Assembly: GCA_009377695.1 (NCBI GenBank)
Contig: WHTP01000018.1
Location: 1-64,000, forward strand
DNA: 64,000 nt
Source of the DNA: Hyphomicrobiales bacterium
GTDB lineage: Bacteria; Pseudomonadota; Alphaproteobacteria; Rhizobiales; Xanthobacteraceae
Direction: 5' to 3'
In this document: one piece after another, positions 1 to 64,000 of the stretch
How positions within the stretch are numbered: position 1 is the first letter of the stretch
Layout of the letters: every line of letters starts with the position of its first letter
The notes under the pieces: model-generated
Seen by the model: the letters and a program-made list of their open reading frames with translations, nothing else
Database searches by the model: none
Told to the model about the DNA's origin: nothing
Position numbers and translations under genes: made by a program

Positions 1-1067
1 GCCTTGATCATGTCGAGCGTGCACTCGAGCGCTTTGAGGTTGGTCGACTCCATGGGCTGCGTCGTGTACCAGCAGTGGTCGCGCATATATTCGGACGGCA
101 GCTGCTTGAGGTGCGGCGCCTCCGAAGGTCGCATGAGGAACTGGTCGTCAAGCCGCTGCATCAGGAACGGCGCCCAGGCGATGCCGGACTCGATCCAGAT
201 CACCTTGAGCTTCGGAAAACGCACCGGGATTCCGTTCAGGATCCAGTTCGTGCAGTGCACCATGTTGGGCCAGGCGAAGCCGAGCGCATGCATGCCGAGG
301 AAGCGGTTGACCGTCTTGAGTGATGGATCGTCCCAGTGATAGCCGGCGTGGAAGGAGAGCGGCATGCCGGTCTCCTCGATCATGCGGTAGAGCCGCATGT
401 ACTTGTTGTGATGCACCGGCGAATGCCGCGTCGAGGGAATCGAGAAACCGATGATGCCTTTGCGGCCGGCGCACTCCTTGACGATTTGCTCGCATTCCTC
501 CGGCGTGTGGAACGGCAGCACCGCCAGGAACTTGATGCGGTCATCGGCCGACAGGAGCTTTTCCTGCATCCACTTGTTGTAGGCGCGCGACAGCCAAATC
601 TCCATTTCCGGCTGCGGATGCAGACCGAGGAACAGCATTGGGGTGGGGAACACCACCATGTTGTCGATGCCGAGAGAGTCCATAGCGCGCCGGGTCAGCG
701 TCACGTCGCGGTGGACGCTCATGTCGTCGACTTTCTCGCGCAGGCCATCTTGGTGCGGGATGCGGCCACCGACGCTCTGGTAGCGCAGGCCGAGGTCGCC
801 GTTGAGCCCGTAGGGCGGGGCGCCGATGCGGTCGCGGTGGAAGAACATCGCCTGATCGCGGATCACCGGATCGTCGATGTATTGCACAACCTCGTTCCAC
901 GAGACGGTTTCGACGTGATGGGCGTCGATGTCGACGACGAACCAGTCCTCCAATTTGCGCCGTCGTGCGGCGATTCTGGCGTGCCTGAGGATTTCGCGGC
1001 TGTCGGTCGAGGTATCGATGACTTGCGCCGGCAGCATCTGCGGCACGCCGACCACGGGTTGGTTCAT
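1..1067 (-). CDS. Amidohydrolase family protein (ACMSD-like), 3' end outside the window
   Basis: Reverse-strand reading gives 355 codons from ATG at 1067 with no stop before the edge. Near the N-terminus the motif DIDAHH fits the metal-binding start of the amidohydrolase-2 (PF04909) family, and FHAG further on supplies another metal His of the TIM barrel. Family members are hydrolases or non-oxidative decarboxylases of aromatic or ring-cleavage acids such as ACMSD. The start overlaps the end of the upstream small gene by 4 bp (ATGA type), and a Rieske ferredoxin precedes that, so the three form one operon. The exact substrate cannot be read; a role in aromatic-acid breakdown is inferred from neighbours. 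Confidence 0.85.
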   Translation of the reverse strand, partial: MNQPVVGVPQMLPAQVIDTSTDSREILRHARIAARRRKLEDWFVVDIDAHHVETVSWNEVVQYIDDPVIRDQAMFFHRDRIGAPPYGLNGDLGLRYQSVGGRIPHQDGLREKVDDMSVHRDVTLTRRAMDSLGIDNMVVFPTPMLFLGLHPQPEMEIWLSRAYNKWMQEKLLSADDRIKFLAVLPFHTPEECEQIVKECAGRKGIIGFSIPSTRHSPVHHNKYMRLYRMIEETGMPLSFHAGYHWDDPSLKTVNRFLGMHALGFAWPNMVHCTNWILNGIPVRFPKLKVIWIESGIAWAPFLMQRLDDQFLMRPSEAPHLKQLPSEYMRDHCWYTTQPMESTNLKALECTLDMIK

Positions 1068-1459
1068 GGCTCGCTCCTCGCAGCAATTGCGGATTGAATG
1101 CTCTTGTCAGGATCGTTCTCGCCCGGCCTGCGCCGGAACCAGAGCCCGAGCTCCATGGGTCCGAGCCCGACATCGCGCAGCATCTCGGAAACGGCGACGA
1201 GCATTTCGGTCGCGGTCAGCGTCTCGGCCCCCTCCTGAACGATGGCGGGCACCGGCCGCTCCTCAAGCTCGGACTTGGCGTAATAGAGGCGCACGGCAGC
1301 GGTGATGATCTGCGCCAGCGCCTCGTCGGAGACGCGCGCAGCCTCGCCTTTCTCCACCAGTTCCTTGGCGGTGCGGTGAAGATCCGCCGCGTAGCGGTCG
1401 ATCCAGCCGTATTCGTCGTTGGCGCGTGCGGCCGGACATTGTTCTTCAGACGACGACAT
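1064..1459 (-). CDS. Small conserved-looking protein of unknown function in a Rieske/amidohydrolase operon
   Basis: A 131-residue acidic, helical protein without signal peptide or membrane segment; I recognise no domain. It overlaps the Rieske ferredoxin gene by 14 bp at its start and the amidohydrolase start by 4 bp at its end, so it is almost certainly translated and coupled to both. Charged helices (residues 17-60) and an RRRPGEND segment near the C-terminus are the only visible features. Context suggests an accessory part of the same catabolic pathway, but the function is unknown. Confidence 0.65.
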   Translation of the reverse strand: MSSSEEQCPAARANDEYGWIDRYAADLHRTAKELVEKGEAARVSDEALAQIITAAVRLYYAKSELEERPVPAIVQEGAETLTATEMLVAVSEMLRDVGLGPMELGLWFRRRPGENDPDKSIQSAIAARSEP

Positions 1460-1814
1460 AGATATTGCCGTCCTTCAGCTCGAGTTTTGCCTTGCGCAGC
1501 CTGATCCTGTCGTAACCCTGATTGACGCCCGTTTTCAGGTCGAACTCGTAGCCGTGCCACGAGCACACGATATTGGTGACGGTCTCGTCGTAGGCCAGGG
1601 CGCGGACCGTGCCGTCGTCTGCGACCGGCTCAATCACGCGCTTGTAGATGCGGCCCTGGCAAACTGGCCCCGAGCGGTGCGGGCATTCGTTGTGCCAGGC
1701 GACGAGTTCGCCATCGACCTTGAAGACGCCCACTTCGGTGCCGTCGCACGACATCACCCTGCGGTCGCCGTCGTTGAGTTCGTCGTCACGGCAAACGAGG
1801 TATGGTTTCGGCAT
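1446..1814 (-). CDS. Rieske [2Fe-2S] ferredoxin-type protein
   Basis: 122 residues with both halves of the Rieske cluster motif: Cys44-Pro-His46 (CPHRSG) and Cys84-Ser-Trp-His87 (CSWHGYEF). The two halves are about 38 residues apart because of an inserted loop. The protein has no catalytic domain, so it would carry electrons, most simply to a Rieske non-heme iron oxygenase such as the one encoded on the other strand at 4605. It is the first gene of the three-gene operon ending in the amidohydrolase. About 110 bp without a recognisable feature separate it from the upstream TctC gene. Confidence 0.88.
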   Translation of the reverse strand: MPKPYLVCRDDELNDGDRRVMSCDGTEVGVFKVDGELVAWHNECPHRSGPVCQGRIYKRVIEPVADDGTVRALAYDETVTNIVCSWHGYEFDLKTGVNQGYDRIRLRKAKLELKDGNIYVVV

Positions 1815-1924
1815 TCCGTCGCTCCATCAGCGCTTCCAACAAGGAACCGACCGTGCTGCGGGCGGCCACAGATCATCCAAGCAACAGATTGGCCAGCATA
1901 TGCCCTTCGCGGCCGGATGATCAA

Positions 1925-2893
1925 TTATTCGAACTTGATGTTTGCCTGCTTCACGACCGCGGACCAGCGTTGCACCTCGGATTTCATCTGCGCCGCAAAC
2001 TCGTCCGCGGTGTTGCCGATGGGGGTGCTCGCCAGCTTCTTCATGCGCGCCTTGAACTCGTCGGTCGCGGCGATCTGCAAGCATGCCGCCTCGAGCTTCT
2101 TGATGATCGGCATCGGGGTGCGGGCTGGTGCGAGCAGGCCGAACCAGCTCCCGCCGACCACGTCCGGCACGCCGGCTTCGGCGAGCGTCGGCACGTCGGG
2201 AAGCTCGGGACTGCGCGACGGGATCGTGACCGCGAGCGGCCGCAGCTTGCTGTCAGGACCAACGTGTGATTTGGCAGTCGGCGTCTCGACGAAGGCAAAG
2301 GCGGTCTGTCCGCTCAGCAAGCTGGTGATCGACTCATTGCTGCTGCGATATGAGATTGTGGTCGCCGGCGCGCCGGTCTTGAGCTTGAAATGCTCGATGG
2401 GCAACGTGAAGATCGGGGAAGGTGAAGGATAGTTGGCCTTGTCCGGATTGGCCTTAAGCCACGCGACCAGCTCGGCGATTGTCCGAGCCGGATGGGCTTT
2501 GTTCACGACCACGACGAGCGGGTAGTCGGCCAGCAGCGAGATCGGGACGAAGTCCTTGAAGATATCGTAGGGGATCTTCGGCCAGATGGCCGTGCCAACC
2601 GTGAACGCGCCAGGTGCGGCGCCGAGCAGCGTATAGCCGTCGGGCGGAGATTTCGCGACGAGGTCGGGCGCGAGCCGTCCGCTGGCGCCAGTCTTGTTCT
2701 CGACCAGGAACGTGCCGCCGAGCAGTTCCGCCAACTTTTGCGCCACGACGCGGGCCACGGTGTCGGTGCCGCCGCCGGCGCCAAATCCGATGACGATCTT
2801 GACGGTGCGGCTGGGATAGTCGCCCTGCGCGCGCGTCGCGACAGGCCATGCCGCCGCAGCGCCGACCAACGAGAGAAATTCACGACGTTTCAT
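1925..2893 (-). CDS. Tripartite tricarboxylate transporter substrate-binding protein (TctC/Bug family)
   Basis: 322 residues. The N-terminus MKRREFLSLVGAAAAWPVA looks like a twin-arginine signal peptide ending near Ala-Arg-Ala-Gln, so export to the periplasm is expected. The family core is clear: YPSRTVKIVIGFGAGGGTD, then a GRL/PDGYTLL region and a C-terminal closing helix. Bug proteins bind carboxylates and deliver them to TctA/TctB permeases, but no TctAB is in this window, so it is an orphan receptor. It lies upstream of the Rieske-amidohydrolase operon in the same direction, suggesting uptake or sensing of that pathway's substrate. Confidence 0.92.
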   Translation of the reverse strand: MKRREFLSLVGAAAAWPVATRAQGDYPSRTVKIVIGFGAGGGTDTVARVVAQKLAELLGGTFLVENKTGASGRLAPDLVAKSPPDGYTLLGAAPGAFTVGTAIWPKIPYDIFKDFVPISLLADYPLVVVVNKAHPARTIAELVAWLKANPDKANYPSPSPIFTLPIEHFKLKTGAPATTISYRSSNESITSLLSGQTAFAFVETPTAKSHVGPDSKLRPLAVTIPSRSPELPDVPTLAEAGVPDVVGGSWFGLLAPARTPMPIIKKLEAACLQIAATDEFKARMKKLASTPIGNTADEFAAQMKSEVQRWSAVVKQANIKFE

Positions 2894-3062
2894 GCTTCAT
2901 CCCCCCATCCCTCACGTCTTCATTTCTGCGAGAAGTGTACAGGTCTCCCCGCTGGCCGGGAAGAGTTCATTGATCTGCCTTTTGCAATCAGCGCACTGCT
3001 CGCGCCGCATTCCGCAGCACTTTGTTCAGCAGCGCGCCAGTGTGAGCCGAAATTTTGATCAT

Positions 3063-3226
3063 TAGTGTGGCAGTTCAGAAGTCCGCATCATTCTCGCGGC
3101 GAGTCCGTCATGCGGACTTCTGAACCAAAGCCACACTAGATTCAATAAGTTGCTAGTGTCCTTCGATTCCGAAGTTCGTATAAGTGGCCGCTGCGAAATC
3201 GTACGAACTTCGGAATCGGGACACTA
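3063..3226. repeat. Two-hairpin CTAG element, unit B-linker-A (locus 1)
   Basis: Palindrome B (3063-3139, arms around TTCAGAAGTCCGCAT) is followed by a 13 nt linker, attcaataagttg, and palindrome A (3153-3226, arms around GATTCCGAAGTTCGTA). Here the outer bases are TTAG on the left and CTAA on the right instead of CTAG, so only TA is common to both ends. This is the best single argument that the duplicated target is TA. It lies in the 423 bp between two TctC genes; the rest of that gap shows nothing else. Confidence 0.95.
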
Positions 3227-3316
3227 AGCGTCCCACTGACGATGATGCTGGTGTATCGGCCGTTGTTGCGACGTCGCGAGTTCGTCCTGATGCGGACCAT
3301 GCCTGGTGCCACGGCG

Positions 3317-4387
3317 TCAGTCTATCTTCGTGCCGGAGAGGCTGATGACCTTTTCCCATTTTTCCGTTTCGGACTGCACGAACGCACCGAACTCGGCCGG
3401 ACTGAGCGCGATCGGTTTGGAGCCGAGCTGCGCGAGTTGCGATTTTATTTTCTGGGACGCCAGCCCGGCATTGATCTCCCGGTTGAGCTTGCTGACGATG
3501 TCCGCCGGTGTCCCACGTGGCGCGCCGACGCCGTACCAAATGACTGCCTCGTATCCTGGCACGGTTTCGGCGATGGCCGGCAGGTCGGATAACACCTCAG
3601 ACCGAGTCGCCGTCGTTACGCCGAGGGCGCGCAGTTTTCCCGAACGAATATGCGGCAGCGTCGTGATCATGGCGTCGAACATCACCTGCACCTGGCCGCC
3701 GACCAGGTCGGTCAGTGCCGGTGCGGAGCCTCGATAGGGGACGTGAACGAGGTCGACGCCTGTCATCGCTTTGAACAGTTCTCCCGCCATGTGGCCGGTG
3801 GTGCCGACGCCGGGCGTCCCCATGTTGATCTTGCCTGGATTGGCTTTCGCGTAAGCGATGAACTCGGCAACTGTCCTCACTGGGACCGACGGGTTGACCA
3901 CCATGATGCTCGGCCCGCGTGCCGATCCGGCAATCGGCGCGATTTGCTTTCGCAAATCGAACGATAGCGTGCTCTTGTTCAGCGTCGCGTTGATCGCGTT
4001 GGCGGATGTGACGGAGCCAAGCGTGTAGCCGTCGGGCGGCGCATTCACCACGGCCTCCGTCGCGATGTTGCTGCCGGCCCCCGGTTTGTTTTCGACCAGG
4101 AATGGGCGGCCGAGACGTGCCTGCAGCCAGTCGCTCAAGATGCGGGCCACGATGTCGGATGATCCGCCAGCGGGAAATCCGACCACCCACCGCACCGGTC
4201 GCGTCGGGTAGGATTCGGACGATGTCTGGGCCGATGCGCTGCTTGCCATGGATAAGAGCGCAAAGCAGGCAGCGAATTGCACAGCCGCGTATCGCCCGTG
4301 GCGCTTTTTTGGCCTGTCGTGCCACCACGTCTCGGGCAGAGCAAAATCACACAAGGCGGCGGACAACGGAAGCGAGCGTGTGTACAT
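3317..4387 (-). CDS. Tripartite tricarboxylate transporter substrate-binding protein (TctC/Bug family)
   Basis: About 356 residues from the ATG at 4387 (an upstream in-frame ATG at 4441 is possible, but 4387 has GGGGAA just ahead). A long N-terminal region precedes a hydrophobic signal core ending SMASSASAQ. The Bug hallmarks follow: YPTRPVRWVVGFPAGGSSD, FLVENKPGAGSNIATE, PPDGYTLG and VPYRGSAPALTDLVGGQV. A periplasmic carboxylate receptor without a linked TctAB permease. It is transcribed away from the Rieske oxygenase gene with a 217 bp divergent gap, which may hold a shared control region; no regulator is encoded nearby. Confidence 0.9.
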   Translation of the reverse strand: MYTRSLPLSAALCDFALPETWWHDRPKKRHGRYAAVQFAACFALLSMASSASAQTSSESYPTRPVRWVVGFPAGGSSDIVARILSDWLQARLGRPFLVENKPGAGSNIATEAVVNAPPDGYTLGSVTSANAINATLNKSTLSFDLRKQIAPIAGSARGPSIMVVNPSVPVRTVAEFIAYAKANPGKINMGTPGVGTTGHMAGELFKAMTGVDLVHVPYRGSAPALTDLVGGQVQVMFDAMITTLPHIRSGKLRALGVTTATRSEVLSDLPAIAETVPGYEAVIWYGVGAPRGTPADIVSKLNREINAGLASQKIKSQLAQLGSKPIALSPAEFGAFVQSETEKWEKVISLSGTKID

Positions 4388-4604
4388 GTGATGTTCCCCA
4401 CTACCGGCATGGCATCGTCTCACAGGGCGCATGGCAGTCAAGCGTCGCGACCTGCCACCACGTTGTCGGCTTGACCGGCGAAGATATCCGGAACGATAAT
4501 TGATCTAATGTATCGTCGCGAATGCGCGGGCGTCGATTTCGGGATCGCGACGAAGGGCACTGCTCTGAACTGAGCGCGGCTGCAATCGCAATGGAGAGCA
4601 CTCG

Positions 4605-5708
4605 ATGACACGTGCAAACGGCCTCGATACGGAGTTGCTCGAGAGCAAGAAGAAAATGGTGAGCGGTACCTACCTCCGTAACGCGTGGTATGTCGCTGCC
4701 TGGTCCGATGATGTTGCCGAAGGCCAGTTGCTCGGCCGTACGATCTTGAAAGAGCCGGTTGTTCTATACCGTAAGGCGGATGGCAGTGCTGCCGCTTTGC
4801 AAGACCGCTGCTCGCACAGGTTCGCGCCGCTGCACATGGGGAAGGTCATCAACGGCGATCGCGTCCAGTGTCCCTATCACGGGCTGGAATTCGATTCCTC
4901 GGGCGCCTGCGTGCTGAACCCGCATGGCACCAAGAACATTCCGCCCCGCGCTCACATCCGCGGCTACCCGGTCACGGAGAAGCACAAGGCAATCTGGATC
5001 TGGATGGGCGACCGGCCGGCCGACTATTCGAAGGTACCAGACTTCAGCGTGCTCGATAATGTTCCCGAGATGCACGCGACCAAACGCGACCGCATCACCA
5101 TTCGCGCCAACTACGAGCTCATCATCGACAATCTGCTCGACTTGAGCCACACCTGCTATCTGCACGACGGCATTCTGGGGAATTCGGATACGGTCGAATC
5201 CGACATCACCGTCGAACGCGAGGGCGACGACGTGATCGTCGGCCGTCATGCCAGCAGTGTGACTGCGCCCGGGCTGTTCGCCATTTTCATGCCGTCGGGG
5301 CCTGAGCGCGTCGACAAGTTCACCCGCATGCGCTGGATGCCGCCCAGCAATTTGCGACTTGTCACCGGGATCTGCATGCCCGGCGCCGTGCCCGAAAGCG
5401 GGACCGGTTACCATGCCATCCACATGCTGACGCCGGAGACCGACAAGACGACGCACTATTTCTTCACCGCGGTGCGTTTCAATGTGCTGACGCCGGACGA
5501 CCAGGTGAACGCGCAGATCCAGGACAAGATCGCGACCACGCGCCGGTTCGCCTTCGAAGAGCAGGATGCACCAGTCATCGAGGCGCAACAGGAGATCATC
5601 GACGCTTCATCGACATCGCTCGACCTGGTCATCCTGGCAATCGATGTGGGACCCGTTCGCTACAAGCAAATCCTGCATAAATTGATACGGGCCGAGGCAG
5701 TGCAATAG
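4605..5708 (+). CDS. Rieske non-heme iron oxygenase, large subunit (vanillate O-demethylase-like)
   Basis: 367 residues. The N-terminal Rieske domain has Cys69-x-His71 (CSHRF) and Cys89-x-x-His92 (CPYHGLEF). The catalytic domain has the mononuclear iron motif NLLDLSHTCYLH with two His ligands. Size and the LRNAWYVAAW start fit the VanA/phthalate-oxygenase-like group, which demethylates or hydroxylates aromatic acids using electrons from a reductase. GGAGAG lies 6 nt before the chosen ATG. The ferredoxin at 1446-1814 could be its electron donor; no reductase gene is in the window. Divergent from a TctC gene. Confidence 0.9.
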   Translation: MTRANGLDTELLESKKKMVSGTYLRNAWYVAAWSDDVAEGQLLGRTILKEPVVLYRKADGSAAALQDRCSHRFAPLHMGKVINGDRVQCPYHGLEFDSSGACVLNPHGTKNIPPRAHIRGYPVTEKHKAIWIWMGDRPADYSKVPDFSVLDNVPEMHATKRDRITIRANYELIIDNLLDLSHTCYLHDGILGNSDTVESDITVEREGDDVIVGRHASSVTAPGLFAIFMPSGPERVDKFTRMRWMPPSNLRLVTGICMPGAVPESGTGYHAIHMLTPETDKTTHYFFTAVRFNVLTPDDQVNAQIQDKIATTRRFAFEEQDAPVIEAQQEIIDASSTSLDLVILAIDVGPVRYKQILHKLIRAEAVQ

Positions 5709-6570
5709 CGACAGGCGCCGTCCACCACTATGCGGTCGCTGTGGATGCGGACTGTATCTCATACCTCAACGCCTCAAGGTTGGCGATGACGTGAGGTGTG
5801 GTGATGCATACAGGTCACATGCGAGAGGGAATCGTCGCGATGTTCGATTGCGGCGGATGATGTCGGCCGGCCGCGAGATCATCCGCAGCAATGTCGGCAT
5901 GCGCTGGGTGTGGTGAGCTACCACGCGCTCTCTCGTGTTCCGGCCAAGCGAGCGCTCGACGGCATCTGCGCTCATCGTTCGATGCATGAGTGCAGAGCCG
6001 AAATCCAAAAGCCTGATGAGTTTAAGTCGAGGCGGTTGCCGTGGCGGCGGTGCGCTCCCTCCCCTTAAAAAGGGGAGGGTTGGGGAGGGGATCGTATGGC
6101 CGCACGATTGATCCCCACCCGGCTCGCTTCGCTTGCCGACCTCCCCTTTTCAAGGGGACGTGACTCGCTGCGCCGCCTCAATTCCATCCAAACTCACCCC
6201 GCGTTAGCAAGAAAGTCTAGACTCCGGGTCTCGTTGCGCCCGCTCCCTAACCCTCCCCGCAAGCGGGGGTGGGAAGGTAGGGCACGTCGCCCGGGACACG
6301 AGAATGAAACCAGCACACCGCGTTCAAGTCTTAAATTGTTATCAACCGCGCGACGATTGCGGTGGATACGGCGCCTCTCGTGAGACAGCAAGACCCGCCG
6401 TCAAAATGTCTGATGGAACTCACGAATTCTCTTGTCCTTAGCATCTTGCTCGCAAATTGCACCCGAGCAAGATGCAACTCGTCGCAGGTGTTCCGTCTCC
6501 CTTTCATGCACCGCCATGCTAGCGTGCCCGCAGGACGGCGCCGGCAAGAGCGCCTGATGCGGAGGGGACG
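5709..6570. other. 862 bp intergenic region with no convincing gene
   Basis: Between the Rieske oxygenase and the TRAP permease. Short open frames exist on both strands but none has a ribosome site or family resemblance. The only structure I see is the set of C/G-rich hairpins at 6057-6273. Confidence 0.5.
6057..6273. repeat. Cluster of CCCTCCCC-type intergenic hairpins
   Basis: Three short hairpins: CCCTCCCCTT/AAGGGGAGGG at 6057-6079, CCCCTTttcAAGGGG at 6143-6157, and CCCCGC-aa-GCGGGG near 6255-6270. Such C-run/G-run palindromes are common intergenic repeats in Bradyrhizobium-like genomes. They may act as transcription stops after the oxygenase gene, but none is followed by a T-run. Confidence 0.55.
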
Positions 6571-8664
6571 ATGGACGGGAGCGACAAGCCGCCGAAACAG
6601 CAGCTCGCGCAGTCGGATCATGCGGTGATCCTCGACTCTGGCCTCGCTGCATCGACCGGTATTTCGGACGAGGCGCTGCGCAAGGCCGAGACCTATGTCG
6701 AGGCCGAGGAGGGCGCGACCAATCGGCTCGTGGGATTTGCCGCGGCCGCCGTCACTGCCATCGCGGTCGCGATGTCGCTGTTCCATCTCTACACCGCGAT
6801 TGCCGGCGTGCCGCCGCTGTTCTCCGAATTCCCGATCGTCGCGACGCAGCCGCTGCGCTATACCCACGTCGCGTTCGTGCTGGTGCTGTGCTTCCTGCTG
6901 TTCCCGCTGTCGAAGCGCTTCCGCAATCGCATCCAATGGTTCGACGTCGTCGCAGCGGCGGCCGCGGTTGCGATCCTCATCTACGCAATCGAAGGCGGCG
7001 AGAACTTCACCGATCGCGCGACCATCCCGACGCAGACCGACGTCATCCTCGGCATCGTGTTCATCGCCATTCTTCTTGAAGCGACGCGCCGCACCATCGG
7101 CTGGATCGTGCCGGTCGTGGCGATCCTGTTCATGGCCTATGCGATGGCGGGGCCTTATCTGCCGGCGCCGTGGAATCACCGCGGTTACGGCATCGACCAG
7201 CTCGTCGGCCATCTCTTCATCACGCTCGAAGGCATCTTCGGCATTCCGGTCGATGTATCGTCGTCGCTGATCATCCTGTTCACGATCTACGGCGCGTTCC
7301 TGCAGCATTCCGGCGCCGGTAAGTTCTTCATCGATTTCTCGCTCAAGCTGATGGGCAACAAGGCCAATGCCGCCGGCCGCACGGTGGTGCTGTCGTCATT
7401 CCTGCTCGGCGGTCCGTCGGGCTCCGGCGTCGCCACGACGGTGACGGTCGGCGCCGTCGCCTATCCGATGATGCAGAAGGCGGGCTTCGAGAAGAACGCT
7501 GCCGGCGGCTTGCTCGCGGCCGGCGGTCTCGGCGCGATCATTTCGCCACCGGTGCTCGGCGCCGCCGCGTTCCTGATCGCCGAGTTTCTCAAGATCAGCT
7601 ATCTCGACGTGATCTGGATGGCGCTGATCCCGACCTGCCTCTACTACATGTCGCTCCTGTTCATGGTCGAGCTCGATGGCCGCCGTTTCGGCGGCGCCGC
7701 CGCCACGACGATCGAAGGATTCTCGTGGTGGCAGTCGTTCCACTTCATCTCGCTGATCGCGATCATCGTGTTCATGCTGCTTGGCCGTTCGCCGGCGCTG
7801 TCGGTGTTCTACGCGACCATGCTCGCCTTCGGCCTAAGCTTCCTGACCCGCGAGACCGCGCTGAAGCCGAGGCGTCTTGTCCGCGCGCTGTCGGACGGTT
7901 CGACCAGCGTATTGACCGCAGCCATCACTTGCGCGACGGCCGGCATCATTGTCGGCGTCGTCACACTCACGGGGCTGGGCCAGAAATTCGCCGACATCGT
8001 TATCAGCTATGCCGGCGGCAGCCTGTTGTTGACCGCCCTGTTCACCGCGCTCGTGGTCTGGATCATCGGGCTCGCGGTACCGGTCACCGCGTCGTACATC
8101 ATCTGCGCCGTGATCGCGGCGCCCGCGCTGATGAAGCTCGACGTGCCACCGGTGGCGGCGCACATGTTCATCTTTTACTACTCGGTGCTGTCTGAAGTCT
8201 CGCCGCCGACCGCGCTGTCGCCGTTTGCCGCGGCCGCCATCACCGGCGGCGATCCCTATGCGACAACGTTGCAGGCGTGGAAGTACACGCTGCCGGCATT
8301 CCTCGTCCCGTTCGTGTTCGTGCTCGATCCGCAAGGCATCGGGCTGCTGCTGCAGATCCCGAAGAACGGATCGGCGATCGACGTGGTGCTGATCACACTG
8401 AAAACCGGCCTCGGTCTCGCCGCGCTCGCGTCGGCGGCGCAAGGCTTCGCCATCCGCAAGACCACGACCGCGGAGCGCCTCTTGCTGCTGCTCGCGGGTC
8501 TCTTGATGGTATTCCCGGGGTTGCTCGAGGCGCTCATGGAAGCCATCATCGGCCGTGACATCAGCTACACCGCGACATTAGGTATGCTGGCCGCAGCGGT
8601 CGTGTTGATCAAACAATGGGTGCAGCCGGCACCGCTGGACGCACAAGCGTCCAGTCGACGTTAG
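6571..8664 (+). CDS. TRAP transporter fused permease (DctQ-DctM, TAXI type)
   Basis: 697 residues, almost entirely hydrophobic after a soluble N-terminal tail of about 55 residues. The first four membrane helices correspond to the small DctQ subunit and the rest to the 12-helix DctM subunit, fused as in the TIGR02123 family. Motifs include GPSGSGVATTVTVGAVAYP and the VLSEVSPPTALSPFAAAAIT segment near the last helices. It imports a carboxylate, driven by an ion gradient. The TAXI receptor follows after 13 bp, so the two form a complete system. Confidence 0.93.
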   Translation: MDGSDKPPKQQLAQSDHAVILDSGLAASTGISDEALRKAETYVEAEEGATNRLVGFAAAAVTAIAVAMSLFHLYTAIAGVPPLFSEFPIVATQPLRYTHVAFVLVLCFLLFPLSKRFRNRIQWFDVVAAAAAVAILIYAIEGGENFTDRATIPTQTDVILGIVFIAILLEATRRTIGWIVPVVAILFMAYAMAGPYLPAPWNHRGYGIDQLVGHLFITLEGIFGIPVDVSSSLIILFTIYGAFLQHSGAGKFFIDFSLKLMGNKANAAGRTVVLSSFLLGGPSGSGVATTVTVGAVAYPMMQKAGFEKNAAGGLLAAGGLGAIISPPVLGAAAFLIAEFLKISYLDVIWMALIPTCLYYMSLLFMVELDGRRFGGAAATTIEGFSWWQSFHFISLIAIIVFMLLGRSPALSVFYATMLAFGLSFLTRETALKPRRLVRALSDGSTSVLTAAITCATAGIIVGVVTLTGLGQKFADIVISYAGGSLLLTALFTALVVWIIGLAVPVTASYIICAVIAAPALMKLDVPPVAAHMFIFYYSVLSEVSPPTALSPFAAAAITGGDPYATTLQAWKYTLPAFLVPFVFVLDPQGIGLLLQIPKNGSAIDVVLITLKTGLGLAALASAAQGFAIRKTTTAERLLLLLAGLLMVFPGLLEALMEAIIGRDISYTATLGMLAAAVVLIKQWVQPAPLDAQASSRR

Positions 8665-8677
8665 GGAGGATCAGGTC

Positions 8678-9643
8678 ATGAACTGGAACAGGATTTCGCT
8701 CGCTGCGCTGGCGCTCGCAGCCATTGCGTTCGCCGGCGCGGCCATCGCGCAGAACACGAACATCGCCATCGCGACCGGCGGCACCGGTGGTGTCTACTAC
8801 CCGCTTGGCGGCGGCATGGCGAACGTATTGTCGAAATACGTGCCCGGCGTGCAGGCGACCGCGCGCGTGACCGGCGGCTCGGTCGACAATCTCAGGCTCA
8901 TCCACAGCGGCCAGAGCGAGGTCGGCCTCGTCATGGTCGACGCCGCGCTCGATGCGCTCAAGGGCAAGGACAAATTCAAGGGCTCGCCGGTCGCGGTACG
9001 CACGCTGATGGTGCTCTATCCCAACCGCATGCATGTCGTGTCGATCGAAGGCACTGGCGTCACCAGCATGGCGAGCCTCAAGGGCAAGCGCGTGTCCACC
9101 GGCTCGCCTGGCAGCGCTACCGAGGTGATGGCATTTCGCGTGATCGAGGGTGCCGGCCTGCATCGCGACAAGGACATGCGGCGCGAGCGGCTCGGCGTCG
9201 CCGAATCGGTCAACGCGCTCAAGGACCGCAGGATCGACGCGTTCTTCTGGGTCGGCGGCTTGCCGACCGCGGGCGTCACCGATCTCGGCGCGACGCCGAA
9301 TGTGAAAATCGCGTTGATCGATCACGCTGACGTGGTCGAGAAGATGAACGCGCAACACGGCGGGATCTACTCGCGCGGCGTGATCCCGGCGAAGACCTAT
9401 CCCGGCCAGACAAAGGACAACGCGATCGCGGTGGTGCAGAACATCCTGGTCGCCAATGCCTCGATGCCGGACAAGATCGCCTACGAGATCGTCAAGACCT
9501 TCATCGAGCGGCAGAAGGAATTGGTCGCGGTGCACGGCGAGGCGAAGAGCATCGCGCTCGATAATCAGCTTCGCAAGAATACGCCAATCCCGTGGCATCC
9601 GGGCGCCGAGCGCTACTTTGTCGAGCGCGGCGTGAAGATGTAA
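8678..9643 (+). CDS. TAXI-family TRAP transporter solute receptor
   Basis: 321 residues with a cleavable signal peptide (hydrophobic residues 6-23, ending AGAAIAQ). The TAXI signature IATGGTGGVYYPLGGGMANV opens the mature protein, and RVTGGSVDNLRLI and GSPGSATEVMAFRVI follow. An AGGGAGGA ribosome site lies just before the ATG, 13 bp after the permease stop. It binds the substrate in the periplasm for the fused permease; TAXI receptors usually take C4/C5 dicarboxylates or amino acids, but the ligand cannot be told from sequence. Confidence 0.93.
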   Translation: MNWNRISLAALALAAIAFAGAAIAQNTNIAIATGGTGGVYYPLGGGMANVLSKYVPGVQATARVTGGSVDNLRLIHSGQSEVGLVMVDAALDALKGKDKFKGSPVAVRTLMVLYPNRMHVVSIEGTGVTSMASLKGKRVSTGSPGSATEVMAFRVIEGAGLHRDKDMRRERLGVAESVNALKDRRIDAFFWVGGLPTAGVTDLGATPNVKIALIDHADVVEKMNAQHGGIYSRGVIPAKTYPGQTKDNAIAVVQNILVANASMPDKIAYEIVKTFIERQKELVAVHGEAKSIALDNQLRKNTPIPWHPGAERYFVERGVKM

Positions 9644-9842
9644 CGCGTTCACCGCGCGTTTACCAAGCTCTGCTGCCTGACGCGAATCGGCTCGCACGAC
9701 AGCGTGCGGCTGCGGCAGATTAACGCGTTCGCAAGGTTAATCCGGCAATAAGAACGTCCGTCGCATTTGCGCCATCACGGCGCCGTGTCGCGGCGGCAGT
9801 AATCCGGTTGCGTCCTGTAGCGTTGCGTAGAGTTGGGGTGGG

Positions 9843-11240
9843 ATGGTTGCGTCGCGTTGCGGGCCGGGGGGCGGCGTAATCACGCCCTTCGGCCTTGGCT
9901 TGCTGACATTCGTCGTTGCACCGAACGCGATCGGGTCGCAGGACTTGGCCGCGCTGGTCGCGCGTCAGCCTATCATCGCCGAGCGGCCCGTCGCATCGCG
10001 TTTCTCGCTGATCGGAACCGCGCACGGCGCGACTTTCACCATGCCGCGCCCGATGAGCGCGGCGATGCCGGTGTCGCTGAGCTACACACTCGCCGGTCTC
10101 GACACCTCTAACGCCGACATCACCGACTCAATCCGCGAGCGCCTGCTCGGCGAGCCGCTGCTGGTGCCGGACGATGACGACGTGCCGGTTCCGGAACGGC
10201 GGCTGAAGGGCGACCGCAGTCCAACGCCGCAGCGCGACGGGCAGCAGGCTGAAGCGGTCGTGCCGAAAAAGCAGGCTGACGCGATCACGCCGGAAGAAAA
10301 GCCTGCAACTGAGGCGCCGCAAACCTTTGAGCTTGCCAGCATCGATCGTGTGGCGCCGGTGCCGTCTGTGCCGGAAACCGTCGCGCCGGAGGAGATAGCA
10401 CCGGAGCACGAACGCGCAGCATCTGCCGAATTTGTCGAGAGCCTGACGATCGGCATCGCCTTCACGCGCGAAGAAGCCGATCCGGCTTTTCTGATGGCGC
10501 GCCTCTATTTCGGCGGCGCGCCGATGGGTGAAACGCTCGAATCCGTTCAGCCCTGGCAGGACGGCGAGGCGCCCAAGCTCGAGACGCTCACGGTCTCGGT
10601 CGATAGCGAGGCGCAGACCTCGTCGATCTCGCCCGATCCACCGCCGGCCGATCGGCGTCCGGCCGCTGCGGCAGGCGCTTCCGGCGAGACCATCGCCGAC
10701 AAGGGCGAGGTGACCGGCGAAGGCCGCCGTCCAATGACGCCGGCTGAGCAGCTCGGCCTCACCGCTGCGACGCGCCCGAAGCAGGAACGCTGCCTCGCCG
10801 AAGGCATCTATTTCGAAGCGCGCGGCGAGCCGGTGCGCGGCCAGATCGCGGTCGCGCAGGTGATCGTGAACCGCGCGTTCTCCGGTTACTATCCGTCGAG
10901 AGTGTGCGGCGTCGTCTACCAGAACGCGCACCGCTATCTCGCCTGTCAGTTCACCTTCGCCTGCGATCGCCGTAAGGACGTGGTCCGCGACCAGGCTGCG
11001 TGGACGCGCGCGACGGCCGTGGCGAAGGGCACGCTCGACGGCAAGTTGTGGCTGCCGCAAGTCGGCAAGGCCACGCATTATCACGCCTATTGGGTGCGGC
11101 CGCGCTGGGTGCGGACGATGCACAAACTGCATCGCATCGGCGTGCACACATTCTATCGCCCACGCAAATGGGGCGACGGCGCCGATGCACCGGAATGGGG
11201 CGATGCTTCTGCGACCGCCGCGGCGGCGAAAGCGCTCTGA
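9843..11240 (+). CDS. Cell-wall hydrolase, SleB/CwlJ family
   Basis: 465 residues. The C-terminal third (about residues 313-450) is the SleB hydrolase-2 domain: [18 protein letters not shown] with the conserved Glu residues, [25 protein letters not shown], and [12 protein letters not shown]. The N-terminal part has a hydrophobic stretch (residues 12-28) that likely anchors or exports it, then about 230 low-complexity Pro/Glu/Ala-rich residues. It would act in the periplasm on peptidoglycan as a lytic enzyme. It stands alone between the TAXI receptor and nadC. Confidence 0.88.
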
Positions 11241-11278
11241 CCCACATTCCCCTCGGATAGAATCACTTCGCTATCCGC

Positions 11279-11346
11279 TCGTCCCCGCGAAGGCGGGGAC
11301 CCAGAAGCGACAGTAGATGCTGGTTTCCCGCTTACGCTGGAATGAG
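11279..11346. repeat. Intergenic palindromic repeat of the 'gtccccgcgaaggcggggac' type
   Basis: A first hairpin TCCCCGCgaagGCGGGGA is followed by a diverged second one (TTCCCGCTTACGCTGGAA). The layout matches a short repeat very common between genes of alphaproteobacteria. It sits between two convergent genes, where it could also end transcription. Confidence 0.7.
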
Positions 11347-11367
11347 GCGGTGGAGACACCCGAGGGC

Positions 11368-12264
11368 TTAAATCTCGATGTCGAGGGCCACGTCGAGCGC
11401 CGGCGCGGAATGCGTGATCCAGCCTGACGAGGCATAGTCGACGCCCGACGCGGCGACGTCTGCGATCGTCTCGATCGTGATGCCGCCGGACGCTTCGAGC
11501 ACGACGCGCCGGTCGCTCATCGCCACAGCCTTGCGCATATCGGCGGGGCTCATATTGTCGAGCAGCACGACGTCGGCAAGGCCGGTGTCAAGCACGTCGC
11601 GAAGCTGATCGAGCGTGTCGACCTCGATCTCGATCTTCACCAGGTGTCCGGCGTTGGCGCGCGCGCGTTCGAGCACGGCGCGCACGCCGCCGGCAACCGC
11701 GATATGGTTGTCCTTGATCAGCATTGCGTCATCGAGGCCGATGCGGTGATTGAAGCCGCCGCCACAGCGCACGGCATATTTTTCAAGCGCGCGCAGTCCG
11801 GGCGTGGTTTTGCGGGTGCAGCAGAAGCGCGTCTTCGTACTCTTGATCAGGCGCACGAATTCGGCGGTTGCGGTCGCAATGCCGGACAAGTGGCCGAGCA
11901 TGTTGAGCGCAGCGCGCTCGGCCGAGAGCACCGCGCGCGCGTCACCGACGATCGTCATCAACTCCGTCTTCGTTACAACGCTGTCGCCGTCGCGGGCGCT
12001 GGCCTTGATGTCGATGTCGGGTGCGAGCCTGCGGAACATCGCCGCGACCAGCGGCAGGCCCGCGATCGTGCCGGCCTCGCGTGCGACCACGACGGCGCGC
12101 GCTTGCGTGCCGGCGGGAATGGTCGCGATCGAGGTGATGTCGCCGGCGCGGCCGAGATCCTCGGCGAGCGCGCGCTCGACCGCGGCATCGATCTCGAGCG
12201 GCGACAGGAAGCCTTCCGGGTAGAGCAGGGATGTGGTCGTCGGAACCGGCGTGCTTTGCAGCAT
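11368..12264 (-). CDS. nadC: Nicotinate-nucleotide pyrophosphorylase (quinolinate phosphoribosyltransferase)
   Basis: 298 residues, normal for NadC. It makes nicotinate mononucleotide from quinolinate and PRPP, the last step of de novo pyridine synthesis. Visible motifs: EDLGRAGDITS at the start, ERAALNMLGHLSGIAT, CTRKTTPGLRALEKYAVRCGGG (PRPP and quinolinate contacts), HRIGLDDAMLIKDNH, and the C-terminal LEASGGIT. It follows nadA by 31 bp on the same strand and should share its promoter. Confidence 0.97.
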   Translation of the reverse strand: MLQSTPVPTTTSLLYPEGFLSPLEIDAAVERALAEDLGRAGDITSIATIPAGTQARAVVVAREAGTIAGLPLVAAMFRRLAPDIDIKASARDGDSVVTKTELMTIVGDARAVLSAERAALNMLGHLSGIATATAEFVRLIKSTKTRFCCTRKTTPGLRALEKYAVRCGGGFNHRIGLDDAMLIKDNHIAVAGGVRAVLERARANAGHLVKIEIEVDTLDQLRDVLDTGLADVVLLDNMSPADMRKAVAMSDRRVVLEASGGITIETIADVAASGVDYASSGWITHSAPALDVALDIEI

Positions 12265-12295
12265 GGCGCTCTCCCTGTCTGCTCTTTGATTTGGC

Positions 12296-13396
12296 CTAGC
12301 TTTTCAGATTCACCATCCGCTCGACCGCGCGCCGCGCCTTGGCGGCGATCACCGGATCGATGACGACCTCCTCCTTGAGATAGACGAGGCTGTCGAGGAT
12401 GTTCGGCAGTGTGATCCGCTTCATGTGCGGGCAGAAGTTGCATGGCCGCACGAACTCGATGTCCGGCAGCTCGGCCTTCACGTTGTCGGCCATCGAGCAT
12501 TCCGTGACCATCACGACGCGCTTCGGATTGTGCTTCCGCACCCAGTCGATCATGCCGGCGGTCGAGCCGGTGTAGTCGGCCTCGGCCAGCACGTCCGGCG
12601 GGCATTCCGGGTGCGCGATGATTTGGATGCCCGGCTCATCGCCGCGCACGCGGCGCAACTCCTCGCCGGTGAAGCGCTCGTGCACTTCGCACGCGCCCTT
12701 CCAGGCGATGATCTTCTTCTTCGACTGCGACGCGACGTATTTCGCGAGATACTGGTCGGGCAGGAAGATCACGGTGTCGCTGTCAAGGCTTTCGACCACC
12801 TGCACCGCGTTCGACGAGGTGCAGCAGATGTCGACCTCCGCCTTGACCTCGGCCGAGGTGTTGACATAGGCGACGACCGGCACGCCCGGGAATTGCTTGC
12901 GCAGCAGCCGTACATCCTCGCCGGTGATCGAGGAGGCGAGCGAGCAGCCGGCGCGCAGATCCGGGATCAGCACGGTCTTGTCTGGATTGAGGATCTTCGA
13001 GGTCTCGGCCATGAAGTGCACGCCGCCCTGCACGATGATGTCGGCGTCGACCTTGGTCGCCTCGCGCGCAAGCTGAAGCGAATCGCCCACGAAGTCGGCG
13101 ACGCAGTTGTAGATTTCCGGCGTCTGGTAATTGTGCGCCAGGATGACGGCGTTGCGCTCCTTCTTGAGCGCGTTGATCGCCTTCACGTACGGCGCGAAGA
13201 ACGGCCACTCGACCGGCGGGATCACGGACTTCACGCGCTCATAGAGATGTGCGGTCTCGCGACCGACCTGCTCGGTCCATTCAAGCGACGGCATCGGCAG
13301 CACGCCATAGCGGCGCGCGGCCGGGGACAAGCCCGCTGTCGGCGGTGGGACGGGCGGAGAAACAGCAGTTGGGCCAAAGGCTTGCAGGACCGGCAT
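12296..13396 (-). CDS. nadA: Quinolinate synthase
   Basis: 366 residues. NadA condenses iminoaspartate with dihydroxyacetone phosphate on a [4Fe-4S] cluster. Recognisable segments are [25 protein letters not shown]-type (here [10 protein letters not shown]), [20 protein letters not shown], and the C-terminal CNFCPHMK, together giving the three cluster cysteines. A GGAGGAG ribosome site is directly ahead of the ATG. A 25 bp palindrome overlaps the region just upstream (separate entry). nadB, often between nadA and nadC in related bacteria, is absent here. The gene ends with an unoccupied CTAG stop. Confidence 0.97.
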
Positions 13397-13410
13397 GGCA
13401 CTCCTCCATC

Positions 13411-13435
13411 AAATATACTCAATTTGAGCATATTT
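13411..13435. promoter_or_regulatory. Probable NadQ operator upstream of nadA
   Basis: An imperfect palindrome, AAATATACTCA-att-TGAGCATATTT, with 11 bp arms, 3 bp spacer and one mismatch. It starts 15 bp before the nadA ATG and sits next to the ribosome site, so a bound repressor would block the promoter. A gene for the NAD regulator NadQ is in this window (22092-23105), and NadQ is known to control nad genes in alphaproteobacteria. The pairing of this site with NadQ is inference. Confidence 0.65.
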
Positions 13436-13650
13436 GGGCGCAAAAACATCCGGCGTGTGCCGGCCCAGCCCGAAGCCATTATCCTCATTTCGAGCAAAAC
13501 AGATATAGCACGTTCCACATCATTCTGCCAGTCCCCCGCGGCGCGCGGTCGCTTGAGGGCTGCTATGCGCGATGGCGTGGTGCTGTGACCAAAGTTTGAG
13601 TTGGGGCACTCGCGAGCGCGCCCTATGTTGCGGCCGCGCCGGAGATTCTC

Positions 13651-14898
13651 ATGACAGATGCTGCTCCCAGCGCCACCAAATCGTTTTCGTGGCGCCTTCC
13701 GATCGTCATTACCTTATGCGGATGCCTGATCTCGGTCCTCACCTTCGGACCGCGCTCGTCGCTCGGCTTCTTTCTCACGCCGTTGTCGCAGGCGAACGGG
13801 TGGGGGCGCGATGTATTCGCAATGTCGCTGGCATTGCAGAACCTGATCTGGGGGCTCGGTCAGCCGTTCGCCGGTGCGATTGCCGACAAATACGGCGCGC
13901 CGCGGGTGCTGAGCACCGGCATCATCCTCTATGCGCTCGGGCTCTATCTCACGTCGGTCGCGACCACGCCGATGATGTCGCATCTCTCCGCCGGCGTGCT
14001 GATCGGATTGGGCCTCTCCGGATCGGCAGTGCCGATGGTCATCGGCGCGCTCGGCAAGATCTTGCCGGAGAGCTGGCGCTACGTGTCCTTCGGCGCGGTG
14101 ACGGCGGCCGGTTCGTTCGGCCAGTTCCTGTTCTCGCCGATCGCCGTGCACTTGATGGGTGCCTACGGCTGGCAGGAGACACTGGTGATCTTCTCGACCG
14201 TCCTGCTGCTGGCCATGCCGTTGGCGATGGTGCTCATTGCACCACGTAAGCAAACTGACGCGCTGTCGGCGGCAGCGCCACCGCCGCAATCGTTGGCGAA
14301 GGCCTTGTCCGAGGCGTTCAACCACCGCTCCTATGTGCTGCTGGTGCTCGGCTTTTTCACCTGCGGCTTCCAGCTCGCCTTCGTCACGGCGCATCTGCCG
14401 GCCTATCTGGCTGATCGCGGCCTGTCGGCGGAGGTCGGCGGCTGGACGCTCGCGATCATCGGCCTGTTCAACATTATCGGCTCGCTTGGCGCCGGCTGGC
14501 TCGCGACCTTCCTGCCGAAGCGCTACATCCTGTCGTTCATCTATTTCACGCGCGCGCTGTCGATCATCGCGTTCATCTCGGTGCCGGCGACGGCGGCCAC
14601 GACGCTGATCTTCGGCGCGGTCACCGGATTGCTGTGGCTCTCCACCGTGCCGCCGACCTCCGGCCTGGTGGCTGTGATGTTCGGCACGCGCTGGCTCACC
14701 ATGCTGTTCGGCTTCGCGTTCTTCAGTCATCAGGTCGGCGGATTCCTCGGCGTCTGGCTCGGCGGTCTCGTGTTCGAGCGCACTGGTTCCTACGACACGG
14801 TGTGGTGGCTCTCGGTGCTGTTCGGCGTGCTCTCGGCGCTGATCAACCTGCCGATCGTGGAAAAGGCGGTGGAGCGGCCTATTCCAGCCGCCGCCTGA
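13651..14898 (+). CDS. Major facilitator superfamily transporter (OFA/monocarboxylate-like), first of a tandem pair
   Basis: 415 residues with about 12 hydrophobic helices and a central soluble loop near residues 195-215. Motifs FGPRSSLGFFLTPLSQANGWGRDVFA and QPFAGAIADKYGAPRVL fit the inner-membrane group that exchanges or imports organic anions. The next gene encodes a close homologue 16 bp downstream, so the pair arose by tandem duplication. No enzyme gene is fused or overlapping that would tell the substrate. Confidence 0.88.
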   Translation: MTDAAPSATKSFSWRLPIVITLCGCLISVLTFGPRSSLGFFLTPLSQANGWGRDVFAMSLALQNLIWGLGQPFAGAIADKYGAPRVLSTGIILYALGLYLTSVATTPMMSHLSAGVLIGLGLSGSAVPMVIGALGKILPESWRYVSFGAVTAAGSFGQFLFSPIAVHLMGAYGWQETLVIFSTVLLLAMPLAMVLIAPRKQTDALSAAAPPPQSLAKALSEAFNHRSYVLLVLGFFTCGFQLAFVTAHLPAYLADRGLSAEVGGWTLAIIGLFNIIGSLGAGWLATFLPKRYILSFIYFTRALSIIAFISVPATAATTLIFGAVTGLLWLSTVPPTSGLVAVMFGTRWLTMLFGFAFFSHQVGGFLGVWLGGLVFERTGSYDTVWWLSVLFGVLSALINLPIVEKAVERPIPAAA

Positions 14899-14914
14899 TT
14901 GTCATACTTGGCCG

Positions 14915-16195
14915 ATGCAACTCGGCCCGAACCCGACGCAGTCGGCTGCCAAACCATCAGCCGCTTGGCGCACGCCGGCGGTCATTGTCGTTTGCGGCTG
15001 CCTGATCGCAGCGATCAGCTATGGCCCGCGCTCGTCATTCGGCTTCTTCATGTGGCCGATGACTGCGGAGCACGGCTGGGGCCGCGACGTGTTCGCGTTG
15101 TCGGTCGCCCTGCAGACGCTGATCTACGGCATGGTGCAGCCGTTTTCCGGCGCGATCGCCGACAAGTTCGGGACCATCCGGGTCGTCATCGCCGGCGCGA
15201 TCCTCTACGCCGGCGGCGTCTATATGATGGCGCAGGCCACGACGCCCGGCGAGCTCTACCTGACGTCAGGCGTGTTGATCGGCTTCGGGCTTACCGGCTG
15301 CTCGTTCAATCTCATCATCTCGTCGTTCGGCAAGCTCCTGCCCGAGAGCTGGCGATCGATGTCATTCGGCGCTGGCACTGCGGCGGGATCGTTCGGGCAG
15401 TTCCTGTTCTCGCCGCTTGGCGTGAGTCTGATCGACAAGATCGGCTGGAAAGCGACGCTCGAAATCTTCGCCGGCATCTTGCTGCTGATCATTCCGCTGT
15501 CGCTTGCGATCGCGACCTCGCGGCAGGACGTACCGACGAAATCGGGCGCTGCCACGCCCGCCAGCATCGTGCCCGCCCAGACCTGGAGGCAGGCACTCAA
15601 GGAAGCCTTCGGGCATCGCTCCTTCGTTCTGCTGGTGCTGGGCTATTTCACCTGCGGCTTCCAGCTCCAGTTCGTTACGCTGCACCTTCCGTCGTATCTG
15701 ATCGATCGCGGGCTGTCGGCCGAAGTCGGCGGCTGGACGCTCGGTATCATCGGCCTGTTCAATATCTTTGGCGCGCTGTTGTCGGGTTACCTCGCGAGCC
15801 GCATGCCAAAGCGCTACATCCTCGCCTTCATCTATTCGACGCGCGCGCTGGCCGTGATCTTCCTCATCACCATGCCGGCGTCGCCCGCCGTCGCGCTCAT
15901 CTACGGCGCGGTCACCGGCCTGCTGTGGCTGTCGTCGGTGCCGCCGACCTCCGGCCTGGTCGCCGTGATGTTCGGCACGCGCTGGCTGGCGATGCTGATC
16001 GGCATCACTTTCCTGAGCCATCAGATCGGCGGTTCGCTCGGCGTCTATCTCGGTGGCGCGCTCTATGAAGCGACCGGCTCGTACAATGTGATCTGGTGGC
16101 TCGGCGTCGCGTTTGGATTCGCGTCCGCACTGATCAATTTGCCGATCATCGAGAAGCCAGTGCCAAGACCGGCGACCGTGCCGGCCGGCGCGTAG
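14915..16195 (+). CDS. Major facilitator superfamily transporter, second of a tandem pair
   Basis: 426 residues, closely related to the preceding gene: YGPRSSFGFFMWPMTAEHGWGRDVFA, QPFSGAIADKFGTIRVV and the shared GGWTLGIIGLFNIFG segment. Twelve membrane helices are expected. Differences cluster in the loops and the central segment, so the copies have probably diverged in substrate. The gap to the first copy is 16 bp, giving co-transcription. After it comes a 260 bp gap without features before the acrylyl-CoA reductase-like gene. Confidence 0.88.
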   Translation: MQLGPNPTQSAAKPSAAWRTPAVIVVCGCLIAAISYGPRSSFGFFMWPMTAEHGWGRDVFALSVALQTLIYGMVQPFSGAIADKFGTIRVVIAGAILYAGGVYMMAQATTPGELYLTSGVLIGFGLTGCSFNLIISSFGKLLPESWRSMSFGAGTAAGSFGQFLFSPLGVSLIDKIGWKATLEIFAGILLLIIPLSLAIATSRQDVPTKSGAATPASIVPAQTWRQALKEAFGHRSFVLLVLGYFTCGFQLQFVTLHLPSYLIDRGLSAEVGGWTLGIIGLFNIFGALLSGYLASRMPKRYILAFIYSTRALAVIFLITMPASPAVALIYGAVTGLLWLSSVPPTSGLVAVMFGTRWLAMLIGITFLSHQIGGSLGVYLGGALYEATGSYNVIWWLGVAFGFASALINLPIIEKPVPRPATVPAGA

Positions 16196-16456
16196 ACGTC
16201 CCGATTGTGCGACGCAAGTGATCGTGGGCGACATCCGCAATGGATTGCCTGGTGCGCTCTGCCCGTGGCATGCGCGGCTGTCAAGACAGCCGGCCTGATC
16301 GATGGCAATATCCTGCGGATGTGGCGCGACCATCGCGAGGTTCGCCGCTACCGGCGAAGAATGTTGAAGCCGGAAGTGCTCGCGGCCGCTTGCGGGACGG
16401 CCGGATTCCTGGAAATAGCGCCGTGCCTTGCGGCGAGACTCGCATGAGGTGATGGA

Positions 16457-17443
16457 GTGGCGACTTTCAAAGCGATCGTGATCGAAAAGGCCGACAGCGG
16501 CCAGACCGTCGTGCTCAAGGATTTCGACGAAGCCGACCTGATGGAAGGCGACGTCGACATTCGCGTCGAATGGTCGACCGTCAACTACAAGGACGGGCTT
16601 GCCGTCACCGGCAAGGCGCCGGTGGTGCGGCGCTGGCCAATGATCGCGGGCATCGATCTGGCGGGCACGGTCGAAAAATCGTCGCATCCGGACTGGAAGG
16701 CGGGCGACAAGGTGATCCTGAACGGCTGGGGGCTCGGTGAGACCCATCTCGGCGCGTACGCGCAGAAAGCGCGCGTGAAAGGCGAGTGGCTGGTGCCGTT
16801 GCCGGCCACGATGAGCGCGCGCGACGCGATGGCGGTCGGCACCGCCGGATACACCGCGATGCTTGCGGTGATGGCGCTCGAAAAGCATGGCATCACGCCC
16901 GATCGCGGGCCGCAGATCGTGACTGGCGCCGTCGGCGGCGTCGGCTCAGTTGCGGTCGCGCTGCTAGCGCGGCTCGGTTACGAGGTCACGGCGTCAACCG
17001 GGCGGCCGGAAGAGGCCGACTACCTCAAGCGGCTCGGCGCCAAAGAGATCATCGAGCGCAAGGAGCTTTCGGGCACGCCGCGACCGCTGGCGACAGAGCG
17101 CTGGGCCGGCGGCGTTGATTCGGTCGGCTCGACAACCCTCGCCAATGTGCTGTCGAGGATCCGTTACCGTGGAGCGGTAGCGGCGTGTGGGCTTGCCGGC
17201 GGCATGGATTTGCCGACATCGGTCGCCCCTTTCATTTTACGCGGTGTGTCGCTTTTGGGCATCGACTCGGTTTATCGGCCGCGTCCCGACCGCGAAGCGG
17301 CGTGGAGACGTCTTGAAACCGACCTCGATCGTGCGAAACTGGAGGAAATGACCGCGGAAATCGGGCTGTCGGACGTGATGGAAGCAGGGCGGCTGATCGT
17401 CGGGGGTCGGGCCCGCGGTAGAATCGTGGTCAAGATTGGGTAA
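16457..17443 (+). CDS. Acrylyl-CoA reductase/YhdH-family zinc-free quinone oxidoreductase
   Basis: 328 residues of the medium-chain dehydrogenase fold without the zinc-binding cysteines. The N-terminal GroES-like part has [20 protein letters not shown] and [10 protein letters not shown], as in YhdH/AcuI. The Rossmann part has [20 protein letters not shown] near residue 155 and a [20 protein letters not shown]-binding segment. AcuI reduces acryloyl-CoA to propionyl-CoA with NADPH. The start is GTG with GAGGTGATGGA ahead. Standing alone, its physiological substrate here is uncertain. Confidence 0.9.
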
Positions 17444-17547
17444 ATACGTTCACCATTTGGCGACGAACGTCAGGCAGGATTCAACAATCGCATGGTTAGC
17501 CGCGAGTAAACGCGGTAGTATGGATTCGGGTTCAGGGGGACTTCCCA

Positions 17548-18024
17548 ATGTTCGTGCGTGTTGTGACGGTCGCAACGACCTTGCTTGTGGCGTGGCCGGC
17601 GCTGGCGGAGCCGCTTGGCGTTGACGCCGCGCGCCGGTTCGTCGTCGGCAAGACGTTTGCGTACAACTGCTTCGACGGTACCCGTGGTGCCGGACGCATC
17701 CGGAGCGACCTCTCGGTCGCCGGTACCATCCAGATCCGCGGCAGCGGGCCGATCCGGTACGTGCAACTTCCGCCCGGCACGTTGAAGGTCAAAGGCCAGT
17801 CGGTTTGCGCCTCCGTGCGCGGCGTTCCATTCGAGCCGTGCTTCAACGTCGAGCGCACCGACGCCCGGAGCTTCCGCGGCTCGATCTACGGGATGTCGTT
17901 CGCTTATTGCGACTTCGTCCGCCGCGGGTCGCGTGCCACGCGCTCGGTGCGCACCAGTCTTCGTCCGCGGCAATCGGGAGCGCTGTCGATCCACACCGCC
18001 GCGACCACGCCGTCCGGCAACTGA
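17548..18024 (+). CDS. Small secreted protein of unknown function
   Basis: 158 residues. A signal peptide is clear (hydrophobic residues 3-18, cleavage after ALA at about 20). The mature protein has four cysteines, a central region VGKTFAYNCFDGTRGAGRI and a later GMSFAYCDFVRRG, suggesting one or two disulfides in the periplasm. I do not recognise a named family, though the pattern resembles short exported proteins common in Bradyrhizobium relatives. It converges on the DUF2339 gene with a 56 bp gap. Confidence 0.7.
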   Translation: MFVRVVTVATTLLVAWPALAEPLGVDAARRFVVGKTFAYNCFDGTRGAGRIRSDLSVAGTIQIRGSGPIRYVQLPPGTLKVKGQSVCASVRGVPFEPCFNVERTDARSFRGSIYGMSFAYCDFVRRGSRATRSVRTSLRPRQSGALSIHTAATTPSGN

Positions 18025-18080
18025 TCGGTTGAACTCGCCGTTTGGCACCCTGCGCAGCAGTGGGGCAAGCAGCGCCCGTC

Positions 18081-20798
18081 TCACGCCGTTGGATTGGGAC
18101 TCGGCAGCGCCACACTAGGCGCGCGGCGCGGGAAGAGCAGTCGCTGGTAGAACAGCCCGATCCCCATCAGCACCGCGCCGAGTCCGATAAACGAGATCGC
18201 CTGGTAAAAGCCGGTCAGGTCGCGCATGTCGACGAAGAACACCTTGAGCACGGTGAGGATCACGACCGCGGCGGATGCGAGCCGCACCGCCTGTGACTTC
18301 AGCGCGACACCGATCGCGAGTAGCAGCACGCCGAAGATGAGCCAGACCGCCGAATAGGCGTATTGTTCGGCGTCGGTGGTCGGGCCAACCGCCAGCACCG
18401 GGCCATGGAAGGTGCGGCGAACCTGCAGCGACAGATAGGCGAGCGCCAGCGCCACCGCGACCAGCGCAGCAAACTGGCTGTAGGCGGGTGGCCGATGCCC
18501 GCGGGTGACGAGCGCCAGTGTCGCCGCCAGCACCGCGGGCAAGCCGTAGCCGAGCAGAATGAGATTGAAGAAGCCGCCGCCGACATCGTACGGCCAGATC
18601 ATCGGGTTGGCGACGAAGGCTAATCCGAACACGATGGCGGCGAACGCTAGTGCCGCGATGATGAGCGCGCCGGCATTGTGGATGATGCTACCGGTGCGCT
18701 GGCGCAGCCATTCGAGGCCGACGGCGATCGCAAGTCCGACATTCACGTGCAGTGCGATCTCATTGAGGCCGCTCGACGGCCGGAAGATATCGCCACCGCT
18801 CATGTAGTGGCGGACCTCAAGGAAGGCGAGCAGTACACCGAACAGCAACGCGGCCGAATCCGCCATCCGCGCCGGTACATCGTCGGCTCGCCGCCGCAGG
18901 AGATGGCCGCCGAGCCAGAAGGCGGCGGCTGGGATCCCGTAGCCCCACAGCAGCCAGTTGAACACCGGCGTGGTGCCGAGATTGCTCAGTCCGACAATGG
19001 CGGGGTCGTAGGCGATACGCGCCAGCACGCCCGCGACCAGCACGCCGACGAGGATGCGCAGCGCCGGCAACGGACGCTTGTCGGCGATCCAGGCGACGCC
19101 CGGCACCATCAGCGCCAGCGCGACCGTGAGCCAGCCTTTCTCGAGCGCCATGGCGAACGCCAGCGCCAATGCGGCGACGGCGCCGGTCGCGAAGATCGCA
19201 GCCGCGGCGGCACTGCCGGGGCGCGGTTCGCGGCGGCTCAGCGTCTCGGTCGCGATGGCAAGCAGCGCGGCGAGCAGCAATGCAATGCCGGCGAAGGGGA
19301 GTGACTGCTCGAACCGGGTGATGCGATAGTAGAGTGCGATCAGGATCGCGAGCGGCACGAATACAGCCGACGCCGCCCACAGGACAGGCACAAGCGAACG
19401 CGTCGAGCGGCCTTGCGCGAGGAAGCCGGCGCCGCCGAACAGCGCGGCAAGTCCGGCGCCCAACGCGAGGTGCGTTCCGTAGAACACGTGCTGCGGTTCC
19501 GGGATCGCGCCCGCGGTCGGACCGGATGGCAACACCAGGTGCTCGAGATTAGCGTTCACCGAGTATTGCAGGAACATGAGCGCGACCATCACGCCCGCGA
19601 GCGGCACGGCGGCGGCCGCGGCTTCGGTGCGCCATGCAATCGCCACGACTGCTGCCGTGAGCGCGATGAAGACGATGAGCGCCAGTGTTTCATGCCGGCT
19701 CATCAGCACGATCAGCAGCGCACCGAACATGTAGGCAGCGAGCGCGCCCGACGAAATCGGATCGACCTTGCCCGGGGCGGCGTCGGGGCCGAACAGCAGG
19801 TCCGACACGATGAACGTTGCGACCAGGGCAAATCCCGCAACGACGTGGAAGGCATGCGCCCCAACGCCGATCTGGTTCAACAAGGCGAGCCCGGGCAAAG
19901 TCCAGAACAGACCAAATGCGACGGCCGTGACGGCGAGCCATCGCCACATGCGCGCCCGTGCGAGCATGAAAGCAGCCGCGGTCACCACCGCGATGTAGAG
20001 GTAGAGCGCCCAGAAGTTCGGCTTGTCCGTAGTCACGATCAGCGGCGTCACATAGGCGCCGATGAGCCCGAGGCCGGCAAGCGCCGGGCCGTGCAGCAGC
20101 GCGGCCGCCAGAGTCGCCATGGCCACGATCCCGAGCAGGGCGAAGGCGGTGCCCGGACCGATGAACTCGTAGAGCGCGAACGCCGCCCAGATGTCCGCAT
20201 AGGCGACCGCGGTGCCAGCGGCGGTGAGGATGCTCGGGATGTGCGCGGCCGGCAGTCCGCCCACGCCCGAGAGGTTCTCCTTGCGACGCGCCCATTCGCC
20301 GGCCGCGATCAGCGCGAGCGCGAGCAGCCCACCGAGCGCGACGCGCATGCCAGGGCCGAAAAGGCCCTGCTCGATGGAGTAGCGCACCAGGAAGAAGCCG
20401 CCGAGCGCAAGCGCGACGCCGCCAACCCACACCGTCCATTGGGTGCCGAGGCGTTCCTCGAAACCCATGACTGGCTCGGCCGGTTCAGGCGGTGTGGACG
20501 GGGGCGTTGGCGGAGGTGGCGAGGGCGGGACCGATGCGGCAGCGGCGGCCCGACGCTGATGAAGACTTGGCGGGGCGGGCTCGACAGGGACGTCGGCCGG
20601 GGAAGGAGGGGCAGGGTGCCGCCGTGGCGGCTGCGGCGCTTCGGCAGACGCCGGCGCAGCCGGTTGGGCCTTCTGAAAGTCGGCAAAACGTTGTTCGAGG
20701 ACGCGCGCCCGGTCACGCGCCCCCATTGCGATCACGAGCCCGACGATGGCGATGATGGGGAACGACAGTACCAAAAGCACTGCCAAGGCGATTTCCAT
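18081..20798 (-). CDS. DUF2339 multi-pass membrane protein
   Basis: 905 residues. An N-terminal helix (residues 3-25) is followed by a short coiled stretch, a Pro/Ala-rich linker (about residues 45-110) and then more than 20 closely spaced membrane helices, typical of the large DUF2339 proteins. The conserved ERLGTQWTVWVGGVALALGG opens the membrane part. Function is unknown in the family; an inner-membrane role is certain. The C-terminus ends in an arginine-rich tail. It is monocistronic, facing away from a 767 bp gap. Confidence 0.9.
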   Translation of the reverse strand: MEIALAVLLVLSFPIIAIVGLVIAMGARDRARVLEQRFADFQKAQPAAPASAEAPQPPRRHPAPPSPADVPVEPAPPSLHQRRAAAAASVPPSPPPPTPPSTPPEPAEPVMGFEERLGTQWTVWVGGVALALGGFFLVRYSIEQGLFGPGMRVALGGLLALALIAAGEWARRKENLSGVGGLPAAHIPSILTAAGTAVAYADIWAAFALYEFIGPGTAFALLGIVAMATLAAALLHGPALAGLGLIGAYVTPLIVTTDKPNFWALYLYIAVVTAAAFMLARARMWRWLAVTAVAFGLFWTLPGLALLNQIGVGAHAFHVVAGFALVATFIVSDLLFGPDAAPGKVDPISSGALAAYMFGALLIVLMSRHETLALIVFIALTAAVVAIAWRTEAAAAAVPLAGVMVALMFLQYSVNANLEHLVLPSGPTAGAIPEPQHVFYGTHLALGAGLAALFGGAGFLAQGRSTRSLVPVLWAASAVFVPLAILIALYYRITRFEQSLPFAGIALLLAALLAIATETLSRREPRPGSAAAAAIFATGAVAALALAFAMALEKGWLTVALALMVPGVAWIADKRPLPALRILVGVLVAGVLARIAYDPAIVGLSNLGTTPVFNWLLWGYGIPAAAFWLGGHLLRRRADDVPARMADSAALLFGVLLAFLEVRHYMSGGDIFRPSSGLNEIALHVNVGLAIAVGLEWLRQRTGSIIHNAGALIIAALAFAAIVFGLAFVANPMIWPYDVGGGFFNLILLGYGLPAVLAATLALVTRGHRPPAYSQFAALVAVALALAYLSLQVRRTFHGPVLAVGPTTDAEQYAYSAVWLIFGVLLLAIGVALKSQAVRLASAAVVILTVLKVFFVDMRDLTGFYQAISFIGLGAVLMGIGLFYQRLLFPRRAPSVALPSPNPTA

Positions 20799-21565
20799 GA
20801 TGGGCTCCCCAGCCGCCTGCTCGGGCGGATGCTCGTTGGTCGCTTCCAGCAGACGTTGGTTGCAGTGGATTGTGGAGCGGTTCGAAGAGGTTGGATGTAT
20901 TCTTTTTGATGTGACGACAGCTTCATAATTTCAGAGCGAATTGCAACGGACGTGGTCGGCCTCCTTGGACCCGTCCACACAGGGATTCAACAAGTCGATA
21001 CTGGGTATTATGCGGGACAACCGTCGGGTCGCCGCGCCCGTGAGAAGAGGTCGCACAATAATCAAAATCGGACCACATCCGGGACAAACTTATTGAGAAG
21101 CATCAAGTGTCCGCAGGAACCGCGATGCCTTCATGTTTTTGCAGGCGATATTGCGGTGCGGATTGGGAGACGGGGTGGGTAACTAAGTGAGGGTCTGCTG
21201 CGCGTAGAGTGGTGTTGCGTAGGGTAGACCCACTGCACGGGGGTGTAGCATGTGGGCGATGTTGCGACGGCCGAACGGGCCGGTCAACGTGATCCGAATA
21301 TGGACTTCGACATTTCGCGCCGTTGTTGTTTTTGTATCACCGAATTCCGCGCACCAGGATAGGGAGCGCAGATCGATCTGGGCGACTTTCGGTCGCTAAG
21401 TGCAGGCTTTCCATTCGCTGACGGCTTTCGATCGCGGCAACAAGGGCGTTGCCGGCGTGCTTTCACGCGCACCACGATCGTCCTGCCTGCCCGTCGGCGA
21501 TCGTCCGTACATCCGTGACGCAAACTAATGACCACAGTGCCAAGTGAGTTCCGGAGAGTTTGACC
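20799..21565. other. 767 bp intergenic region without a recognisable gene
   Basis: Between divergent DUF2339 and YbjN-like genes. I see no long reading frame with a ribosome site, no clear palindrome of the CTAG family, and no insertion-sequence ends. Local base composition is less GC-rich than the coding neighbours (for example 21050-21110). It could hold the promoters of both genes or decayed sequence. Confidence 0.4.
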
Positions 21566-22072
21566 ATGAGTATGTCCCACGGTGACGAAGCTACAATAGA
21601 TCGCAAGAATCCGCTCGATATTGCAGAGCACATGGCGCGTTCGAACGAGTGGCCATTCGAGCGCACCAACGAGAGTGAGATTACGCTGCTGGTGCGCGGC
21701 AAATGGACCGACTACCAGGTGTCATTCTCCTGGATGACCGGCTTGGAGGCGCTGCACATCGCGTGTGCATTCGACGTCAAGGTGCCGGACCGGTCCCAGG
21801 CTGAGGTGCAGAAGCTGATCGCGCTGATCAATGCGCGGCTCTGGGTTGGGCACTTTGATCTCTGGCCGGACGACGGCATGGTGCTGCATCGCCATTCGCT
21901 TGTGCTGTCGGGCGGCGTGGAAGCATCGAAGAGCCAGTGTGAGGTGCTTCTTTCCAGCGCGCTTGACGCCTGCGAGCGCTACTACCCGGCATTCCAGTTT
22001 GTGGTCTGGGCGGGCGAGGGCGCGCGCGAGGCGATGGAAGCCGCGATGTTCGAGACCGCGGGGCAAGCCTGA
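21566..22072 (+). CDS. YbjN domain-containing protein
   Basis: 168 residues from the ATG at 21566, which has GGAGAG about 8 nt upstream (an in-frame TTG lies 6 bp earlier). The segment from NPLDIAEHMARSNEWPFER through EITLLVRGKWTDYQVSFSW and the repeated alpha/beta pattern match the YbjN sensory-transduction-like fold (PF10722). No enzyme motif is present. YbjN proteins are implicated in stress and motility regulation in enterobacteria, but their biochemistry is not established. It converges on nadQ with only 19 bp between. Confidence 0.82.
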   Translation: MSMSHGDEATIDRKNPLDIAEHMARSNEWPFERTNESEITLLVRGKWTDYQVSFSWMTGLEALHIACAFDVKVPDRSQAEVQKLIALINARLWVGHFDLWPDDGMVLHRHSLVLSGGVEASKSQCEVLLSSALDACERYYPAFQFVVWAGEGAREAMEAAMFETAGQA

Positions 22073-22091
22073 TCTTCTCGGACAGTCCCTC

Positions 22092-23105
22092 TTAACCGCG
22101 GCCGCCGAGGCGCAATCCTGCGGCCGGACGTTCCGCCAAGACGTCGCGGCGGAACCGGAACAGTGCCGCCGGCCGTCCGCCGGTCGCCGTCGACATCTCG
22201 CCGGTCGCCTCGACCAGCGCCGCCGTCTCCACCAGCCGGCGGAAGTTCTGCTTGTGCAGGCGCCGCCCGGAAATCGCTTCGACCGTGCGCTGCAGCTCCG
22301 TCAGCGTGAATTCCCGCGACATCAACTCGAACACCACCGGCCGGTATTTGAGCTTGGCCCGCAGCCGTGCGATCGCGGTCGCGAGGATGCGGCGATGGTC
22401 GAAACGCATTGGCTCGCCTAACGCCGGCAGCGTCTTTCGCGCCAGCGCGGCTTCGCGCCCATCGCGCCGCGCTTCTTCGATCAGCCCGGCCTCGTAAAGC
22501 AGTTCATAGCGGTCGAGCACGCGCTCTTCGTCCCACGGACTGCCGCTGGTGCCGAAGGTGAAGCGCAGTCGCTCGCGCCGTCCGAGCGCATGCGTCGCCT
22601 CCGGGCCGCCGCGGTTGGCCCACTCGTTGAGCAGCGGCAAGATGCTCCTATCGAGGATTGCCGGGCGTGCCTCGCGCCAGTCCTCCCACGGGAAGAAGCG
22701 ATACCACGGCTGGAAGCCCGCGCCGGGAACGCGCAACGCATTATCGGACGTGCGAGTGAGCGCGAGATAGCCGACCGAGACCATGTGTGCGCCGGTGTCG
22801 CCAGGGCGGGCGTGGCGGCCGCGGTCGCCGAAGGTGTAGAGCTGCTCCACATAGCCGACGGTCAGTCCGGTCTGCGCTTCGACCCAGGCGCGCAGCCCGA
22901 TTTCGAAGGTACGATGTGAAAGCGGGTCGAACGGACCGAATGGTAGGCCCGTACGCTCCGCGTCCGGCGTGCCACCGGCTTCGCCAGCAGCCAGGATCGC
23001 AGGCTCCTCCGCCTCGACGGTCACGATTGCGGCGGTAAGGCCGATCTCGATGGGGGTCAGGGGAGACTCGGAAAGCGGGCGATCAGGCATGGAACGATCA
23101 GACAC
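22092..23105 (-). CDS. nadQ: NrtR-family transcriptional regulator of NAD metabolism (NadQ)
   Basis: 337 residues. The N-terminal two thirds is a Nudix-like fold without an intact Nudix box, so it would bind a nucleotide rather than cleave it. The C-terminal winged helix is typical of NrtR/NadQ proteins: FDHRRILATAIARLRAKL, FTLTELQRTVEAISGRR, and NFRRLVETAALVEATGE. NadQ (COG4111) is known to control nad genes in alphaproteobacteria. The likely target is the palindrome before nadA at 13411-13435. Start is GTG at 23105 or ATG at 23090; neither has a strong ribosome site. Confidence 0.85.
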   Translation of the reverse strand: MSDRSMPDRPLSESPLTPIEIGLTAAIVTVEAEEPAILAAGEAGGTPDAERTGLPFGPFDPLSHRTFEIGLRAWVEAQTGLTVGYVEQLYTFGDRGRHARPGDTGAHMVSVGYLALTRTSDNALRVPGAGFQPWYRFFPWEDWREARPAILDRSILPLLNEWANRGGPEATHALGRRERLRFTFGTSGSPWDEERVLDRYELLYEAGLIEEARRDGREAALARKTLPALGEPMRFDHRRILATAIARLRAKLKYRPVVFELMSREFTLTELQRTVEAISGRRLHKQNFRRLVETAALVEATGEMSTATGGRPAALFRFRRDVLAERPAAGLRLGGRG

Positions 23106-23110
23106 GACAT

Positions 23111-23166
23111 GGGACGATCAGGCACGGAGCGATCATAGCAAACATGATCGCTCCCCGTGATCGTCC
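23111..23166. terminator. Long hairpin between the TctC gene and nadQ
   Basis: Inner arms GGAGCGATCAT / ATGATCGCTCC pair perfectly around a 7 nt loop, and outer arms GGGACGATCA / TGATCGTCCC extend the stem. No T-run follows, so it may be a factor-dependent stop after the TctC gene or a regulatory structure in the nadQ leader. The CGATCA motif recurs about every 20 bp into the nadQ start, forming short direct repeats. Confidence 0.5.
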
Positions 23167-23173
23167 CAACAGC

Positions 23174-24190
23174 CTACTCGTAGATCGCCCGCGCCTTCTT
23201 CAATACCTCGGGCGCGGCGCCCGACATCTTGGTGACGATAGCTTCCACCTTTTCGCCGGGGAGCGGCCGGACCGGATGGCCGAGCTTCTCCATCTCGGCG
23301 AGGAAGGCGGGATCCTTCATGGTGGCCATGAACGCCTTGCGCACCATCGCGACCCGATCGGCGGGGACTTGCTTCGACATGATAAATGGCCGGCCGATCT
23401 CATCGCCGCCGCTGAGCACGTCAAGGAGCGCTCGCTGCTCGTCGCTTTTCGCGAAGGTGCCGATGTAGACGGCACTCTCTGGAATTTCATCATCCCTGGT
23501 TTCGGAGAACCGCACGAACGGATGGATCTTCTTCTGCTTCACCCATGCGATCGGGATGGATGAATAGGAGCCGCAGTCGCCATCAAGTTCGCCGCGTTCG
23601 ACCGCGAGGCGCTGCTCGGCGCTTCCCGGGAAGCCGAGGATCTGCCGCACCGGTGCGTTGAATACGATGCGAAGCGTCGCGCCGTTGATGTAGTTGCCGG
23701 AGCCCTTGGCGGTCGAGCCGAGGATGAACTCCTTGCGCTTCATCATCTCGTCCCAGGTTTTCACGCCCTTCGGCCCGAAGCCGTAGCAGACCCGGTAATC
23801 GGCGGTGACGACGCCGACCCAGGCAACCTTGCGGAAGTCGACCTTGACCGTTTCCGGCTGCACGATTGATTGCGTCACCAGGCCGGGATTGAACGTGACG
23901 ATGGTGGTGCCGTCGCGCGGCAGTGTGGCCTCGAGATTGCGCACTGCCGAGAGTGAGCCGGCGCCGGGCGCGTTCTGCACGACCACATTCGGATTGCCGG
24001 GGATATGCCGGCCGATGTGGCGCGCGACCGCGCGTGCGTTGATGTCGTAACCGCCGCCAGGTGAGAAGCCCACGACGATGGTCACGGTCTTGCCCTTGTA
24101 GAAATCCGCCTGCGCATGCGCCGGCGAAACGGGAGCGGCCGACACGGCAAGCGCGCATGCGGCGGACAGGCAGAAGCGAACATGAGCCAA
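23174..24190 (-). CDS. TctC/Bug-family tricarboxylate transporter receptor
   Basis: 338 residues with a Sec signal peptide (cleavage after PAHAQ, about residue 27). The mature start DFYKGKTVTIVVGFSPGGGYD and the HIPGNPNVVVQNAPGAGSL segment place it with the receptor at 41470-42522, a sub-branch that differs from the two near 2-4 kb. It should bind a small organic acid in the periplasm. No permease gene is adjacent. It precedes nadQ on the same strand, but a strong hairpin separates the two. Confidence 0.9.
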   Translation of the reverse strand: MAHVRFCLSAACALAVSAAPVSPAHAQADFYKGKTVTIVVGFSPGGGYDINARAVARHIGRHIPGNPNVVVQNAPGAGSLSAVRNLEATLPRDGTTIVTFNPGLVTQSIVQPETVKVDFRKVAWVGVVTADYRVCYGFGPKGVKTWDEMMKRKEFILGSTAKGSGNYINGATLRIVFNAPVRQILGFPGSAEQRLAVERGELDGDCGSYSSIPIAWVKQKKIHPFVRFSETRDDEIPESAVYIGTFAKSDEQRALLDVLSGGDEIGRPFIMSKQVPADRVAMVRKAFMATMKDPAFLAEMEKLGHPVRPLPGEKVEAIVTKMSGAAPEVLKKARAIYE

Positions 24191-24382
24191 GGCGACGTCT
24201 CCCTCTCGGCCGCTGATGGCGGCTCCCTGTAGGCCGCCGATGGCGGCGTGTTTATTTGCGGACGGCGCGCCTAAGAGCCAATAGCCGTCCGTCGCATGGG
24301 AAAACTAGAGGGCTCCATCCGGGGGAACAAGGGGGCGCATTGGCGCGGGGGGCGCGCGGGGTGACCGCCCGATCAAGGCGAC

Positions 24383-24889
24383 TTATTCGAGTTCGAGCTG
24401 AAACGGCGCGGCCTCGTAGGCCGAGGCCCCGAGCCCGATGGCTTCGATCGCATCGACCATGCGGCCGTGGCGGCCGAGCAGGTCGTCGGCGATCGACACG
24501 ATGCGGCGGTTGGGCGAGGCGGTGTGGGAGCGCTGCCGCAGCGCCTGCGCGATCCGCAACTCGGCGCGTGCGGGATTGAGCGCGCAGGCGGTCACGAATG
24601 CAGCGGCGGTCGAACGGCTGATGCCGGCATAGCAGTGCACGACCAGCGGCGTCGCCCGGTCCCAGCCATGCGCGAACTTGATCAGCTTCGCGACATGCTC
24701 CTCGCACGGCGCGACGTAGCCGTCGACGGGCCCGGGGATGTCGTCCATGCCAAGCACCAGGTGCTTGTCGGCTGCAACGCATTCGGGACGCGTCACCAGG
24801 TGGACGTCGCGCAGCAACGTCACGACGTGACGAGCGCCGGCGTCCTCGACGGTACGGTGCAGGCGTGAAAGTGAACAGACATGAATCAT
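24383..24889 (-). CDS. Predicted protein tyrosine phosphatase (COG5350 type)
   Basis: 168 residues. The phosphatase loop is His85-Cys86-Tyr-Ala-Gly-Ile-Ser-Arg92-Ser93, the HCxxGxxRS signature with catalytic Cys86 and Arg92. Asp49/Asp50 in LGMDDIPGP could be the general acid. There is no signal peptide, so it acts in the cytoplasm. Likely targets are tyrosine-phosphorylated proteins or other phosphoesters; none can be named. It lies 39 bp downstream of the HD-domain gene and may be co-transcribed with the tag-ygfZ group. Confidence 0.87.
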   Translation of the reverse strand: MIHVCSLSRLHRTVEDAGARHVVTLLRDVHLVTRPECVAADKHLVLGMDDIPGPVDGYVAPCEEHVAKLIKFAHGWDRATPLVVHCYAGISRSTAAAFVTACALNPARAELRIAQALRQRSHTASPNRRIVSIADDLLGRHGRMVDAIEAIGLGASAYEAAPFQLELE

Positions 24890-24928
24890 GGCAGCCTTAA
24901 TATAGGCAGGAACTGTGTCGCGAAAGCG

Positions 24929-25594
24929 TCAAGCGCGAAACAGTCGTGTAAAGCGTTCCAGATAGCGCGCCTCGGCGGTTTCGGCGGGCCACGGCGTCAG
25001 GTAGTCGCGCAGCGTTGCGGCCGACAGCGCCGGCGGTTTGCCGAAAAATCGCCCCGCTTCCGCCGCGGTGAAACCCGCGAGCTTCGTTGCTTCGAGATAG
25101 GCGGCGGCCTGATCGCAGGCCTTGATCAGAGCGGTCAGCTCGGCGGACGGCGCTGCCGTCAGGCCGAAGCGGATGTGGATGGCGGCAAGGAGCCGCGCCT
25201 CGACGCTCTTATAGTTGTCGCCGATCACCGCCTTGAACGGCGAGATCATGTCGCCGATCACGTATTCCGGGGCGTCGTGCAGCAGCACCGCGAGGCGGCC
25301 CTGGCGATCGAGCCGCGGGTTCTGGCGCGCGATCGTCTCGACCAGCAGGCAATGCTGCCCCACCGAGAAGATGTGCGCGCCGATGGTCTGGCCGTTCCAA
25401 CGGGCAACCCGCGCCAACCCGTGTGCGATGTCCTCCATCTCGACGTCGAGCGGCGACGGATCGAGCAGGTCGAGCCTGCGCCCCGACAGCATGCGCTGCC
25501 ACGCGCGCGGCTTGGCGCTTAGCCTGGCGCCCGGCTTGGCGCTTTGACGTTTTGTTATTTGCAGCGACGCTTTCACTTGCCGAGCTTCTGGCAC
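24929..25594 (-). CDS. HD-domain hydrolase (YfbR/5'-nucleotidase-like)
   Basis: Up to 221 residues; the true start may be the ATG at 25492 (MLSGRRLDLLDP), because the preceding 34 residues are low-complexity and overlap tag by 22 bp. The metal-binding residues are His74 in GAHIFSVGQH, His106-Asp107 in LLHDAPEYVIGD and a later Asp in KACDQAAAY. The family cleaves nucleoside monophosphates or related phosphates in the cytoplasm. It appears to be part of an operon with ygfZ and tag upstream. Confidence 0.85.
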   Translation of the reverse strand: MPEARQVKASLQITKRQSAKPGARLSAKPRAWQRMLSGRRLDLLDPSPLDVEMEDIAHGLARVARWNGQTIGAHIFSVGQHCLLVETIARQNPRLDRQGRLAVLLHDAPEYVIGDMISPFKAVIGDNYKSVEARLLAAIHIRFGLTAAPSAELTALIKACDQAAAYLEATKLAGFTAAEAGRFFGKPPALSAATLRDYLTPWPAETAEARYLERFTRLFRA

Positions 25595-26178
25595 GCCGCG
25601 TGGCGGTGGCAGGTGACAAGATGGTCGTTGACCATGCCGACCGCCTGCATGAAGGCGTAGACGATGGTCGGTCCGCAGAACTTGAAGCCGCGCGCCGCGA
25701 GGTCCTTCGAGATCGCACGCGACACCGGCGTCTCGGCCGGCACCTGCTTGACGGTGCGGAACGTATTGACCTTCGGCTTACCGTCGCAGAAGTCCCAGAG
25801 CAGTTGCGAGAAGCCGGGGCCCTTTTCCATAATGTCGAGCCACGCCCGCGCGGAGCGGATGGTACCTTCGATCTTCATGCGGTTGCGCACGATGCCGGCG
25901 TCCTGCATCAGGCGCTCGACTTTCTTTGGCGTGTAGCGCGCAATCTTCTCCGGCGCGAAGTTGTCGAACGCCTTTCGGAAGTTCTCGCGCTTGCGCAGGA
26001 TCGTGATCCAGGACAGTCCCGCCTGGAAGCCGTCCAGGATCAGCTTCTCGAAGAGCGCGCGATCATCGAATTCGGGCACGCCCCATTCGCCATCGTGATA
26101 GGCGATGTAGAGCGGATCGTCCTTCGGCCACGGGCAGCGCACGAGGCCGTCGGCATGCTGGGGAGACGTCGTCGTCAT
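25573..26178 (-). CDS. tag: DNA-3-methyladenine glycosylase I
   Basis: 201 residues from the ATG at 26178, which overlaps the ygfZ stop as ATGA; an upstream in-frame ATG at 26205 lies inside ygfZ and is less likely. It removes 3-methyladenine from DNA. The family core is RCPWPKDDPLYIAYHDGEWG, the EKLILDGFQAGLSWITILRKRE helix with the catalytic-site Glu/Trp, and a C-terminal zinc site using CPW, HDGEWG and HLVTCHRH residues. Base-excision repair role in the cytoplasm. Confidence 0.95.
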   Translation of the reverse strand: MTTTSPQHADGLVRCPWPKDDPLYIAYHDGEWGVPEFDDRALFEKLILDGFQAGLSWITILRKRENFRKAFDNFAPEKIARYTPKKVERLMQDAGIVRNRMKIEGTIRSARAWLDIMEKGPGFSQLLWDFCDGKPKVNTFRTVKQVPAETPVSRAISKDLAARGFKFCGPTIVYAFMQAVGMVNDHLVTCHRHAACQKLGK

Positions 26179-27065
26179 TCGGCAGCTTTCGCTTCCCCGG
26201 GCCATTGGAACCGCGCCCAGTCGGGCTTCACCGGACGGATCGTAATGCCGCCGGCGATCATCGGGGTCTCGCTCGCCATGGCGTCGGCGACGCGGTCGAG
26301 ACGCAGCGTCGCGAGCCCGCGTCCGACGGCGCTCGAGCCCGAGCCCATCATGCCGAGGGTTGAGTTACCCGCGGTCACCGCGACGCCCGCTTCCGGCGGC
26401 GGCCCGTCAAAGGCGACCGGTACCACGCGGGTGCGTGCGGTGCCGCGATGCTCCATGCGGGACACGACCTCCTGGCCGACGAAGCAGCCCTTTTCGAAAT
26501 CGACGCCGCCGAGCTGGTCCATGTCCGCTTCGTGCGGGAACGCGTCATTGTAGATGAAGTCCAGACCGCCGCGCGGCACGCCGAGCGCGATGCGATGCGC
26601 CTCGTAGCCGGCGGCGTCGACAAGGGTTGCCCCAAGCTCCGATGCAGCCTTCGCCGCGATGTGGGTCGATATCATGCAACGCAGGCCAAGTGCGGAGAGG
26701 CGAGGGTCCGCATAGCTCAGACCGGGTCCGCTGGTACTGGCGCCGTCCCACATTGCGAGCACGCCGAGCGTTTCGGACAAGTCCTCGACGATCACCTTCG
26801 CGCGCAGCTTGTAGAAGTTGAGGCGCTGCACCAGCGTCGGGACGAGCGCGCGCGGGCAGTCGAGGAAGAAGTGATCGTCTTCCTCCGCCTTCACGACGAT
26901 GAAGTCGGCGATGATCTTGCCCTGCGGCATCAGCAGTGCCGCATAACGGGCCTGCCTCACCGTCACCTCGTCGACGTCGGCGGTGATCAGGCCGTCGAGG
27001 AACTTCAACGCGTCGGCGCCGGCGACTTTCACCACGCCGCGGTCGGGGAGAATCGCTGCCTTCAT
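26175..27065 (-). CDS. ygfZ: Folate-binding YgfZ-like protein (iron-sulfur cluster repair/GcvT-like)
   Basis: 296 residues from ATG 27065 (MKAAILPDRGVV); an upstream ATG would add 14 residues. The diagnostic KGCFVGQE motif, a form of KGCYxGQE, is followed by VVSRMEHRGTARTR. YgfZ binds tetrahydrofolate and helps maintain Fe-S proteins such as MiaB. It is divergent from dihydroorotase with 73 bp between starts, and its stop overlaps the tag start, so the genes are translationally coupled. Confidence 0.9.
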   Translation of the reverse strand: MKAAILPDRGVVKVAGADALKFLDGLITADVDEVTVRQARYAALLMPQGKIIADFIVVKAEEDDHFFLDCPRALVPTLVQRLNFYKLRAKVIVEDLSETLGVLAMWDGASTSGPGLSYADPRLSALGLRCMISTHIAAKAASELGATLVDAAGYEAHRIALGVPRGGLDFIYNDAFPHEADMDQLGGVDFEKGCFVGQEVVSRMEHRGTARTRVVPVAFDGPPPEAGVAVTAGNSTLGMMGSGSSAVGRGLATLRLDRVADAMASETPMIAGGITIRPVKPDWARFQWPGEAKAAE

Positions 27066-27138
27066 GAGCGGTACTTGCCAGATGCTGCGACTGAACGTAA
27101 GGCCCACAGCAGAACCTCACAAGAGCGTGACATTGGAA

Positions 27139-28476
27139 ATGCCCCAAAGCTTCGACGTAATCCTCAAGGGCGGTATCGTCATCAATCAGGACGGCGAGGG
27201 CATGCGCGACATCGGCATCACCGGTACGCGGATCGCGGCGTTCGGCGACCTGTCGCAGACCTCCGCCGGTCGCACCGTCGATTGCCGCGGTTTGCACATC
27301 CTTCCCGGCGTGATCGACACCCAGGTGCATTTCCGCGAGCCGGGTCTTACCCACAAGGAGGACCTCGAATCGGGGTCGTGCAGCGCCGTCATGGGCGGCG
27401 TCACGGCGGTATTCGAGATGCCGAACACCAATCCCACGACCACCAGCGCCGAGGCGATGGCCGACAAGGTCAAGCGCGCGCATCACCGGATGCATTGCGA
27501 CTTCGCCTTCTTCATCGGCGGCACCCGTGAGAACACGAAGGACTTGCCTGAGCTTGAACGGCTGCCGGGCTGCGCCGGCGTCAAGGTGTTCATGGGCTCC
27601 TCGACCGGCTCGCTTCTGGTCGAGAGTGACGAGGGCGTGCGCGACATCCTCAAGGTGATCCGCCGCCGGGCGTCGTTCCATTCCGAGGACGAATATCGTC
27701 TCAACGAGCGCAAGAACCTGCGCATCGACGGCGACCCGCGCTCGCATCCGGTGTGGCGCGACGAGATCGCGGCACTGCAATGCACGCAGCGTCTGGTGCG
27801 GCTCGCGCGCGAGACCGGCAAGCGCGTGCACGTGCTGCATATCTCGACTGCGCAGGAAATGGACTTTCTCAAGGATCACAAGGATGTCGCCTCGGTCGAG
27901 GCCACGCCGCATCACCTGACGCTGGAATCCCCTGGCTGCTATGAGCGGCTCGGTGCGATCGCGCAAATGAACCCGCCGGTGCGCGACCGCGCCCATAAGG
28001 AGCGCATCTGGTGGGGCATCCATCAGGGTATCGTGGATGTGCTCGGCTCCGACCACGCGCCGCACTCGGCGGAGGAGAAGGCGAAGGTCTATCCGGCGAC
28101 GCCGTCCGGCATGACGGGCGTGCAGACGCTGGTCCCGATCATGCTCGATCACGTCAATGCCGGCCGCCTGTCGCTTATCCGGCTGGTCGATCTGACTAGC
28201 GCCGGGCCGGCTCGCCTGTTCGGCATCGCGGGCAAGGGGCGGATCGCGGTCGGTTTCGATGCCGATCTCACGGTAGTCGATCTGAAGCGGCGCGAGGCCA
28301 TCAAGAACCGCTGGGTCGCCTCGCGCGCCGGCTGGACGCCGTACGACGGCGTGACCGTGACCGGATGGCCGGTCGGCACCTTCGTGCGTGGATCGCAGGT
28401 GATGTGGGAGGGCGAATTGACGGCGCCGTCAAAGGGCCAGTCGGTGCGGTTTCTTGAGACGATGCCGGCCGCGTAA
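27139..28476 (+). CDS. pyrC: Dihydroorotase (class I amidohydrolase type)
   Basis: 445 residues from ATG 27139 (MPQSFDVILKGG); the longer frame from 26983 would run through the divergent ygfZ. Metal-binding motif DTQVHFREPG is clear, with a Lys in GVKVFMGSS as the carbamylated bridging residue, later His in VLHISTAQE and EATPHHLTL, and catalytic Asp in LGSDHAPHS. It closes carbamoyl-aspartate to dihydroorotate in pyrimidine synthesis. Some family members are other cyclic amidases, so the symbol is the most likely one. Confidence 0.88.
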   Translation: MPQSFDVILKGGIVINQDGEGMRDIGITGTRIAAFGDLSQTSAGRTVDCRGLHILPGVIDTQVHFREPGLTHKEDLESGSCSAVMGGVTAVFEMPNTNPTTTSAEAMADKVKRAHHRMHCDFAFFIGGTRENTKDLPELERLPGCAGVKVFMGSSTGSLLVESDEGVRDILKVIRRRASFHSEDEYRLNERKNLRIDGDPRSHPVWRDEIAALQCTQRLVRLARETGKRVHVLHISTAQEMDFLKDHKDVASVEATPHHLTLESPGCYERLGAIAQMNPPVRDRAHKERIWWGIHQGIVDVLGSDHAPHSAEEKAKVYPATPSGMTGVQTLVPIMLDHVNAGRLSLIRLVDLTSAGPARLFGIAGKGRIAVGFDADLTVVDLKRREAIKNRWVASRAGWTPYDGVTVTGWPVGTFVRGSQVMWEGELTAPSKGQSVRFLETMPAA

Positions 28477-28478
28477 CG

Positions 28479-28712
28479 TCAGCGTCGTGCTTGTACGCTT
28501 CGCGCGCGCTTACAGTTGTCGTTGTACCAGCCGACCAGCCTGCGCTTGATCTGCCGTTGCTGGCTGGTCAGCTGGACCCCGGCATATTGCCGGGCAAGGT
28601 CTTCCAGCCGCCGACAGTTGTTATCGTGGCTCAGCGCGCTCGTACCGCTCATTGCGATAAGCAGGCCTGCGACAATGGATGATGTGACGGATCGAACAAG
28701 AACGAGTCGCAT
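28479..28712 (-). CDS. Small secreted protein of unknown function
   Basis: 77 residues with a signal peptide (hydrophobic residues 8-24, cleavage after SALS). The mature part, with NCRRLEDLARQYAGVQLT and YNDNCKRAR, has two cysteines that could form a disulfide, and several basic residues. It converges on dihydroorotase with 2 bp between stops. The pattern is familiar from short exported rhizobial proteins, but no function is known to me. Confidence 0.6.
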   Translation of the reverse strand: MRLVLVRSVTSSIVAGLLIAMSGTSALSHDNNCRRLEDLARQYAGVQLTSQQRQIKRRLVGWYNDNCKRARSVQARR

Positions 28713-28996
28713 TGCAGCTCCTCTGTCAGGGCTACCACGACACTGCGATTCATCTTGAACGAGCTAACGTTCTTGATCGAGCATGCGCAACAACATTTGG
28801 CGAGTTATCCCGCTTACGCAGATGAAGCGGGAACGCTGTGGCGGCGTCGGCACGGTGATGGTTCGGATAATAACTCATAAGGCCGGCTGTCCGCTGGCTT
28901 TGCTTGACGGAGTCACCCACCAGCGAGACTGCACGCGCGATGCGCGCACGCTTTCAGCAAGCCGCGAATATCAGGCCCGATCGTGGAGCACACGGC

Positions 28997-29647
28997 CTAA
29001 TCCCCCGAGACGAAGAACTGCCAGGTGCCGTCGGGTGCGATGCCGAGCCGGTAAAACGAATAGGCGCCGAACTCCACCATGTCCTTGTAGTCGGCGCCGG
29101 TGATGATCCGGAACAGCTCCACCCGCTGCTGCGGCGTGAGCGCATTGAGCGGAGTGCGAGCGAAATACGGCCACAGGTAAATCTCCTGCGCTGTGCCGAC
29201 GTCGACGTGGACGAAGCCCGTTTCGAGGACGTTGACAAGGATCGAGAGCGCTTCGACGCCTTCGGAATCCGGATAATTCGCCTTCCAGAATGCAATCGGA
29301 TCGCTGACCTCTGAGAACGAGAAGACTGGTACGGCCGGTGCTTCCTTCATGACCGCGAACAGCTTCAAAAGCTCGCCGGAACGGGCCGCTGCGAGGATTC
29401 GTTCGCGCGTCTTCGCAACGGCAGGCGGCAGGCGCGCGGGGTTGGTGATGATTTCGGGCACCTTGCCGGCACTTTCGCCGGGCGCAGCGGTGCGTCCTTC
29501 ATTGCGGAACTTCTGCTCGTCTGGAGCCGGCGGCCGGATCGTCTCGGTGCGCACCTTGTTTTGCGCAAGGCGCCGATTCTGCGCGAGCGCAGCACCACCT
29601 GCCAGAATTGTCGTGAGCAGAATCGAGAGAAAGATGCGCGTGATCAT
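28997..29647 (-). CDS. Secreted protein of unknown function
   Basis: 216 residues. A signal peptide covers residues 1-22 (LLTTILAGGAALAQ). A disordered basic region follows, then a folded domain from about residue 70 with PVFSFSEVSDPIAFWKANYPDSEG and a C-terminal YKDMVEFGAYSFYRLGIAPDG. The domain resembles conserved periplasmic proteins in Rhizobiales without an assigned role. The upstream region carries a half CTAG element at 29740-29813. Confidence 0.68.
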   Translation of the reverse strand: MITRIFLSILLTTILAGGAALAQNRRLAQNKVRTETIRPPAPDEQKFRNEGRTAAPGESAGKVPEIITNPARLPPAVAKTRERILAAARSGELLKLFAVMKEAPAVPVFSFSEVSDPIAFWKANYPDSEGVEALSILVNVLETGFVHVDVGTAQEIYLWPYFARTPLNALTPQQRVELFRIITGADYKDMVEFGAYSFYRLGIAPDGTWQFFVSGD

Positions 29648-29739
29648 GGCCCGCCGCGTTCAACCCACGGCGAGTCTACTGACTATTGTGGCGAGAAGCG
29701 AGATTAGACCTGTCAGCGACGTGGCGAGCTTGCGGAACC

Positions 29740-29813
29740 CTAGTGTCCCGATTCCGAAGTTCGTATCGCTTCGCGGCGGCCTCTGTTGCGGACTTCTGAA
29801 CCGCCGCACTTGT
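29740..29813. repeat. Chimeric half element: A left arm joined to B right arm (locus 2)
   Basis: The left side, CTAGTGTCCCGATTCCGAAG plus the A-type loop (tcgcttcgcggc), is standard A. The right side, GCGGACTTCTGAACCGCC, is the right arm of B. The linker and the two inner arms are missing. The result no longer folds into a long hairpin. It looks like an internal deletion between the two related loops of an A-linker-B unit. Confidence 0.88.
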
Positions 29814-29825
29814 CGCGATTCGTGC

Positions 29826-30086
29826 CTATTGTCGCGCCAGCGGCAGAGAGAATTCGCCGTTGCGGATGCGCTTGGCGAGGCCTTCCGCAAAGCGAGCGGC
29901 GGCCTCCTCACCGTAAGTGGACACGAATTCTGCGAAGGCTGTGAACAAGCAGGCTTGCGCGAGGCAATCGCCGTCGATGCCATCGAGGCGCGCTTCCGCC
30001 CAGGCTTCGTGCAGATAGCCGAGCGCAGCGCGCTTCTGGTCATGGTCCGGACCGTTGGCCGGAGCCCGAAAAGCCTGCACAGTCAT
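29826..30086 (-). CDS. Small protein of unknown function
   Basis: 86 residues from the ATG at 30086 (MTVQAFRAPANG); an in-frame upstream start exists at 30164. It is mostly helical (GYLHEAWAEARLDGIDGDCLAQACLFTAFAEFV) with no signal peptide or membrane segment. No domain is recognised. It ends 13 bp beyond the half CTAG element at 29740-29813 and precedes the secreted protein gene on the same strand. Confidence 0.6.
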   Translation of the reverse strand: MTVQAFRAPANGPDHDQKRAALGYLHEAWAEARLDGIDGDCLAQACLFTAFAEFVSTYGEEAAARFAEGLAKRIRNGEFSLPLARQ

Positions 30087-30202
30087 GCGATTATCGCCCC
30101 TTTGCCGGAGTTTCGGCGCGCGCTCCCCTCGAACGCGGGCGGACGTTATCACGCACAATGTCACCGACTAGTCGGAATTTTAGGAAAGGTTAACAGGAGC
30201 AA

Positions 30203-30577
30203 TCAGTTACCGTAGCGCGCTGTCACTTCGCGTGCGATCCGCGAGCCCTCTTCAAGATAGCGCCGGATGACGATGTCGGCGGCCGGTGTGCAGGTGCGGT
30301 AGCTCTGCTGGAATCCACGATAGCCGCGGTTGAAGCTCGCGATCATGCGGCTGCGGCGCTCGCCAGTCGGCGCTTCGGCGTCGATCAGGGCCTGAATCTC
30401 GGTGCGCCATTTCTGGCCGTCATTGGCGCCGCAGAGGCCGCGCAGATAGTGCAACGCGCCCATGATCTCAGCGAGCCGCTGCAGGTTGCCGTCATAGGGA
30501 GCCGGTGGCTGCGCGCGCGCCGGGACGCTCGCGAGCGCGAGGAACAAACTGAGAAGTGCAGCCGTCAAACGATGCAT
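30203..30577 (-). CDS. TIGR02301-family secreted protein
   Basis: 124 residues. A signal peptide spans residues 1-22 (LLSLFLALASVPARAQ). The mature part, LAEIMGALHYLRGLCGAND, FNRGYRGFQQSYRTC and the C-terminal EEGSRIAREVTARYGN, matches the short rhizobial family TIGR02301, of unknown function. Two cysteines could bond in the periplasm. It lies between a small helical protein and a Nudix gene on the same strand. Confidence 0.85.
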   Translation of the reverse strand: MHRLTAALLSLFLALASVPARAQPPAPYDGNLQRLAEIMGALHYLRGLCGANDGQKWRTEIQALIDAEAPTGERRSRMIASFNRGYRGFQQSYRTCTPAADIVIRRYLEEGSRIAREVTARYGN

Positions 30578-30724
30578 TGGGGATCCGGCATAGGCCCGCC
30601 GGCGGATCCGTGCAAGGCACCGTAGCGTCAGGGTTCAAGCCGCCGGAATGATGGCGATTGGTGCGTGTCCCGGGCGCAGCGCAGCATGAAAGGATGCGCT
30701 GCTGACCCGGGACACAAAGAAACG

Positions 30725-31168
30725 TCAACCCGCCGCCTTGAGCTGCGCGATCGCGGTGGCGACGATCTCGGCAAGCCCTGGCGTGGTCGGCATCGAGGCG
30801 ACCGCCGCGGGGTCGACCCACATCCATTCGCTCAGCTCTTCGTTGAGCTTCGGCTCGCCCGCGATCCAGCGGGCAGCGAAAGGGAGGATCACGAAGTGAC
30901 GCTCGACCTTGTCCTCGTCGTCGCGCGCCACCACCTCGCGGTAGCCGGCGAGCGCGACCGGCTCGATGGTGAGCGAGGTCTCCTCGTCGACCTCGCGCTT
31001 CACCGCCTCGGTGAGGGTCTCACCGGCCTCGACCACGCCGCCCGGCAGGCTATAGAGCCCGCCCGCCGGATTGCGGGCGCGGCGCACGACCAGGACCTTG
31101 CCGTCGCGCAGGATAGCCGCGCTTACGGCCAGGTAGGGTCGGGTCGGGTACGTTCTTGCGTCGGCCAC
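30725..31168 (-). CDS. Nudix hydrolase
   Basis: 147 residues. The Nudix box is GGVVEAGETLTEAVKREVDEE, with the metal-binding Glu pairs at the expected spacing. The protein is a single Nudix domain of the MutT/ADP-ribose pyrophosphatase size class, which hydrolyses nucleoside diphosphate derivatives such as oxidised nucleotides or ADP-ribose. It is divergent from the SRAP gene with 43 bp between starts; a shared promoter region is likely and both genes may serve damage responses. Confidence 0.9.
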   Translation of the reverse strand: MADARTYPTRPYLAVSAAILRDGKVLVVRRARNPAGGLYSLPGGVVEAGETLTEAVKREVDEETSLTIEPVALAGYREVVARDDEDKVERHFVILPFAARWIAGEPKLNEELSEWMWVDPAAVASMPTTPGLAEIVATAIAQLKAAG

Positions 31169-31211
31169 CTGGAATCGGCTCCGTATAGGACGGCAGGATC
31201 AGAACCATAGC

Positions 31212-31976
31212 ATGTGCGGACGCTATCTCATCACCTCGACGCCGGAAGCGATGCGGCAGCTCTTCGCCTATCTGGAGCAGCCAAACTTCCCGCCGCGCTA
31301 CAATGTGGCGCCGACGCAGCCGATTCCGATCGTGCGGCTCCATGAGGGCCAGCGGCAGTTCGCGCTCGTGCGCTGGGGCCTGATCCCAGCCTGGGTGAAG
31401 GATCCAAAGACGTTCTCGCTGGTGCTGCAGGCGCGCAGCGATTCCGTGCTCGACAAACCCTCGTTCAAATACGCCATGAAGCGCCGCCGCTGCCTGATCC
31501 CGGCCGATGGCTTCTACGAGTGGAACGAGGACACGACGCCGCGACGGCCCTATGCGGTGCTGCCGAAGCACGGCGGTCCGGTCGCGTTCGCGGGCCTGTG
31601 GGAAAGCTGGATGGGCCCGAACGGCGAGGAGATGGAGACGGCAGCCGTCATTACCACCGAGGCCAATAAGACGCTCTATCCGATCCACTACCGGATGCCG
31701 GTCGTGATCCCGCCGGAGGCGTTCGACTTCTGGCTGGATTGCCGGAATGTAGACGAGCACATGGCGGCGGGACTGCTGGTGCCGGCACCGGAGGACCTGT
31801 TCGAGGCCTATGAGATTTTGCCCGCGGTCAATCGCGTCGCCAACGACTACCCCGATCTGCTCAAGGCGGCGAAGACGGCGGGACCAGCGGCCAATCCGGA
31901 TGGCGCGGGATCGGCGGAGACCGCGAAGCCTCCCAAGAAACGCAAGACCGACGATCGGCAATCTTCGTTGTTCTGA
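31212..31976 (+). CDS. SOS response-associated peptidase (SRAP/YedK family)
   Basis: 254 residues beginning MCGRYLITS, where Cys2 is the residue that links to abasic sites in single-stranded DNA after Met removal. Further SRAP motifs: PRYNVAPTQPIPIVR, RWGLIPAWVKD, RRRCLIPADGFYEW (Glu) and IHYRMPVVIPP (His). YedK/HMCES shields abasic sites by a DNA-protein crosslink and can reverse it. The last 30 residues are a Lys/Pro-rich tail not needed for the fold. Confidence 0.95.
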   Translation: MCGRYLITSTPEAMRQLFAYLEQPNFPPRYNVAPTQPIPIVRLHEGQRQFALVRWGLIPAWVKDPKTFSLVLQARSDSVLDKPSFKYAMKRRRCLIPADGFYEWNEDTTPRRPYAVLPKHGGPVAFAGLWESWMGPNGEEMETAAVITTEANKTLYPIHYRMPVVIPPEAFDFWLDCRNVDEHMAAGLLVPAPEDLFEAYEILPAVNRVANDYPDLLKAAKTAGPAANPDGAGSAETAKPPKKRKTDDRQSSLF

Positions 31977-31991
31977 GGGCTCGCGCCGGCG

Positions 31992-33422
31992 TTACAGCAC
32001 CTTGCCGGGGTTCAGGATGCCCTGCGGGTCGAGCATGCGCTTGAGGCTGCGCATCAGGTCATAGGCGACCGGGTCCTTCACCGACGGCAACAGCGCGCGC
32101 TTCATCACGCCGATGCCATGCTCGGCGGAAATCGAGCCGGCGTATTTCGCGACCACGCCGAACACCGCGTCGTTGATCTCGTCCCAGTGCTTGAGGAATT
32201 CCGCTTTGTCGGCGCCGACCGGCTGCGAGACGTTGTAATGGATGTTGCCGTCGCCGAGATGACCGAACGGCACCGGCCGGCAGCCCGGGATCATGGCTTC
32301 GACCTTCGCGGTCGCCTCGGCGATAAAATCAGGCACCGCGTTCACCGGCACCGACACGTCCTGCTTGATCGAGCCGCCTTCGTATTTCTGGGTGTCGGCG
32401 ATGTGATGGCGCAGCAGCCACAGGCCGTTGGTCTGATCGAGGCTCTCGGCGATGGTGGCATCCTCGATCAGTCCGCGCTCGGCGCCGGTCGACAGGATGT
32501 CTTCCACAATCGCGCGCAAGCCGTCGCGCGCCTGCGTCGACACTTCCATCAGCACGTACCAGCGATGCTGGCTCGCGAGCGGGTCGCGGCACATCGGCGC
32601 GTGCTTGACCGCGAATTCGAGCGCGATGCGCGGGATCAGCTCGAAGCTGGTCACGCCGCCGCCGGCGCGCTCATAGGCAAGGTTGAGCAGCGCGAGTGCT
32701 TCATGCGGCGAGGGCAGGCCGATGAACGCGGTCTCGACCGCGCGCGGACGCGGGAACAGCCGCAGCACCGCCGCGGTGATGATGCCGAGCGTGCCTTCGG
32801 CGCCGATGAAGATGTGGCGCAGATCGTAGCCGGTGTTGTCCTTCTTGAGCTTGCGCAGATTGTTGAGCACGCGCCCGTCGGCGAGCACGACCTCGAGCCC
32901 CATGACAAGCTCGCGCGCAACGCCATAGGCCAATGCGCCAGTGCCGCCCGCATTGGTCGAGAGGTTGCCGCCGATCGTGCAGCTTCCCTCGGCGCCGAGC
33001 GAGAGCGGGAACAGCCGGTTCTCCGCCTCGGCCGCTTCCTGCGCTTTGATCAATACGACGCCGGCTTCGCAGGTCATGGTGTTCGAGGTGGCGTCGACCT
33101 CGCGGATGCGGTCCATGCGCTTGAGCGAGAGCAGGATCTCGCCGTGGTGCGGAGTCTGGCCGCCGACCAGGCCGGTATTTCCACCCTGAGGAACAATTGG
33201 CGTGCCGGTCTCGTTCGCCAGCTTCAGGATCGCGGAGACTTCCGCCGTTGAGCCTGGCCGCAACACCATCGGCGAGCGACCGCGATAGAGCCCGCGTTCC
33301 TCCGTCATATAAGGCTCGATATCGTTGGCGTCGGTGAGGGCGTTGCGGGCACCGACAATGGCCGCGAAGCGGGCGAGCAGTTCGGGCGGCAGGACCTTGA
33401 CGGGACGTTCAACGATATTCAT
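31992..33422 (-). CDS. FAD-binding oxidase/dehydrogenase (GlcD/D-2-hydroxyacid dehydrogenase type)
   Basis: 476 residues. The FAD-binding-4 (PCMH) domain contains PQGGNTGLVGGQTP and GGNLSTNAGGTGALAYGV. The C-terminal FAD-oxidase domain ends VGADKAEFLKHW and AEHGIGVMKRALLP (conserved His). Members oxidise D-lactate, D-2-hydroxyglutarate or glycolate and pass electrons to the quinone pool or ETF. It is convergent with SRAP, 15 bp apart, and 84 bp downstream of the Sua5 gene on the same strand. Confidence 0.92.
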   Translation of the reverse strand: MNIVERPVKVLPPELLARFAAIVGARNALTDANDIEPYMTEERGLYRGRSPMVLRPGSTAEVSAILKLANETGTPIVPQGGNTGLVGGQTPHHGEILLSLKRMDRIREVDATSNTMTCEAGVVLIKAQEAAEAENRLFPLSLGAEGSCTIGGNLSTNAGGTGALAYGVARELVMGLEVVLADGRVLNNLRKLKKDNTGYDLRHIFIGAEGTLGIITAAVLRLFPRPRAVETAFIGLPSPHEALALLNLAYERAGGGVTSFELIPRIALEFAVKHAPMCRDPLASQHRWYVLMEVSTQARDGLRAIVEDILSTGAERGLIEDATIAESLDQTNGLWLLRHHIADTQKYEGGSIKQDVSVPVNAVPDFIAEATAKVEAMIPGCRPVPFGHLGDGNIHYNVSQPVGADKAEFLKHWDEINDAVFGVVAKYAGSISAEHGIGVMKRALLPSVKDPVAYDLMRSLKRMLDPQGILNPGKVL

Positions 33423-33506
33423 GCGGCACTCGCGATCTTTGGTGCGCGGATTATAGCGCGCATCATTGCGATTTTCATCGGGTAGAGCACCTTGTTCGAG
33501 GGGGTC

Positions 33507-34505
33507 TCAGGTCACGGACCGGGGTGCGGCGGCGCGGCGGAGCCGGTCGTTGATCGCCTCACCAAGCCCGTGGTGCGGAACCGGCATCACGGCGATCGAT
33601 GCCGCGCCGGCGCTATCGAGCGCGCGCAGGTACGAGAACAGATTGGCGGCAGCCTCGATGAGGTCGCCGCGCGTGGAGAGATTGAGCGTGCGGACAGGCT
33701 CGGATCCGGCAGGCGTCTGCGGCCCGAACGCGAGCAAGGCTTCACTGGCCGACACGGTCGTCGCATCGAGCCGTAGGGCGCTGCGCGGCGCGTAGTGCGA
33801 AGCGAGCTGACCCGGCGCGAGCGGCGCCTCGCCCTCATCGCCGTCAGGTTGCAACGGCGCGTCATCGAGTGATTGCCCGAGCACGCGCTCGATCGCGGCG
33901 CGCGGCACGCCGCCCGGCCGCAGCAACACCGGCTCCGCGAGGCAGCTAACGATGGTCGACTCGACGCCGACCGGCGTCGCGCCACCGTCCACGATCAGGT
34001 CGATGCGCCCGCGCAGATCGGCCAGCACATGCTGCGCGGTTGTGGGCGAGACATGGCCCGAGCGGTTGGCGGAAGGCGCGACGACCGGGCGGCCGAATGC
34101 GGTGAGGATCTCGCGCGCGACCGGATGGTCCGGCACGCGCACGGCGATGCTGTCGAGGCCGGCGGTGGCGAGATCGGCAACGGTGCGGCCTTCCGCCTTC
34201 GGCAGCACCAGCGTGAGCGGCCCCGGCCACAACATGGTCGCGAGCCTTTCCGCTGCCGCGTCGAAGCGCGCGAGGCCCCGCGCGGCCGCCATGTCAGGCA
34301 CATGCGCGATCAGCGGGTTGAAGGCGGGCCGCCCCTTCGCGTCGTAGAGGCGCGCGACCGCGATGCCATCCTGCGCGTCGGCGCCGAGGCCGTAAACGGT
34401 CTCGGTCGGAAAGGCGACAAGGCCGCCGGCCGCGAGGCAGCGCGCGGCGGCTGCGACCGCCTCGGAATCCGCCTTGATGACCCGCGTTGACGGTCCGATT
34501 GTCAC
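33507..34505 (-). CDS. L-threonylcarbamoyladenylate synthase (Sua5/YwlC type)
   Basis: 332 residues: an N-terminal YrdC domain (GGLVAFPTETVYGLGADAQ, KGRPAFNPLIAHV, RVPDHPVA, PSANRSGHVSPTTAQHV) and a C-terminal Sua5 domain. It makes threonylcarbamoyl-AMP for the t6A37 modification of ANN-decoding tRNAs. The full length with the Sua5 domain distinguishes it from the short TsaC. It is divergent from tRNA-Pro with 56 bp between. Confidence 0.94.
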   Translation of the reverse strand: MTIGPSTRVIKADSEAVAAAARCLAAGGLVAFPTETVYGLGADAQDGIAVARLYDAKGRPAFNPLIAHVPDMAAARGLARFDAAAERLATMLWPGPLTLVLPKAEGRTVADLATAGLDSIAVRVPDHPVAREILTAFGRPVVAPSANRSGHVSPTTAQHVLADLRGRIDLIVDGGATPVGVESTIVSCLAEPVLLRPGGVPRAAIERVLGQSLDDAPLQPDGDEGEAPLAPGQLASHYAPRSALRLDATTVSASEALLAFGPQTPAGSEPVRTLNLSTRGDLIEAAANLFSYLRALDSAGAASIAVMPVPHHGLGEAINDRLRRAAAPRSVT

Positions 34506-34561
34506 GACCTACCTCTTTGCTTGCAGCCCCGGGGGGCCGCCGTTATAACCCCGCGCAGTGT

Positions 34562-34638
34562 CGGAGTGTGGCTCAGCCTGGTAGAGCACCTCGTTCGGGA
34601 CGAGGGGGTCGCAGGTTCAAATCCTGCCACTCCGACCA
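34562..34638 (+). tRNA. tRNA-Pro (anticodon CGG)
   Basis: A 77 nt cloverleaf with acceptor CGGAGTG paired to CACTCCG and encoded ACCA end. The anticodon stem CCTCG/CGAGG encloses the loop TTCGGGA, so positions 34-36 are CGG, reading CCG codons. The T-arm has the standard GGTTCAAATCC. A strong palindrome starts at the final A of CCA. Confidence 0.96.
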
Positions 34639-34704
34639 GCCTTCGCTCTTCGAGCTTCGGCTCGGCGAGCCATAGGCGAGCCGCCGAAGCGAAGAACGAA
34701 GGCT
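34638..34704. repeat. Long imperfect palindrome between tRNA-Pro and a GIY-YIG gene
   Basis: Arms beginning AGCCTTCG and ending CGAAGGCT, with inner matching blocks CTTCGAGCTTCGG / CCGAAGCGAAGA and GGCTCG / CGAGCC, close around a short loop. It may end transcription of the tRNA. Similar palindromes flank small GIY-YIG genes in related genomes as I recall them, so it may be part of a mobile cassette. Confidence 0.75.
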
Positions 34705-34745
34705 GTCACGCCGAAGCGCTTGAGCGGAGGCGGACTCAGCGAACC

Positions 34746-34985
34746 ATGCTCTACGTCTACATTCTCCAAAGTATTTCAGATCCCGATCGTTTCTATATCG
34801 GAATCACAGAAGACCTGAGAATACGCGTTAATAAGCATAACGCAGGGGAAGTCTTCCATACGGCGAAATTCAAGCCTTGGACGATCAAAAACTATTTTGC
34901 CTTTTCCGATCCAAAGAAAGCCTACGCTTTCGAACGATATCTGAAATCAGGCTCCGGTAGAGCATTTGCTAAACGACATTTTTGA
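34746..34985 (+). CDS. Small GIY-YIG-domain protein
   Basis: 79 residues starting MLYVYILQS; the true start excludes the longer frame that reads through the tRNA. The GIY-YIG core is YVYIL...FYIGITEDLRIRVNKHN, with the catalytic Arg in LRIRV, and a distal Glu in AFERYLKS. These single-domain URI-like proteins resemble nucleases; many are encoded in repeats near tRNAs. Base composition is less GC-rich (ATTCTCCAAAGTATTTC), suggesting recent arrival next to tRNA-Pro. Confidence 0.85.
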   Translation: MLYVYILQSISDPDRFYIGITEDLRIRVNKHNAGEVFHTAKFKPWTIKNYFAFSDPKKAYAFERYLKSGSGRAFAKRHF

Positions 34986-35076
34986 TAGCGCGGTTCTCGA
35001 CTTTGGCTCGGTGGGTCGATCCGGCGATAATATCTAAATTTGCTCGCCCGGCGAACGGTACCGACGTTGGCGGTGC

Positions 35077-35817
35077 TCAACGCGCGCGCGCCCGCATCCC
35101 CGACGCGAACAGCTCCTGCTCCCGCGCGTTGATCGCGGGGGCGGCCCTGATCGCCCCATCGTCGGCGATGAAGCATAGCGGGCCGACGCGGCGCTCGTCG
35201 AAAACGGCGGCGATCAACGGATTGCCGTACCAGGCGAGCGTATCGAGATTGAGCCGGTTATGGCACAGCTCGGGCGCTCCGGTGCCGGTCGGCGTGTGGC
35301 CGTGCACGATGTAGCGTCCGTGGTCGCTCGCGTCCGAGAGGAACGGCTCGCGGATCCACAGGATCACGTCCTTGCGCTGCTGCTCCAGCGGAATGCCCGG
35401 CATGATGCCGGCATGGACGAAGAATCGCCGCTCATCGCCGTGAGAGAGCGGCAAGGTCTCGAACCAAGCGAGATGCTCGGCGGGGATATCCGTGGCTCGG
35501 CGTACGCCGTAGCTGCGAAGCGTGGCATCGCCGCCATTGTCGAGCCACATCATCTCGTCGCGGTAATGGACGGCGTCGAGCAGCATGTCCTCGTGATTGC
35601 CCTTGAGGCAGATCATCTTGTCGGGCCACGCCGCCTGTGCATCGATCAGGAACTTCACCACATCGTAGCTGCGCTTGCCGCGATCGATATAGTCTCCGAC
35701 GAAAACGAAGCGGGCGTCGTTCTCGCCGCTATGATCGACGCAGTGGCGCACGAGATTGGCGAGCTTGGTGTAGCTGCCGTGGATGTCGCCAATCGCATAG
35801 GTCAGTGCCGCCGCCAT
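35077..35817 (-). CDS. Metallophosphoesterase (serine/threonine protein phosphatase fold)
   Basis: 246 residues. Metal-binding motifs of the PPP superfamily: YAIGDIHGSY, VGDYIDRGKRS, LKGNHEDML and HGHTPTG. The size and spacing match bacterial PrpA/ApaH-like enzymes, which dephosphorylate proteins or hydrolyse diadenosine polyphosphates. There is no signal peptide; it is cytoplasmic. It stands alone between the GIY-YIG gene and the TAXI receptor. Confidence 0.9.
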   Translation of the reverse strand: MAAALTYAIGDIHGSYTKLANLVRHCVDHSGENDARFVFVGDYIDRGKRSYDVVKFLIDAQAAWPDKMICLKGNHEDMLLDAVHYRDEMMWLDNGGDATLRSYGVRRATDIPAEHLAWFETLPLSHGDERRFFVHAGIMPGIPLEQQRKDVILWIREPFLSDASDHGRYIVHGHTPTGTGAPELCHNRLNLDTLAWYGNPLIAAVFDERRVGPLCFIADDGAIRAAPAINAREQELFASGMRARAR

Positions 35818-36040
35818 CCGATGTTCCCAAGCCGACTCAATTCATGAACGCCATACTTGGTCATAGTGACCGGTTATCTGGCCGAAAGTTCGGCAGGCAT
35901 GGACTAAGGCAGCCGGCCTGATGCGGCTAATGGCCAATAGCAACGCCCCTTGTGCCGACCCGACCGTCATGCATACGGTTGCGATCGAAGAACACGGATG
36001 GCTCCCGCCGTTGAGCGGGTTCCAGGGAGGATAAAACGCC

Positions 36041-36991
36041 ATGAAACATGCAACAGCAGCAATAGGCCTTGCCTGCGTCGTTGCGGTGACAACCGCGACG
36101 GCCGCGCGTGCCGCCAATCTGCGGCTGATGACCGGACCGCAGGGTGGCGCCTGGGTGCCGCTCGGCGGGCAGCTCAAGGACATGTGGGAGCAGGCGGCGG
36201 CCGGCCTCTCGGTGCAGGCGCTTCCCGGCGCCGGCATCGCCAACGTACGCGGAGTCGAGGAAGGCAAGACCGATGTCGGCTTCGGCAATTCGATTTCGAC
36301 CGTCGACGCTGTTGCGGGCCGCGCGCCGTTCAAGAAGCCGCACGCCAATGTCTGCAACCTGGCGACGCTCTATCCGCAATATTTCCAGGCGGTTGTGCGC
36401 GCCGACGCCGGCGTCAGCTCCCTCAAAGACCTCAAAGGCAAGGCCCTTGCCGTGCAGCCGCGCGGCAATACCGCCGAGGAAATCACCCGGCAGATTCTTC
36501 AGGTGAACGGACTGAGCTACAAGGACGTCCGGCCAAGCTTCGTTTCCTACTCCGACGCTGTGACGCAGGTGCAGGATGGACACGCTGTCGGCATGACTCT
36601 CGGTACCACGGTTCCGTCTGGGGCGGTGATGGACCTGGCATCGGCGCGCGAGATCAAGATCCTCGATCTCGCCGGCGATCTCCCGGCGATGCGGAAGCTC
36701 AATCCCGGCTATACGCTCAACACCATCGCGAAAGGCAGCTATCCGAGACAGAACACCGATGTGCAGGTGATCGGCTATGCCACGCACCTCGTCGTATCCT
36801 GCAAGCTTGCGTCCGATACCGTGTACAGCATGGCGCGCGCGATCTCGCAGAACACCAAGCAGCTCTCGACGATCGTGAAGGATATCGCCAAGCTGACGCC
36901 GAAGGCCATGGCTGAGGACATCGGCGTACCGTTCCACGCCGGCGCCGCCCGGTTCTACAAGGAAGCCGGCATTACGGTAAAGGCGCGCTGA
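36041..36991 (+). CDS. TAXI-family TRAP transporter solute receptor
   Basis: 316 residues with a signal peptide (cleavage after ARA, about residue 24). TAXI motifs: LRLMTGPQGGAWVPLGGQLKD and ALPGAGIANVRGVEEGKTDVGFG. An AGGGAGGA ribosome site precedes the ATG. The gene is followed by the fused permease at 37206, but a CTAG-family element sits between, lengthening the gap to 214 bp. The receptor differs in detail from the one at 8678, so the two systems probably take different substrates. Confidence 0.92.
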   Translation: MKHATAAIGLACVVAVTTATAARAANLRLMTGPQGGAWVPLGGQLKDMWEQAAAGLSVQALPGAGIANVRGVEEGKTDVGFGNSISTVDAVAGRAPFKKPHANVCNLATLYPQYFQAVVRADAGVSSLKDLKGKALAVQPRGNTAEEITRQILQVNGLSYKDVRPSFVSYSDAVTQVQDGHAVGMTLGTTVPSGAVMDLASAREIKILDLAGDLPAMRKLNPGYTLNTIAKGSYPRQNTDVQVIGYATHLVVSCKLASDTVYSMARAISQNTKQLSTIVKDIAKLTPKAMAEDIGVPFHAGAARFYKEAGITVKAR

Positions 36992-36995
36992 TGGA

Positions 36996-37146
36996 CGAAT
37001 CCGCATCATTCTCGCGGCGAGTCCGACATGCGGACTTCTGAACTAAAGCCACACTCGATTCAAAGAGTTGCTAGTGTCCTTCGATTCCGAAGTTCGTAAA
37101 CGAGGCCGCCGCGAAAATCGTACGAACTTCGGAATCGGAACATTCG
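36996..37146. repeat. Two-hairpin CTAG element, decayed B-linker-A (locus 3)
   Basis: The right arm and loop of B are present, but most of its left arm is lost (only GAATCCGCAT remains). The linker attcaaagagttg and a nearly complete A follow; the terminal CACTAG has become CATTCG. The unit lies between the TAXI receptor and its permease. Confidence 0.9.
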
Positions 37147-37205
37147 CCCAGGTTTCATTCGGCTGCGGACGGCGTGTCGGCCGTCCCTGAGGGGAAGCCG
37201 CGACC

Positions 37206-39116
37206 ATGACAGCAGTCTCGCGCTACCGTCAATTTGTCCGGGCCGCAATCGTCGCCATCGCCATCGCGATGGGCCTTTACCACATGTGGGTCATCGCTTT
37301 CGGTTCGCCGGAGGCGATCGTCTTCCGCGGCACGCACCTGCTCTTTGCCGTCGTTCTCGTGTTCCTGCTGTATCGCTGGAAAGCCGCCGACGTTGACGGG
37401 CCGATCGACGACGCGCAGCGCACCGCCGACTCTAGGCTGCCGACGGTTTCGGACTACGTCTTGCTGGTTTTGGCGGCAGCGCCGATCATCTATCTCCTCG
37501 TCAACTACGAATACGTCGTCACGCGCATCTATTATATCGACGAGCTCACGTTCATGGACAAGGTCATGGGCGTGCTGATGATCGTGATGGTGCTGGAAGC
37601 CACACGCCGCGTCATCGGCTGGGCGCTGCCGATCACCGCGATCGTGTTCTTGATCTACGGGCTGTTCATCGCTCGACTTGAGCCGGAGCGGTTGATCGAT
37701 CAGTTGTTCATGACGACGGAGGGCATCTTTGGCATCCCGCTGTCGGTGTCGGCAGCCTATGTGATGATCTTCGTGCTGTTCGGCAGCTTCATGGAACGCA
37801 CCGGCACCGGCCAATTGTTCATGGACTTCGCCATGAGCCTCACCGGGCATAGCGCAGGCGGGCCCGGTAAGGTCGCGGTGGTCAGCTCCAGCCTGTTTGG
37901 CACGATTTCCGGCAGCGCGGTTGCCAACGTCATGGTTGACGGGCCAATCTCGATTCCGCTGATGAAGCGCTCCGGCTTTCCGGCCCACTTCGCGGCGGGC
38001 GTCGAGTCGACTGCCTCGACCGGCGGGCAGATCATGCCACCGATCATGGGCGCTGCCGCCTTCGTGATGGCCGAGTTCCTGTCGGTATCCTACGCACAGG
38101 TCGTGATTTGGGCCCTGCTTCCCGCGATCCTCTTCTACGTGTCCTGCTTCGCGGCGGTGCATTTCGAGGCCAAGCGGCGCGGACTGGTGGGGCTGCCGCG
38201 CAGCGAACTGCCGCGTCTCGGCGTGGTCATCCGCGAGCGCGGCCACTTGTTCATTCCGGTTCTCTGCATCCTTGCCATCATGTATTCGGGCTACAGCGCA
38301 CCGATGGCGGCACTGGTCGGGACGCTGGCGTGTTTCCCGGTTGCGCTGCTGCGGAAATCGACTCGCGGCCACGTCACGCTTGCGAACATCGTCGACGCCT
38401 TTGTGGAGGGCGCGAAGAACGCGCTCGGCGTTGCGACCGCCTGCGCCTGTGCCGGCATCGTCATCGGTGTCGTGACGTTGTCTGGCCTCGGGATCGTGTT
38501 CAGCCAATTTGTGGTCGGGCTCGCCAAGGACACGCTGCTGATTGCGCTGATCTTGACGATGTGTGCCGGCATCGTGCTCGGCATGGGCATGCCGACGACG
38601 CCGGCCTACATCATTATGACTGCGCTCCTGGTGCCGGCCATCATCAAGCTCGGCGTCATCGCCCCCGCTGCACACATGTTCGCGTTCTACTTCGCGGTGT
38701 TATCCGCCATCACGCCGCCGGTCGCGCTTGCGGTCTATGCCGCCGCGGGACTGGCAAAAGCCGACCTGTGGGCGAGCGGATGGGCGGCTCTGAAAATCGG
38801 TGCCGCCGGCTTCATCGTGCCGTTCATGCTGATCTACGAGCCTGCCTTGCTGATGATCGGGACGTGGCCGGCGATCATTACAGCATTTTTTACCGCCAGT
38901 TTCGGGATATTGCTGTTCGCGGCGGGGCTGCACGGCTATTTCATCACGGCGGCGAATGCTTGGCAGCGCGTGCTCCTGATCGTCGGCGGCCTGCTACTGA
39001 TCGACCCCGGGCTGATCACCGACACCATCGGGGCGGTCACCGCTGCCGTCGTGATCGCCGTGCAGCTGATGACGCGACGTCAGCAGACGTTGCAGCAAAA
39101 AGCGCCGGCCCAGTAA
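37206..39116 (+). CDS. TRAP transporter fused permease (DctQ-DctM, TAXI type)
   Basis: 636 residues, about 60 shorter than the homologue at 6571, mainly because it lacks the soluble N-terminal tail. The DctQ helices run through about residue 170 and DctM thereafter, with GTISGSAVANVMVDGPISIP, a TASTGGQIMPPIMGAAAFVMAE segment and a MGMPTTPAYIIMTALLVPA region. It forms the second TRAP system with the upstream TAXI receptor. The element between the genes could change how much permease is made per receptor. Confidence 0.93.
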   Translation: MTAVSRYRQFVRAAIVAIAIAMGLYHMWVIAFGSPEAIVFRGTHLLFAVVLVFLLYRWKAADVDGPIDDAQRTADSRLPTVSDYVLLVLAAAPIIYLLVNYEYVVTRIYYIDELTFMDKVMGVLMIVMVLEATRRVIGWALPITAIVFLIYGLFIARLEPERLIDQLFMTTEGIFGIPLSVSAAYVMIFVLFGSFMERTGTGQLFMDFAMSLTGHSAGGPGKVAVVSSSLFGTISGSAVANVMVDGPISIPLMKRSGFPAHFAAGVESTASTGGQIMPPIMGAAAFVMAEFLSVSYAQVVIWALLPAILFYVSCFAAVHFEAKRRGLVGLPRSELPRLGVVIRERGHLFIPVLCILAIMYSGYSAPMAALVGTLACFPVALLRKSTRGHVTLANIVDAFVEGAKNALGVATACACAGIVIGVVTLSGLGIVFSQFVVGLAKDTLLIALILTMCAGIVLGMGMPTTPAYIIMTALLVPAIIKLGVIAPAAHMFAFYFAVLSAITPPVALAVYAAAGLAKADLWASGWAALKIGAAGFIVPFMLIYEPALLMIGTWPAIITAFFTASFGILLFAAGLHGYFITAANAWQRVLLIVGGLLLIDPGLITDTIGAVTAAVVIAVQLMTRRQQTLQQKAPAQ

Positions 39117-39158
39117 CAACTGTTGGGCATTGACGCCGCGGTTTGGACCGGTCATCTG

Positions 39159-39322
39159 CTAGGTGGCGGTTCAGAAGTCCGCATCATTCTCGCGGCGAGT
39201 CAGACATGCGGACTTCTGAACTAAGCCACACTAGAATCAACGAGTTGCTAGTGCCCTTCGATTCCGAAGTTCGTATAAGAGGCTGCTGCGAGTTCCTACG
39301 AACTTCGGAATCGGGACACTAG
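39159..39322. repeat. Two-hairpin CTAG element, B-linker-A (locus 4)
   Basis: Complete: B (with CTAGGTGGCGG at its outer edge), linker aatcaacgagttg, A ending GGGACACTAG. It ends only 5 bp before the ATG of the metallo-beta-lactamase-fold gene, so the usual ribosome-site region of that gene falls inside the hairpin's outer arm. Confidence 0.95.
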
Positions 39323-39327
39323 CCGCC

Positions 39328-40245
39328 ATGAGCGACGACATCCCTTTTGACAAGACGTTCGATCTCCCGCCCGGGAAGGTCGACGAGGTGGCGCCTGGCG
39401 TCCGCCGCATCCTCTGCAACAATCCGGGGCCGTTCACGTTCAAGGGAACGGTGAGCTATATCGTCGGCCGCGGCTCCGTCGCGATCATCGATCCGGGCCC
39501 GCTCGATGACGCGCATATCGCCGCGCTGCTTGATGCCGTGCGCGGCGAGACGGTGACGCATATCCTCATCACCCATACCCATCGCGACCACTCGCCGGCG
39601 GCGGCACGGATCAAGGCAGTGACCGGTGCGCCGACGCTCGGTGAGGGACCGCATCGCGCCGCCCGACCGCTCAATATCGGCGAAGCGCGTCCGCTTGATT
39701 CGAGTGGTGACATGAGGTTTCGGCCCGACCGTGTGCTGGCCGACGGCGATGTCATCGACGGCACAGGTTGGTCGCTGGAAGCGATCACCACGCCTGGTCA
39801 TTGCGCCAACCACATGGCCTTCGCGCTTCAGGGGACCGACATCCTGTTCGCGGGCGATCACGTGATGGCGTGGTCGACGCCGGTGGTTGCGCCGCCGGAC
39901 GGCTCGATGAGCGACTACATGGCATCGCTCGACAAGCTCGCGCGCCGTGCCGAGACCACGTACTACCCGGGTCACGGCGGTGCGGTGCGTGACGCGCCGC
40001 GCTATGTGCAGCAATTCATCCGCCACCGCCGTGCCCGCGAGGCCGCGATCCTTGACCAACTGAAGGCGGGCGAAACCGATATCCCGTCGATGGTGCGCGA
40101 CATCTATGTCGGCCTCGATCCGCGGCTCACCAAGGCCGCGGGCCTCTCCGTGCTCGCTCATCTTGAAGACCTAGTGGCGCGCGGCAAGGTCGCGACCGAC
40201 GGCGCACCGGCTGTCGGCGGCCGCTATCGATTAGCTGTCGGTTGA
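39328..40245 (+). CDS. MBL-fold metallohydrolase (LACTB2-like)
   Basis: 305 residues. The metallo-beta-lactamase HxHxDH motif is THTHRDH, with further ligands in TPGHCANHM (His), AGDHVMAWS (Asp) and PGHGGAVRD. A C-terminal winged-helix-like tail resembles LACTB2/RNase-like proteins. Its function is a hydrolase, with nuclease activity possible. No good Shine-Dalgarno is outside the preceding repeat. It overlaps the DUF1499 gene by 22 bp at the 3' ends. Confidence 0.9.
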   Translation: MSDDIPFDKTFDLPPGKVDEVAPGVRRILCNNPGPFTFKGTVSYIVGRGSVAIIDPGPLDDAHIAALLDAVRGETVTHILITHTHRDHSPAAARIKAVTGAPTLGEGPHRAARPLNIGEARPLDSSGDMRFRPDRVLADGDVIDGTGWSLEAITTPGHCANHMAFALQGTDILFAGDHVMAWSTPVVAPPDGSMSDYMASLDKLARRAETTYYPGHGGAVRDAPRYVQQFIRHRRAREAAILDQLKAGETDIPSMVRDIYVGLDPRLTKAAGLSVLAHLEDLVARGKVATDGAPAVGGRYRLAVG

Positions 40246-41144
40246 TTGGTTTTCGGCACTGCCTTCGGCGGAGACCTTAGCTGGTTCTTGGGCGAGTTCT
40301 TGGGTGAGTTCTTGGACGAGTTCTTGGGCGAAGCCTTCGGGCGCGCGATCGGCGGCGGCTCATCTGACGCCTGTTCTACAAACTCAGCTTCGAGGTCTTC
40401 CAACAGCGCGCGGATGCGCGCGGCATTGGTCCCGAAATCGAACTGGCCGTAACGCGACGACGAACGCACGTCGACGCGGGCACCATCCTCGAACGGACGC
40501 ACCCGCACGATCACGTCGTCACGGAAGCCCATGATAGGCGTGCGTGCCACCGCTTCGATACGGCCCTCCGGCCGGCCCTGATCCGGAGCGCGCGCCTCGA
40601 CCACGCGCCAACGGCGCCGGTTGATGACGGCGAGTGCGGCGTTGTAGGCGGATCTGGTGTCGATGTCGGTGTCGAGCGGCTCGATGTCGGGATAGGCTTC
40701 GTGCTGCAGTTCGGCCATGGTGAGTCCGGGGTAGACGATCGGATTGGCGTCGCGCAGCCTCACCTTCGCCAGCGTGTCGTAGCGCGGCGGATCGATCGGG
40801 TCGGTCGTGATGTCATAAATCCACGGCAGGTTGCGCGCTTTCACGGCGATGTAGGTCGGATAAGCTAGCACCAGGGCCGCAATGGCGATCGCGCTCAGCG
40901 ACGCACCCATGCCAAGCAGGCCTTCCCTCCAGATCGACACGAAGCCCGCGAAAGCCACGAACAGCGCCAGGACCGCGAGCGCCAGCGACGCGCCGAACGT
41001 CACCAGCGCAGGGCGCATCTCCAAGAGGCCGGAATGCACGATGATGACCGACAGGATGGCGGCTGCCAGCGCGAACAGCGCAAGGCGTCGTGCCCACAGC
41101 GCCAGCCGCGACGTTCCCTGGTCGTAGATAATGCGCCGCGCCAT
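40224..41144 (-). CDS. DUF1499 membrane protein with a Ser/Pro/Lys/Asn repeat tail
   Basis: 306 residues: three hydrophobic helices in the first 110 residues, then the DUF1499 domain (DITTDPIDPPRYDTL, YPDIEPLDTDIDTRSAYNAAL, YGQFDFGTNAARIRALLEDL). The C-terminal 40 residues repeat KNSPKNSPKN-like units, encoded by a gagttcttggg repeat, and look disordered. DUF1499 proteins are of unknown function. Start is about 25 bp from the element at 41170. Confidence 0.85.
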   Translation of the reverse strand: MARRIIYDQGTSRLALWARRLALFALAAAILSVIIVHSGLLEMRPALVTFGASLALAVLALFVAFAGFVSIWREGLLGMGASLSAIAIAALVLAYPTYIAVKARNLPWIYDITTDPIDPPRYDTLAKVRLRDANPIVYPGLTMAELQHEAYPDIEPLDTDIDTRSAYNAALAVINRRRWRVVEARAPDQGRPEGRIEAVARTPIMGFRDDVIVRVRPFEDGARVDVRSSSRYGQFDFGTNAARIRALLEDLEAEFVEQASDEPPPIARPKASPKNSSKNSPKNSPKNQLRSPPKAVPKTNQPTANR

Positions 41145-41169
41145 CGCAGGACCGATAAAGCCATTGGAC

Positions 41170-41335
41170 CCAGTGTCCCGATTTCGCAGTTCGTACCATT
41201 TCGCGGCGGCCTCGTATACGAACTTCGCAATCGAAGGACACTAGCAACTCTTTGAATCTAGTGTGGCTTTGGTTCAGAAGTCCGTATCTCGGATTCGCCG
41301 CACCAACGTTGCGGACCCTGAACCGCCAGCAGTAG
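41170..41335. repeat. Two-hairpin CTAG element, degenerate A-linker-B (locus 5)
   Basis: A has CCAG instead of CTAG at the left edge and two stem mismatches; the linker caactctttgaat is intact; B has CTAG on the left but its right arm is worn (TGCGGACCCTGAACCGCC, ending CAGTAG). The degraded state suggests an old insertion. Confidence 0.9.
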
Positions 41336-41469
41336 TGGCAATACATCGCAGCAAGCGCCCGAAACATCACGGGCTTTCCGGGACAGGCCGGTTGCGGCGG
41401 CCGGCGGCGCGGTTTTTAATCCCGGCTGGCATGGCATCAAAGAGAGTGTCGAGGCCGGGGAGACTAGAA

Positions 41470-42522
41470 ATGCCGAAGTCCACGCTTGAGCGCGTCAGCA
41501 CGCGTCCCATCTTGTTTGCGATCGCCGCGCTCGTGACGGCGATCTTGGCGGCGGTGTCGCCGTCATCGGCGCAACAGGACTTTTATGCCGGGAAGTCGAT
41601 CACCCTCATCGTTGGTGCCGGCGTAGGCGGCGGCTACGACCTGCAGGCGCGCACGGCCGCACGACATGTCGGCAAGCACATTCCCGGCAATCCCACCGTC
41701 GTGGTCCAGAACATGCCGGCCGCGGGCAGCATCGCGGCCGCCAATTTCATGTTCAGCACCGCGCCGAAGGATGGCACCACCATTGCGCTGATCCAGCGCG
41801 GCATGCTGCTGGCCAAGCTGACCAATCCCGGCGGCGTGCGCTTCGATCTCGAGAAATTCGGCTGGGTCGGCAGCCTCAACAGCGAGACGGCGGTTACGCT
41901 GTCGTGGAATGCCACCTCACCGCATCGCACGACCAAAGATTTGTTCGAGAAGGAGTTGATCGTCGGCGGCATCGTCAACGTCGATCCCGAAACCACGCCG
42001 CGGCTCTACAATGCGCTGATTGGAACCAAGTTCAAGATCGTAACGGGCTATAACAGCACCGCCCAGGTGGCCCTTGCAATCGAGCGCGGCGAGGTGCAGG
42101 GCATTGCCGACTGGTCATGGTCGAGCTTCAAGGCGGTGCGGCCGGACTGGATCCGTGACAAGAAGGTCACGATGCTTTTACAGGGCGCACTGCACAGCGA
42201 TCCCGAGCTCGGGAGCCTGCCGAACGCGCTCGACTTCATCAAGAACCCATCCGATCGCCAGGTGCTGGAGTTGCACTTCACGCAGAAGACTGCGGCGCGG
42301 CCGATCGTCGTGCCGCCGGACGTACCGGCGGAGCGGCTCGCGATGCTGCGCAAAGCCTTTGCCGCGCTGGGACAGGACAAGGAGTTCCTGGCCGAAGCGG
42401 CGAAGAGCAAGGTCCAGTTCAATTTCGTGCCCGGCCCGGAGGTCGACAAGGTCGTGGCGCTGATTGCCGCGACGCCGCCTGAAATCGCAAAGCGATACGC
42501 CAAAGCGTTCGCGCCGCAGTAG
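41470..42522 (+). CDS. TctC/Bug-family tricarboxylate transporter receptor
   Basis: 350 residues from ATG 41470; the open frame begins 207 bp earlier, through the CTAG element, but GGGGAGAC precedes 41470 and the signal peptide (ending SPSSAQQ) starts there. The mature start DFYAGKSITLIVGAGVGGGYD and HIPGNPTVVVQNMPAAGSI place it with the receptor at 23174. It is an orphan periplasmic carboxylate receptor; no TctAB genes are near. Confidence 0.9.
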   Translation: MPKSTLERVSTRPILFAIAALVTAILAAVSPSSAQQDFYAGKSITLIVGAGVGGGYDLQARTAARHVGKHIPGNPTVVVQNMPAAGSIAAANFMFSTAPKDGTTIALIQRGMLLAKLTNPGGVRFDLEKFGWVGSLNSETAVTLSWNATSPHRTTKDLFEKELIVGGIVNVDPETTPRLYNALIGTKFKIVTGYNSTAQVALAIERGEVQGIADWSWSSFKAVRPDWIRDKKVTMLLQGALHSDPELGSLPNALDFIKNPSDRQVLELHFTQKTAARPIVVPPDVPAERLAMLRKAFAALGQDKEFLAEAAKSKVQFNFVPGPEVDKVVALIAATPPEIAKRYAKAFAPQ

Positions 42523-42571
42523 CAGAATACGAGTATCGCAGTTCATTTCGGGCAGGGTGGTCTCAATCCGC

Positions 42572-42736
42572 CCTCATGCTGAGGAGCGTTGTGAACCAAC
42601 GCGTCTCGAAGCACCGCAAGTCGGGTATATTTGCCCGACTTGCGCATGTTCAAAATGCCGATCTCGGAGTAAACCCGAGATCGGATGGGCAGCCGCATCC
42701 TTCGAGACGCGTCCTCCGACGCTCCTCAGGATGAGG
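42572..42736. repeat. Complex palindromic intergenic repeat (CCTCATxCTGAGGAGC type)
   Basis: Outer arms CCTCATGCTGAGGAGCG / CGCTCCTCAGGATGAGG with one mismatch; a second pair GCGTCTCGAAG / CTTCGAGACGC lies inside. Between them are two perfect-looking hairpins, GCAAGTCGGG/CCCGACTTGC near 42616-42643 and CGATCTCGG/CCGAGATCG near 42659-42683. The sequence resembles short repeats widespread in Bradyrhizobium and Rhodopseudomonas and is unrelated to the CTAG family. Confidence 0.85.
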
Positions 42737-42762
42737 CGGAGCGAGAGCGGTGTCGACGCAGA

Positions 42763-43419
42763 TCAATTCGCCGCGAAGCAGTAGAGCAGGCCATTGCCGC
42801 CGGTGCCGACCAGCGCCTGCTGGCTGCAGCCTTTGGATGGATGTGACGAATTCCAGGACCGTGACGGCGCGTCGTCGCGCAAGCCTTGACGGTCGTGGTG
42901 CCCGACAATGGCCGAGCCGCTGTCGGCGCTGGTCCAGTTGTTGCAAGTCGTGTCTTTCTCGCCCGTGATCGCGCGTCCCTCCGGCGAGGAGCCGGTGAGG
43001 ATGTCGTGCATGTTCGGTTTGTCGCCGCGGCCGTTGACCGCCTGGCCGGTTTCGGTAAGCGCGGTCTGCTTGTTGAGATTGTTCTTGTCGCCGTGGAGAT
43101 CGTCGAGGGTGCGGGCCACGACTTCGCCCTTGGCATTCTGCCAGGGACCGCGGCCGATGCGGTCGCGCGCGTTCACGGATTTCGCGCCGGTGGTGCTGAG
43201 GTAAGCGCGCCAGGTCTTGGCGCCGGAACCGGCGGCTTGGGCCAGTTTCTGGCACAGCGCATCGGCGCCTGCGAGTCCGCCGAGATTGCCGCCGTTGCCG
43301 GGCCCGGCGCTGGTGATGAAGAAGGTCATCGAACTTTGCTGCGCCTGCAGGCCTGCGGTACTCGCCACTGCTGCAAGCCCGACCGCGGCGGCAAGTGCGA
43401 TTTCCGTCGTTCGCTTCAT
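42763..43419 (-). CDS. Secreted collagen-XV/endostatin-like lectin-fold protein
   Basis: 218 residues from ATG 43419 with a signal peptide (AAVGLAAVASTAGLQAQQ). The domain starts FFITSAGPGNGGNLGGLAGA and runs through AKTWRAYLSTTG, DRIGRGPWQNAKG and a C-terminal GCSQQALVGTGGNGLLYCF. The pattern fits the endostatin/C-type-lectin-like fold seen in exported bacterial proteins. A ligand cannot be told. It lies between a palindrome and the amine oxidase gene. Confidence 0.75.
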   Translation of the reverse strand: MKRTTEIALAAAVGLAAVASTAGLQAQQSSMTFFITSAGPGNGGNLGGLAGADALCQKLAQAAGSGAKTWRAYLSTTGAKSVNARDRIGRGPWQNAKGEVVARTLDDLHGDKNNLNKQTALTETGQAVNGRGDKPNMHDILTGSSPEGRAITGEKDTTCNNWTSADSGSAIVGHHDRQGLRDDAPSRSWNSSHPSKGCSQQALVGTGGNGLLYCFAAN

Positions 43420-43562
43420 TGAGGTCCTCCTTCTTTGGGTCAGTGTTATATTATTCAGGCAGGGCCGGGGGCGTGTCCGGCGTGGAAGGCTAACAAACAA
43501 GCCGCTGAATTCTTCCGCGGCGACGCGGCCAAAATGAAATTATTTCGCCCGCACGCGGCGCA

Positions 43563-44681
43563 TCATCGGAAACGAGGGATCCCAAACCGCGAGATGTCGT
43601 GTTTAGCAGAACGCGCTGTCGCGAGGTCGGCGAGAATTTCGCCGATCACTGGCGCGAATTTGAATCCGTGCCCCGAACAAGCCGATGCGACGAGGATCGA
43701 TGCGGCATCGGGCAACCGGTCGACGATGAAGTCGCTGTCGGGCGCGACGGTGTAGAGGCAGGTCTTTGCCTCCACGAGCGGGCCGTTCGCCGCCGGCAGG
43801 TGCTCGGCGACCGCCGCGCGGATCAGCGCTTCGTCGTGTGCCGACACGCTGCGGTCATACGATTCCGGATCTACGGTCTGGTCGGCGTGGTGATGCTTGG
43901 CGACCTTGACGCCTTCTCGAGAGAGCGGAAAGCCGTAATGGATGCCGTGAGCGCTTTCGATCAGGAACACGGGGAAGTGTCCGGGCGCGAACGACGCGGG
44001 CGCTTTCGGCGCGAACCAGCCCATGACCTGCCGAGTCACGCGCAAGGGAAGGGCGGCCTTGGGCAGGAGCGATGACATCCACGGGCCGGCTGCGACGATG
44101 GCGGCGCCGGCATCGATGGTTGCGCGGTCGGTGACGATGCGTGCTTTGTCGTTCGTGGCCTCGATCGCGCGCACGCACTCGCCGAAACGAATCTCGGCGC
44201 CGTGTTTTCTGGCGAGCGCGAGCAGCGCTTGCACCGACGCCTCGGCTTTGAGGAAGCCGCCGTCCGGCTGCACGACGCCGACAAAGTGGGGCGGCAGCCA
44301 GAACGCCGGATATCGCTGCATCAGCGCCGAGGCCGTGAGCACATCATGCGGAATATCATGCAGCCGCGCGGCGGCGAGCGTGCCGGCGACCAGCGTGCCG
44401 TCGGGCGGACCGATCTCGGCGATCCCAGTGACGTGGAGCAGGCGGCGTCCGGCTTCGTGTTCGAGCTCGCGCCACAGCTCATAGCTGCGGCGCACGAGCG
44501 GCACGTAGGACGGATGCTCGAAATAGGCGAGGCGGATGATGCGGCTTTCGCCATGGGACGAGCCGCGATCGTGGCCTTCCGCGAAGCGCTCGAGGCCGAG
44601 CACGCGGCAACCGCGGCGCGCGAGATGGTGGAGCGCCGCGCTCCCCATGATGCCGAGCCCGCACACGACGACGTCGTACAT
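43563..44681 (-). CDS. FAD-dependent amine oxidase (sarcosine/N-methyltryptophan oxidase type)
   Basis: 372 residues. The N-terminal FAD motif is VVCGLGIMGSAALHHLARRG, a DAO fold, and SSHGESRIIRLAYFEH is typical of SolA/monomeric sarcosine oxidase. The conserved Cys for covalent FAD sits near the C-terminus in the segment TCLYTVAPDSDFIVD. It oxidises a secondary amine, giving hydrogen peroxide. The start is 8 bp from the CTAG element; without it lysR and this gene would be 8 nt apart in one operon. Confidence 0.9.
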   Translation of the reverse strand: MYDVVVCGLGIMGSAALHHLARRGCRVLGLERFAEGHDRGSSHGESRIIRLAYFEHPSYVPLVRRSYELWRELEHEAGRRLLHVTGIAEIGPPDGTLVAGTLAAARLHDIPHDVLTASALMQRYPAFWLPPHFVGVVQPDGGFLKAEASVQALLALARKHGAEIRFGECVRAIEATNDKARIVTDRATIDAGAAIVAAGPWMSSLLPKAALPLRVTRQVMGWFAPKAPASFAPGHFPVFLIESAHGIHYGFPLSREGVKVAKHHHADQTVDPESYDRSVSAHDEALIRAAVAEHLPAANGPLVEAKTCLYTVAPDSDFIVDRLPDAASILVASACSGHGFKFAPVIGEILADLATARSAKHDISRFGIPRFR

Positions 44682-44689
44682 GGGGTTTG

Positions 44690-44849
44690 CTAGTGTCCCG
44701 ATTCCGAAGTTCGTTCCATTTCGCAGCGACCTCTTATACGAACTTCGGAATCGAAGGACACTAGCAACTCTTTGAATCTAGTGTGGCTTTGGTTCAGAAG
44801 TCCGCATGTCGGACTCGCCGCGAGAATGACTTCTGAACCGCCACACTAG
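44690..44849. repeat. Two-hairpin CTAG element, A-linker-B (locus 6)
   Basis: Intact A, linker caactctttgaat and intact B. It separates lysR from the amine oxidase gene on the same strand. The right-hand CTAG supplies the TAG stop codon of lysR (44846-44848 on the minus strand). Confidence 0.97.
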
Positions 44850-45805
44850 CGGCTTTGCAGGCGGCGCGAACGGGTCGCGCGCGGGATCGCTGCCGCCGCC
44901 GCGACCTTGCGGGTGCGCGGCGCCTCGCGTGCATTGATGCCGGCAGCGTGGCTCGCGAGGATGTCTGCCAGCGCGCTGAGCTTGGGCGAGCGCGCGCCCT
45001 TGCGCCACAGCATCACCGATTGTGCATATCTCAGTTCCGGCGGAAGCTGATGAATGCTGAGGCGATCGCGATCTGGAAAGGTGTCGAGCACCATGCGCGG
45101 AACGAACGAGATGCCCATGCCTACAACCGCGCAGCCCAGCATGGCGTGATAGGAGGTGATCTCGATCATGCGCTCCGGCATGTCGCCGGTGAGCGCGAAC
45201 CACTCCTCGAGCCGCTTCCGGTAGGGGCAGCCGCGCTCGAACACCAGCACCGTTCGCGACAGCGCGTCGCGCGCCGACCGAATCGGCGGATGGCCGGCGG
45301 TGGCGATGAGCACCAGCTCTTCATTGTAGATCGGCAGCTTTTCGAAAGGAGCATCCGGTATCGGCTCGATGGCAATTCCGGCGTCAGCCGTGCCTGTGAT
45401 GATTGCATTCGTGATGTCGTCGTAACCGACGCCCGTCCGCAGCTCCAGCGTCACGTCCGGATAGCGGCGGCAGTATTCGCTGAGCGGCGTGGGGAGCCTG
45501 ACCGACGTGGTGCTTTCCGGTGCGATGAAGCGAAACAGCCCACGCGGCGTTGTATCGTGCACGGACTCGCGGGCTTCCCGGGCGAGGTCGAGCAGCCGCT
45601 CGGCGTAGCCGAGCATCACCTGGCCCGCGGGGGACAGATGCAGGCGCTTGCCGTCGCGAATGAACAGCGAAACGCCGAGTTCCTGCTCGAGCTGCCGGAT
45701 TCGGGTGGTCACGTTGGATTGGACGCGGTTGAGTTTCTCGGCCGCGCGGGTGATTCCGCCAGCCTCGACGACGGTGCGAAAGACGTGAAGGTCTGACAGC
45801 TCCAT
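44846..45805 (-). CDS. LysR-family transcriptional regulator
   Basis: 319 residues from the ATG at 45805 (MELSDLHVFRTVVEAGGIT), preceded by GGAGAG; the longer start at 45844 lies over the palindrome at 45832. The N-terminal winged helix is clear (AAEKLNRVQSNVTTRIRQLEQELGVSLF), followed by the substrate domain (TTSVRLPTPLSEYCRRYPDVTLELRTG). It probably controls the amine oxidase downstream and perhaps itself. The final residues Arg-Arg-Leu-Gln-Ser-Arg end at a TAG that belongs to the neighbouring repeat. Confidence 0.92.
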   Translation of the reverse strand: MELSDLHVFRTVVEAGGITRAAEKLNRVQSNVTTRIRQLEQELGVSLFIRDGKRLHLSPAGQVMLGYAERLLDLAREARESVHDTTPRGLFRFIAPESTTSVRLPTPLSEYCRRYPDVTLELRTGVGYDDITNAIITGTADAGIAIEPIPDAPFEKLPIYNEELVLIATAGHPPIRSARDALSRTVLVFERGCPYRKRLEEWFALTGDMPERMIEITSYHAMLGCAVVGMGISFVPRMVLDTFPDRDRLSIHQLPPELRYAQSVMLWRKGARSPKLSALADILASHAAGINAREAPRTRKVAAAAAIPRATRSRRLQSR

Positions 45806-45831
45806 CGTTCTCTCCACGAGATCAATGTTAT

Positions 45832-45862
45832 CAGGATTATTCATTTTACGTGAATGATCCTG
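45832..45862. promoter_or_regulatory. Palindrome between lysR and a DUF1127 gene, probable LysR operator
   Basis: CAGGATTATTCA and TGAATGATCCTG form 12 bp arms with one mismatch and a 7 nt spacer. It lies 27 bp before the lysR start used here and 52 bp before the divergent DUF1127 gene. The T-N11-A geometry (TTCA-N7-TGAA) fits a LysR site. Autoregulation is inference. Confidence 0.6.
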
Positions 45863-45913
45863 GTAGGTAAAGCGAATTCGCGAGAAGGTGATCGGGCCGA
45901 CGGAGACCTCGTG

Positions 45914-46279
45914 ATGACGGACCAGGACGACGAATTCGACCAGCTCTTGCGCTCACACCGCATGCTCACTCCGGAGCAGCGCGACGTGCTGATGCGGCTC
46001 GCCATCGAACGCGCCAGAGCCTGCCGCTCGGGGGCGATCCGGAGCGTGTTCCGCCGGCTTCTTTCCTGGATCAGGCGGCGTTCTGCCATTGCCAGGCTGC
46101 GAAGCCTCGACGACCGGATGCTCAAGGACATCGGCATCCATCGCAGTAAAATCGAATCGGCGGTACGCGGGCCGGAGCGGTTGCCCGGGGCGCCGGTCAC
46201 GGCGCTCGATCAAACACGGCAGCGAACGTCACATGCAATGGTCAAGTCTTCCCAGGGACACGTTGGCAGGGCGGCCTAA
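45914..46279 (+). CDS. DUF1127 (YjiS-like) domain protein
   Basis: 121 residues from ATG 45914. The short DUF1127 core is RRRSAIARLRSLDDRMLKDIGIHRSKIESAVRG near residues 55-90, rich in Arg. Members are small basic proteins, some linked to phosphate storage, quorum or RNA control in rhizobia; no enzyme activity is known. It is divergent from lysR. Confidence 0.8.
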   Translation: MTDQDDEFDQLLRSHRMLTPEQRDVLMRLAIERARACRSGAIRSVFRRLLSWIRRRSAIARLRSLDDRMLKDIGIHRSKIESAVRGPERLPGAPVTALDQTRQRTSHAMVKSSQGHVGRAA

Positions 46280-46324
46280 GCTGGATTAGGTTGCCGGCTC
46301 GATCCATTCTTAACCGGCAACATC

Positions 46325-47260
46325 GTGGCGAACACATTCGGTGCCGGAGCTCGGCCAGTTGTCGCGCTGACCGGCGCGACCGGCTTCATCGGCCAGTACC
46401 TGCTGAGCGAGCTGCCCAAACGCGGCTATCGCCTGCGGGTGCTGCTGCGTCGTCCGAGCACGCTGCCGCTCTCGTCCGCCAGCGCAGTCATCGGCGACCT
46501 CGCCCGCGCGCAGAACATGTCGCAAGCGCTCGCGGGCGTCGACGTGGTCATCCACTCCGCCGGAATTGCGCACACGATGTCCGGCGTGCCAGAGGACGAC
46601 TACCGCCTGCTCAACACCGAGGCCACGATCCGTCTTGCGCGGGCGGCGCAACGCGCCGGCGCGCGGCGCTTCGTGTTTCTGTCCTCGATCCGGGCCCAAT
46701 GCGGGCCGGTCGAAGACGAGGTGCAAACCGAAAGCGTCGAGCCGAAGCCGGTCGATGCCTATGGCCGCTCGAAGCTCGCAGCGGAGCAGGGGCTTGCCGC
46801 GCTCGACCTCGACTGGGTGGCGCTGCGGCCGGTGCTCGTTTACGGGCCGGGCGTCAAAGGCAATATGGCGGAGCTTTTGCGTCTTGCCCGCTCCCGGCTG
46901 CCGTTGCCGTTCGGAGGGCTGACGGCGCGTCGCTCGCTGCTCTCCCTCGACAATCTGGTCGAGGCGATTGATTGCGCGCTGTCAGCGCCGGCGCCGCTGC
47001 GGCGACCCTTGGTCGTCTCCGATCCCGAGCCCGTAACACTGCCCGAGATGGTCGCCGCGATGCGACGCGGCCTGGGACGCCGGCCGGGCGTCGTGCCGGT
47101 GCCGTCGTCAATGCTCGCCGCCGCCTGCCGTCTCGCCGGCCGTGAGGAATCCTACCGGCGGCTTGCGGGTTCGCTCGTCGCCGATTCGGCGGCGCTCCGG
47201 CAGCTTGGCTGGCGGCCATCGGTCGGCACCGCGGACGGCCTCGCGCGTCTTGTCAAGTGA
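46325..47260 (+). CDS. NAD-dependent epimerase/dehydratase (extended SDR)
   Basis: 311 residues from a GTG start. Rossmann motif GATGFIGQYLLSELPKRG and active-site SSIRAQCGP with Tyr-Gly-Arg-Ser-Lys (VDAYGRSK). It acts on a nucleotide sugar or a related substrate; sequence alone does not tell which. It stands between DUF1127 and the extensin-like gene without overlap. Confidence 0.85.
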   Translation: MANTFGAGARPVVALTGATGFIGQYLLSELPKRGYRLRVLLRRPSTLPLSSASAVIGDLARAQNMSQALAGVDVVIHSAGIAHTMSGVPEDDYRLLNTEATIRLARAAQRAGARRFVFLSSIRAQCGPVEDEVQTESVEPKPVDAYGRSKLAAEQGLAALDLDWVALRPVLVYGPGVKGNMAELLRLARSRLPLPFGGLTARRSLLSLDNLVEAIDCALSAPAPLRRPLVVSDPEPVTLPEMVAAMRRGLGRRPGVVPVPSSMLAAACRLAGREESYRRLAGSLVADSAALRQLGWRPSVGTADGLARLVK

Positions 47261-47329
47261 TTGCACAAGCACACGCGTGGCGGCACAATCAGGCTCCAAA
47301 AAGCCGCAATTTGTGCAGAAGCCGGTCAC

Positions 47330-48175
47330 GTGAAACGCAGTTGCGCCACCATTGCACTCGTGACGCTTGTCATGCCCTTTGTTGAGGTTGCGGCGGCGCA
47401 AACCGTCCCGCTGCCGCGCCCGCGTCCGTTTTCCAATAGCGAAACCGCTCCCGCCCATACGGCCGCGCCGGTGCCCAAGGCCACACCATCCCCATCGGTG
47501 TGCCGGCTGCGGTTGACGCCAGAGCGCGCCATCGCGCCGTCGGTGGACGACATCGACGGGCCGGGCGGATGCGGCGGCGCCGACATCGTCCGGCTTGAGG
47601 CGGTGGTGATGTCCGACAACAGCCGCGTCGAGATCAATCCGCCGGCCGTGCTCCAATGCAGCATGGCCGAGGCGATCGCCAATTGGGTGCGGGATGATCT
47701 CGCCGAGCTTGCGGCCTTCAACCTTGGATCGCGGGTGCGCTCGGTGCGGAACTATGCCTCCTATCACTGCCGCCCCCGCAACAACATCATCGGCGCCATG
47801 ATGAGCGAGCACGGCAAGGGCAATGCGATCGACGTGCGATCGATCACGCTCGTGAACGGCCAGACGATTGACCCGACCGACGTGCACGTGGCGCGGGAGT
47901 TCCGTGAGGGTTGGAAAAAGAGCGTGTGCGCCCGCTTCTCGACGGTGCTGGGCCCCGGTTCCGACGGTTACCACGAGAACCACATCCATGTGGACCTGAT
48001 GGTGCGCCGCAATGGCTATCGCGCCATGTGCCAGTGGGACGTCCGCATGCCCGCGGAGCCGAAACCAGAGTCGGCCGTCGCGGCTGTGACCACCGACGCC
48101 ACTGCCGGCGTGCCGTTGCCGACGCCACGGCCCAAGGTCGGGCCCAAGGTCGATCCGGCTAGGGGGCGCAAATAG
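47330..48175 (+). CDS. Extensin-like family secreted protein
   Basis: 281 residues from GTG 47330, with a signal peptide (LVTLVMPFVEVAAAQ). The extensin-like C-terminal domain (PF06904) shows CRLRLTPERAIAP, ASYHCRPRNN, MSEHGKGNAIDV and ENHIHVDLM. The His pattern resembles a metallopeptidase-like fold of the envelope. Ends with a Pro/Lys-rich tail. Confidence 0.85.
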   Translation: MKRSCATIALVTLVMPFVEVAAAQTVPLPRPRPFSNSETAPAHTAAPVPKATPSPSVCRLRLTPERAIAPSVDDIDGPGGCGGADIVRLEAVVMSDNSRVEINPPAVLQCSMAEAIANWVRDDLAELAAFNLGSRVRSVRNYASYHCRPRNNIIGAMMSEHGKGNAIDVRSITLVNGQTIDPTDVHVAREFREGWKKSVCARFSTVLGPGSDGYHENHIHVDLMVRRNGYRAMCQWDVRMPAEPKPESAVAAVTTDATAGVPLPTPRPKVGPKVDPARGRK

Positions 48176-48217
48176 CGGCACTTTCCGCCATCATGCCGGG
48201 AGCGGTATGATCGCGAC

Positions 48218-49612
48218 ATGCCCAGCAACATCCCCAGCAACCTTGCCACGCGCGATATCGAATCCCTCGTCCATCCCTACACCAACCTGGCGACGTTCCG
48301 TGATGCGGGCCCGCTGATCATCGAGCGTGGGCAGGGTATCCACGTCTACGATACCGCCGGCCGGGCCTACATCGACGGCATGGCCGGGCTTTGGTGCACG
48401 GCGCTCGGTTGGGGCAACGCAGAGCTTGCCGATACCGCTGCGGCGCAGATGCGCAAGCTCGCCTTCGGACATCTGTTCGCCGGCAAGAGCCATGACGGCG
48501 CGATCGAGCTGGCGGAGAAGCTCAAGGAGATCGCGCCAGTCCCGACCTCGAAAGTGTTCTTCTGCAATTCGGGCTCGGAGGCGAACGACACCCAGATCAA
48601 GTTCATCTGGTACATGAACAATGCGCTCGGTCGCCCGCGTAAGAAGAAGATTGTCAGCCGACGCAAGGGCTACCACGGTGTCACGATCGCCTCGGCCTCG
48701 CTGACGGGACTACCGGTCAACCAGACCGATTTCGATGTTCCGATCGCGAACATCCTGCACACCTCATGCCCGCATCATTATCGCTTCGCGCACGCGGGCG
48801 AGAGCGAGGAGGACTTTGCGACGCGGCTCGCCGCCGAGCTCGACGCGCTGATCCAAAGTGAAGGGCCGGATACGGTCGCGGCATTCTTCGTCGAGCCTGT
48901 GATGGGCGCAGGCGGCGTGCTGGTCCCGCCCGCGACCTATTTCGAGAAGGTGCTGGCGGTTTGCGCCAAATACGACGTCTACGTCGTCTGCGACGAGGTG
49001 ATTTGCGGCTTCGGACGGCTCGGCACACCGTTCGGTTGCCAGGCTTTCGGGTTCGAGCCGCATTCGATCACGGTCGCCAAGGCGCTCACCTCGGCCTATG
49101 TCCCGATGGCGGCGCTGACAGTGCCCGAGGTCATGTACCAGGCGATGCTCGACGAGAGCCGCAAGATCGGGAGCTTCGGGCACGGCTTCACCTATTCGGG
49201 CCATCCGGTCGCTGCTGCGGTGGCGCTCAAGACGCTGGAGATCTACGAGCGTGAGCGTCTGGTGGAGAAGGTGGCGAAGCTCGCGCCGCAATTCCAAGCG
49301 CGCCTGGCTGCGCTCGTCACGCATCCGCTGGTCGGCGAGGCGAGGGGCTACGGCCTGGTCGGTGCCGTGGAGCTGGTCGCAGATAAGGCCTCGAAACGTT
49401 TATTCGATCCGAAGGCGGGTGTCGGCGCGCGGGCGGTGGCGTACGCGGAAGCTGAAGGGCTGCTGCTCCGCTTTCTTGCGGGCGACGTGATCACGCTTTG
49501 TCCACCGCTCGTCATCACCTCAGAGGAGGTCGATGAGCTGTTCGATCGGTTGACGCGTGCGCTCGACCAGACGTTGGACTGGGCGCAGCGCGAGCGCGTG
49601 CTCCACGTCTGA
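48218..49612 (+). CDS. Class III aminotransferase (omega-transaminase family)
   Basis: 464 residues. PLP motifs: FCNSGSEANDTQIKF, YVVCDEVICGFGRLG (Asp for the pyridine N) and TVAKALTSAYVPMAA with the Schiff-base Lys. Members use amines such as putrescine, beta-alanine or GABA as amino donors. Its neighbours do not fix the substrate. Starts about 42 bp after the extensin-like gene. Confidence 0.92.
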   Translation: MPSNIPSNLATRDIESLVHPYTNLATFRDAGPLIIERGQGIHVYDTAGRAYIDGMAGLWCTALGWGNAELADTAAAQMRKLAFGHLFAGKSHDGAIELAEKLKEIAPVPTSKVFFCNSGSEANDTQIKFIWYMNNALGRPRKKKIVSRRKGYHGVTIASASLTGLPVNQTDFDVPIANILHTSCPHHYRFAHAGESEEDFATRLAAELDALIQSEGPDTVAAFFVEPVMGAGGVLVPPATYFEKVLAVCAKYDVYVVCDEVICGFGRLGTPFGCQAFGFEPHSITVAKALTSAYVPMAALTVPEVMYQAMLDESRKIGSFGHGFTYSGHPVAAAVALKTLEIYERERLVEKVAKLAPQFQARLAALVTHPLVGEARGYGLVGAVELVADKASKRLFDPKAGVGARAVAYAEAEGLLLRFLAGDVITLCPPLVITSEEVDELFDRLTRALDQTLDWAQRERVLHV

Positions 49613-49680
49613 TTTACAAACGGATGATAGCGCCGGAGGATATACGATGCCGTCGCAAATCGTTGCCTGTAGACGCGCGA

Positions 49681-50340
49681 TCAGCGCGTGCTCATCGCCA
49701 GTCGCGGGCTGATCGGTGCGTTGCCTTGGTTCGGAGCAAGCACGACGACGATCGCGCCCATCTTCACGCGATTGTAGAGGTCGATCACGTCCTCATTGGT
49801 CATGCGGATGCAGCCCGAGGAGATCGCCTGCCCGATATATTCGGGCTGGTTGGTTCCATGAATGCGAAACAACGTGTCCCGGTTGCCCTGGTATAGATAG
49901 ATGCCGCGCGCGCCGAGCGGATTATGCGGCCCCCCTTCGACGCGATCAGGCACGTCCGGCATGCGGCGCTTGATATCGGCCGTCGGAACCCAGGACGGCC
50001 ACTCTTCCTTGCGACCGACCTTTGCGACGCCCCAGAACGACAATGCGTCTTCGCCGACCGTCACGCCGTAGCGGATCGCCTTGCGATTGGGGAGTACGTA
50101 ATAGAGATGGCGCGCATCGGAATCGACGACGATCGAGCCCGGCGCTTCCGAGCGGTGATAGTCGACGATGTGGCGCTGGTAGGCTTGTGGAATCGATGCT
50201 TGGGCATACGGCGCGTTGGCGAGCAGCCGCCGATCACGCGGTGTGAAATTGGCGTCGGTGGCGGGCTCAAGCGTGGCCTGCATACAGCCGCCGAGCATCA
50301 AACCAGCTATTAAAAAAAGCGCGCTCTTACGCACTGCCAT
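49681..50340 (-). CDS. L,D-transpeptidase (YkuD family), lipoprotein
   Basis: 219 residues from ATG 50340, whose N-terminus carries a lipobox LMLGGC (Cys acylated, so likely outer- or inner-membrane anchored). The YkuD motif is HGTNQPEYIGQAISSGCIRM with His and Cys of the active site; HNPLGARGIYLY precedes. It makes 3-3 peptidoglycan cross-links or attaches proteins to the wall. The frame extends upstream, but the lipobox fixes the start. Confidence 0.92.
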   Translation of the reverse strand: MAVRKSALFLIAGLMLGGCMQATLEPATDANFTPRDRRLLANAPYAQASIPQAYQRHIVDYHRSEAPGSIVVDSDARHLYYVLPNRKAIRYGVTVGEDALSFWGVAKVGRKEEWPSWVPTADIKRRMPDVPDRVEGGPHNPLGARGIYLYQGNRDTLFRIHGTNQPEYIGQAISSGCIRMTNEDVIDLYNRVKMGAIVVVLAPNQGNAPISPRLAMSTR

Positions 50341-50743
50341 GACCAACCCTATCCCGCCATATGGCGCGGCCCGAACTACGATTTCGACTCGTCCCCTTGG
50401 CAAAATTACGCAAAAGCATCCGACACTTCCAGAACTTTGGGCGGCACTGCAGCATTGTCCCGAAGGCCTGTTGCAAGAATGCCTCACTCGCACGGGCCAA
50501 CCTGCGAAAAAGCGCCCCTTTTGACGGATGAGCAGATTGTTCAAAGGATCTGGGGACCGAATCCCAGTGTGGACGGGGATTCTTAACTGCGGGTTTACTA
50601 AGGGTATCTGTTGTGCGGCGGCGAGCGCAGATTGTCATGATAGCTCACGATTTGCTGCCCATTTCCGCCCCACTGACCCATCATGGTGAGCGAGTTCCGC
50701 TAACGACCCAAAAACACGAAGAAAAACCCCACGGAGAGTGACA
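50341..50743. other. 403 bp intergenic region with no evident gene
   Basis: Between the L,D-transpeptidase and a small gene. I see no hairpin family, tRNA or coherent reading frame. Promoters of both divergent genes must lie here. Confidence 0.4.
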
Positions 50744-50932
50744 ATGCCCTTGAAGAGTGCGGCCCCCTCAAGCGACCAGCGAAAGGGCGAAGACCTCGGC
50801 GGCCGCTACGGCAAGATCGGCATTCCGGCCGTCGCCGCAGCGCGGCGCTATCAGAGCGACGCCAAGAACCAAGCCTATGCGCCAGCCGTGCATCGCGGCG
50901 ACGAATCGCGCTCGGAGATGGCGGCGGCCTGA
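50744..50932 (+). CDS. Small conserved-looking protein of unknown function
   Basis: 62 residues with GGAGAG ahead of the ATG. The segment GEDLGGRYGKIGIPAVAAARRY is familiar from short rhizobial proteins of unknown role. No signal peptide or membrane segment is seen. It is followed at 211 bp by corA, on the same strand. Confidence 0.55.
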   Translation: MPLKSAAPSSDQRKGEDLGGRYGKIGIPAVAAARRYQSDAKNQAYAPAVHRGDESRSEMAAA

Positions 50933-51142
50933 CCTGGCTGCCTGACGCAGCATCGAACCGACGCAGCATCGAATCGTACGGACCCGTCCGGTGTAGCAGC
51001 CGGGCGGGTTCGCGTTTCGGTGTGAGCGTGCCGACATCAAAACGTCTTGCAAGTACCGCAGAACATAGGCCATCACTGACCCGATCCGGTCGGTCGTGGG
51101 GGCCGGCTCTCATTCGCCGAGACGCAGCGCGGGGGAGGGTTG

Positions 51143-52123
51143 ATGCTCTCAGTTTATCTGCCCCAAGACGTCTGTCTTGAACGCCGCGCCATTGCGCCCG
51201 ACGCCACCGCGCTGCCTGAAAACGGGATCTGGTTCGACCTGGTCACTCCGACGCAGGCCGAAGACAAGTTGCTCGAGCGCCATCTCGGGATCGCGGTGCC
51301 GACCCGCGAAGAGATGCTCGAGATCGAGGTCACCAGCCGCCTCTATGTCGAGAACGGCGCGCGCTACATGACCGCGACCATGATGTGCCAGTCCGACACG
51401 GAGACGCCGAAGACAACGGTCGTCACCTTCATCCTGTCGGGTCGCCGGCTGGTTACTGTCCGCTACGACGATCCGAAGCCGTTCCTGATCGTCGGCAACA
51501 AGCTCTGCCGTACCTCGCCTTCCGGTGCGACCGGCGAAACCGTCCTGATGGAACTCCTTGACGCGGTGATCGACCGGGCCGCCGACATCCTGGAGCGGAT
51601 CGGCCTCGATGTGGACCAGGTTTCCCACGACATCTTCGAGCCGGAGGAAGCGGGCACATCGGGCGCGCGAAACTACCGTAGCATTCTCAAAGCCATCGGC
51701 CGCAAAGGCGACCTGACATCGAAGGTGCGGGAGAGCTTGGTATCGATCGGCCGCGTGTTGCTCTATCTCGCCAATGAAGCCGATATCATGAAATGGGCGA
51801 AGGACTCGCGCGGGGAACTGCGCGGCATGCAGCGCGACGTCCAGTCGCTGTCCGACCACGCCGCCTACCTGTCCAACAAGATCACGTTTCTGCTCGACGC
51901 CATGCTGGGCGTGGTCAATCTCGAGCAGAACAACATCATCAAGCTGTTCTCGGTCGTCGCCGTGATCTTCATGCCGCCGACGCTGATCGCCTCGATCTAC
52001 GGCATGAACTTCGAGGTCATGCCGGAACTGAAGTGGCAGTACGGGTACCTGATGGCGATCATCATGATGATCCTCGCCGCCATTTTGCCGCTGGCCTATT
52101 TCCGCTGGAAGAAGTGGCTTTGA
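51143..52123 (+). CDS. corA: CorA-family magnesium/cobalt transporter
   Basis: 326 residues from ATG 51143 with GGGGGAGGG ahead. The family signature YGMN is in IASIYGMNFEVMPELKWQYG between two C-terminal membrane helices; the long N-terminal part is the cytoplasmic funnel. A pentameric divalent-cation channel of the inner membrane. Confidence 0.94.
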   Translation: MLSVYLPQDVCLERRAIAPDATALPENGIWFDLVTPTQAEDKLLERHLGIAVPTREEMLEIEVTSRLYVENGARYMTATMMCQSDTETPKTTVVTFILSGRRLVTVRYDDPKPFLIVGNKLCRTSPSGATGETVLMELLDAVIDRAADILERIGLDVDQVSHDIFEPEEAGTSGARNYRSILKAIGRKGDLTSKVRESLVSIGRVLLYLANEADIMKWAKDSRGELRGMQRDVQSLSDHAAYLSNKITFLLDAMLGVVNLEQNNIIKLFSVVAVIFMPPTLIASIYGMNFEVMPELKWQYGYLMAIIMMILAAILPLAYFRWKKWL

Positions 52124-52265
52124 TAAGGCACGAAACTGGATGACGCGAACGTGTTGCCGGTCCTCCGCCGATGAGGACAAGAAGGATGCACTCGCGCTCT
52201 GATGATACGCAGCAGAAAAAGGGCCTCGCGGAGAAAGAAGGGCTTTGCGGCGAAGTCGCGGGGCC

Positions 52266-52599
52266 CTAGTGGAGTGGATTTGACATTCGCTACGCCGTTG
52301 ACCGCAGCTCCCAAAGCGAATGTCAAATCCAAACTCCACTAGCAGCTTATATTTGCTAGTCTAGTGTCCCGGTTCCGACGCTTGTATCACCTTGCCGCAC
52401 ATGCGTTTACAAGCGTCGGAACCAAAGGGACACTAGAACTCGTTGGTGCTAGTGCGGTTTTGGATTTGACGTTCGTACTACGAACTCGCAGCAACACTGG
52501 TACGAACGTCAAATCCACCGCACTAGTCGTCCTTATGATTCTAACATTCGCAAAGTCGCCCGCTGAGAAGGGATGCGAATGTTAGAATCGGACCACTAG
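52266..52599. repeat. Nested CTAG elements: unit C-linker-E interrupted by unit F-linker-D (locus 7)
   Basis: C (52266-52342), linker cagcttatatttg, then CTAGT; after the inner unit, E (52527-52599) with its outer arm beginning TCGTCCTTATGATTC. The same C-E unit, in the reverse orientation and not interrupted, is present at 63047-63215, which proves what the intact unit looks like. The inner F-D unit sits exactly at the CTAG joining linker and E. Confidence 0.94.
52361..52526. repeat. CTAG element unit F-linker-D, inserted in the unit above
   Basis: F (52361-52436, stem core GGTTCCGACGCTTGTA), linker aactcgttggtg, D (52449-52526, stem core GGATTTGACGTTCGTA). The full unit is 166 bp and starts and ends with CTAG. 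The T-rich bulge is again on the linker-facing arms (F: CCAAAGGG; D: CGGTTTTGG). Confidence 0.94.
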
Positions 52600-52740
52600 C
52601 AGCTCTGGGGTAGGGAGGGCCCTCACTTCCAGGCTGCCGCTGGCGAGAAATCCGTTCAACGGTCCGGGTGCGGTTCGCAGGATTGCTTCCGATCCTTTTG
52701 CCTGCGCTAGCGGCACCGGCCGCTCTACTGATAATGGGGG

Positions 52741-52789
52741 ATGATTATTTCGCCAAACGTAGTAGATTGGCGCTCGAGCGAATAATCAT
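52741..52789. promoter_or_regulatory. Bulged palindrome ahead of a small coiled-coil gene
   Basis: ATGATTATT-t-CGC and GCG-AATAATCAT form a stem with a single unpaired T; inside, CGCCAA / TTGGCG make a second stem. It ends 15 bp before the start codon, so it could be an operator, a leader hairpin or a small mobile end. Confidence 0.45.
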
Positions 52790-52804
52790 GCTGAGCCGTG
52801 AGAA

Positions 52805-52990
52805 ATGGCTGAAACAAATATTAGCGTGACGGATGCTCTCAAGGGGCAGCAGGAACAGTTGAAGCGGCTGATTGCGCAAAAGACATGGATGAGCGAGGCA
52901 TCGAAGGGTACCTTGTCCGAAATCAAGGCGCAAATAGGCGAGCTTAAACGCTTGCTTGATCAGCTTGAGTCGAAAATCGACGAAAGCTAA
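52805..52990 (+). CDS. Small coiled-coil protein of unknown function
   Basis: 61 residues, nearly all helical with heptad pattern (QQEQLKRLIAQ, LSEIKAQIGELKRLLDQL). No domain is recognised. Its base composition is lower in GC than its neighbours. The upstream palindrome suggests control of expression. Confidence 0.5.
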   Translation: MAETNISVTDALKGQQEQLKRLIAQKTWMSEASKGTLSEIKAQIGELKRLLDQLESKIDES

Positions 52991-53373
52991 AGAAACTCAT
53001 CGCCGCTCCGCGGTCGCTTTGACGTAGCTACGTGCTGATGCACTTAGTCTTCTTCGCGGTCGCGCCACAGGCCCAATTCTCTGATCTTGCAGTCAACCTC
53101 TGCCTCATTCCGGCAAAGAAACCGAGCCGCTTCCCCCAGGCTCGTTCGTCGGCGCATCAGTTTCTGCAAATCAAGCAGGTCTATGGAGGTCCAGGGCCTG
53201 TCTCCGAAGCAAAAACCGGTCATGACTGGTTCCTGCTGTCCTTGCTCAACGTCTGCGCAACCGATTGAAGGTGGTGTGCAACAACGCCGACATCGTCAGT
53301 ATCGCCCTGAGGCATAGCCAACGCGCGTCGTGCCGCTAAAATTCGCCGAGGGCAATGTCCCAACTTGTACCGC
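52991..53373. other. 383 bp region without a recognisable gene
   Basis: A 78-codon frame at 53032-53268 lacks a ribosome site and any recognisable motif. I see no repeat family or RNA gene. Confidence 0.35.
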
Positions 53374-54132
53374 CTAAACGTGCTGGCCGCCGTTGATGTG
53401 GATCTCGGCGCCGTTCACGTAAGACGACGTCTCGGTGCACAACACGTAGATGATCTTCGCTACCTCGTCAGGTGTTCCGAGCCGGTGCAACGGGATCTGG
53501 TGTGCGACGATGTCCTCGGTACCAGGCGACAGGATTGCGGTATCGATCTCGCCCGGCGCGATCGCGTTCACGCGGATGCCGAGCGGGCCGAAGTCGGATG
53601 CCATCTCCCTGGTGAGCGAGGCCAGCGCGGCCTTTGAGGTGGCGTAGGCCGCCCCGGCAAAGGGATGCACGCGCGAGCCGGCAATCGACGTGACGTTCAC
53701 CACCGCACCTTGCGCCGCCTTCAATTCGTCGAGCAGTCCGCGCGCCAGCATGATCGGCGCAAAGAAGTTGACCTGGAACACGTGCCGCCAAACGTCGAGC
53801 GTGGTTCCGATCGAGGTCAGCCGCTTGCCGGCGTCGGCCTTGGGCGAGATTGCGGCATTGTTGACAAGCGCGTGCAGGTGCCCGTTGTCGAGCCGCTCTT
53901 TGATCTCGTCGATCGCCGCCAACGTGCTCGCTGGGTCGGCGAGATCGAGCTGGATATGATCCTCCGGCCCCATCTCCCAGGGGCAGTTTTCCGGAAAGGC
54001 ATGGCGCGAGCAGGTGATCACCCGCCAGCCGGCGGCGGAGAAGCGCTTCACCGTGGCATGTCCGATGCCGCGGCTGGCTCCGGTCAGGAGCAGTGCGCGG
54101 CGCGGCTGGTTGTCATGCGGAGTGGCCATCAA
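53374..54132 (-). CDS. Short-chain dehydrogenase/reductase
   Basis: 252 residues. Cofactor motif TGASRGIGHATVKRF, NNAAISP, and active-site Tyr-x-x-x-Lys in YATSKAALASL. The C-terminal INGGQHV ending is typical of FabG-like SDRs. It reduces or oxidises an unknown carbonyl. It follows pdxH on the same strand with a 14 bp gap, so the two are probably one operon. Confidence 0.9.
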   Translation of the reverse strand: MMATPHDNQPRRALLLTGASRGIGHATVKRFSAAGWRVITCSRHAFPENCPWEMGPEDHIQLDLADPASTLAAIDEIKERLDNGHLHALVNNAAISPKADAGKRLTSIGTTLDVWRHVFQVNFFAPIMLARGLLDELKAAQGAVVNVTSIAGSRVHPFAGAAYATSKAALASLTREMASDFGPLGIRVNAIAPGEIDTAILSPGTEDIVAHQIPLHRLGTPDEVAKIIYVLCTETSSYVNGAEIHINGGQHV

Positions 54133-54146
54133 CCTACACTATCACC

Positions 54147-54788
54147 TTATGGATAGAGCCGCGTCTTGCTCCACGGCTCATTCGCGGCCGCGCGCCGAAA
54201 TTCGATCCGATCGTGCAACCGGTACGGCCGATCGTGCCAGAACTCTATGACCAAAGGCACCACACGGTAACCCGACCAGTTCGGCGGGCGCGGCACGGTG
54301 CCGACGGCATATTTCGCCATCGTAAGGGCGAGCGCCTTCTCGAAGGCCATGCGGCTTTCAAGCGGCGCCGACTGCTTGCTCGCCCAGGCGCCGATCTGCG
54401 CCAGCCGGGCCCGGGTAGCGAAATAAGCGTCGGCCTCGCCGGGATCGACCGGCTCGACCGTCCCGCGCAGGCGCACCTGACGGTTGAGCGACTTCCAGTG
54501 AAATACCAGCGCGGCTTTGGGGTGCCGCTCAAGCTCCCGGCCCTTGGCGCTGTCGATGTTGGTGTAGAAGACGAAACCCCGCTCGTCGAAGCCCTTGAGC
54601 AGCACCATCCGTGCGTTCGGCAGGCCATCGTCGTCTACCGTTGCGAGCGTCATCGCGCTGGCGTCGGAGGGTTCCGAGCGCTTCGCTTCGTCGAACCACG
54701 TCGCGAACAGCCGCAACGGCTCGTCGGCTTCGGTGAAATCACCGGCCGTTAACTCATTCGGGTGTTGTATCGACGGCGTGTTGGCCAT
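54147..54788 (-). CDS. pdxH: Pyridoxamine 5'-phosphate oxidase
   Basis: 213 residues. FMN-binding motifs [20 protein letters not shown] and [19 protein letters not shown], plus the C-terminal RLHDRIEF. It forms pyridoxal phosphate from pyridoxamine or pyridoxine phosphate in the cytoplasm. Divergent from a lipoprotein gene. Confidence 0.95.
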
Positions 54789-54873
54789 TCCCGGAGTACC
54801 GTTGGTGCTTTGTTCCTGGTTGCGGCAGTCCGGTTATAAAGGAAGGCCTTTCGTCCGGCCATGCTGCCGCTCG

Positions 54874-55317
54874 GTGCGGTGGATACCACTCTGGAGCGCG
54901 GTGCTGTCGCTTGCGTTGGTCTCGGGCGGCTGCAGCTTCTCGTATCAAATGGACTCGATGTTCTCGCGCCAGCGCGACGCCGGCGCCATCGGCTCAACCC
55001 GGTCGGCCACGCCCCGCCAGCAATCATTCGCCGCCATGCCGCAGGAAGGCGACCTTGCGCCCGCTCGAGCGGCCATGAGCGAGGCACTGGGCAAGGGCGG
55101 ACGCAACGCCAGCGTTCCGTGGGAAGACCCCATCACCGGTGCGCGCGGCACCGTCACACCGCTGTCGAATGGCCATACGCAGGACGGCGCCACCTGCCGC
55201 GATTTCCTGGCAAGCTACGTTCGCAACGGGTCGGAGTCATGGCTGCAGGGCGAGGCCTGCCGCGGGGCCCAGGGCCGCTGGGAGCTGCGCCACGTGCGAC
55301 CCTGGCGAAAGACCTGA
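54874..55317 (+). CDS. RT0821/Lpp0805-type surface lipoprotein
   Basis: 147 residues from GTG 54874: MRWIPLWSAVLSLALVSGGC with a lipobox (VSGGC). The mature part ends CRDFLASYVRNGSESWLQ and WELRHVR, typical of short 17-kDa-like surface antigens of alphaproteobacteria. The open frame extends upstream over pdxH, which is not the true start. Function unknown. Confidence 0.75.
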   Translation: MRWIPLWSAVLSLALVSGGCSFSYQMDSMFSRQRDAGAIGSTRSATPRQQSFAAMPQEGDLAPARAAMSEALGKGGRNASVPWEDPITGARGTVTPLSNGHTQDGATCRDFLASYVRNGSESWLQGEACRGAQGRWELRHVRPWRKT

Positions 55318-55387
55318 CCGCGCCCTTCCGCCCGACCAATGCGTTGCGCACCGTGGCAGCGATCCCCACATTTGTGCCATGAATGGG

Positions 55388-55503
55388 CTGGTGTGGCGGT
55401 TCGGAAGCGCGCCATACCTGCCGGTCCGCTGGTGTGCTCGGAATCCGAAGTTCGCAAAAGGATTGGCAGTACGGTGGTGCGAGTTTCGGATTGGGGACAC
55501 CAG
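55388..55503. repeat. Diverged CTGG variant of the hairpin element (locus 8)
   Basis: A partial B-like arm (CTGGTGTGGCGGTTCGGAAG) is followed by an A-like palindrome at 55429-55503, whose edges are CTGGTG and CACCAG instead of CTAGTG/CACTAG. Arms AATCCGAAGTTCGCA and TGCGAGTTTCGGATT still pair. The matched change at both edges shows that pairing is conserved. The linker is missing. Confidence 0.8.
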
Positions 55504-55552
55504 GGCCAATACGGCCAAACAAGCGGTATGAAGAGGCCCGGAGGGCTTAGCG

Positions 55553-56581
55553 ATGCGCGACCCCTATGACGTCTTGGGGGTGTCCCGGAGCGCGAGCGCC
55601 GCGGACATCAAAAGCGCGTATCGCAAGCTCGCCAAGAAGCTTCACCCGGACGCCAACAAGCAGGACCCGAAGGCGGCCTCCCGGTTTGCCGAACTAAATG
55701 CTGCCTACGAGATCGTCGGCGACGATGACAAGCGCAAGGCCTTCGACCGCGGCGAGATCGATGCCGAGGGCAAGCCGCGGTTCCAGGGTTTCGAGGGCTT
55801 CGGCGCAGGCGCCGGCGCGCGTGGCGGCGCCAGCGGTCCCTTCGGCGCCCAGGAAGGCGCGTTCGAGACCTTCACCTGGGGACCGGACGGCATGCGACGC
55901 TCGAGCGGGTGCGGCGGTGGCGCGCGCGGCGGTGGTGGGCGTGGCGGCTTCGAGGATGTCCTGCGCGACATGTTCGGCGGTCTCGGCGGCGCTTCGCGCG
56001 CGCGGCGCGGCGCTGGCGGCGGCTTTCAGTTCGAGGAGGACGAGTACGCGCCGCCGCCGGGCCGCGACGTCACCGCGACCGCGACGATCACGCTTGAGGA
56101 GGCGGCCAAGGGCACAGTCCGGCGCGTCCAGCTCCCGACCGGCAAGGAGCTTGAGGTGAAAGTCCCGGCCGGGCTCACGGATGGTCAGCAGATCAGGCTC
56201 AAAGGGCAAGGCCTCGCCATGCCGGGCGGCAAGGCTGGCGACGTGCTGATCACGATCTCGATCGCGCCGCATCACCTGTTCCAGCGCGAAGGAAATGATC
56301 TGCTCATTGAGCTTCCGGTGACGCTCTACGAAGCAGTACTGGGTGCGAAGGTGCGTGTGCCGACGATCGATGGTGCGGTCGAGCTGTCGATCCCGGCCAA
56401 CACCAGCTCGGGCCGTACGTTCCGGCTCAAGGGCAAAGGATTTCCCGCCAAGGGCGGCGCCGGCGATCTGATGGCGACGGTGCGCATCGTGCTGCCGGAT
56501 AAGAGCGACCAGGCGCTCGACGAATTGATGACGTCGTGGCGTGAGCTCAACCCCTACGACCCGCGCAAGGGCATGGGTTAA
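55553..56581 (+). CDS. DnaJ-class chaperone (CbpA-like, no zinc finger)
   Basis: 342 residues. J domain at residues 1-65 with the HPD motif (KKLHPDANK); a long Gly/Ala-rich linker (about 80-160) ; and the C-terminal substrate-binding domain (RDVTATATITLEEAAKGTVRRVQLP, then two beta domains). No cysteine zinc repeats, so it is type II. It stimulates DnaK ATPase. Confidence 0.92.
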   Translation: MRDPYDVLGVSRSASAADIKSAYRKLAKKLHPDANKQDPKAASRFAELNAAYEIVGDDDKRKAFDRGEIDAEGKPRFQGFEGFGAGAGARGGASGPFGAQEGAFETFTWGPDGMRRSSGCGGGARGGGGRGGFEDVLRDMFGGLGGASRARRGAGGGFQFEEDEYAPPPGRDVTATATITLEEAAKGTVRRVQLPTGKELEVKVPAGLTDGQQIRLKGQGLAMPGGKAGDVLITISIAPHHLFQREGNDLLIELPVTLYEAVLGAKVRVPTIDGAVELSIPANTSSGRTFRLKGKGFPAKGGAGDLMATVRIVLPDKSDQALDELMTSWRELNPYDPRKGMG

Positions 56582-56585
56582 GCGC

Positions 56586-56752
56586 CTAGTGTCCCGATTC
56601 CGAAGTTCGTACCGTTTCGCAGCGGCCACTGTATACGAACTTCGGAATCGAAGGACACTAGCAACTTATTGATTCTAGTGTGGCTTAGGTTCAGAAGTCC
56701 GCAATTCGGACTCGCCGCTACAATGTAGCGGACTTCTGAACCGCCACACTAG
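56586..56752. repeat. Two-hairpin CTAG element, A-linker-B (locus 9)
   Basis: Complete A, linker caacttattgatt and B between the DnaJ-like gene and the convergent anti-sigma gene. Starts 5 bp after the DnaJ stop. The right-hand CTAG contains the TAG stop of the anti-sigma gene (56749-56751, minus strand). Confidence 0.96.
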
Positions 56753-57558
56753 GACCCCTTTCGCCGCGAGATCAGCGGAAACTGTGCGCCGCGCGCCGGC
56801 GGATTCTCCATCTGCTCGTAGGCGGTCTGCGCAATCTTCGCCAGCCGGCCGCGGTCGTCGGGACCGCTCACGACATAGCCGATTTCGCTCTCGACCCAGT
56901 GCATCGCCGCAATCTCGCCGCCGGATTGATAGCGCAGCGCCATACGCATCTTCTTCGAGCGCGAGCAGTAGATGGTGAAGCGCTCACCGCTCGGGCTCTC
57001 ATACATGAACAGGGCCGCCGGCCCGATCGGACCTGGCAGGAGGCGACCACCGAGGAGCTGCAGCGAATATTCGTTCAGGTCCGGAATCCGCAGGGTGGTG
57101 CCGACCCGCTTCGAGAGCCACGGGATAAGGTGCTTCTCGGCCGCCTTCACCTCGATCGGATGGCGGACCTCGGCGATATAGAGCTTGTGGGCGCTGAGCG
57201 CATCCGCCGTTATGATCTCGCCCGACGAGGGCGCCGGCGTCGAGGCCGCACGCCCGATCCAGCCGGCAGCGCCGCCGATCACGGCGGCGAGCAGCGCCGC
57301 CGCAGCGATTGCACGCCACGGCGGGCGCGAGCGCGCAAGCTTCGCAAGATCGAAACGCGCTGGGACCGGCTCATCGGCGATCGATCCGTAGCGCTGGTGC
57401 AGGGCGTCCGATAGTGCGCGCCATTCAGCGACGCGAGCGGCATCTTCGGGATGGATGGCAAGCCATGCTTCGACGGCGCCCGTGCGGTCGGCCGGAAGCA
57501 TGCCGTCCACATAGGCGTGAAGTTCATCGGTGGTCACGGGTGAATCACGGTCGGTCAT
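56749..57558 (-). CDS. Transmembrane anti-sigma factor
   Basis: 269 residues. The N-terminal 80 residues (TDELHAYVDGMLPADRTGAVEAWL) form the sigma-binding part, a helix (WRAIAAAALLAAVIGGAAG) crosses the membrane, and about 160 residues lie in the periplasm. It follows the ECF sigma gene in the same operon with a 71 bp gap. The stop codon TAG is provided by the CTAG element. Confidence 0.87.
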   Translation of the reverse strand: MTDRDSPVTTDELHAYVDGMLPADRTGAVEAWLAIHPEDAARVAEWRALSDALHQRYGSIADEPVPARFDLAKLARSRPPWRAIAAAALLAAVIGGAAGWIGRAASTPAPSSGEIITADALSAHKLYIAEVRHPIEVKAAEKHLIPWLSKRVGTTLRIPDLNEYSLQLLGGRLLPGPIGPAALFMYESPSGERFTIYCSRSKKMRMALRYQSGGEIAAMHWVESEIGYVVSGPDDRGRLAKIAQTAYEQMENPPARGAQFPLISRRKGS

Positions 57559-57629
57559 TGTGACGTCCCTCGACTCTTTCTCGTTTCAGTTTCGTTGAAG
57601 GGCCCGGCTGACGCATCGACGTCACTCAC

Positions 57630-58121
57630 CTACTTCACGCGTCGCAGCGACGGGCGTGCGCCATCGAGATAAGTCTTGATCTGAATGCGCGCGCGGGCGA
57701 GCCGGGACATCACTGTGCCGATCGGCACGCCCTGAATTTCGGCAACCTCCCGATAAGTCAATCCTTCGAGCACGACCAGCAGCAATGCAACGCGCTGGTC
57801 GTCTACCAGCGAAGCTAGCGCTCGTTCGATATCGCGGCCGCCGGCCTCCGGTCCTGCGGTGTCCGGGGCGTCGTTGTCCTCGATCGAGGTGTGCGTCGGC
57901 CGGCGCGCTAGCGAGCGCAGGCGGTTGCGGTTGAGGTTGGTGAGGATCGTATAGAGCCAACTGCGTACGTCTCCACCATGAAACAAATGCTCCGAACGTA
58001 AGGCTCGCACGAGGGTGTCTTGCACCAGGTCGTCGGCGAGCTCGGCGTCATGGGTCAGCGCGCGCGCATAGCGCCGCAATGCCGGTATCGCCGCCTCGAC
58101 GCTCGGCCGGAATCCGCTCAC
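57630..58121 (-). CDS. ECF RNA-polymerase sigma factor
   Basis: 163 residues. Sigma region 2 (LRRYARALTHDAELADDLVQDTLVRAL, then GDVRSWLYTILTNLNRNRLR) and region 4 (LEGLTYREVAEIQGVPIGTVMSRLARARI). It would direct polymerase to stress promoters when released by the downstream anti-sigma factor. No clear autoregulated promoter was seen upstream. Confidence 0.92.
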   Translation of the reverse strand: MSGFRPSVEAAIPALRRYARALTHDAELADDLVQDTLVRALRSEHLFHGGDVRSWLYTILTNLNRNRLRSLARRPTHTSIEDNDAPDTAGPEAGGRDIERALASLVDDQRVALLLVVLEGLTYREVAEIQGVPIGTVMSRLARARIQIKTYLDGARPSLRRVK

Positions 58122-58356
58122 GTCGCCCTCCCGCCGGTTGGCCGGAGGCCTCGATGCCGTCCGGTCCGTCGCCGCAACCGAAGAATGGTAGCCTATCTGC
58201 CCGGCGTCTGCGCCTCGCTGCCCCGCCTATGCTCGTCGGATGCGTTCGGCGGAGCATGACTGAACAAACACTGGTACGTCGCGGCTATTCCCTCGGGTGT
58301 AATCGAGGCCGATCGTGCGGCTGCTTGAAGGCGCTATGACCCTATGCCATAGGAGG

Positions 58357-58454
58357 GCACTAGCAACTCTTTGAATCTAGTGTGGCTTTGGTTCAGAAGT
58401 CCGCATGTCGAACTCGCCGTGAGGATGATGCGGATTTCTGAACCGCCACACTAG
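58357..58454. repeat. Two-hairpin CTAG element, truncated A and full B (locus 10)
   Basis: Only GGCACTAG remains of A, then linker caactctttgaat and a complete B whose stem has one change (GGATTTCTGAACC). It lies 33 bp before fabI. Confidence 0.93.
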
Positions 58455-58487
58455 TGGCCGCTCCCCGGGGGCGGAGCAAGGGAAAGT

Positions 58488-59303
58488 ATGGACGCGTCCG
58501 GTCTCATGCGCGGCAAGCGCGGCCTGGTGATGGGAGTCGCCAACAATCGCTCCATTGCCTGGGGTATCGCCAAGTCCTGCCGGGCGCAGGGCGCCGAGCT
58601 GGCGTTCACCTATCAGGGCGATTCGCTCAAGAAGCGCGTTGACCCGCTGGCCGAGGAGGTCGGCGGTTTGGTCGTCGGCCATTGCGACGTCACCGACCCA
58701 GCGACCATTGACGCGGTGTTCGCCGAGATCGAGAAGCGCTGGGGCAGCCTCGACTTTGTCGTGCATGCCATCGCCTTCTCCGACAAGGATCAGCTCACCG
58801 GCCGCTATGTCGACTGCACGGCGGAGAACTTCTCGCGGACGCTCTCGATCAGTTGCTACTCGTTCACGGCGATCGCGCAACGCGCCGAGAAGCTGATGCC
58901 GGACGGCGGCTCGCTGCTCACGCTCACTTATTACGGCGCTGAAAAGTGGATGCCGCACTATAACGTCATGGGCGTCGCCAAGGCAGCGCTCGAGGCATCC
59001 GTGCGCTATCTCGCCGCCGATCTCGGCGAGAAGAACATTCGCGTCAATGCCCTGTCGGCTGGTCCGATCCGCACGCTGGCCGCCGCCGGCATCGGCGATT
59101 TCCGCTATATCCTCAAGTGGAACGAATTGAATTCGCCGTTGCGACGAACCGTGACCATCGAAGAGGTCGGCGATGCGGCGCTTTATTTCCTTTCCGATCT
59201 GGCCCGCGGAGTGACCGGCGAGGTTCATCATGTCGACGCCGGCTATCACGTCGTTGGCATGAAGCACCCGGACGCGCCGGATATCAGCGTCGCGAAAGAC
59301 TAG
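58488..59303 (+). CDS. fabI: Enoyl-[acyl-carrier-protein] reductase (NADH)
   Basis: 271 residues. It performs the last step of each fatty-acid elongation cycle. Cofactor and active-site segments: GVANNRSIAWGIAKSC, CDVTDPATI, SISCYSFTAI, and Tyr-x6-Lys in YYGAEKWMPHYNVMGVAKAAL. The TAG stop at 59301-59303 is the beginning of the next CTAG element. A GGGAAAG ribosome site precedes the ATG. Confidence 0.96.
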   Translation: MDASGLMRGKRGLVMGVANNRSIAWGIAKSCRAQGAELAFTYQGDSLKKRVDPLAEEVGGLVVGHCDVTDPATIDAVFAEIEKRWGSLDFVVHAIAFSDKDQLTGRYVDCTAENFSRTLSISCYSFTAIAQRAEKLMPDGGSLLTLTYYGAEKWMPHYNVMGVAKAALEASVRYLAADLGEKNIRVNALSAGPIRTLAAAGIGDFRYILKWNELNSPLRRTVTIEEVGDAALYFLSDLARGVTGEVHHVDAGYHVVGMKHPDAPDISVAKD

Positions 59304-59465
59304 TGTGGCGATTCAGAAGTCCGCATCATTCTCGCGGCGAGTTCGACATGCGGACTTCTGAACCTAAGCCACACTAGATTCAAAGAGCTGCTAGTGTCCT
59401 TCGATTCCGAAGTTCGTATTGGAGGACGCCGCGAAATCGTACGAACTTCGGAATCGGGACACTAG
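59300..59465. repeat. Two-hairpin CTAG element, B-linker-A (locus 11)
   Basis: Complete 166 bp unit between fabI and the phosphoglycerate-mutase-like gene. Its first CTAG gives the fabI stop; its last G begins the GTG start of the next gene. Removal of one copy leaves GACTAGTGGTG, i.e. a TAGTG stop/start overlap. Confidence 0.97.
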
Positions 59466-60064
59466 TGGTGCGCCCTACGCTCTATTACGTTCGTCATGGG
59501 TTGACCGACTGGAATATTGAAGGCCGCCTGCAAGGCGGTCACGACGTCCCGCTCAACGATCGCGGTCGTGCACAGGCGGCGCAATGCGGCGAGATCATCC
59601 GCGATCTGTTCGCGTGCGCGAGCTGCATCGCCTCAGACTTCCATTACGTCTCCAGCCCGCTGATCCGGGCGACCGAGACCATGGACATTCTCCGCAAGGG
59701 GCTCGGCCTTGCGCCGGACGGCTACGCGCGCGATCCGCGGCTGAAGGAGATCGCCTTTGGCGAATGGGAGGGGCTCACCTATCTCGACGTGCTCAAGCGC
59801 GACCGGTCCGTGGTCGAGAAACGGGAAGGCGACAAGTGGCTCTTCCGTCCGCCCGGCGGCGAGACCTATGAAGAGGTCGCGCGCCGCGTCGGCGAATGGT
59901 ACGCGACGCTCGACCGCGACACGGTGGTGACCGCCCATGGCGGCACCGCGCGGGCGCTGGTCGGATATCTCGGCATTGCAACGCCCGAGGAGGCGGCCCA
60001 CCAGCCGATCGAGCAGGGCGTGGTCTATGTCTTTGCCGACAAGCGGCTCGCGCGATATGCCTAG
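59465..60064 (+). CDS. Histidine phosphatase (phosphoglycerate mutase-like)
   Basis: 199 residues from GTG 59465 (or GTG 59468). Motif LYYVRHGLTDWNIEGRLQG carries the catalytic His; later Arg (SPLIRATETM), Glu (EIAFGEWEGL) and His (VVTAHGGTARAL) complete the site. It is a phosphatase or mutase of unknown substrate. Ends with an unoccupied CTAG. Confidence 0.9.
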   Translation: MVRPTLYYVRHGLTDWNIEGRLQGGHDVPLNDRGRAQAAQCGEIIRDLFACASCIASDFHYVSSPLIRATETMDILRKGLGLAPDGYARDPRLKEIAFGEWEGLTYLDVLKRDRSVVEKREGDKWLFRPPGGETYEEVARRVGEWYATLDRDTVVTAHGGTARALVGYLGIATPEEAAHQPIEQGVVYVFADKRLARYA

Positions 60065-60181
60065 GCAATGTGAGCGGGAAGTCGCGAGGTGGGCGCGTGG
60101 CGTGAACGGACGCCAAGTCATCAGCCCCTCTAGCGCACGAAACTGTGACGCTTGCGCACCAGGCATGATCGGAGCCGAGCA

Positions 60182-61099
60182 ATGGATGACAACACCCCCA
60201 TCGGAGCAACAAAGACGGTAGCTACCCAAGACGGCCGTAGTCTCGCATATCTCGAAGTTGGAGATCCGCACGGGCCACTCGTTATCCATAATCATGGTGG
60301 ACCCAGTAGCCGGTTTGAGGCACGCCTCTTCGCAAATTCAGCATCGAAAAATCGGTTACGACTAATATGCGTGGACCGACCCGGTATGGGACAGTCCAGT
60401 CCCCAAGAAATCCGCACCTACTCCGGCTGGGCTGACGACTTGATAACGATCGCCGACGCGTTGGGGTACCGCGAATTCGGAGTGACAGGCTGGTCGGAGG
60501 GTGGCCCCTGGGCCCTTGCGGCAGCTGCTTACGTTGATCCCGTTCGACTGCGCCATGTCAGCAGCATCGCGGGTGGAAGCTACGGAACATTTGGTGATAA
60601 CTGGGCAAAGAATTACCTTTCTAAAATCGACGCGCTGGGGGGATTTCTCGCACTGCATTTTGAACCTGGCTTCCGCCTCATGTACGCGGCCGTTGGCATA
60701 ACCGCCGAACACTTCCGCGAGACCTACATCAAACAGCTGCGGAAAGCCGTCAACGACTACGATCGGCAGATTTTGCTTCGACCGGGTTTCGAAACCGCCT
60801 TCTGCGAAACAAGCGCCGAATGCTTCGCTCAAGGTAGCGACGGGCTCGTTCGCGACAGTGAACTCCTCTATCGGAGTTGGGCTTTCGACGTGAGAACAAT
60901 CGAACGGCGAGTCCACATGTGGCAAGGAACGGATGATCGGCTTGTGCCGCCTTCCATCAACAAGCAGGTAGCTGACCAAATGCCTGGAGCGGTGTGGCAT
61001 TCAGTTGAGGGAGCCGGTCATTTTGTGGCTGTCGGTTCAGCGGACGAATTGTTCGGAATCGCGGCCGAGGAACTGGGGTCGAGACGAGAGCCAGCGTGA
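60182..61099 (+). CDS. Alpha/beta hydrolase
   Basis: 305 residues from ATG 60182. The nucleophile elbow is GWSEGG, the acid in [12 protein letters not shown] and the His in [11 protein letters not shown]-terminal [11 protein letters not shown] is typical of the oxyanion loop. Base use is lower in GC than neighbours, suggesting transfer. Substrate unknown. Confidence 0.85.
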
Positions 61100-61250
61100 C
61101 AGGCTGTTTCGATCTCGAAGACCCGGATGCAAACGAGATGCGATGGCACGAAGCGCTGACGAGCGATACGCAAGTGACGGGCGGGCGAGAACAGCCGAGC
61201 GGAAGACCTCGTACTCGTCGATGCGCACTCGTTAGTGCCGCGAAGCACAC

Positions 61251-61646
61251 TCACTTGCGGTATTGCGCGTCGCTGACCTTTTCCATCCAGTCGACATTCT
61301 TGCCGTCGATCGCTTCCTGAATGGCGATATGCGTCATCGCCGTCGTCGGCGTCGCGCCGTGCCAATGCTTTTCGCCGGGTGGAAACCAAACCACATCACC
61401 GGGCCGAACTTCCTCAATAGGGCCGCCCTCGCGCTGCACCCACCCGCAGCCGAAGGTGATGACCAAGGTCTGGCCGAGGGGATGCGTATGCCAAGCCGTC
61501 CGCGCTCCCGGCTCGAACGTGACGCTGGCGCCGGTGACCCGTGCCGGATCAGGCGCCTGGAACAGCGGGTCCAGGCGGACCACACCGGTGAAATAGTCTC
61601 CCGGTGGCTGGCGGGACGGTTGTGAGCCGCTGCGCGTGATATGCAT
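61251..61646 (-). CDS. Cupin-domain protein
   Basis: 131 residues from ATG 61646. Cupin motif 1 is [20 protein letters not shown] and motif 2 [17 protein letters not shown]. Metal-binding His residues are in place. Related proteins are small dioxygenases or isomerases of carboxylates. Convergent with the hydrolase above. Confidence 0.85.
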
Positions 61647-61928
61647 TTTTACTGTCCTTCGTTTGTGCGGTATCAAGATCAGACTGGGCATCCAGCTTAT
61701 CCTGGTCTGCGGCTTACCTAACCGTTGCCAGCGCGGCGAATTCATGCATCTGCGTCTTTGATCTCGCGTCCTTTCCATTTGCCGCAGCCGGATGATAGCG
61801 CTCCCGCCCGCACCCTTGGCGGGCAACACGCTGCCGGTCGCGGCGGGATCATCTGCACCGGCAGACTTCCAGCCATTTGACCCCGGGCGGCGGCGGGGCT
61901 ACCACCACCGCGCAGCCGGTGGAAATCC

Positions 61929-63050
61929 ATGTCCTTCAACACGTTCGGCCATATGTTCCGGGTCACGACCTTTGGCGAGAGCCATGGGCCGGCGATCGGC
62001 TGCGTGGTCGACGGCTGCCCGCCCGGCATTCCACTGACCGAGGCCGACATCCAGCCGTATCTCGACAAGCGCCGGCCCGGGCAGTCGCGTTTCACCACGC
62101 AGCGCCAGGAGCCCGACCAGGTGCGGATCCTGTCCGGCGTGTTCAAGGACGAGCGGATGGGTGCGCAGGTCACCACCGGCACGCCGATCGGACTGCTGAT
62201 CGAAAATGTCGACCAGCGCTCGAAGGACTACTCCGACATCCGTGACAAGTACCGCCCCGGCCACGCCGACTACGCCTATGACGTCAAATACGGGCTGCGC
62301 GACTATCGCGGCGGCGGGCGCCAGTCGGCGCGCGAGACCGCGATGCGGGTCGCCGCCGGCGCGATCGCGCGCAAGATCGTCCCCGGCATGACGGTGCGCG
62401 CCGCGCTCATCCAGATGGGCCCGGAGACAATCGATCGCGCGCGCTGGGACTGGGACGAGGTCGAGCGCAATCCGTTCTTCTGCCCGGATGCGCAGAAGGC
62501 GCAATTCTTCGAGACCTATCTCGACGGCGTCCGCAAGAAGGGCTCGTCGGTCGGTGCAGTGATCGAGGTCGTGGCCGACGGCGTGCCGCCCGGCCTCGGC
62601 GCGCCGGTCTACGGCAAGCTCGACGGCGATCTCGCCGCCGCCATGATGGGCATCAATGCGGTAAAAGGCGTCGAGATCGGCGCCGGCATGGGCGCCGCCG
62701 CGCTCACCGGCGAAGAGAACGGCGATGAGATGCGCACCGGCAATGACGGCATGCCGACGTTCCTGTCGAACAATGCCGGCGGCATCCTCGGTGGCATCTC
62801 GACCGGGCAGCCGATCGTCGTTCGTTTCGCGGTCAAGCCGACGTCCTCAATTCTCACGGCGCGGCGCACCGTCGATCGCTACGGCACCGAAACCGAGATC
62901 AGCACCAAGGGCCGTCACGACCCTTGCGTCGGCATCCGCGCAGTGCCGATCGGCGAGGCGATGATGGCCTGCGTGGTGGCGGATCATTACCTGCGGCAGC
63001 GCGCCCAGGTGGGTGAGAGCCCGGCCTGGCCGTTCGCGAAGCCGCGCTAG
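61929..63050 (+). CDS. aroC: Chorismate synthase
   Basis: 373 residues, standard length. Motifs [38 protein letters not shown] and FAVKPTSSI. It forms chorismate from EPSP using reduced FMN. The TAG stop at 63048-63050 is the first CTAG of the next element; ribB follows it. Confidence 0.97.
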
Positions 63051-63215
63051 TGGTCCGATTCTAACATTCGCATCCCTTCTCAGCGGGCGACTTTGCGAAT
63101 GTTAGAATCAAAGGACCACTAGCAAATATAAGCTGCTAGTGGAGTTTTGGATTTGACATTCGCTTTGCGAGTCTGCGGTCAAACGGGGTAGCGAATGTCA
63201 AATCCACTCCACTAG
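63047..63215. repeat. CTAG element, unit E-linker-C (locus 12, first unit)
   Basis: E (63047-63122), linker caaatataagctg, C (63136-63215). It is the reverse complement of the outer unit at 52266-52599, here uninterrupted. Its first CTAG is the stop codon of aroC, and its last CTAG is shared with the next unit. Confidence 0.96.
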
Positions 63216-63380
63216 TGTGGCTTTGGTTCAGAAGTCCGCATCATTCTTGCGGCGAGTCCGACATGCGGACTTCTGAACCAAAGCCACACTAGAATCAAAG
63301 AGTGCTAGTGTCGTTTCGATTCCGAAGTTCGTATAAGAGGCTGCTGCGAAATGGTACGAACTTCGGAATCGGGACACTAG
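63212..63380. repeat. CTAG element, unit B-linker-A (locus 12, second unit)
   Basis: B (63212-63292) with the TTT insertion on both arms, linker aatcaaagagtg, A (63305-63380, with one base change CGTTTCG). It begins at the CTAG that ends the previous unit, so two units lie head to tail with one shared CTAG. Confidence 0.96.
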
Positions 63381-63398
63381 CTAAGGAACACAAGTATC

Positions 63399-64000
63399 GT
63401 GGACGAAATCCACCAGCGCGTCGAAGCCGCTATTGCCGCCTTCGCCAATGGCGAGATCGTCGTCGTCGCAGACGACGATGATCGCGAGAACGAGGGCGAC
63501 CTGTTCGTCGCGGCATCGCTGTGCACGCCCGACAAGATGGCGTTCGTCATCCGCAACACGTCGGGAATCGTGTGTGCGCCGCTGGCGCCGGACGAAGCGA
63601 AACGACTCAATCTCAATCCGATGGTGGCGCTCAACGACGCGCCGCTCGGCACCGCCTTCACTGTTTCGGTGGACGTTCGTCATGGCTTGACCACCGGCAT
63701 CTCGGCCGAGGAGCGCAACAACACCGTGCGCGCGCTCGCCAACGGCAACAGCGGCGCCAGCGATTTCGTGCGGCCGGGCCATGTCTTCCCGCTGGTCGCG
63801 AAGGAAGGTGGCGTGCTCATGCGCTCGGGCCACACCGAGGCCTGCGTCGACCTCTGTCGTCTCGCCGGCCTGCCGCCGGTCGGCGTGCTGGCGGAACTGA
63901 TGAACGACGACGGCACCGTGATGCGAGGCCCGACGGTTGCTGCGTTCGCTGCCAAGCACAAGCTCAAGGTGCTCTCGATTGCCGACGTGATCGCCTACCG
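63399..64000 (+). CDS. ribB: 3,4-dihydroxy-2-butanone 4-phosphate synthase (RibB or RibBA), 3' part outside the window
   Basis: At least 200 residues from GTG 63399 with AAGGAA ahead. The start reads VDEIHQRVEAAIAAFANG, then VVVADDDDRENEGDLFVAA with the acidic active-site residues, and HTEACVDLCRLAGLPPVGVL. It makes the four-carbon precursor of riboflavin. The frame is open at the edge after IADVIAYR, where bifunctional RibBA would continue into a GTP cyclohydrolase domain. Confidence 0.93.
   Translation, partial: MDEIHQRVEAAIAAFANGEIVVVADDDDRENEGDLFVAASLCTPDKMAFVIRNTSGIVCAPLAPDEAKRLNLNPMVALNDAPLGTAFTVSVDVRHGLTTGISAEERNNTVRALANGNSGASDFVRPGHVFPLVAKEGGVLMRSGHTEACVDLCRLAGLPPVGVLAELMNDDGTVMRGPTVAAFAAKHKLKVLSIADVIAY

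Follow-up and report, generated by a model that had tools for sequence, protein, structure and literature searches.

The hairpin array and its surroundings

The DNA considered here belongs to a Hyphomicrobiales bacterium (assembly GCA_009377695.1, genome G000 below), and the window is the whole analysed stretch of 64,000 nucleotides, positions 1–64,000 of contig WHTP01000018.1. A segment of 1,247 bp (52124–53370) lies there between corA and a convergent SDR gene, and an array of four hairpins (52266–52599) makes up only a part of it. In the congener G005 corA and the SDR gene adjoin, and these 1,247 bp are absent.

The predicted fold of the array has z = -17.2 against 100 shuffles. Its components are given in Table 1. 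The linker CAGCTTATATTTG is followed by CTAGT and then by CTAGTGTCCC, the start of hairpin F, and at the other joint hairpin D ends in GCACTAG and hairpin E continues with TCGTCC. The inner arm of this E has TCG in place of TGG, which is unique among the aligned copies, and E also carries a one-base insertion found in several other E copies. Joins of the form hairpin–linker–hairpin were searched for with the pattern CACTAGN{11,14}CTAGTG, which occurs 10 times in the window and not once in any of 100 dinucleotide shuffles.

According to the initial annotation, an F-D unit interrupts a C-E unit exactly at the CTAG joining the linker and hairpin E, and the uninterrupted C-E unit is found in inverted form elsewhere in the window. 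Both the coordinates and the insertion point were correct, and the intact unit is indeed present near the end of the window. In the base-by-base comparison of the two C-E copies, complementarity is 100% along 65 nt of the E hairpins and along a further 30 nt comprising the end of C, the linker and CTAGT.

Table 1. Hairpins, linkers and two-hairpin units in the window
Feature	Positions	Strand	Remarks
Hairpin C, left half of interrupted C-E unit	52266–52342	+	CTAG at both feet
C-E linker CAGCTTATATTTG	52343–52355	+	13 nt
Extra CTAGT at the junction	52356–52360	+	yields CTAGTCTAG
Hairpin F of inserted F-D unit	52361–52436	+	AAA bulge on linker-facing arm
F-D linker AACTCGTTGGTG	52437–52448	+	12 nt
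Hairpin D of inserted F-D unit	52449–52526	+	TTT bulge on linker-facing arm
Hairpin E, right half of interrupted C-E unit	52523–52599	+	one CTAG common to D and E
A-B unit	39159–39322	-	
A-B unit	44690–44849	+	congener G005 has a single CTAT at the aligned place
A-B unit following a dnaJ-like gene	56586–56752	+	near-clean empty site in congener G006
Partial A-B unit	58360–58454	+	linker, hairpin B and, of hairpin A, only the last CACTAG
A-B unit at fabI	59300–59465	-	fabI stop codon within the first CTAG
Uninterrupted C-E unit, inverted, at aroC stop	63047–63215	-	E 63047–63122, linker 63123–63135, C 63136–63215; last CTAG common to adjoining A-B unit
A-B unit abutting the C-E unit	63212–63380	-	

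Some of these units touch the ends of genes. The stop of the aroC frame is now the TAG of a CTAG of the neighbouring C-E unit, and in G005 and G006 the frame apparently ends a few bases later. At the fabI stop, G006 and G005 carry apparent decayed hairpin remnants at the corresponding position, and the insertion may therefore have used an old site. A collapsed hairpin at 29740–29808 of the window consists of the outer halves of A and B, apparently after a deletion within an A-B unit, and a similar one is present at 294–365 of locus L016.

Plan and types of the units

The units are built as CTAG-hairpin-CTAG-linker-CTAG-hairpin-CTAG and are about 166 bp long. Among the called pairs in the stretches read, the hairpins measure 72–81 nt in G000 and 75–79 nt in the genome G125, and the linkers 12–13 nt; the lone gap of 18 nt is the C-to-F joint of the window array, i.e., 13 + 5. 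Each hairpin has a short bulge on the arm facing the linker; in C, D, E and F it is mostly AAA or TTT. Both bulges are directed towards the linker in 32 of 38 pairs in G000, in every one of the 19 G125 pairs and, for G049, a genome of another genus, in 22 of 23 simple pairs; at least some of the exceptions in G000 are neighbours inside nested arrays.

Three main types, A-B, C-E and F-D, are distinguished in G000 by their stems and linkers. The types P-Q and R-T of G049 have stems unrelated to those of G000, and their plan is identical. Every unit contains two inverted hairpins, as do REPINs.

Nested units

The C-[F-D]-E block occurs in G000 at no fewer than four loci (the window, C164, C117 and C8), always with the F-D unit in the same CTAG and the same orientation. 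The flanks of the window block are unlike those of the other three, and what the flanks of C164, C117 and C8 have in common reads as repeat sequence of A-B units. At C8 the block sits within an A-B unit with a decayed B hairpin, giving three levels. As the block is found in the same orientation at four or more loci, it may have reached the window locus already assembled, and the claim of the initial annotation that this locus is direct evidence of an insertion was not supported in that form. A clean empty site for the window array was sought in congeners and was found neither in G005, which is devoid of all 1,247 bp, nor in G006, which differs there too. The simpler states do exist: C-E units in simple form are common, F-D units in simple form occur in at least five places in G000, and the array is thus no ancient block without simpler forms.

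A-B units inside C-E units were found at five loci of G000 in three combinations of site and orientation. Between C and the linker they stand as B-A at C4 and C218 and as A-B at C110, and between the linker and E as B-A at C32 and C108, the last of these nests having lost part of hairpin C. At locus L014 of G000 an A-B unit lies inside a diverged A-B-like unit.

Arrays of G049 were examined in its first 1 Mb. Clean nests of R-T in P-Q at 76524, 89667, 257276 and 373059 involve both internal CTAGs and both orientations, and near 923630 a P-Q unit is found in an R-T unit. Several other arrays of this genome have outer hairpins that do not match (e.g., at 43347 and 259727). Together with the collapsed A/B hairpin at 29740 of the window, they indicate that recombination or deletion between hairpins does happen, which lends something to the explanation that no transposition took place and that the nested block is a product of slippage, or of homologous recombination, among hairpin repeats. 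Nevertheless, this explanation, disfavoured already, is highly improbable: in clean nests the inner unit has stems and a linker different from those of the outer one, the majority of joints fall precisely on CTAG, nesting is seen in either orientation, and congener sites lack the units.

In each of the four C-[F-D]-E blocks listed, F-D is in a single one of the four possible states of site and orientation, whereas the five A-B cases show three states. Moreover, a one-base insertion in E, also present in three simple E copies, is shared by three of the listed blocks. These two features suggest that the nested block can spread as one piece, and, judged from such sequence comparisons, we find this fairly likely; a site preference could also give the same site and orientation in the four copies.

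Insertion at CTAG

The target of each nested insertion is a known repeat, and therefore the insertion reaction can be read exactly. The net gain in nested cases is the unit minus one CTAG (4 bp), in agreement with the arithmetic of lengths obtained from coordinates: 331 = 168 + 167 - 4 at L130 and 330 = 168 + 166 - 4 at L003. The window block has additional length in the extra CTAGT. One CTAG becomes two on insertion, and the second may belong to the unit. Among 57 units of G000, an outer CTAG is present on both sides in 42.

Empty sites were looked for by comparing 53 arrays or CTAGTCTAG sites, with 300-bp flanks, with stretches of the congeners; for most of the remainder there was no congener DNA for comparison. 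Eight arrays have a near-clean empty site: both flanks are neighbours in a congener, and the gap between them measures -7 to 8 bp (window 56586, window 63047, L132 3398, L134 6180, L134 12350, L135 15221, L144 5707 and L429 3098). Sites with collinear flanks and a poor joint were excluded from this number, namely window 58377 and 59300, L132 2099, L135 13993 and L144 3877, as well as L144 5707 in its comparison with G005. The empty sites inspected contain at most one CTAG-like tetramer (CTAT, CTGG, GTAA, TTAG, CCGG, CAG or less) and in no case an exact CTAG; at a flank identity of 69–91% they fit an ancestral CTAG, but also a looser target.

The units are repeated, nearly identical and absent from the alignable corresponding sites of congeners. 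The nests, the eight empty sites and the length arithmetic uphold the broader part of the initial annotation, that the unit moves whole: as far as aligned sequences can tell, the two-hairpin unit acts as one insertion and enters CTAG, including CTAGs within other units, in either orientation.

CTAG on both sides of the insertions, with at most one similar tetramer in the empty sites, would also be expected of MITEs moved by a cut-and-paste DDE transposase that duplicates the 4-bp CTAG, where the element proper is TG...CA and the hairpins are secondary. The IS481, IS5 and IS701 groups use CTAG-like targets, NCTAGN in the IS481 type. MITEs of these groups resemble the units in having CTAG on both sides and TG...CA ends, and differ in that no matching IS was found in the stretches read. 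A 6-bp NCTAGN duplication of the IS481 type was not seen, and the bases beside the outer CTAGs do not repeat. Not one of the 57 units of G000 has the same non-CTAG tetramer on both sides, which speaks against such a transposase. Moreover, the internal CTAGs and both hairpins, needless for a DDE enzyme, keep their plan across genera; the conservation of the internal CTAGs is partly selected by the search, as they belonged to the search pattern. On balance we consider the DDE explanation rather unlikely.

The junction mark

The initial annotation had also described a small duplication of CTAGT at the junction. It is present in the window array, but is missing from the other three block copies listed. 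This extra CTAGT may be an excision footprint or an insertion by-product.

The resulting sequence CTAGTCTAG was counted 50 times in G000, 14 times in the unit-free G005 and at most 12 times in any other of 149 genomes of the family. By an arm-score rule, 24 of the 50 sites in G000 lie flush with a hairpin. The remaining 26, to which L130:10113 belongs, have no called hairpin in that position, and some of them are next to decayed ones. In G005 a single site of the 14 reaches the arm-score threshold and 13 fall below it.

Under the DDE explanation, CTAGTCTAG could be an excision footprint composed of one terminal base and CTAG, and the 24 flush sites, the middle base T or A in all eight sites of 387 kb and the occurrence of CTAGTCTAG at the nested junction near 923630 of G049 would agree with this. 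However, two sites of this type with a middle G or C were found in a larger set, and the numbers of CTAGTCTAG do not track those of units across genomes: 418 units are accompanied by 7 sites, 349 units by 3, and the 14 sites of G005 by none. As a general excision mark CTAGTCTAG is therefore unsupported by the comparison across genomes.

Distribution in the family

The genome G000 contains 219 joins, and the reversed pattern used as a control gave 7. In the survey of 149 genomes of the family Xanthobacteraceae, seven congeners among them, the join pattern was found in 64 genomes, with a range from 0 to 418 copies; the control gave 1–26 per genome, so that some of the low counts may be due to chance. 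High numbers in other genomes were 418 (G049) and 349 (G125), besides 97, 85, 74, 55 and 48. Two of the seven congeners, G005 and G007, have no units.

The median identity to the nearest copy is 0.98 in G000 (n = 38), 0.98 in G049 (n = 68) and 0.92 in G125 (n = 19). By this measure the copies of G000 and G049 are young, pointing to a recent spread, and those of G125 older. A plasmid collection gave no match for the one A-B unit queried, and a phage collection none for the four-hairpin array. Rfam returned for 50000–64000 only two weak microRNA matches, far below the gathering scores and taken as chance.

Search for the moving enzyme

Twin inverted hairpins, a bulge and a tetranucleotide at the foot are features that the units share with REPINs, and they might be REPINs proper, moved by a RAYT (a Y1 HUH transposase) encoded elsewhere in the genome. 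The RAYT model found matches in 48 of the 149 genomes; G000 has three. Of the 7 genomes that contain 50 units or more, 6 have a RAYT match and 5 a Y1_Tnp match; among the 142 others the numbers are 42 and 30 (Fisher p 0.005 for RAYT and 0.008 for Y1_Tnp). The exception to RAYT, G125, has no match to either model, and its copies are old. At a threshold of at least 10 units, the association is weak for RAYT (11 of 22 against 37 of 127, p 0.08); for Y1_Tnp, it is 10 of 22 against 25 of 127 (p 0.014).

The quality and position of these genes argue against them. Among the six genomes with RAYT matches, that of G080 has an internal stop and that of G049 lies under the model cut-off. RAYT L016 of G000 is only distantly similar to L156 of G049, the identity being 28% over 117 aa. 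None of the three RAYT loci of G000 (L016, L238 and L239) has CTAG hairpins on both sides; L238 and L239 are without a called CTAG hairpin, L239 having a join-spaced CTAG pair 2.3 kb from the gene. At 10 further RAYT loci of other genomes no called CTAG hairpin occurs within 1.5 kb. Besides, G005 has two RAYT matches and zero units, and the feet are CTAG rather than GTAG. Taken together, it is unlikely that the units are REPINs proper.

The RAYT gene at 1360–1890 of L016 (G000:C25) stands beside a hemF-looking gene, with GTAGGGTGGG repeats on both sides. It was rejected as a cognate mover, being flanked by GTAG repeats, with a collapsed A/B hairpin about 1 kb away. Of 29 loci with Y1 matches (L147–L175), only L147 (G039) has a CTAG twin-hairpin unit (1187–1349), which adjoins an IS200-like Y1 transposase gene on one side and may be there by chance.

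A search for an autonomous copy, i.e., a gene between facing hairpins, covered 435 kb of G125 and 1 Mb of G049 and met with only host genes and IS-like transposase ORFs. In the G049 stretch, transposase-like ORFs, judged by eye, lie between facing hairpins at three places, with joints that read as IS insertions into units; the G125 stretch gave none. At G049:C1:122447-123729, a gene named by eye as an IS3-like transposase is situated between a hairpin and the linker, and hence the units are also targets of ordinary IS elements. No full-length IS with matching ends was found in the stretches read, which form part of each genome only. The lack of an autonomous relative in these stretches (some lone arms in G000 loci were left out) is a further point against a DDE transposase.

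Relation to known palindromic repeats

Palindromic repeat dimers fill many bacterial genomes. We know of no enzyme for some of their classes, such as CGTC repeats. REPINs, or BIMEs (pairs of GTAG REPs served by RAYT), are like the CTAG units in having two inverted imperfect hairpins and a spacer, in occurring as many near-identical copies and in being non-autonomous. The differences are considerable: the hairpins of REPINs are 20–50 nt long compared with 72–81 nt, GTAG stands at one foot instead of a palindromic CTAG at both feet of each hairpin, the CTAG units have a short linker of 12–13 nt, and no RAYT gene was seen between CTAG hairpins.

According to PMC8266576, REPs of E. coli carry a bulge needed by RAYT. 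In PMC3733652, where both GTAG and CGTC repeats are described, CGTC-tagged REPs are presented as palindromic dimers frequent in alphaproteobacteria, including Bradyrhizobium and Rhodopseudomonas, apparently without a dedicated transposase. These are similar to the units as palindromic dimers of the same class of bacteria, but have the CGTC tag at one end, while the hairpins of our units end in CTAG; the text of that paper, figures aside, does not mention CTAG. Br-REP1 and Br-REP2 of Bradyrhizobium, described in PMC5082802 as repeated palindromes of intergenic regions and 3'-UTRs, are likewise repeated palindromes in related bacteria with a different consensus, and Br-REP1 was not found in the window at up to 3 mismatches. 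No description of CTAG-bounded twin hairpins was found in the open-access literature searched. The CTAG units are REPIN-like palindromic dimers without the defining features of REPINs, namely feet of GTAG and a RAYT gene enclosed by such repeats.

Conclusions

Summarizing these data, we consider the window array quite probably to be a small non-autonomous mobile unit inserted in another one of the same kind. In such a nested insertion one CTAG is converted into CTAG-unit-CTAG; an enzyme acting in trans would recognize the folded hairpins, and cutting and joining would take place at CTAG. The likeliest route would be a single-strand, REPIN-like one, although its chance of being right is about even. 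The nested block would then, with fair likelihood, spread as a single piece.

A single-strand enzyme that reads hairpins remains our first choice, as families of units that differ completely in stem sequence retain the hairpin plan and the CTAG feet; a DDE transposase with a CTAG target is its main rival. Tentatively, and with somewhat less than even confidence, we propose that CTAG-bounded twin hairpins form, next to the GTAG and CGTC repeats, a third large class of mobile palindromic dimers. A hitherto unknown enzyme would move them, with CTAG as both the cut site and the target, and they would build nested composites that spread as single elements.

The observation that one CTAG goes in and CTAG-unit-CTAG comes out defines the task of the moving enzyme. 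The patchy abundance of the units, from 0 to 418 copies within one family, provides matched genomes for tracing this enzyme.
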